Part shown: positions 1 through 20,185 of the stretch, in pieces
Layout: every line of letters begins with the position of its first letter
How positions within the stretch are numbered: the stretch's first letter is position 1
DNA from: a virus
DNA length: 20,185 bases
IMG/VR virus record: IMGVR_UViG_3300037504_000096
Span: 1-20,185 of that record
Direction: 5' to 3' (one strand)
Position numbers and translations under genes: made by a program
Notes under the pieces: model-generated
Databases searched by the model: none
What the model was told of the DNA's origin: nothing
The model's input: only the letters and a program-made list of their open reading frames with translations

Positions 1-783
1 GGCAATAATATCAATCCGACCTCGTCTAATCAGATAAACATCGGCGGGGAGTTATTAGTCGACACCTCGACAGGAAATACAAGGTTCGGGACTAGCGACA
101 ATGACAAAACCTTCTGGGGAGCAGGAAGTGATGCTTCAATTTATTATGACGGCACAGATTTAATAATTGACCCTAGAGAAGTCGGTTCAGGAGTTTTAGA
201 TGTAAGAGCTCCAATACAAATAACTGATGTTGGCTCACTTTTGGGCACACCGCAAGCAGGAACATTCGAGTTTGACAACGATAGAATGTATATAACTAAC
301 GTAGGCACACAGCGAGCTATTGACCGGACAAGCGATGTTATAACTAGCACAACAACTGTATCTAACACCGTAACAGAAACGACAATATATACCGGAACTT
401 TAGGCGCTAATGATTTAAAGGCTGGTAATGTAGTCAAGGTTAGGACAAATGGGGTAATATCTAATGATTCCGCTTCGGATGATATAACGATTAATGTTTA
501 CATTGGGTCAACACAAGTCTCTACATTTAATCCAGCGATTGGGAATTTAACTAATAAGCATTGGGACGCTAATTTCGAACTAACAGTTAGGAGCGTGGGA
601 GTTTCGGGGAGCATTGCTTTTAACGGCGTAACAGACATTGATACCAGTAAACAATACGATGATTCAATTGAAACAATAGATACAACGACAGCCGAAGATT
701 TAACGGTGAAGGTTCAATGGGATAATGCAAAAAGCGATAATTCAATTAGTATATATCAGGGCTACATGGAGTTCAAGAACTAG
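1..783 (+). CDS. Fibre-like virion protein, C-terminal part (5' truncated by window edge)
   Basis: The frame is open from base 1 to the TAG at 781-783, so about 260 residues are seen and the true start lies upstream; the TTG at 241 is only an internal codon. The visible protein is rich in Thr, Ser, Asn, Asp and Gly with alternating beta-strand character. An early stretch reads like short repeats of a fibre shaft (FWGAGSDASIYYDGTDLII). The last ~140 residues form a compact beta-rich domain without cysteines, as in jelly-roll tips of phage appendages. There is no signal peptide or membrane segment. The stop codon overlaps the Shine-Dalgarno of the next gene, so it is cotranscribed with head genes. 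Its place just before the protease suggests a head fibre or decoration appendage, but a tail fibre is equally possible. The fold call is by composition and pattern, not by a match. Confidence 0.55.
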   Translation, partial: GNNINPTSSNQINIGGELLVDTSTGNTRFGTSDNDKTFWGAGSDASIYYDGTDLIIDPREVGSGVLDVRAPIQITDVGSLLGTPQAGTFEFDNDRMYITNVGTQRAIDRTSDVITSTTTVSNTVTETTIYTGTLGANDLKAGNVVKVRTNGVISNDSASDDITINVYIGSTQVSTFNPAIGNLTNKHWDANFELTVRSVGVSGSIAFNGVTDIDTSKQYDDSIETIDTTTAEDLTVKVQWDNAKSDNSISIYQGYMEFKN

Positions 784-794
784 GAGGTGACAGA

Positions 795-929
795 ATGGAA
801 GTTAACGAAGCAATACAGATGATTGACGGGGCGCTGGGGAACTTGCAGGCAACAAGACAGGCGCATATACAGATACAGCAAGCAATGGAAACAATTAAGG
901 AAGCAGTAGAAAAAAAGGATAAAAAATAA
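795..929 (+). CDS. Small hypothetical helical protein (44 aa)
   Basis: ATG at 795 is preceded by a strong GGAGGTGA at the right distance, and the TAA at 927-929 shares one base with the ATG of the next gene (TAATG), typical of translational coupling. The 44-residue product is predicted to be almost wholly helical and amphipathic (IQIQQAMETIKEAVEKKDKK) and ends in a Lys-rich tail, so a short coiled coil is likely. It has no membrane segment or cysteine. I do not recognise a family. Its place between a fibre-like gene and head genes suggests a minor virion or assembly role, but that is inference from position only. Confidence 0.7.
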   Translation: MEVNEAIQMIDGALGNLQATRQAHIQIQQAMETIKEAVEKKDKK

Positions 930-1315
930 TGTGGATTAGTTACGAATTTTTTATGCAGGGGACTGAGGAACTATTAAAGGATATAGACGGGATTATCTCG
1001 GTAAAAGAGCTGATAGTCTCCGCTGAAAATAAGCCAAATAACCGATATATGGTCTATTTTAGTGACGGCATGAACGTAAAACCTATTTTTACGGGATATA
1101 AGGATAGCCAAACGTCTATTCATATCCCATTAAAGTCTCCTATCCAAGCATGGCCAGGTGCTTGGCTAGAATGCTTTAACGGTGGCCAAGGGTGTTTGTA
1201 CATTAATGTGAACTATGAGATAATTGACAACAAACAAGTAAAGAATCTTATCAAGATAGACAATTTTGTTAAAGTTAAACAGGATGGTAAGGAGGTGAAC
1301 ATAGATGCCGATTGA
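929..1315 (+). CDS. Hypothetical protein in the head-gene operon (128 aa)
   Basis: The ATG at 929 overlaps the previous stop by one base, and the 3' end overlaps the protease gene by 11 bases, so the frame sits in a coupled operon. The product is a soluble mixed alpha/beta protein with a central Gly/Trp-rich segment (PIQAWPGAWLECFNGGQG) and a Lys-rich C-terminus. No catalytic motif or membrane segment is seen. The last codons also encode the strong GGAGGTGA ribosome site of the protease gene. I do not recognise a family; a small virion or head-assembly role is inferred from neighbours only. Confidence 0.7.
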   Translation: MWISYEFFMQGTEELLKDIDGIISVKELIVSAENKPNNRYMVYFSDGMNVKPIFTGYKDSQTSIHIPLKSPIQAWPGAWLECFNGGQGCLYINVNYEIIDNKQVKNLIKIDNFVKVKQDGKEVNIDAD

Positions 1316-2774
1316 GAGAACAGAGAATCAGATAAGGGCAAGGGTAAAAATGCCTGACGATTTCCAGCCGGGTAGTTTTCGCTCAAAAGTATTAGACCCA
1401 GACAAGGGCATATCAGCTGTAATGGGTAAGCTTAAGGGTGATGACTCGATGGTAATCCAATCTTATCGCTTCGATATAGCGGCTGATTGGAATGTTAACA
1501 AGGTTAAGGATTGGCTTAACGAGAAAAACATAAAGGTAATGTCAGGTGATAGCGATGCGTTGACTTTTGCCGATTTGAAGGGCGTTGAGATATTTGCTAC
1601 TGGTAAGTGGAACGGAAAAGTATTTAAGGATGGCGACTTACAGGCGATCGTTGATAGTTTCAAAGAACTAGGCGGGAGGCTTAAGCCGTATTTGAAGCTT
1701 GGCCATGACGACAACCAGAAGCTACTGCAAAAAGACGGGCTACCGGCGGCGGGTTGGATTACCAATCTGAAGAAAGTAGGTAGCAAGTTGATGGCGGATA
1801 TCAAAGACGTACCGAAAGTAGTTGCGGAGCTGATTAAAAAAGGTGCTTATAAGCGAATTAGCTCGGAAATATATATGAACTACCTAGCACGGCCAGAGGA
1901 GACAGGCGCAAACGAAAAGCGCTATCCGATGGCTCTAAAGGCAGTTGCGTTGTTGGGTGGTGATACCCCGGCGGTAACTAACCTGGCGGATGTGATTGCA
2001 CTGTATCAAGAATCAGATGTTGACTATGAGACATTTGATTATACAAAAGAAAAGGAGGCTAATGAAATGTCAGAAGATAAAGATACTAAAGAATTTGCAG
2101 AAGACGTAGAACAAGAGATTGAGGAAAAAGCAGTTGAAAAAGAGGAAAAGGACAACAAAGAGGATAAGGTAGAAGCCACTAAGGCGGAGCCGGAAGTGGT
2201 AGAACACGCCAAAAAAGAGGAACCTAAAGTGGAGACTACGGAAGATAAGGTTAACAAGCTATTAGCGAAGTTTGAAAAGTCCGATAACCTAAAAAAGGAC
2301 ATCATGGAGTTGATGGCAGAAAAAGACCAGATAGAGGCTGAACGCAACGAGTATAAAGAGTTCAAGCGCAAACAAAAAGAGCAAGAGGTATCTAAGTTCG
2401 TTGACGATATGATTGCCAGCAACAAGGTTATCCCGGCCCAAAAAGAGGCGTTGGAAAAAATCATGTTTGCCGCAAGCGAGCATTCAGAAATGTTAACCTT
2501 TAGCGACGCTAACGCTTATGGCTTCAAAGAGGAGCAGAGCCTTGAGAGCGCATTTAAAGCGTTCGTAGAGGCGTATCCTGACATGGGCCTGCTTAAACGG
2601 TTTACAAGCACTGAGAAGACTTTTAAGAACGCACAAGACGAAGCGGAGGCGTTAGTACAGAAGTACATGAAAGAGAACGAAGTCTCATACGGTGAGGCGC
2701 AAAAAGAAGTTTTTCGGGTAAGACCGGAACTATTCGAGTCTGAAGATGGCGATGCTAAAAAGGACTTGAAGTAA
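1305..2774 (+). CDS. Capsid maturation protease fused to scaffold (Mu gpI-like)
   Basis: A 489-residue protein that should cleave scaffold and capsid proteins inside the prohead. Residues ~5-75 form an N-terminal domain (RTENQIRARVKMPDDF to about KDWLNEK). Residues ~90-225 resemble the Mu gpI-type herpesvirus-fold serine protease: His134 in LKLGHDDN, a GLPAAGWI strand, and Ser186/187 in KRISSEIY, preceded by the family's ...kkGaYkr pattern. His and Ser are the likely catalytic pair. Residues ~245-489 are very acidic and Lys/Glu-rich with coiled-coil character, as expected of a scaffold. ATG 1305 is preceded by AAGGAGGTGA. The scaffold half has its own in-frame start at 2067. The order protease, decoration protein, major capsid protein follows. 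Family assignment rests on motif pattern and gene order; I judge it likely. Confidence 0.82.
   Translation: MPIERTENQIRARVKMPDDFQPGSFRSKVLDPDKGISAVMGKLKGDDSMVIQSYRFDIAADWNVNKVKDWLNEKNIKVMSGDSDALTFADLKGVEIFATGKWNGKVFKDGDLQAIVDSFKELGGRLKPYLKLGHDDNQKLLQKDGLPAAGWITNLKKVGSKLMADIKDVPKVVAELIKKGAYKRISSEIYMNYLARPEETGANEKRYPMALKAVALLGGDTPAVTNLADVIALYQESDVDYETFDYTKEKEANEMSEDKDTKEFAEDVEQEIEEKAVEKEEKDNKEDKVEATKAEPEVVEHAKKEEPKVETTEDKVNKLLAKFEKSDNLKKDIMELMAEKDQIEAERNEYKEFKRKQKEQEVSKFVDDMIASNKVIPAQKEALEKIMFAASEHSEMLTFSDANAYGFKEEQSLESAFKAFVEAYPDMGLLKRFTSTEKTFKNAQDEAEALVQKYMKENEVSYGEAQKEVFRVRPELFESEDGDAKKDLK
2067..2774 (+). CDS. Nested in-frame scaffolding protein (internal start)
   Basis: Within the protease gene an AAAGGAGG at 2051-2058 stands 8 bases before an ATG at 2067 that is in the same frame. 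Translation from there would give a separate 235-residue acidic, Lys/Glu-rich, coiled-coil protein without the protease domain. This is the arrangement of lambda C/Nu3 and Mu I/Z, where the scaffold is made in excess from an internal start. The Shine-Dalgarno is as good as those of stand-alone genes here, and the start falls exactly at the junction between protease and scaffold regions. A nearer out-of-frame ATG at 2062 is less well spaced. Function is inferred from this architecture. Confidence 0.75.
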   Translation: MSEDKDTKEFAEDVEQEIEEKAVEKEEKDNKEDKVEATKAEPEVVEHAKKEEPKVETTEDKVNKLLAKFEKSDNLKKDIMELMAEKDQIEAERNEYKEFKRKQKEQEVSKFVDDMIASNKVIPAQKEALEKIMFAASEHSEMLTFSDANAYGFKEEQSLESAFKAFVEAYPDMGLLKRFTSTEKTFKNAQDEAEALVQKYMKENEVSYGEAQKEVFRVRPELFESEDGDAKKDLK

Positions 2775-2796
2775 CTAAAAAAGGAGGTAACAGACT

Positions 2797-3192
2797 ATGG
2801 CAAACGTAGCAAGAGGCGGAGCCAATGTAGCGACTTTTAAAGCAAGCGCTACTTTGACCACGCTCTATGAGCCGGTGTACATATCGGCTTCCGGTACAGT
2901 AGCGGCTGTTAACACAGTAACTAACGTAGCGATTGGAACGGTTGAGCAGAAATCAAAAGCTGGCGCTGGGTCAAGTGTAGACATTAATCTATTCCAGCCG
3001 ACCAGAATGGCATTAGCAGGCGGTACAGTAACCGCCGGAGGCAAGGTGACTTTTAGTACTGGTACATCACGCATTATCGATGCGGTAACTAACGGTGCGG
3101 CACCTATCGGAATTGCGGTTGTTGGGGCTTCTACGGCAAGTGAAACTGTCGAATATATCCCTAGCATTGCGCCGTTTCCGACAATAACTTAA
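2797..3192 (+). CDS. Capsid decoration / head stabilisation protein (131 aa)
   Basis: A small Ala/Thr/Val/Gly-rich all-beta protein placed between the scaffold and the major capsid gene, where head decoration proteins of the lambda gpD or DUF2190 kind sit. The pattern of short beta strands separated by Gly (VYISASGTVAAV, then AIGTVEQ, then a late IGIAVVGAS) resembles DUF2190-like decoration proteins, which bind the outer capsid surface. There is no membrane segment or cysteine. The start is set by AAGGAGGTAACAG before ATG 2797. The leader is almost identical to that of the tail tube gene at 7099, consistent with high expression. Function is inferred from composition and position. Confidence 0.7.
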   Translation: MANVARGGANVATFKASATLTTLYEPVYISASGTVAAVNTVTNVAIGTVEQKSKAGAGSSVDINLFQPTRMALAGGTVTAGGKVTFSTGTSRIIDAVTNGAAPIGIAVVGASTASETVEYIPSIAPFPTIT

Positions 3193-3212
3193 TTTAGGAG
3201 GTGAACTAGAAA

Positions 3213-4151
3213 ATGGCTTATCAATTTAGAGATACGCATATAGATAAGGCGTTAACCAATTACGCCAGAGCCTATATGCAAGATGAAAAGAACTTTATTG
3301 CTGGCATGGTCATGCCTGTATTACAGGTAGAAAAAGAAAGCGACAAATACTTTCAGTTCGACCGTGCTAATTGGCGGATTTCCGATAGTTTGCGCGCGCC
3401 TGGGTCAATGGCCAATGAGGCACAGATGCCTGTTGTTTCCAACGATTCTTATAACGTTGAGGAACACGCAAAGCGTACTATTGTGTCTGACCGGGAAGTT
3501 GCAAATGCTGACGTGGCTATTGAGCCTTTACAGTCAGCCGCTGGTGACTTGACCGAGCAGTTATTGGTAGAGCGTGACTACTTATGCGCACAGACGGTAT
3601 TTACTACCACTGCCGCGGCTAATTCTACCTCGCTTGCTACAGCAGCGAAGTGGGATTACACGTCAACCACTACCCCGATTGACGATATCGACACTGGTGT
3701 CGAAACGGTAGCAAAAGAAATCGGCAAGAAGCCTAATACTGGTGTAACTGGTATGGAGGTTTGGACCGTCCTCAAAAACCATGAGGATATCTTAGACCGT
3801 ATCAAGTACACCCAAAAAGGCGTAGTTACTCAAGACTTAGTAGCAAGCTTGCTAGGCTTGGATAACATGTATGTAGGAAGTTCAGTTCGATTGACTACTA
3901 ACACTGGCATTACATCTGAGGCGACTTCTTATATCTGGGGCAAGAACTTCTTAGTCTCTTACGTTAACCCACGTCCGAGCATTAGAAGCCAGTCTCACGG
4001 CTACCACTTTTCCACTAAGGGTAAGAATGTACAGGTAAGACGGTACCGCTCAGAGGAGCGTCAGGGCCAATTCGTAGAACCACAGTTGTTCTATGACCAA
4101 AAGGTTACCAGTACTTTATCTGCTTACTTCTTAGGCAATGTGATTAGCTAA
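3213..4151 (+). CDS. Major capsid protein
   Basis: A 312-residue soluble protein following the protease-scaffold and decoration genes. Residues 1-60 contain the opening pattern of a phage capsid family (AYMQDEKNFIAGMVMPVLQV, then KESDKYFQFDRANWR), followed by an SDREVANADV segment and a long helical region with LLVERDYLCAQTVF. The C-terminal part has the beta-rich SYVNPRPSIRS region and ends with a short hydrophobic tail. Length and order fit an HK97-fold major capsid protein. No separate N-terminal scaffold (delta) domain is present, in keeping with a distinct scaffold gene upstream. An AGGAGGTGA lies 12-13 bases before ATG 3213. A strong hairpin follows the stop. HK97 fold is inferred rather than demonstrated. 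Confidence 0.85.
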   Translation: MAYQFRDTHIDKALTNYARAYMQDEKNFIAGMVMPVLQVEKESDKYFQFDRANWRISDSLRAPGSMANEAQMPVVSNDSYNVEEHAKRTIVSDREVANADVAIEPLQSAAGDLTEQLLVERDYLCAQTVFTTTAAANSTSLATAAKWDYTSTTTPIDDIDTGVETVAKEIGKKPNTGVTGMEVWTVLKNHEDILDRIKYTQKGVVTQDLVASLLGLDNMYVGSSVRLTTNTGITSEATSYIWGKNFLVSYVNPRPSIRSQSHGYHFSTKGKNVQVRRYRSEERQGQFVEPQLFYDQKVTSTLSAYFLGNVIS

Positions 4152-4162
4152 GACAACTTATC

Positions 4163-4186
4163 GGGGGGCGGATAGGTCCGCTCCCC
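4163..4186 (+). terminator. Strong hairpin after the capsid gene, no U-tract
   Basis: Arms GGGGGGCGGA (4163-4172) and TCCGCTCCCC (4177-4186) pair over 10 bp with one G-U pair and a four-base loop TAGG. It lies 11 bases after the capsid stop and 18 bases before the next ATG. No run of T follows (AGTTAAC), so it is not a canonical intrinsic terminator. It may partly attenuate transcription, or act as an RNA processing or stabilising element that raises capsid output over downstream genes. Confidence 0.6.
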
Positions 4187-4204
4187 AGTTAACAGGAGGT
4201 AAAC

Positions 4205-4540
4205 ATGAACGATAAAATTAGAATGATACAGAACTATAGGCCGGTATACGATTCGCCTATTATGAAAAAAGGGTCAGTGTATCGTGTATCAGACGTTGAA
4301 AAAATCTTAAAGAGATTAGAAAAACACGGCGACAAAAAGAGTGTTGAGGATTTGGTAAATCCAAGAGGCGGAAAAAAGCCCGTTGCTGTCTATGTTAAAG
4401 CTAAAGGCGCTACAGGCTTGCCGGAGACTACTCGTAAGGTACAACAGCAGTCAGATGAAGCAGCTAAGGCTGTTGAGGAAGTAGAGCAAGCGGGTAGAAC
4501 GCCACAACGCAGAACACGGCGTACAAGTAAGAAGATGTAG
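4205..4540 (+). CDS. Hypothetical protein with basic tail (111 aa)
   Basis: ATG 4205 follows ACAGGAGGTAA and the gene ends 3 bases before the next ATG, so it is a real operon member. The first ~55 residues are a mixed alpha/beta unit (VYRVSDVEKILKRLEKHG). The middle carries KKPVAVYVKAKGATG, and the last 20 residues are Arg/Lys/Thr-rich (GRTPQRRTRRTSKKM), likely disordered and nucleic-acid or capsid binding. No family is recognised. Position directly after the major capsid gene and before the DUF1320-like connector suggests a head-completion or minor head role, by inference. Confidence 0.65.
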   Translation: MNDKIRMIQNYRPVYDSPIMKKGSVYRVSDVEKILKRLEKHGDKKSVEDLVNPRGGKKPVAVYVKAKGATGLPETTRKVQQQSDEAAKAVEEVEQAGRTPQRRTRRTSKKM

Positions 4541-4543
4541 CCA

Positions 4544-5029
4544 ATGGGATATTATATCACTACCACTACTATTTACGACGACAAGCTAAGCCGGATTAAT
4601 ACCAGCACAGTAACACCGTCTATATTGGCAGCCTATATCACGGACGCGGAGAACGTCATCAATTCGTATATAGCCAAACAGTATAACATAGCAAGCGTTA
4701 CGGTCTCACGGCCCCCTACGCTTCGCACAATCGCAAAGGATTTGACTATCTACTACACACTATTAGACGCGTACACGCAGGACAATCAAAACTTTAACGA
4801 TTGGATTCAGCGTAGAGGTGAACGGGCGTTTGAGCTGCTTAACGCTATCAGGGATGACGATATCAGATTGTTCACGGATTCGGGGGTGGCTATATCGCCT
4901 ATATCCCCGGAAGTTGGTATCAATATGAAGTCGAGTACTAAAGGCTATGAGCTTACTATTAATATGGATACCTATACAAGTTGGGCAGTACCAGACGACT
5001 TGTTAACTGAGATTGCGGCCGACCGGTGA
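4544..5029 (+). CDS. Head-tail connector, DUF1320 / Mu gp36-like
   Basis: A 161-residue protein with the all-helical core of DUF1320-type connectors: an N-terminal YDDKLSRIN segment, then ILAAYITDAENVINSYIAKQY (a helix that packs in the connector ring), then RTIAKDLTIYYTLLDAY and a late RAFELLNAIRDDDIRL helix. In such phages this protein forms the adaptor ring between portal and tail. The start has only a weak ribosome site, so coupling to the gene three bases upstream is likely; its own stop overlaps the next GTG by 4 bases (GTGA). Family call is from helix pattern and order. Confidence 0.7.
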   Translation: MGYYITTTTIYDDKLSRINTSTVTPSILAAYITDAENVINSYIAKQYNIASVTVSRPPTLRTIAKDLTIYYTLLDAYTQDNQNFNDWIQRRGERAFELLNAIRDDDIRLFTDSGVAISPISPEVGINMKSSTKGYELTINMDTYTSWAVPDDLLTEIAADR

Positions 5030-5454
5030 GTGTAGACGATAGACAGTTTCGGCAACGCATGGGCAAGGCGATAGGTGGTATGCGACGGACGTTAGGATTG
5101 AGCCAAGCGTTGGGAGTGGTAGCACAAAAGGATATAATAGACCATTTCAGAAATGAGCAAGGGCCGGATGGCAGGTGGAAGGCGTTAAAGCCTAGTACTT
5201 TAGCGCAACGGACAAAGAAAGGCAGTAAGTTTGGTAAAATATTGAGCGATACGGGCCGGCTAAGGGATATTAGTTTTGAGGCGACTAACGACAAGGTAAC
5301 GGTAGGGACAAGTGTTGATTATGGTGTGTATCACCAAAAAGGAATAGGCGTACCGCAAAGGGAATGGGCATATATTAGTGACAGAGGCGAAAAGCAGATA
5401 GTAGCGACTATAGAGGGCTTTATCGGACAGATATTTGATTTTAAGAGGTTATAG
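5026..5454 (+). CDS. Phage virion morphogenesis protein (Mu gpG / P2 gpS type)
   Basis: A 142-residue protein with the characteristic order of the phage virion morphogenesis family: helical N-terminus ending in DIIDHFRNE, then GPDGRWKALKPSTL (47-59), KKGSKFGKILSDTGRLRDS-like segment (64-83), VGTSVDYGVYHQKG (93-106) and PQREWAYIS (110-118). Members act in head completion or tail joining. It starts at GTG 5026, overlapping the previous stop, and ends immediately before ATG 5455. No cysteine or membrane segment. The several conserved blocks in order make this one of the firmer calls here. Confidence 0.82.
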   Translation: MSVDDRQFRQRMGKAIGGMRRTLGLSQALGVVAQKDIIDHFRNEQGPDGRWKALKPSTLAQRTKKGSKFGKILSDTGRLRDISFEATNDKVTVGTSVDYGVYHQKGIGVPQREWAYISDRGEKQIVATIEGFIGQIFDFKRL

Positions 5455-5967
5455 ATGCAGTATTTAGATTATATAAGTTTAAGGGATTCGATAAATAACA
5501 CGCTGCTTACGTATAATACGACGTCAGCGACTTATGATTTGTCTAATTCACTGACTACCAGGATACAGAGCGTTTTTGAGCTTGACCCACGTATCGAGCC
5601 GTCAATGATTACTGAATACCCGGCAATTTTCGTTCAACTAGATAGCGAAAATAGCACACACGCAGAGTTTGGCGCGGGTAAGATTGACGATTTAGTAACT
5701 ATTAATGGTTCGATTCATTGCATTTGGGATACTGGCGATAAGGCGACCGCTGAGGAAAACCTGTACCGCATGATAAGGAACGTAAAGACCGTCTTCACAG
5801 TAGACGATAACAGAAACTTAGGCGATTACTCGACGCTCGGGGCAAAGGTTATCGATATTCATATGGCGGATGTAGATTTTAATACTGAGTTTAGGGGTAT
5901 TGATTCCGCATACAACAAGTCCGGGCGGATTGGTTTCGAGTTAAATATGCATGTTAAGGATATATAG
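5455..5967 (+). CDS. Probable tail terminator-like protein (170 aa)
   Basis: ATG follows directly on the preceding TAG, with AAGAGG upstream. The product is a soluble alpha/beta protein: an N-terminal helix (YISLRDSINNTLLTY), a strand around YPAIFVQLDSE, a long strand NGSIHCIWD, a helix DKATAEENLYRMIRNVKTVF, and C-terminal strands ending in FELNMHVKD. This sequence of elements, the length, and the place between the tail-completion gene and tail tube match tail terminator proteins (gpU or HK97 gp10 neighbour type), which cap the finished tail tube. No signature residues can be cited, so the call rests on order and topology. Confidence 0.55.
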   Translation: MQYLDYISLRDSINNTLLTYNTTSATYDLSNSLTTRIQSVFELDPRIEPSMITEYPAIFVQLDSENSTHAEFGAGKIDDLVTINGSIHCIWDTGDKATAEENLYRMIRNVKTVFTVDDNRNLGDYSTLGAKVIDIHMADVDFNTEFRGIDSAYNKSGRIGFELNMHVKDI

Positions 5968-5979
5968 TAAGGAGGTAAA

Positions 5980-6867
5980 ATGCGAGTAGTAGAAAAGAAC
6001 GAGACTATAGAGCAGAGTACACGGGCGTTTAATCGCTGGAAGCGGATTTGGGATAAGAACGCAAAGGAAAACGCTTCACGCTGGCAGGACAATGAGCCAC
6101 TACGCGGCAAAGGCGCCAGGAGACAGGCGATTGTCTTTAGCTTTGGGCCGAGCTTAGAGCGCAATATCAGGGAAGTAAAGTCTAATAATATGCACTACGA
6201 TTACGATATAATTTGCGTTGATAAGGCTTTAAAATCGCTTGTAGAAGGCGGGATTGTGCCTGATTATGTAATGCTATGCGACGCTCAGGTGAGCTTTGAG
6301 AAATACGGAAATGTTGATCCGGCGGTCTGTAAGAGAGCGACGCTTATTTCTACTATTACAGCTAATCCAAAATGGTCTAAGCACTGGCACGAGAACGGTG
6401 GCAAAATCTATTTTACCGTGAATAAAGACGGCATAGGTACACATAGACGATATAGGGAATTTTTAGATTACCGGGAAGGTAAATCGATAAGTATTCCGGC
6501 TTCTAGTAACGTGGGCAATTCGGCTTATGTGATAACGACGATACACATGGGATATCAGACGGTATTACTTGCCGGATATGATTATAGTTTCAAATTGGAC
6601 GGCGAATATTACGGCAAAGCTAATAACGCTAAAGACACTAACTTCAAACTAAAGAAACATAGTTTCAATAATCATGCAACAGCGATAGATATTAATTATG
6701 ATTTTGTTCAATGTTCTAGGAATATGGACTTTAGCGCTCGCTGGCTTACTGACTTTATAGTCGCCATGGAGCGTGATTTGGGGATAACTACGGTAAACAT
6801 AACAAATGCCGGCATCTTGGGCGTACATGGCCCGGTCAGGCAGGGAAAACTAAAGGAGGTAGCATAA
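5980..6867 (+). CDS. DUF115 / Maf-like protein (possible glycosyltransferase-type enzyme)
   Basis: A 295-residue protein with the motif order of the DUF115 (MptE-like / Maf flagellin-modification) family. A Rossmann-like start IVFSFGPSLERNI at 51-63 is followed by IICVDKALKSLVEGGIVPDYV at 77-97 with an Asp after it (LCDAQ). Next comes SSNVGNSAYVITTIHMG at 175-191, then VLLAGYDYSFKLDGEYY at 195-211, and NITNAGILG at 273-281. In bacterial relatives Maf proteins transfer nonulosonic acids to flagellin; archaeal MptE is a pterin pyrophosphokinase. There is no membrane segment. A strong AAGGAGG precedes ATG 5980, and it overlaps the next gene by one base, so it is cotranscribed with tail genes. 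A role in modifying a virion or host surface protein is inference. Confidence 0.75.
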   Translation: MRVVEKNETIEQSTRAFNRWKRIWDKNAKENASRWQDNEPLRGKGARRQAIVFSFGPSLERNIREVKSNNMHYDYDIICVDKALKSLVEGGIVPDYVMLCDAQVSFEKYGNVDPAVCKRATLISTITANPKWSKHWHENGGKIYFTVNKDGIGTHRRYREFLDYREGKSISIPASSNVGNSAYVITTIHMGYQTVLLAGYDYSFKLDGEYYGKANNAKDTNFKLKKHSFNNHATAIDINYDFVQCSRNMDFSARWLTDFIVAMERDLGITTVNITNAGILGVHGPVRQGKLKEVA

Positions 6868-7109
6868 TGAAAAAAATAAAACTACGGTATCTGAGCGAGC
6901 GTAAGCTCTTGATACCATTATTAAAGAGTAGGGGCGGTGCAATGCGCTTGCCGTTAATGGACTACAATAAAATGAAGCCATTGCCGACTGAGAAACAGGT
7001 GGTAGAGGTAACAGAATATGAGGCGGGCGACCTTCAGCGATGCTGGCCTGGTCTATTCGAAGTAGTTAAGCCAAAGCCTAAAAAGGAGGTAACAGAAAAT
7101 GACAGCTAA
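6867..7109 (+). CDS. Small hypothetical protein (80 aa)
   Basis: ATG overlaps the preceding TAA by one base and follows AAAGGAGG; its end overlaps the tail tube start by 11 bases. The product is basic in the first half (MKKIKLRYLSERKLLIPLLKS) and contains EYEAGDLQRCWPGLFEVV, then a Lys/Pro tail. The second half resembles small domains of minor phage structural proteins that end in a 'fEvv' strand, but I cannot name a family. Its last codons contain the GGAGG of the tail tube gene. Position suggests a small tail or head-tail joining component. Confidence 0.6.
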   Translation: MKKIKLRYLSERKLLIPLLKSRGGAMRLPLMDYNKMKPLPTEKQVVEVTEYEAGDLQRCWPGLFEVVKPKPKKEVTENDS

Positions 7110-8082
7110 AATAGGATATCAGTCGTATATCGGCTGGGGCGAGGAAACAAGCCTCGGAACGGCAGTACAGCCGACAAAGTACATCCAGTACAATTCCGAG
7201 AGTATGGTAAAGGAAATTGCAGAACAGAACATTGAAGCGATAAACGGAACTAATCAGTTTCAAAAACGCGTTAGATTGAATGAGGATGTTTCGGGTAGTA
7301 TTGAGTATCCGGTAGTACCGGGAGACGTGTTGCAGGTGCTAAATCACTTGTCAGGCGGGAACGTGACGACCACTAATCCATCGACAGGCGTATTCCAGTA
7401 TGAGTTTGTGTTTAAGGCGATTAGTACACTTACCAGCTTAACCTTGCAGGTTGCAAGAGACACGGCAGATACTGATACATCATATAACTATACTGGTTGC
7501 CGGGTAAGCTCGCAGACGTTTAACGTTGCAATAGGTGAGCTTCTCAATGGAACTAGTGAGTTCATGGGCGTTGACCAGGAGTCGGCTAATACGATTAGTA
7601 CGGCAAGTTATACTGATTTAAACCCTTACACGTTTAAGGATGGCACGATTTCTATTGGTAATACAGACGCAGACGCTACTAGTACCTGTATTGATACATT
7701 TAATTTGAACATTGCTAACAATCTGTTAGAGGACAGGTGCATAGGCTCCGCTACACGTACAGTAATTGAGCCGGGGATGCAAGATGTAACAATGGAACTA
7801 ACGGCCCGCTATGAGGATAATAGCTTTTATAATCGTTTCTTAAACGGTACTAAGACTTACGTATCAGCGCTGTTTGAGAGCGATTCAATAACAGGCCATA
7901 CGACTAAGCATTCGCTAAAGTTTGAGGCTTGGAATTGTTACTATAACGGAAGCACCCCGAACATCGGCAGCGCAAGCGAGATTATCAAGACTAGCTATCC
8001 AATTCGTGCTATCTACGAGGATGCGAGTGTTGGAACATTGAAGGTAACGGTTATTACTGATATCGCTACAATCACATCATAG
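7099..8082 (+). CDS. Major tail tube protein
   Basis: A 327-residue Thr/Ser/Asn-rich beta protein. The N-terminus has the tail tube pattern: YIGWGEETSLGTAVQPTKYI, then SESMVKEIAEQNIEAINGT, then a SGSIEYPVVPGDVLQVL block (about 60-80). The rest alternates strands and loops and ends with VTVITDIATITS. Tube proteins of long-tailed phages stack as hexameric rings around the tape measure protein. It is followed by the two-frame chaperone and the tape measure gene, the usual order. An AAGGAGGTAACAG leader, nearly the same as that of the decoration protein, predicts high expression. No contractile sheath gene is next to it. Confidence 0.85.
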   Translation: MTAKIGYQSYIGWGEETSLGTAVQPTKYIQYNSESMVKEIAEQNIEAINGTNQFQKRVRLNEDVSGSIEYPVVPGDVLQVLNHLSGGNVTTTNPSTGVFQYEFVFKAISTLTSLTLQVARDTADTDTSYNYTGCRVSSQTFNVAIGELLNGTSEFMGVDQESANTISTASYTDLNPYTFKDGTISIGNTDADATSTCIDTFNLNIANNLLEDRCIGSATRTVIEPGMQDVTMELTARYEDNSFYNRFLNGTKTYVSALFESDSITGHTTKHSLKFEAWNCYYNGSTPNIGSASEIIKTSYPIRAIYEDASVGTLKVTVITDIATITS

Positions 8083-8090
8083 GAGGACTT

Positions 8091-8729
8091 ATGAAATACT
8101 TATTGCTTATAGCATTTTTGGCAGGATTTATAGCCCTTGGCTATTTTGTGAGCTGGTGGTTTGTCGTTGTGCCGGTAGTGCTGCTATTGGCTTGGATAGC
8201 CATAGGTATAGTCTTTTTGCTGTATGAACGGCGCAAGGCAAAAAAGGATGTGTCTGCGGTGCGAGAGTATTTTAAGGGCGTTGACGCTAGTCATCCTATG
8301 GCCATTATCGATAAGACACCACGGACTATTGAGCTTGAAGGGCAGAACGAAAAGCGGGTCTATACTATCAGGCCGTTGCGTGGTAAACACGTAGCGAGGC
8401 TTTGTGTAAGGTTTGCGAAAACATTGGATAAGTTAAAGGATAATAACCTTGACTTTGAGGATACCGGGGCGTTACTAGGACAGGTAATTGAGGCTTGCGA
8501 AGAAGATTTCTTTATGAGCCTGGCGTATGTTGTTTATTACTCCGATAAATACGAAGACGATACAGAGGCTCAAGAGATTAAGAACGTAAAAGATACGTTT
8601 AAATTTCTTATGGAATGCCCAATGGATAGCATTTCAGACTTGCTTAATATTATTCTTATGCAGAACGATATCAGCAAAACCTTCAAAAGTTTTCAGCTAT
8701 TATCGGATAAGATTAAAAAAAAAGTTTAG
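8091..8729 (+). CDS. Tail assembly chaperone, zero-frame product, with N-terminal membrane segments
   Basis: A 212-residue protein at the place of lambda gpG, between tube and tape measure. Residues 1-48 are strongly hydrophobic, enough for two membrane spans (around 2-20 and 22-46) followed by a basic ERRKAKK. Residues ~70-210 form a soluble, mainly helical domain starting with PRTIELEGQNEKRVYTI, as in tail chaperones that begin with a short beta unit. ATAGGAGG at 8 bases before ATG 8091 fixes the start. It ends at TAG just after a nine-A run where ribosomes can shift to the -1 frame (see the longer product). The membrane segments are unusual for this role. Chaperone call is from position plus frameshift architecture. 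Confidence 0.75.
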   Translation: MKYLLLIAFLAGFIALGYFVSWWFVVVPVVLLLAWIAIGIVFLLYERRKAKKDVSAVREYFKGVDASHPMAIIDKTPRTIELEGQNEKRVYTIRPLRGKHVARLCVRFAKTLDKLKDNNLDFEDTGALLGQVIEACEEDFFMSLAYVVYYSDKYEDDTEAQEIKNVKDTFKFLMECPMDSISDLLNIILMQNDISKTFKSFQLLSDKIKKKV

Positions 8730-8956
8730 CGGGGTCTAAGCGTAGCGGGAATTGGCAAGAGGAATCGGACATTCCGATTTACCTAGAGATACTAGATATA
8801 TTTGCGTATGAGTACGGGTGGGATATTGAAACGGTAGAAAACATGACGCTGCCGCAGTTAAATATGTACCTGTTACTCATACAAAACCGCAAATATAGAG
8901 AGTTAGAGGCCATGCAAAAGCAACGCATAGATAACCAGCTACACCGAAGGAAATAA
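8091..8956 (+). CDS. Tail assembly chaperone, -1 frameshift product (gpGT-like)
   Basis: After the A-run at 8715-8723, the -1 frame is open to the TAA at 8954-8956 and adds 77 residues, giving about 288 in total. The -1 frame is closed by TAA at 8714-8716, so it opens only at the slippery run and has no well-placed start of its own. The extension contains IPIYLEILDIFAYEYGW and MTLPQLNMYLLLIQNRKY, then a basic helical tail, in keeping with gpT-type C-terminal domains that contact the tape measure protein. It ends one base before the tape measure ATG. In known phages the long form is a minor product that loads tube subunits on the tape measure. Frameshift use is inferred from sequence. Confidence 0.8.
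8715..8724 (+). promoter_or_regulatory. -1 ribosomal frameshift slippery site (AAAAAAAAAG)
   Basis: Nine A followed by G; the zero-frame codons are AAA AAA AAA GTT TAG, so an A AAA AAA heptamer is present at 8717-8723 and the zero-frame stop follows two codons later. tRNA-Lys can re-pair after a one-base backward slip. A perfect 7-bp hairpin (AATCGGA / TCCGATT, 8763-8779) lies about 40 bases downstream, farther than typical stimulators. Confidence 0.8.
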
Positions 8957-8957
8957 A

Positions 8958-11210
8958 ATGGCTGATATAAAGTACGGAATAGAATTAGATGTAGTCAAAG
9001 ATAGGGCTATAGCGTCGCTGCGGTCGGTAGAGGGTGCAGCAAAAAAGAGCGCATCTAAAGTAACTAATACATTCCGTACAATGGGGCGCAAGATTGGCGG
9101 CGGTCTCAAATCATTAATTGGTAGTAGACTTGGTGTTGTAGCACTTGGGGCTGCTGTCGCTAAACTTGGTGCGGATTTTGCAAAGTTTGAAAGTAAAATG
9201 ATAGACGTTGGCAACTTAATGGGTGCCAACCGCAAAGAAGTTAAGGCACTATCTGCTGAGGTAAAGACACTTTCTGCAAGGTACGGGGTAGGCGCACAAG
9301 GGCTAGCAAATTCACTTTTTGATGTTATTTCCGCCGGGGTACCAGCGGCAAGAGCTATAGGATTCTTAGAGGAAGCTACTAAGCTTGCTAAGGCTGGTGT
9401 TACAGACACAAAAACAGCGGTCGACGGATTAACGTCAGTCATCAACGCTTATGGCCTTGAGGCCAGTAATGCGGCCGATATATCAGACTTGTTTTTTGCC
9501 GCCCAGGTAAAAGGTAAAACGACTATTGCGGAATTGTCTTCAACAATCGGGCGATTGGCGCCTATATCTAAGGCGGCTGGGCTAAGTCTAGAAGATATGT
9601 TCGCCTCAGTTGCGACACTTACAGCCGGCGGGATCAAGACCGATGAAGCCATTACTAGCATGCGTGCAACACTAACCTCAATAATTAAGCCCTCAAAAGA
9701 AGCCCAAGAAGTAGCGCAAGCGTTGGGTATCGACTTTTCAGCAACGGCGCTTAGAAGTAAAGGGCTTGTTAACTTTCTCGCTGATGTACAAGAAAAGACA
9801 AACGGGAATGTAGAAGTAATAACCAAATTAATTCCTAATGTTCGAGCGTTACAAGGCGTGTTGGCGTTAGCTGGCGAACAAGCGGATGCATTTGCGGAAA
9901 ACCAAGCGGCACTTGCTGAGAGGGCTGGAGCAACACAAGAAGCATTCGAGCAACAAGCGAATACTACTGCCCATAAATGGGGTGTAATGGTAGAAACATT
10001 AAAGCAGCTAGGGCTTGATTTGTTTGACGCATTGGCACCGGTTCTCAATGGGTTACTTGTTATATTGCAGAAAGTCACAGGCTTTTTGACAGGGTCTATG
10101 TTTGCCGAAGGGTCTCAAAAAATTGACCGACAAACGGAAGCGATTAGGGCACAAAATGATGCGATACAAGAGCAAACAATTGCATTTGCCCGGGCAACGC
10201 TTAAAGGTGAAGCGCTTAGAAAATTTGAAGAGGAGCTTGCAAAAACAACGGGCAAGGTTACAAAAAAACAAAAGGAACTTAATACTGAAATATCTACAGA
10301 GCGTACAAAGGCACAAAAAGAACGACAAAAAAAGATAGAAGAATTATTAAAGAAGCTGGCCACTACTGGTGGCGGTGGCGGTGGTGACGATGACGGAAAA
10401 ACACCGGCCGAAATAGCCGCGGAAAAATCACGGGAGGCGATGAAACAAGAGATAGCTGACCGTAAACAGCAATTAGCGGAACTTAGCATGTTACGTGATG
10501 TTGAATTGCAAGACGAAATAGAGACTATGGAGGCTATCCTAGAGAACAAGAAGATAATAGGAGCGGAACGGCAACGGATAGAGACTGACTTAGCGACGCT
10601 AAAAGGCGAACTAAGAGAACAAGAGGAAAGGGCGGAATTAGAAAAAGAGCAACGGATAGCGGACGAAAAAGAAAGGCTTGCTGAACAACAAAAGGCACAA
10701 CAAGAACGCGTCAATAGCGCGATCGAACAGTCTTTTGCTAGTACGTTTCAGAGTAACTTAAAGGCTACTCAGGACTTTTTTGGGTCATTTAGAGAAGCGG
10801 CGAAATCCGCACTATTGACTTATTTTGAAGGCAAACTGCAACAAGTCCTGGTCGATACTGCGTCCGGATTAATGACGGCAGTATCAACTAAGAATCCTAC
10901 TATGTTCGCACAGGTAACAGCACAGTCAGCAGCAAGTTTAGCGCAGATAGCGGCTTCTATGGGGGTTGTAAAAGGCCTGGCCACTGGTGGTATTACTACT
11001 GGCGAGACAATCGCCCGGATCGGCGAACAAAACAAAAGAGAGGCGGTTATTCCGCTTGAAAGTCCGCAAGGCAGAAGAGCGCTTGACCAAGTAGCCGGGG
11101 GTGATGGCGGGAACATGAACCAGAACGTAACACTAGAAATTGACGGCATAAAGCTTGCCAATATAATGACAAACAAACAAGCGCAAGGCCGTAGGCAGGG
11201 GAGGTTTTAG
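8958..11210 (+). CDS. Tail tape measure protein (TP901 type)
   Basis: A 750-residue protein following the chaperone genes. Residues ~1-45 are a basic start, and ~48-75 a hydrophobic Gly/Ala-rich stretch (SRLGVVALGAAVAKLGADF). Residues ~75-345 match the TP901 minor tail domain pattern, for example YGVGAQGLANSLFDVISAG, then SLEDMFASVATLTAGGIKT and NVRALQGVLALAG. About 370-470 and 480-590 are Gln/Glu/Lys-rich coiled coils separated by a GGGGGGDDDG linker near 472-481. The C-terminus has a GGITTGETIARIGEQ segment. Using the usual ~0.15 nm per residue, the tail would be roughly 110 nm long. AAGGA precedes ATG 8958. Confidence 0.9.
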   Translation: MADIKYGIELDVVKDRAIASLRSVEGAAKKSASKVTNTFRTMGRKIGGGLKSLIGSRLGVVALGAAVAKLGADFAKFESKMIDVGNLMGANRKEVKALSAEVKTLSARYGVGAQGLANSLFDVISAGVPAARAIGFLEEATKLAKAGVTDTKTAVDGLTSVINAYGLEASNAADISDLFFAAQVKGKTTIAELSSTIGRLAPISKAAGLSLEDMFASVATLTAGGIKTDEAITSMRATLTSIIKPSKEAQEVAQALGIDFSATALRSKGLVNFLADVQEKTNGNVEVITKLIPNVRALQGVLALAGEQADAFAENQAALAERAGATQEAFEQQANTTAHKWGVMVETLKQLGLDLFDALAPVLNGLLVILQKVTGFLTGSMFAEGSQKIDRQTEAIRAQNDAIQEQTIAFARATLKGEALRKFEEELAKTTGKVTKKQKELNTEISTERTKAQKERQKKIEELLKKLATTGGGGGGDDDGKTPAEIAAEKSREAMKQEIADRKQQLAELSMLRDVELQDEIETMEAILENKKIIGAERQRIETDLATLKGELREQEERAELEKEQRIADEKERLAEQQKAQQERVNSAIEQSFASTFQSNLKATQDFFGSFREAAKSALLTYFEGKLQQVLVDTASGLMTAVSTKNPTMFAQVTAQSAASLAQIAASMGVVKGLATGGITTGETIARIGEQNKREAVIPLESPQGRRALDQVAGGDGGNMNQNVTLEIDGIKLANIMTNKQAQGRRQGRF

Positions 11211-11211
11211 A

Positions 11212-12021
11212 ATGAGCAGAGTAATCGACAATAACATGATTTTCTATCAGATTAACTATGGCGAATATGCCGATATAATAACTGGTACTTCCCTTGATAC
11301 TGCCAGTGCCGCCTTTGGCTATGATAACCGCTCAGACGGCGGTAACGTAACCTGGAACGCTGTATCAGGTGATTTAACCTATAACTTCGGTGATACGTCA
11401 ACTTTTTTCTATGTTGATTCGTTTTTTATTAATAATCACAATTGGAAGTCCGGGAACATTCAGGTTAATACCGGGTCGGCATGGTCAACAATAACGAGCT
11501 TTGCTAACCAGACGACGAGCGCCTATTACTATAAGCATACGTCCACTTTAACTGGCTACCAAGTGAGATATGTTTGCACGGATACCCAGGACAGCAGCAC
11601 GGCCTACGCAGGCGAGCTTATAGCGACCGCTGAGCGCTTTCAGCTTAACTATAATCCGTCTAAGTATGTGCCAACACTAAGCCCTACAGTGAAGGCAAAA
11701 CAGCTCTATAATGGACTTACAATCGCTAACAAGATAGCCGATAGGGAGAACGTGTTTTCGGCTGAGGTAGGCTGGGGTTATCTGTTCGGTGAAGAAAACA
11801 CACTGACTAATACCGACTTGCAAAACATAACGGAACTGGCACGGGAGAACAACGCCTTCCTTTTCTGGCCTAATGGTGACAGCGAGTTTCTTAATATGCG
11901 TACATGGCGCAAAGATGATTTATACAAATGTAAAATATTAGGCGAAGTGAAATATGAGTTTCCAAGCCCCGCTATTGCGTATGCAATCATAGCAGATTAT
12001 GAGTTTATCGAGGTTAAATAA
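11212..12021 (+). CDS. Probable distal tail protein (269 aa)
   Basis: Follows the tape measure gene by one base with GGGGAGG upstream, the usual place for a distal tail (Dit-like) protein. The N-terminal ~145 residues are beta-rich and resemble a galactose-binding-like sandwich (FFINNHNWKSGNIQVNTGS, then YYKHTSTLTGYQVRYVC). The C-terminal ~120 residues contain LTNTDLQNITELARENNAFLF and a late strand pair ending in ADYEFIEV. Such proteins link the tail tube to the hub and may carry host-binding modules. There is no membrane segment. Function is inferred from gene order and fold type. Confidence 0.6.
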   Translation: MSRVIDNNMIFYQINYGEYADIITGTSLDTASAAFGYDNRSDGGNVTWNAVSGDLTYNFGDTSTFFYVDSFFINNHNWKSGNIQVNTGSAWSTITSFANQTTSAYYYKHTSTLTGYQVRYVCTDTQDSSTAYAGELIATAERFQLNYNPSKYVPTLSPTVKAKQLYNGLTIANKIADRENVFSAEVGWGYLFGEENTLTNTDLQNITELARENNAFLFWPNGDSEFLNMRTWRKDDLYKCKILGEVKYEFPSPAIAYAIIADYEFIEVK

Positions 12022-14453
12022 TGGCATTACCAAGCTGGCCTAATCAGAGCAACATAACAACATTCAACGAGGCGGCGAAACATCCTGACTCTAAAAGGCT
12101 AATGCGACTTAAACTAAAGCGGCGCTACGTGAATGCGGGTGTAGATACCTACGACGCTAATTGGACAACAATTACGAGCGATGTGATTAGTATTGGCGAC
12201 ATCAACTATGGAATAGATGACCAAGACTTTATTAGCGGAGTGATTAAGAACCCATCGCTTGATTTGACTTTAGATAATACTAACCAGCAATTCAATGATT
12301 TAAATTCTGATAATTCTTATTGGAACGACGCTACCACTGATTATTATATCGCCAATTCGTTAGTAGAGTTAGAGTTAGGATATGAAGCACCAGACGGGAC
12401 AGAATATTATGCTGCTAATCCTTATTTTACTGGACTGATTAGGATTGATTCTGTAACCTATGACTTCAACAATAACACGGTAGATATGAGTATATTCAGT
12501 AAGCTTAATTCATTTAGAGATATTTCAGTTTATGATATTGTACCAGCGTCTAGGCGGTCTAGTTTTTCCGGGATTGGCTTTTATGATAATTTTTGTCAGT
12601 ACGTAAAAGATGACCTACCAAGTGATTATGAGCTGACCTGTACGGCAAATTTTCCACGCAATGACGTATTTTATAAAAATATAACGGAGATAGGCGGAGA
12701 CGCTTATAGCTTTTTTGAGGATTTTACGGATAAGTCAGGTTCTATTTTCGGAATCAACCGTAGCGATGAAATTTTCCTTAGTTATTTTGGAAACACTTAT
12801 GTCAATAATACACAAACAACATTAGAACAAGATTCAAATACAATAAGCTATTGGAAATTTAATACTATTGTCACAGGCCCGCCAGCATATATACCAGACC
12901 AGGTGGCAAGTAACCATTTGTATCTTTCGTTGACTACGTATTCTTTGACGTCGGACAAGTTTGGGAATCTCAACTCAGCTATGATATTTGAGCAAAACAC
13001 GATATCTTTATCTAATATTACGACATTTCCCAATCTGGTTACTCCTACAATAACAAGCCTGCCCAGCTCATATAGTTATGAGGTTGTTTTCAAGTGGAAC
13101 AATTTAGGCAACCGGGCCTATAACAGAACATCAACTAGTTATATTGAGATGATTTCATCATCGCTCTCGTCAAGTGATGAGATGTTTCATCTAGGGTGGG
13201 ATAAGGATACGGAGTTTAATCTTAACTTAATTGCGCAAGACAATGATAACAAGGAAACAAACTCTAAAAAAATACCGATAGGTGATGACCAATGGTATTA
13301 TTTTACGGCAATAAGAAGCGGCGATACCAGGGATTTTTATTTAAATGGCACACAGATTTTTCAGGAGACACAGACTACTGATACTCACACAACTTCACAA
13401 ATTAGATTCAATCTTAACAGCTATCAGCAAAACTTATATATCGATAGTATGAAACTATCTAATGTGGCGTTATCATTGACCACAATAAAGAACAAGGCTG
13501 CTGACATATACAATTCCAAGCTACAAATAAATGATAGTACAACTTCGACTTATACTTTCTATAATCATGGTGAAAACGCTAATATTTTTGAGGTCAAAGG
13601 CTATGATAAAGGATACACAAAAATAGGAAATACAGTTAATTATGCTAAGGACCAAGAGTTTACCTTTCGTACTCAGTTTGGTTTTATGTGTGGTGGTTCA
13701 GCGACTCCTAATGCTTATCTGCAATGTCAACTAGGTGACCAATTAGAGGGGGCAGGTTCTGGGACGACACGCGATCCTTTAACCCCTAGTAATATCCTAT
13801 CATTTTTTAATGATGAATTTGATAATGTTAGCGCAAAGGTGTCAGGATTAACCAACGTAACAGCAGCAACCGGTACTGTGATTGGTCAATATGGACTGTA
13901 TGATGTAGAAGCCACATTAAACGAATATAGAGATTTATATAAATCTAATATTGCTTTTTTTCAGGTGGGATTAGCTACGATTCCTACCACATACCTTGAC
14001 CATATGGCAAATAAGGCCAGTACATCAGGCGCATATGGTCATGCTAGATTTAATTTTTTAGCAAATTATAGCGACTATATATTTCAGGATACAGCCTCAA
14101 TTTTTCAATACGGGAAGCGTTCGATTGACTTTGAGAGTGATGGCATAGAAGACTTGTCACAGACAGCTAATCTTGCGTTATCATATCTCGAGGACAAAAA
14201 AACACCTAAAGAGCGCATGACAATACGTGCTAGATTTCTTGAGGGTGATATTGATATACTTAATAGAATAACGCTAGATGTGCATAGGGATATTGCCGGA
14301 GATAGTCTTGCCTGGGAAGCTGATGCATGGGACGCTAAGGAATGGACGGAATTTGCCGGGGCTTTAAACTGGGAAACAAAGGATTTTTGGGTGATTGGCA
14401 TCACACATAACTGGCAAGACAATTTTTCTGAATATAAGCTAAGGGAGGTGTAG
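12021..14453 (+). CDS. Tail hub / baseplate protein with inserted LamG-like domain
   Basis: An 810-residue protein whose ATG overlaps the previous stop (TAATG). Residues ~1-265 form the start of a hub: FISGVIKNPSLDLTLDN, then an ELELGYEAPDG strand and YFTGLIRIDSVTYD, as in gp27-like or Tal hub domains. Residues ~271-500 are a concanavalin/LamG-type unit: SYWKFN at its start, YSYEVVFKW in the middle, then QWYYFTAIRSGDTRDFYLNGT, the typical W-y-f-a-R-G-D-Y-NG signature. The remaining ~300 residues return to hub sequence and end with a Trp-rich WVIGITHNWQDNFSEYKLRE strand pair, usual at hub C-termini. The LamG insert probably binds host glycans. No peptidase motif is seen. Confidence 0.72.
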   Translation: MALPSWPNQSNITTFNEAAKHPDSKRLMRLKLKRRYVNAGVDTYDANWTTITSDVISIGDINYGIDDQDFISGVIKNPSLDLTLDNTNQQFNDLNSDNSYWNDATTDYYIANSLVELELGYEAPDGTEYYAANPYFTGLIRIDSVTYDFNNNTVDMSIFSKLNSFRDISVYDIVPASRRSSFSGIGFYDNFCQYVKDDLPSDYELTCTANFPRNDVFYKNITEIGGDAYSFFEDFTDKSGSIFGINRSDEIFLSYFGNTYVNNTQTTLEQDSNTISYWKFNTIVTGPPAYIPDQVASNHLYLSLTTYSLTSDKFGNLNSAMIFEQNTISLSNITTFPNLVTPTITSLPSSYSYEVVFKWNNLGNRAYNRTSTSYIEMISSSLSSSDEMFHLGWDKDTEFNLNLIAQDNDNKETNSKKIPIGDDQWYYFTAIRSGDTRDFYLNGTQIFQETQTTDTHTTSQIRFNLNSYQQNLYIDSMKLSNVALSLTTIKNKAADIYNSKLQINDSTTSTYTFYNHGENANIFEVKGYDKGYTKIGNTVNYAKDQEFTFRTQFGFMCGGSATPNAYLQCQLGDQLEGAGSGTTRDPLTPSNILSFFNDEFDNVSAKVSGLTNVTAATGTVIGQYGLYDVEATLNEYRDLYKSNIAFFQVGLATIPTTYLDHMANKASTSGAYGHARFNFLANYSDYIFQDTASIFQYGKRSIDFESDGIEDLSQTANLALSYLEDKKTPKERMTIRARFLEGDIDILNRITLDVHRDIAGDSLAWEADAWDAKEWTEFAGALNWETKDFWVIGITHNWQDNFSEYKLREV

Positions 14454-14455
14454 CA

Positions 14456-15586
14456 ATGGCAGTACCATGGGATTTAACGACCGACAAATACGCATACAAG
14501 TCTAAGGTTCAGGATAACTTCAATTATCTGGATTCAATTACAAGCGATAACACTAGTAAGATTACAGCATTAAGCACTAGCGTTGCGGACGCAATTACAA
14601 AAACCGAGATACCGGGATATCGGCATGGGGCTTTTGCTAATTATGCAAACCAAGATGATACGGTCATTCTAAAAAAAGGCGAGATTGATATTGACGGTAC
14701 GGCATATACATTGCCGAATAATATTAAAGTGGATGTTTCGAGTTTCTTAACCGCTAATACCTCAACTCTTTATTATATTTACATAGATAAATCAGCGATA
14801 ACTAATAATTCAATTACAGCAAGTGAAGTATATCTTACGACTGGTGCCGCTGAATGGAACCCATCAAAAGAAGGCTGGTACCGGCGAGGTACTTATTCGA
14901 ACTTATCTAATGTAACAGGTGTTGAGTTGTTTTCGGCTTTTGGGGCTGGTAGTTTTGACTTGGTATGGGACAACGGAAACGCTACGCTGTCTTGGGGTGG
15001 TGGCACGGCTGTTACTATCACAAGCGATACGGATGTGTTATTGCAGGACGGAAGCGGTAATTCTATTTGGGCAAATGTAGACTTTTCAGCGTTGCCAGGT
15101 GTTAATGCTACCGATTCAATAACAGTAAGCTTTGACTCAACAACAAGCGACAGGCTTGTTGGGTTTGGCGCTACTGATTCGACTGGTAGTCTTTATGGTT
15201 TTTCTTATGACGGGAAAGAGTATCGCTATCGTTGTTCCTTCAATACGGGGAATTTAGGTTTAACTGCAAATCGAGATGTCACATTGCCTTATGTACCAAA
15301 AGGTGCTAGTGATTCTTACATTGGATACGAGATTTATAACTCGGGGACAACCCTAGCCCTTACTTCATATGTTGACCCTTATGTTGCCACAACAACCTCG
15401 AGGATTATTCATAGAATGTCATTAGGTGGCATTACTAGCGGGAATTATTCACAAATTCCTGTCTATGTCCAAGTTGATAGTCAGGGGGATTTTAATTCGG
15501 CGGTAACCAACAGTTCCCAAGCGAAGGCACACCGCTTTCTTACTAATGGTTTTTTATTTGACTTAAACGAATCATGGCGAGCATAA
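14456..15586 (+). CDS. Tail fibre / receptor-binding protein (376 aa)
   Basis: The last tail gene before lysis. The N-terminal ~60 residues are a short adaptor with a helix (YKSKVQDNFNYLDSITS and TSKITALSTSVADAI), probably a trimeric coil that attaches to the baseplate. Residues ~60-170 are beta-rich (KKGEIDIDGTAYTLPNN, then LYYIYIDKS), similar to upper-fibre domains. The C-terminal ~200 residues are Ser/Thr/Gly-rich and likely a beta-sandwich tip. GGGAGGTG precedes ATG 14456. No chaperone cleavage motif is evident. Role is inferred from order and composition. Confidence 0.65.
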   Translation: MAVPWDLTTDKYAYKSKVQDNFNYLDSITSDNTSKITALSTSVADAITKTEIPGYRHGAFANYANQDDTVILKKGEIDIDGTAYTLPNNIKVDVSSFLTANTSTLYYIYIDKSAITNNSITASEVYLTTGAAEWNPSKEGWYRRGTYSNLSNVTGVELFSAFGAGSFDLVWDNGNATLSWGGGTAVTITSDTDVLLQDGSGNSIWANVDFSALPGVNATDSITVSFDSTTSDRLVGFGATDSTGSLYGFSYDGKEYRYRCSFNTGNLGLTANRDVTLPYVPKGASDSYIGYEIYNSGTTLALTSYVDPYVATTTSRIIHRMSLGGITSGNYSQIPVYVQVDSQGDFNSAVTNSSQAKAHRFLTNGFLFDLNESWRA

Positions 15587-15720
15587 CGACACTATACGTA
15601 TCTAAAAAAGACTGCCCTATGCGGATAGTGTATCGTGAGGAACGACAGACAAGGGAATACAAGCTAATGAGCAATAAGGAAGGTAGCAAGATATTTCTTA
15701 ACCGATGGGAGGGCTTTTAG
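15574..15720 (+). CDS. Small hypothetical protein ending at an in-frame amber codon (48 aa)
   Basis: ATG 15574 overlaps the end of the fibre gene by 13 bases and the frame runs to TAG at 15718-15720. The 48-residue product is basic and polar (KKDCPMRIVYREERQTREYK) and ends NRWEGF. No clear ribosome site precedes it, so coupling to the fibre gene would be needed. The same frame continues open after the TAG into the next membrane protein, which makes readthrough or a nonsense mutation possible. No family recognised. Confidence 0.5.
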   Translation: MASITTLYVSKKDCPMRIVYREERQTREYKLMSNKEGSKIFLNRWEGF

Positions 15721-15789
15721 ATACCTAAATGGCATGAACTACCCTGCGAGAAAGTAGAATGCGGAAGCCGTCAAGACAAGTGCGAAGTC

Positions 15790-16038
15790 TTGATAAAGGA
15801 CCGCTGGGACGTGCGGGCCGCTAACTACGCGACAATATTAGGCCTGCTGATTCCTATGTTTCTAATAGGCGGTATATTAGGACTGGCAGTGATAGAGAAT
15901 AACAAGGAAATGAAGCGCCTCAGAGCGGACTATACGGCCCTTAGGAGTGAATACAGGGGCTTTGTTGAGCGAACAATGAGCGTTATGCAGGAACAAATAA
16001 GAATAAATGAAAGGGTGCTAAGTGGTGAGCGATTATAA
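15790..16038 (+). CDS. Small membrane protein with C-terminal coiled coil (start uncertain)
   Basis: The frame ends at TAA 16036-16038. Possible starts are TTG 15790 (no good ribosome site) or GTG 15811 (AAAGGA 10 bases upstream). The frame is in fact open back to the amber at 15718, and the stretch 15721-15789 would encode a Cys-containing segment (LPCEKVECGSRQDKC) behind a GGGAGGG site but without a standard start codon. The core has one membrane span (ATILGLLIPMFLIGGILGLAVI) followed by a charged helix to the C-terminus. Its size, topology and place before a holin suggest a lysis accessory protein (antiholin- or spanin-like), by inference. It overlaps the next gene. Confidence 0.6.
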   Translation: MIKDRWDVRAANYATILGLLIPMFLIGGILGLAVIENNKEMKRLRADYTALRSEYRGFVERTMSVMQEQIRINERVLSGERL

Positions 16039-16345
16039 GGCGAATCAGTTATTCAAATGGGTGGCCTTGGTGGCTTCAACGATAGCTATTGTTGCTGGAC
16101 TGTATGCTGGAATAAACAAGTTTTTTCTCATGCAGGCAGGGGCATTAAATGCCGTATCCAAGGCAGAATACCGGGCAGAGATTGACCATATGAAGGAGCA
16201 GAACGAACGACGTTTTCAGTTAATTGAAGATACGTTAACGAATTCGATAAAGGAGACTAAAAGCTTAAGAAATGACGTGTCTAAGATACAAGGCACTATG
16301 TATACAATGGTTGATATGCAAAGGGAAATACTAAGGAGGCTATAA
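16022..16345 (+). CDS. Small membrane / coiled-coil protein in the lysis region (107 aa)
   Basis: Starts at one of two adjacent GTG codons (16022 or 16025), overlapping the previous gene, with GAAAGGG upstream. One membrane span lies at about residues 12-30 (KWVALVASTIAIVAGLYAG), followed by a long charged helix to the end (KEQNERRFQLIEDTLTNS to REILRRL). It repeats the topology of its upstream neighbour, so the two could pair through their coils. A holin-like, antiholin or spanin-like function is plausible from position. The TAA overlaps the holin ATG by one base. No family assigned. Confidence 0.65.
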   Translation: MVSDYKANQLFKWVALVASTIAIVAGLYAGINKFFLMQAGALNAVSKAEYRAEIDHMKEQNERRFQLIEDTLTNSIKETKSLRNDVSKIQGTMYTMVDMQREILRRL

Positions 16346-16719
16346 TGATTGATTTAGGTGCTATATTTGGTGGTGTGAAGAATGTGTTGGATTCCTGGAA
16401 TGCCCCGCAAGAGCAAAAGGACAAGATACTAGGCGAACTGCAATCAGCAGAATTGCAGATTAAGAGCAACCTAATCCAGGCGGAATTAAAACAAGATGAC
16501 ACATTTACTAAGCGTGCTAGACCGACTGTAATTTACGCTGGAATTGTGGGATTCTTTTTAGAGATATTTGGGATTAGGTATATCATCCTAAGCAAACTAG
16601 GATTGCCCCCCGACATAATAAACGCCAGCAAAGAGGCTTTAAACGTGTTCTGGGCAGCGTGGGGCATGGTAGTTGGCGCCTACGGTATCGGTAGGAGTTA
16701 CGAAAAGGTAAAGCGGTAA
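16345..16719 (+). CDS. Holin (three-TM holin family)
   Basis: A 124-residue protein with features of the 3TM holin family. It has an amphipathic helical N-terminus (residues ~1-55, WNAPQEQKDKILGELQSAEL), an RARPTVIYAGIVGFFLEIFG membrane segment (58-77) led by the family's Arg-Pro, and a second hydrophobic region ~98-116 (ALNVFWAAWGMVVGAYGIGR), then a basic tail. Holins form lesions in the cytoplasmic membrane that release or activate the endolysin. TAAGGAGG precedes ATG 16345; the stop shares a base with the next ATG. The conserved order of Arg-Pro, TM and W-G-GR-S-YEK makes this a good call. Confidence 0.8.
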   Translation: MIDLGAIFGGVKNVLDSWNAPQEQKDKILGELQSAELQIKSNLIQAELKQDDTFTKRARPTVIYAGIVGFFLEIFGIRYIILSKLGLPPDIINASKEALNVFWAAWGMVVGAYGIGRSYEKVKR

Positions 16720-17126
16720 TGGCTGATTTAGTCTTCAAATATAAGAAGTTCGACGGCAAGCTGGGCAGGGGCGAAATGCGTTTCCTGGACCATGGCATAG
16801 TTAAGCCGTTCATTTCTGGTCCCTACGGGAAAGGTTTTGCGCCCAAAGGGAAATACAAGGCCCGGTATTACAGCGACTACGACCGCATTAAACAGCTGCC
16901 AAGCGCAGAGGCCTATATGCAGCACGGTCTGGGCTGGTTCATTTTAATGGAGCCACAGTTTGATACTGACCGTAGCGGGATTGGCATCCATCCCGACGGT
17001 AATATCATCGGTAGCCTCGGCTGTTTTGTTTTGGACTTTATGGACTATCAGGAAAATTTATATACTTTCAACATGCTAAGACAGTTTATTGATTATAATA
17101 AGCAGATAGAGATTGAGGTTAAATAA
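16719..17126 (+). CDS. Putative L,D-transpeptidase-like lytic enzyme (endolysin candidate)
   Basis: A 135-residue protein directly after the holin (one-base overlap). The segment SGIGIHPDGNIIGSLGCFVL holds His91 and Cys102 in the pattern His-x(7)-Ser-x-Gly-Cys that marks the YkuD L,D-transpeptidase fold and related phage families such as DUF5675. Upstream strands (DGKLGRGEMRF, then FAPKGKYKARYY) fit the start of that beta-fold. No lysozyme, amidase or CHAP motif is present in the lysis region, so this is the best endolysin candidate, acting on peptidoglycan cross-links or stem peptides. There is no signal peptide, so it would depend on the holin. Enzyme class is inferred from the His/Cys signature. 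Confidence 0.65.
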   Translation: MADLVFKYKKFDGKLGRGEMRFLDHGIVKPFISGPYGKGFAPKGKYKARYYSDYDRIKQLPSAEAYMQHGLGWFILMEPQFDTDRSGIGIHPDGNIIGSLGCFVLDFMDYQENLYTFNMLRQFIDYNKQIEIEVK

Positions 17127-18098
17127 TTAAAACAAGCTTATTTGTTTGTTTTTTTCTATATAACAACCAGGTTCACAGCTTGTCAGGTTTTTTACAGCTT
17201 GTTTATAATAGCTATCTTTTAATTCTACCCCTATCCCTTTACGATTCAAAGCCACTGCACCGTAAACCTCGCTGCCAACCCCCATAAACGGAGTGAATAT
17301 ATTTTCGCCTTCGTTGCTTCTAAGGGTTATTGCACGGTCAATAACATCTAGCTGTAGCGGATGGACATGTTTCTCGTCGTCCTCATCTTTTCCTTCCTCA
17401 AAAGGCATTACTCTGGAAGCCCTCACATCATCCCATATACAGCTAGCATATTGCCGCCAGATCCAATGACTATATTTATTTTCTATTTGGTTTCCTTCCC
17501 AGTTTTTATACCTCAAGTTTTCAGCTGGCATTTGTAACGATCCAGCATAATGGTCTAATCCTGTAGGGTGGGCAATCGGAATCTTGTTTTCTCCTGGCTT
17601 CCTAAACATTAATAAAAAATCACCACTCGCTACGCTTGCATAGGCGGCATCATCTACTATTGTTTTGTGTGCTAATCCTTTAGCCATTGTCCTGTTACGC
17701 ACTTGTAGAGGTTCTTTCCATATCAAATAACGGGCAACAAGTCGCCACCCTATATCTTCATGTAACCTTATAATCCCGCCTGGCAAGTCCATTAAGTAAT
17801 CAGCATGGCCACCTGTATTCCCCATAGGGATATCAGAACAATGCACAGCTGATATGCGTCCAGGCTTTGTTATTCTATATAATTCTTTAATAACAAAGCT
17901 GTAATGTTTATAAAACTGGTCTACATTAAAATTGTTTGAAAGGTCTCTTTCGTCGCTTGAATAATTATAGAGACCACCAAACGGCGGGGAATATATGCTC
18001 ATGTGCATGCTTTTATCTGGCATATCTGCCATAGCCTCTATGCAGTCTCCGTTATATATTGCGTAGTTATCTGTTATTTTTTTGTCTTTTATAGCCAT
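17127..18098 (-). CDS. Beta-class DNA methyltransferase (N4-cytosine or N6-adenine)
   Basis: A 323-residue enzyme that should transfer a methyl group from S-adenosylmethionine to an exocyclic amine in DNA. Catalytic motif SPPF is at 37-40, preceded by the usual YNGDCIEAMADMPDKS lead-in. The AdoMet-binding motif lies near the C-terminus (FTPFMGVGS at 268-276, then GIGVEL at 288-293), after HPLQLDVIDRAI. Motif IV before motif I defines the beta class. SPP(Y/F) favours N4-cytosine, but N6-adenine cannot be excluded. Its ATG overlaps the helicase 3' end by 10 bases, so the two are coupled. The stop abuts the opposite-strand lysis gene with no gap. It could protect phage DNA from host restriction. 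Confidence 0.88.
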   Translation of the reverse strand: MAIKDKKITDNYAIYNGDCIEAMADMPDKSMHMSIYSPPFGGLYNYSSDERDLSNNFNVDQFYKHYSFVIKELYRITKPGRISAVHCSDIPMGNTGGHADYLMDLPGGIIRLHEDIGWRLVARYLIWKEPLQVRNRTMAKGLAHKTIVDDAAYASVASGDFLLMFRKPGENKIPIAHPTGLDHYAGSLQMPAENLRYKNWEGNQIENKYSHWIWRQYASCIWDDVRASRVMPFEEGKDEDDEKHVHPLQLDVIDRAITLRSNEGENIFTPFMGVGSEVYGAVALNRKGIGVELKDSYYKQAVKNLTSCEPGCYIEKNKQISLF

Positions 18099-19453
18099 TT
18101 TGGTAACTCCATTTCTTTGTTAAATTTTTTTATCTGGCTTATGCTTTTAGCGTTGCCCATTTCACTAACTAGGTTTTGAAACATGTTGTCAGCAAGCTCG
18201 GCTTTGCGTTGCATGTTATCAATTATTTTACGCTCGCCTTCGGTCATAACAATATCTACCTTTACATTGTTTTTTTGACCAAAGCGCCAGCATCTACGTA
18301 TTGACTGATAATATTGCTCATATGAATGAGTCGGGAAAAAGGTAATATGTGAGCAGTGCTGGTAATTTAATCCCCATGCCCCTATTTTAGGCTTACTAAT
18401 CAGTACTCTGAAATCACCTTTAGCAAACCCTATTAATAGGTCTTCTTTTTTCTCCGGACTGTCCCCACCTTTTACCTGTCTCGCGTCGGGTATTAGTTTT
18501 TCCAGCAAGTTGCCCTCGTCATTCAGTTGACACCAAACAAGCGCAGGCTTCCCTGTATCATTAACTAAATCGGCTACTTTATCGCAGCGGTCTTCTATTG
18601 TGTCTTTTTTTTCTTGTCGTTGTTCCGCCATGTCCGCCGCTGGCAAATTGAAAAGCATCCCGGTGTTTTTTCGCATAGCATCTACTATATGGATTTCCTC
18701 TATCAATTCCGGCAATATAAATGCGTCGTCATTAAATCCTATATCGCTAGGTTTTCTAACTGCTATTGCCCATGATAATACCCATCTCCAAAAATCACGC
18801 TCCGCATGCCCTTTAAATCGCCATTTAGGAGCCTCGCCATACATACGGCGCAGGGTAGTATTATTATTATCATTCTTAAAAAAACGGCCTAGCATATCCT
18901 GAAAGCCCATATACCCTAAAGCCTCGCTAGATGTGCCTAATTCTATATAGTCATTAGGGGCGGCTGTTGCGGTACATAATAATCGGTATGGAATAGCTTT
19001 CATGAATTGAGTTATTTCTCTTTTGCGCTGCCCGTTGAAGTTTTTCAGTATGCTACTTTCGTCTAATACCACTCCGCCAAAATCGACAGGATTAAAATAG
19101 CCTAACCGCTCATAGTTAGTAATAACAATATCTTTTATGTTTTCGCCTTCCCTTGATTTATGGCATGTTATACCAAACTTTTGACCTTCTTGTAATGTTT
19201 GTTCAGATACCGCTAATGGGGTTAAGATTAATACAGGTTTATTGGTTTGCCGCAATACGTTTTCAGCCCAGACTAATTGCATGGGGGTTTTACCCATTCC
19301 ACAATCAGCAAATATGGCCGCACGGCCTGTCCTTATTGCCCAGTCTACAATGTGTTTTTGAAAATCGTATAAGCTATCGGGGATAAATATTGGCTGAAAG
19401 CCTGTTTTAGATCCATAGTCATACTTGCTATTTAGAAAATCTTGATAATTCAT
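18089..19453 (-). CDS. SNF2-type SF2 DNA helicase / translocase
   Basis: A 454-residue ATPase. The Q-motif-like LYDFQKHIVDWAI is at 28-40, Walker A DCGMGKT at 50-56, motif Ia VLILTPLAV at 74-82, DEAH-type LDES at 130-133 and motif III TAT at 161-163. The second RecA domain starts near 303 (PALVWCQL), with motif V ISKPKIGAWGLNY at 352-364 and motif VI QSIRRCWRFGQK at 383-394, whose RxGQ is typical of SNF2 proteins. No nuclease or methylase domain is fused. It likely moves along duplex DNA in phage replication or recombination, or works with the downstream methyltransferase. An AAAGGAG site precedes ATG, overlapped by a predicted RNA fold in the leader. Confidence 0.88.
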   Translation of the reverse strand: MNYQDFLNSKYDYGSKTGFQPIFIPDSLYDFQKHIVDWAIRTGRAAIFADCGMGKTPMQLVWAENVLRQTNKPVLILTPLAVSEQTLQEGQKFGITCHKSREGENIKDIVITNYERLGYFNPVDFGGVVLDESSILKNFNGQRKREITQFMKAIPYRLLCTATAAPNDYIELGTSSEALGYMGFQDMLGRFFKNDNNNTTLRRMYGEAPKWRFKGHAERDFWRWVLSWAIAVRKPSDIGFNDDAFILPELIEEIHIVDAMRKNTGMLFNLPAADMAEQRQEKKDTIEDRCDKVADLVNDTGKPALVWCQLNDEGNLLEKLIPDARQVKGGDSPEKKEDLLIGFAKGDFRVLISKPKIGAWGLNYQHCSHITFFPTHSYEQYYQSIRRCWRFGQKNNVKVDIVMTEGERKIIDNMQRKAELADNMFQNLVSEMGNAKSISQIKKFNKEMELPKWL

Positions 19454-19464
19454 ATTGCCATCTC

Positions 19465-19507
19465 CTTTGCCGCTTATGGGGGTAGGTGCGGCAAAGCTAC
19501 CTACCCC
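19465..19507 (-). promoter_or_regulatory. Predicted H-type pseudoknot leader over the helicase ribosome site
   Basis: On the minus strand, arm GGGGTAGGT pairs with ACCTACCCC (19507-19499 with 19487-19479), and CTTTGCCGC pairs with GCGGCAAAG (19496-19488 with 19473-19465). Both are perfect 9-bp matches and they interleave (1-2-1'-2'), with linkers AG, none, and CATAA. The last four bases of the second stem begin the AAAGGAG ribosome site of the helicase. The fold may be a pseudoknot or two competing hairpins; either would allow control of translation by a protein or ligand. No known riboswitch class is recognised. Confidence 0.7.
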
Positions 19508-19518
19508 GATTAAGTTAT

Positions 19519-19548
19519 ATTATACTAATAAGTTACGCAGGCGGTCAA
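19519..19548 (-). promoter_or_regulatory. Sigma70-type promoter for helicase-methyltransferase
   Basis: On the minus strand, TTGACC (19548-19543), an 18-base spacer, and a perfect TATAAT (19524-19519). The start of transcription would fall near 19512-19510, just before the first stem of the leader fold, leaving a leader of about 58 bases. The promoter overlaps the last codons of the upstream 44-residue gene, so the helicase pair can be expressed separately from the upstream genes. Confidence 0.75.
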
Positions 19549-19659
19549 TACCCCTGCTGCAATCCAGTACGTCATCCTTCGCCAGTCGCCATAAAAGGCG
19601 TAAACAATAGCCGCTCCGATATCTAATATTATCAGGATAGACGGGAATAGCTTAGTCAT
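19525..19659 (-). CDS. Small membrane protein (44 aa)
   Basis: ATG (19659-19657) follows directly on the TAA of the Lar-like gene, with no spacer, so coupled translation is likely. The 44-residue product has two short membrane spans, SILIILDIGAAIVYAFYG (~7-24) and YWIAAGVLTACVTY (31-44), joined by a charged DWRRMT turn. Such hairpin-like mini membrane proteins are common in phages and often unassigned. The end of its coding region carries the -35 element of the helicase promoter. Function unknown. Confidence 0.75.
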   Translation of the reverse strand: MTKLFPSILIILDIGAAIVYAFYGDWRRMTYWIAAGVLTACVTY

Positions 19660-19905
19660 TTAGCTAAAAATATCCTTAATAGCTTCCAATGCAATTAAGA
19701 CACGATTCCTAAAAGGTACTTTTGCTAATTTTATATTTCTTTTTATTGCCTTTGTTTGATAGTTCCAGTTTTTTATCGCTTTTATGTTGTTTAAATCAAC
19801 TGGTGAACTAGTGCCACAGCATGGACATGTATATATAATAACTTCCTTGTTTTTAAGCGCAAAATCTGGCTTATTCTGGCAATACGGGCATCTTGCTATT
19901 CTCAT
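19660..19905 (-). CDS. Lar-like zinc ribbon protein (restriction alleviation family candidate)
   Basis: An 81-residue protein with two Cys pairs, CPYC at 6-9 and CPCC at 27-30, followed by a conserved AIKNWN (43-48). This is the pattern of the Lar restriction-alleviation domain (CPFCG ... CxxC ... aI..WN). Lar of the Rac prophage reduces type I restriction, probably by enhancing modification. Residues ~50-81 are a basic helical tail (KAIKRNIKLAKVPFRNR), longer than the minimal domain. It sits upstream of a methyltransferase in the same direction. The domain is also found in phage proteins with no proven anti-restriction activity, so function is tentative. Confidence 0.65.
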   Translation of the reverse strand: MRIARCPYCQNKPDFALKNKEVIIYTCPCCGTSSPVDLNNIKAIKNWNYQTKAIKRNIKLAKVPFRNRVLIALEAIKDIFS

Positions 19906-19907
19906 TT

Positions 19908-20185
19908 TTACTCCCCTCTATTTAGCACTTTCTTGATAAAATACTTAGCATGTTCGCTGTTAACCTGGCTGGTAGAAAAACGGTACACCTTCCAGCCCAG
20001 CCGTTGTGCTTCGTTGTATTTCTCGCAGTCATCATCAAACCCCTTGCCTTTGGAGTGACGGCCTACCACGAGCTTTCCAGCACGGTTATAGAATGGTTTC
20101 GTTCCGCCTTCTACCTCGACAAGTATCTTGCGCTCAGGATAGGCAAAGTCAGCCTGCCACTTGCGCTTGGAGAACTTGTATTCTC
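19908..20185 (-). CDS. Vsr/DUF559-like PD-(D/E)XK nuclease, partial (5' end beyond window)
   Basis: The minus-strand frame runs from the window edge to TAA at 19910-19908 and gives the last 91 residues. It opens with KRKWQADFAYPERKILVEVE, an Asp then E-x-E strand typical of PD-(D/E)XK nucleases. Next are GRHSKGKGFDDDCEKYNEAQ and LGWKVYRFSTSQV, as in phage Vsr- or DUF559-like endonucleases, where this helix and last strand complete the fold. Two bases separate its stop from the Lar-like start. It may nick or resolve DNA in phage replication or recombination. N-terminal residues are not visible, so completeness and any extra domain cannot be judged. Confidence 0.75.
   Translation of the reverse strand, partial: EYKFSKRKWQADFAYPERKILVEVEGGTKPFYNRAGKLVVGRHSKGKGFDDDCEKYNEAQRLGWKVYRFSTSQVNSEHAKYFIKKVLNRGE

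Follow-up and report, generated by a model that had tools for sequence, protein, structure and literature searches.

The leader of a helicase-methyltransferase operon in IMG/VR virus record IMGVR_UViG_3300037504_000096 is probably a genuine and so far undescribed RNA control element, not a repeat that arose by chance. Our favoured reading, to which we give a probability of roughly 0.6, is that this cis-acting, pseudoknotted leader restrains the operon, with its second stem (S2) as the expression platform. The case is built from the sequence and its repeats, from the recurrence of such repeats ahead of related helicases and, in relatives, from compensatory changes and terminator tails; the fold is also sterically feasible. 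"The window" denotes here the whole stretch of 20,185 nucleotides analysed.

On the minus strand of the window, two perfect 9-bp inverted repeats alternate in the order 1-2-1′-2′ and cover 36 of 43 bases. The leader runs TATAAT-ATAACTTAATC-GGGGTAGGT-AG-CTTTGCCGC-ACCTACCCC-CATAA-GCGGCAAAG-GAGATGGCAAT-ATG, the repeat proper extending from GGGGTAGGT to GCGGCAAAG. An earlier note had described these repeats and the overlap of arm 2′ with AAAGGAG, and all of this was confirmed at the positions listed in Table 1. Arm 2′ shares its final four bases with the beginning of the Shine-Dalgarno (SD) sequence AAAGGAG, whose GAG is left free. Elsewhere in the window, other longer coding-strand stretches in which no ORF of at least 60 aa was called lie at 784-928, 8730-8957 and 15587-15789.

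Table 1. Features of the helicase-methyltransferase operon and its leader (positions in the window).
Feature	Position	Strand	Remark
N6/N4 DNA methyltransferase, 323 aa, overlaps helicase end	17127..18098	-	PF01555; phrog_67, phrog_16
SF2 (SNF2/DEAD-like) helicase, 454 aa	18089..19453	-	Pfam Helicase_C/DEAD; phrog_62, phrog_16
Shine-Dalgarno AAAGGAG	19462..19468	-	8 nt before helicase ATG (19453)
Arm 2′ of S2, GCGGCAAAG	19465..19473	-	last four bases are SD bases
Loop L3 (CATAA)	19474..19478	-	would span shallow groove of S1
Arm 1′ of S1, ACCTACCCC	19479..19487	-	sequence
Arm 2 of S2, CTTTGCCGC	19488..19496	-	sequence
Loop L1 (AG)	19497..19498	-	would span deep groove of S2
Arm 1 of S1, GGGGTAGGT	19499..19507	-	sequence
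Promoter-like TTGACC-18-TATAAT	19519..19548	-	11/12 match
44-codon ORF (MTKLFPSILIILDIGAAIVYAFYGDWRRMTYWIAAGVLTACVTY, then stop), membrane-protein-like, contains -35 hexamer	19525..19659	-	

In the promoter-like sequence ahead of the leader, an 18-bp spacer separates a -35 hexamer TTGACC (19548-19543) from a -10 hexamer TATAAT (19524-19519, both on the minus strand). The hexamers are present as the earlier note gave them, but they do not carry independent certainty: matches of at least 11/12 occur three times in the window versus 0.73 expected, and the -35 hexamer lies inside a conserved ORF of 44 codons. We therefore regard the promoter as plausible and only supportive, as weaker evidence than the repeats. 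The 3′ end of the ORF is 80% identical over 45 nt in locus L242, where TTAACC occupies the place aligned with TTGACC of the window. As in L242, comparable ORF ends directly precede the helicase in L001 and L067, and the ORF itself is missing from a list made with a 60-aa ORF filter.

An interleaved pair with 18 bp or more in a span of 45 nt arose in only one of 2032 dinucleotide-Markov shuffles of the window, and two 9-bp arms in none of the 2032, which bears out the claim that the arrangement is unlikely by chance. Because AT-rich genomes are rich in bare interleaved repeats (24 in Flavobacterium phage hattifnatt vs 13.7 in its shuffles), the bare repeat score carries weight only in GC-balanced, compact cases, of which the window is one; as sole evidence, the bare count was rejected for AT-rich genomes. 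Taken separately, the two stems of the window have energies of -15.8 (S1) and -14.5 kcal/mol (S2), the corresponding duplex energies being -16.4 and -14.4 kcal/mol. The nested minimum-energy fold of the leader is the S1 hairpin, and nested folding predicts an accessible SD. The near-equal energies of the isolated stems, the S1 hairpin as nested minimum and the very short L1 and L3 would also suit a bistable switch without a pseudoknot, in which two mutually exclusive hairpins alternate, pairing 1:1′ freeing the SD and pairing 2:2′ covering it. We consider this alternative unlikely. A-form distances permit both stems together: by a geometric estimate, made from A-form helix parameters at 6 Å per step and not from a folding calculation, L1 (2 nt) has 16.3 Å to span over the deep groove of the 9-bp S2 and a reach of about 18 Å, while L3 (5 nt) has 33.6 Å to span over the shallow groove of the 9-bp S1 and a reach of about 36 Å. 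On this model the full 9+9 H-type pseudoknot would be just possible sterically, and easy with one pair frayed. In addition, S2 would contribute about -14 kcal/mol before the pseudoknot penalty, and the steric limits vanish in relatives with longer loops. The 5-base linker is tight, as the earlier note held, but it is long enough, so that the mutually exclusive hairpins set against the pseudoknot in that note need not be preferred.

To place the element among its relatives, viral contigs, phage records and genomes were searched for loci of related helicases, and an HMM fixed each helicase start, which gave 382 non-redundant leaders. The element is absent from most of them, and among the nearest relatives by protein sequence a leader is often lacking altogether (in S-H1 the helicase directly follows another gene). 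Direct searches with the leader DNA in IMG/VR, phages and plasmids returned no match, searches with the capsid and the methyltransferase found no close relative of the window phage (the best helicases are only about 65% identical), and the one match among 395 Bacteroidota genomes had no leader. Interleaved stems nevertheless recur before related helicases, like those first noticed over the ribosome site of the window: where the noncoding gap measured 70 nt or more, stems of 18 bp or more were present close to the start in 7 of 161 helicase leaders and in none of 355 leaders of other genes of the same loci (Fisher 3e-4; 6/160 vs 0/355 and 8e-4 without the window), and stems of at least 17 bp in 12/161 vs 3/355 (Fisher 1e-4), these probabilities being approximate because the leaders overlap partly by descent. 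Since AT-rich genomes weaken the bare score, a second test was applied to terminator-type leaders, which have a U-rich tail after stem 2, and the complementarity of the loop to the upstream RNA was compared with that to shuffled upstream sequence. It reached p<=0.05 in 10 of 22 terminator-type helicase leaders, whereas the proportion among 832 further terminator-like hairpins in these loci was 4.2% (Fisher 2e-8).

Locus L008 is the closest case to the window element. Its helicase is 57% identical, and promoter, interleaved repeat and SD follow one another in the window's order (TTGACA-17-TAGTAT, arm 1 GGCGTAGG, arm 2 AAACTGCCTAGC, arm 1′ CCTACGCC, arm 2′ GCTAGGCAGTTT, AGGAG, ATG). A GTAGG core is common to the window, L008, L379 (GTAGGAACC/GGTTCCTAC) and L526 (GTAGGAG/CTCCTAC), the only leaders in which GTAGG is followed by CCTAC. 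Arm sequences otherwise vary among members, arms and loops have almost no sequence in common, and no conserved unpaired core fit for a small ligand was seen across them. As the earlier note had supposed, the leader belongs to no recognised RNA class: Rfam gave no match in the window at the gathering threshold and none in the leader even at E<=10, riboswitches included, and in fourteen related loci it gave only one sub-threshold chance match, on the other strand of L235. This last locus has, in a divergent intergenic region (4409-4779) that is not a helicase leader, compact interleaved repeats of its own (GATTTGTCA atatt TATAACGG ggataa TGACAAATC ... CCGTTATA).

These data bear on a metabolite riboswitch, responding for example to SAM or SAH. 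The preQ1 and SAM-II riboswitches are likewise short H-type pseudoknots lying over the SD, which their 3′ strand reaches, and a methyltransferase is encoded downstream in the operon. However, ligand pockets need conserved bases, whereas the members lack a conserved aptamer core and share almost no arm or loop sequence, the GTAGG core being confined to four leaders. With neither a shared unpaired core nor an Rfam class, a small-ligand switch is so improbable that we give it hardly any weight.

Several other loci were considered and set aside. L380 was at first taken for the closest match in structure. However, the hairpin formed by its S1 comes after the stop codon of the gene upstream and could be the terminator of that gene; the hairpin also holds a promoter (TTGCGC-17-TATATT), and the locus was not relied upon. 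The repeats of L115, L088, L098, L297 and L346 are probably within coding sequence. In the helicase leader of L129 (1860-2000, plus strand) there is a perfect inverted pair, TTATTATCCACAA/TTGTGGATAATAA, each arm with a DnaA-box-like word (TTATCCACA); it is probably a replication feature, perhaps an origin, and was not accepted as a member.

A second group of leaders was termed Bacteroidetes-type on the basis of Flavobacterium phage isolates, the MAG titles of some loci and TAnnTTTG promoters, and includes L268, L030 (Flavobacterium phage hattifnatt), L244, L259, L248, L163, L224 and others. In this group a promoter-like TAnnTTTG or TTGACA/-10 precedes arm 1 by a few to about 20 bases, and arm 2′ leads into a run of 5-7 T immediately ahead of the helicase start. 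Stem 2 thus has the sequence of a putative intrinsic terminator, with arm 1′ in its loop. The U-run after the 3′ arm is present in L268, L244, L224 and L259 and absent in the window, where arm 2′ is followed by GAGATGG; in the window's leader and in that of L008, it is the SD that the 3′ arm reaches. The overlap with the SD agrees with the translational switch proposed in the earlier note. However, with stem 2 as an intrinsic terminator in one group, the architecture itself would not be tied to translation; cis-regulatory RNAs show changes of output at constant topology. In L526 (950-1033), L512 (1100-1196) and L514 (1100-1200, all plus strand), the sequence places arm 1 in the loop of a hairpin and arm 1′ in that of the terminator, so that the two would meet as kissing loops; the pair GTGGAAG/CTTCCAC occurs in both L512 and L514, with its strands exchanged between them. 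In the hattifnatt record (MN812207.1; L536, 9441-9480) the annotated helicase start, 9441, falls inside the terminator hairpin of the leader and may be mis-annotated, the start conserved in relatives being 9477.

The span from promoter to terminator in these relatives could also suggest a stand-alone small RNA gene, for instance an antisense regulator, that lies before the helicase by chance. We find this very improbable: the window has no terminator and its repeat merges with the SD, and in the relatives 8-25 nt separate the end of the terminator from the helicase start, which makes the helicase dependent on read-through.

Compensatory changes in the arms, whose absence from relatives would have counted against the element in the earlier note, were found in three pairs of loci. 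In L268/L030, aligned through the flanks of S1 (AGTT-CG ... TCGAG ... CCGATG), 8 pairs are present in all sequences, of which three have both bases replaced and none has lost its pairing; when the partner is shifted by 1-3 columns, at most one compensatory pair remains. L150/L151, whose helicases are 90% identical, have two compensatory pairs in S1 and two in S2 (S2 anchored on structure), and in L253/L256 (structure-anchored) the numbers are two for S1 and three for S2. For the window itself, the compensatory support consists of a single G-C to C-G exchange in S1 relative to L008, there being no close relative with which to compare S2. MAFFT did not align the arms of the window and L008 leaders; these two, as well as S2 of L268/L030 and of L253/L256, were anchored by hand on structure. 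The shuffles of the pair counter were only moderately exceeded (27/500 and 55/500) because few sequences are involved, and the strength of the covariation is the agreement of independent pairs.

The same changes have to be weighed against the possibility that the dyads are DNA operators for a dimeric repressor over the promoter-proximal region, the RNA fold being a by-product. Inverted repeats beside a promoter are typical of operators, and a symmetric change in both half-sites would look compensatory too. On the other hand, the dyads start beyond the -10 hexamer and extend onto the SD, the two are interleaved and are not copies of one operator, and U-runs follow stem 2 in relatives. Furthermore, in the sequence-aligned pair L248/L250, S2 differs at two positions, both U-A/U-G exchanges; such one-sided, G-U compatible changes favour an RNA over a DNA dyad. 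We consider the operator explanation very unlikely.

Returning to the pseudoknotted leader, we infer its fold in the cell, its repressing sign and its trigger as follows. S1 (9 bp) would form first, during transcription, and arm 2′ would then pair with the S1 loop to give S2. This second stem would sequester the AAAG of AAAGGAG, and together the coaxially stacked stems, up to 18 bp long, would sit on the ribosome site. Since S2 would cover part of the SD and the stack would lie within the ribosome footprint, translation would be low by default, and the operon would be switched on when a ribosome, a protein or a folding delay opens the knot. In the Bacteroidetes-type relatives the same topology would act on transcription, S2 being the presumed intrinsic terminator. 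As no unpaired ligand core is conserved across members, the helicase itself or a translating ribosome is the most likely trigger. Autogenous control by the helicase is an attractive possibility, because the element follows the helicase family and keeps its shape more than its sequence.

A pseudoknot in a helicase leader was not found described in the open-access literature searched. In function, the element would resemble the leaders of gene 32 and rpsO. According to a 2010 review, the gene 32 pseudoknot of T4, T2 and RB69 is perhaps the only viral example in translational autoregulation (PMC3014915). Like gene 32, the window has an H-type pseudoknot, here a predicted one, in the 5′ leader of a phage gene that serves DNA replication or repair and encodes a nucleic-acid-binding protein. 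However, in gene 32 the knot is 67 nt upstream of the start codon, where it seeds the cooperative binding of gp32 along a ribosome site that is A+U-rich and unstructured, whereas the window knot overlaps the SD itself and is followed by GAGATGGCAAT and ATG. As an unstructured A+U-rich tract with UUAA(A) repeats for cooperative binding is absent between knot and start, the element is not of the gene 32 type. The E. coli rpsO leader, for ribosomal protein S15, also has a pseudoknot within its ribosome binding site (PMC3858243), but gene product, structural details and ligand differ, the gene downstream in the window encoding an SF2 helicase and not S15. Several unrelated RNA structures serve S15 in different phyla (PMC5100602), a precedent for the sequence freedom seen among the helicase leaders. 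Finally, the Bacteroidetes-type relatives (L268, L030, L244, L259, L163 and others) resemble transcription attenuators in placing the terminator stem 2 directly before the helicase. Unlike in attenuators, the terminator loop would pair with the 5′ end of the transcript, as a pseudoknot or a kissing loop, and no leader peptide was seen in these relatives.

A broader proposal, which we put forward tentatively and hold to be unlikely, is that these leaders form a widespread family of fast-drifting pseudoknots and kissing loops in the helicase-methyltransferase operons of diverse phages. Their topology would be kept while the sequence is free, the platform would be interchangeable between SD occlusion and a terminator, and the sensor would be the encoded helicase, which would recognise and unwind the shape. 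Covariance searches based on sequence would overlook a family of this kind, a possible reason why Rfam does not contain it. Two isolates, the Flavobacterium phages hattifnatt and snusmum, carry the element, which makes it testable in the laboratory. Established examples of phage mRNA pseudoknots with control over expression are few. If the proposed reading is true, the helicase leaders would be a second case, a recurrent one within a single helicase family, in which the topology persists while the sequence drifts and the output moves between translation and termination; they would offer a natural series on the evolution of RNA switches and on how a helicase may sense its own message.
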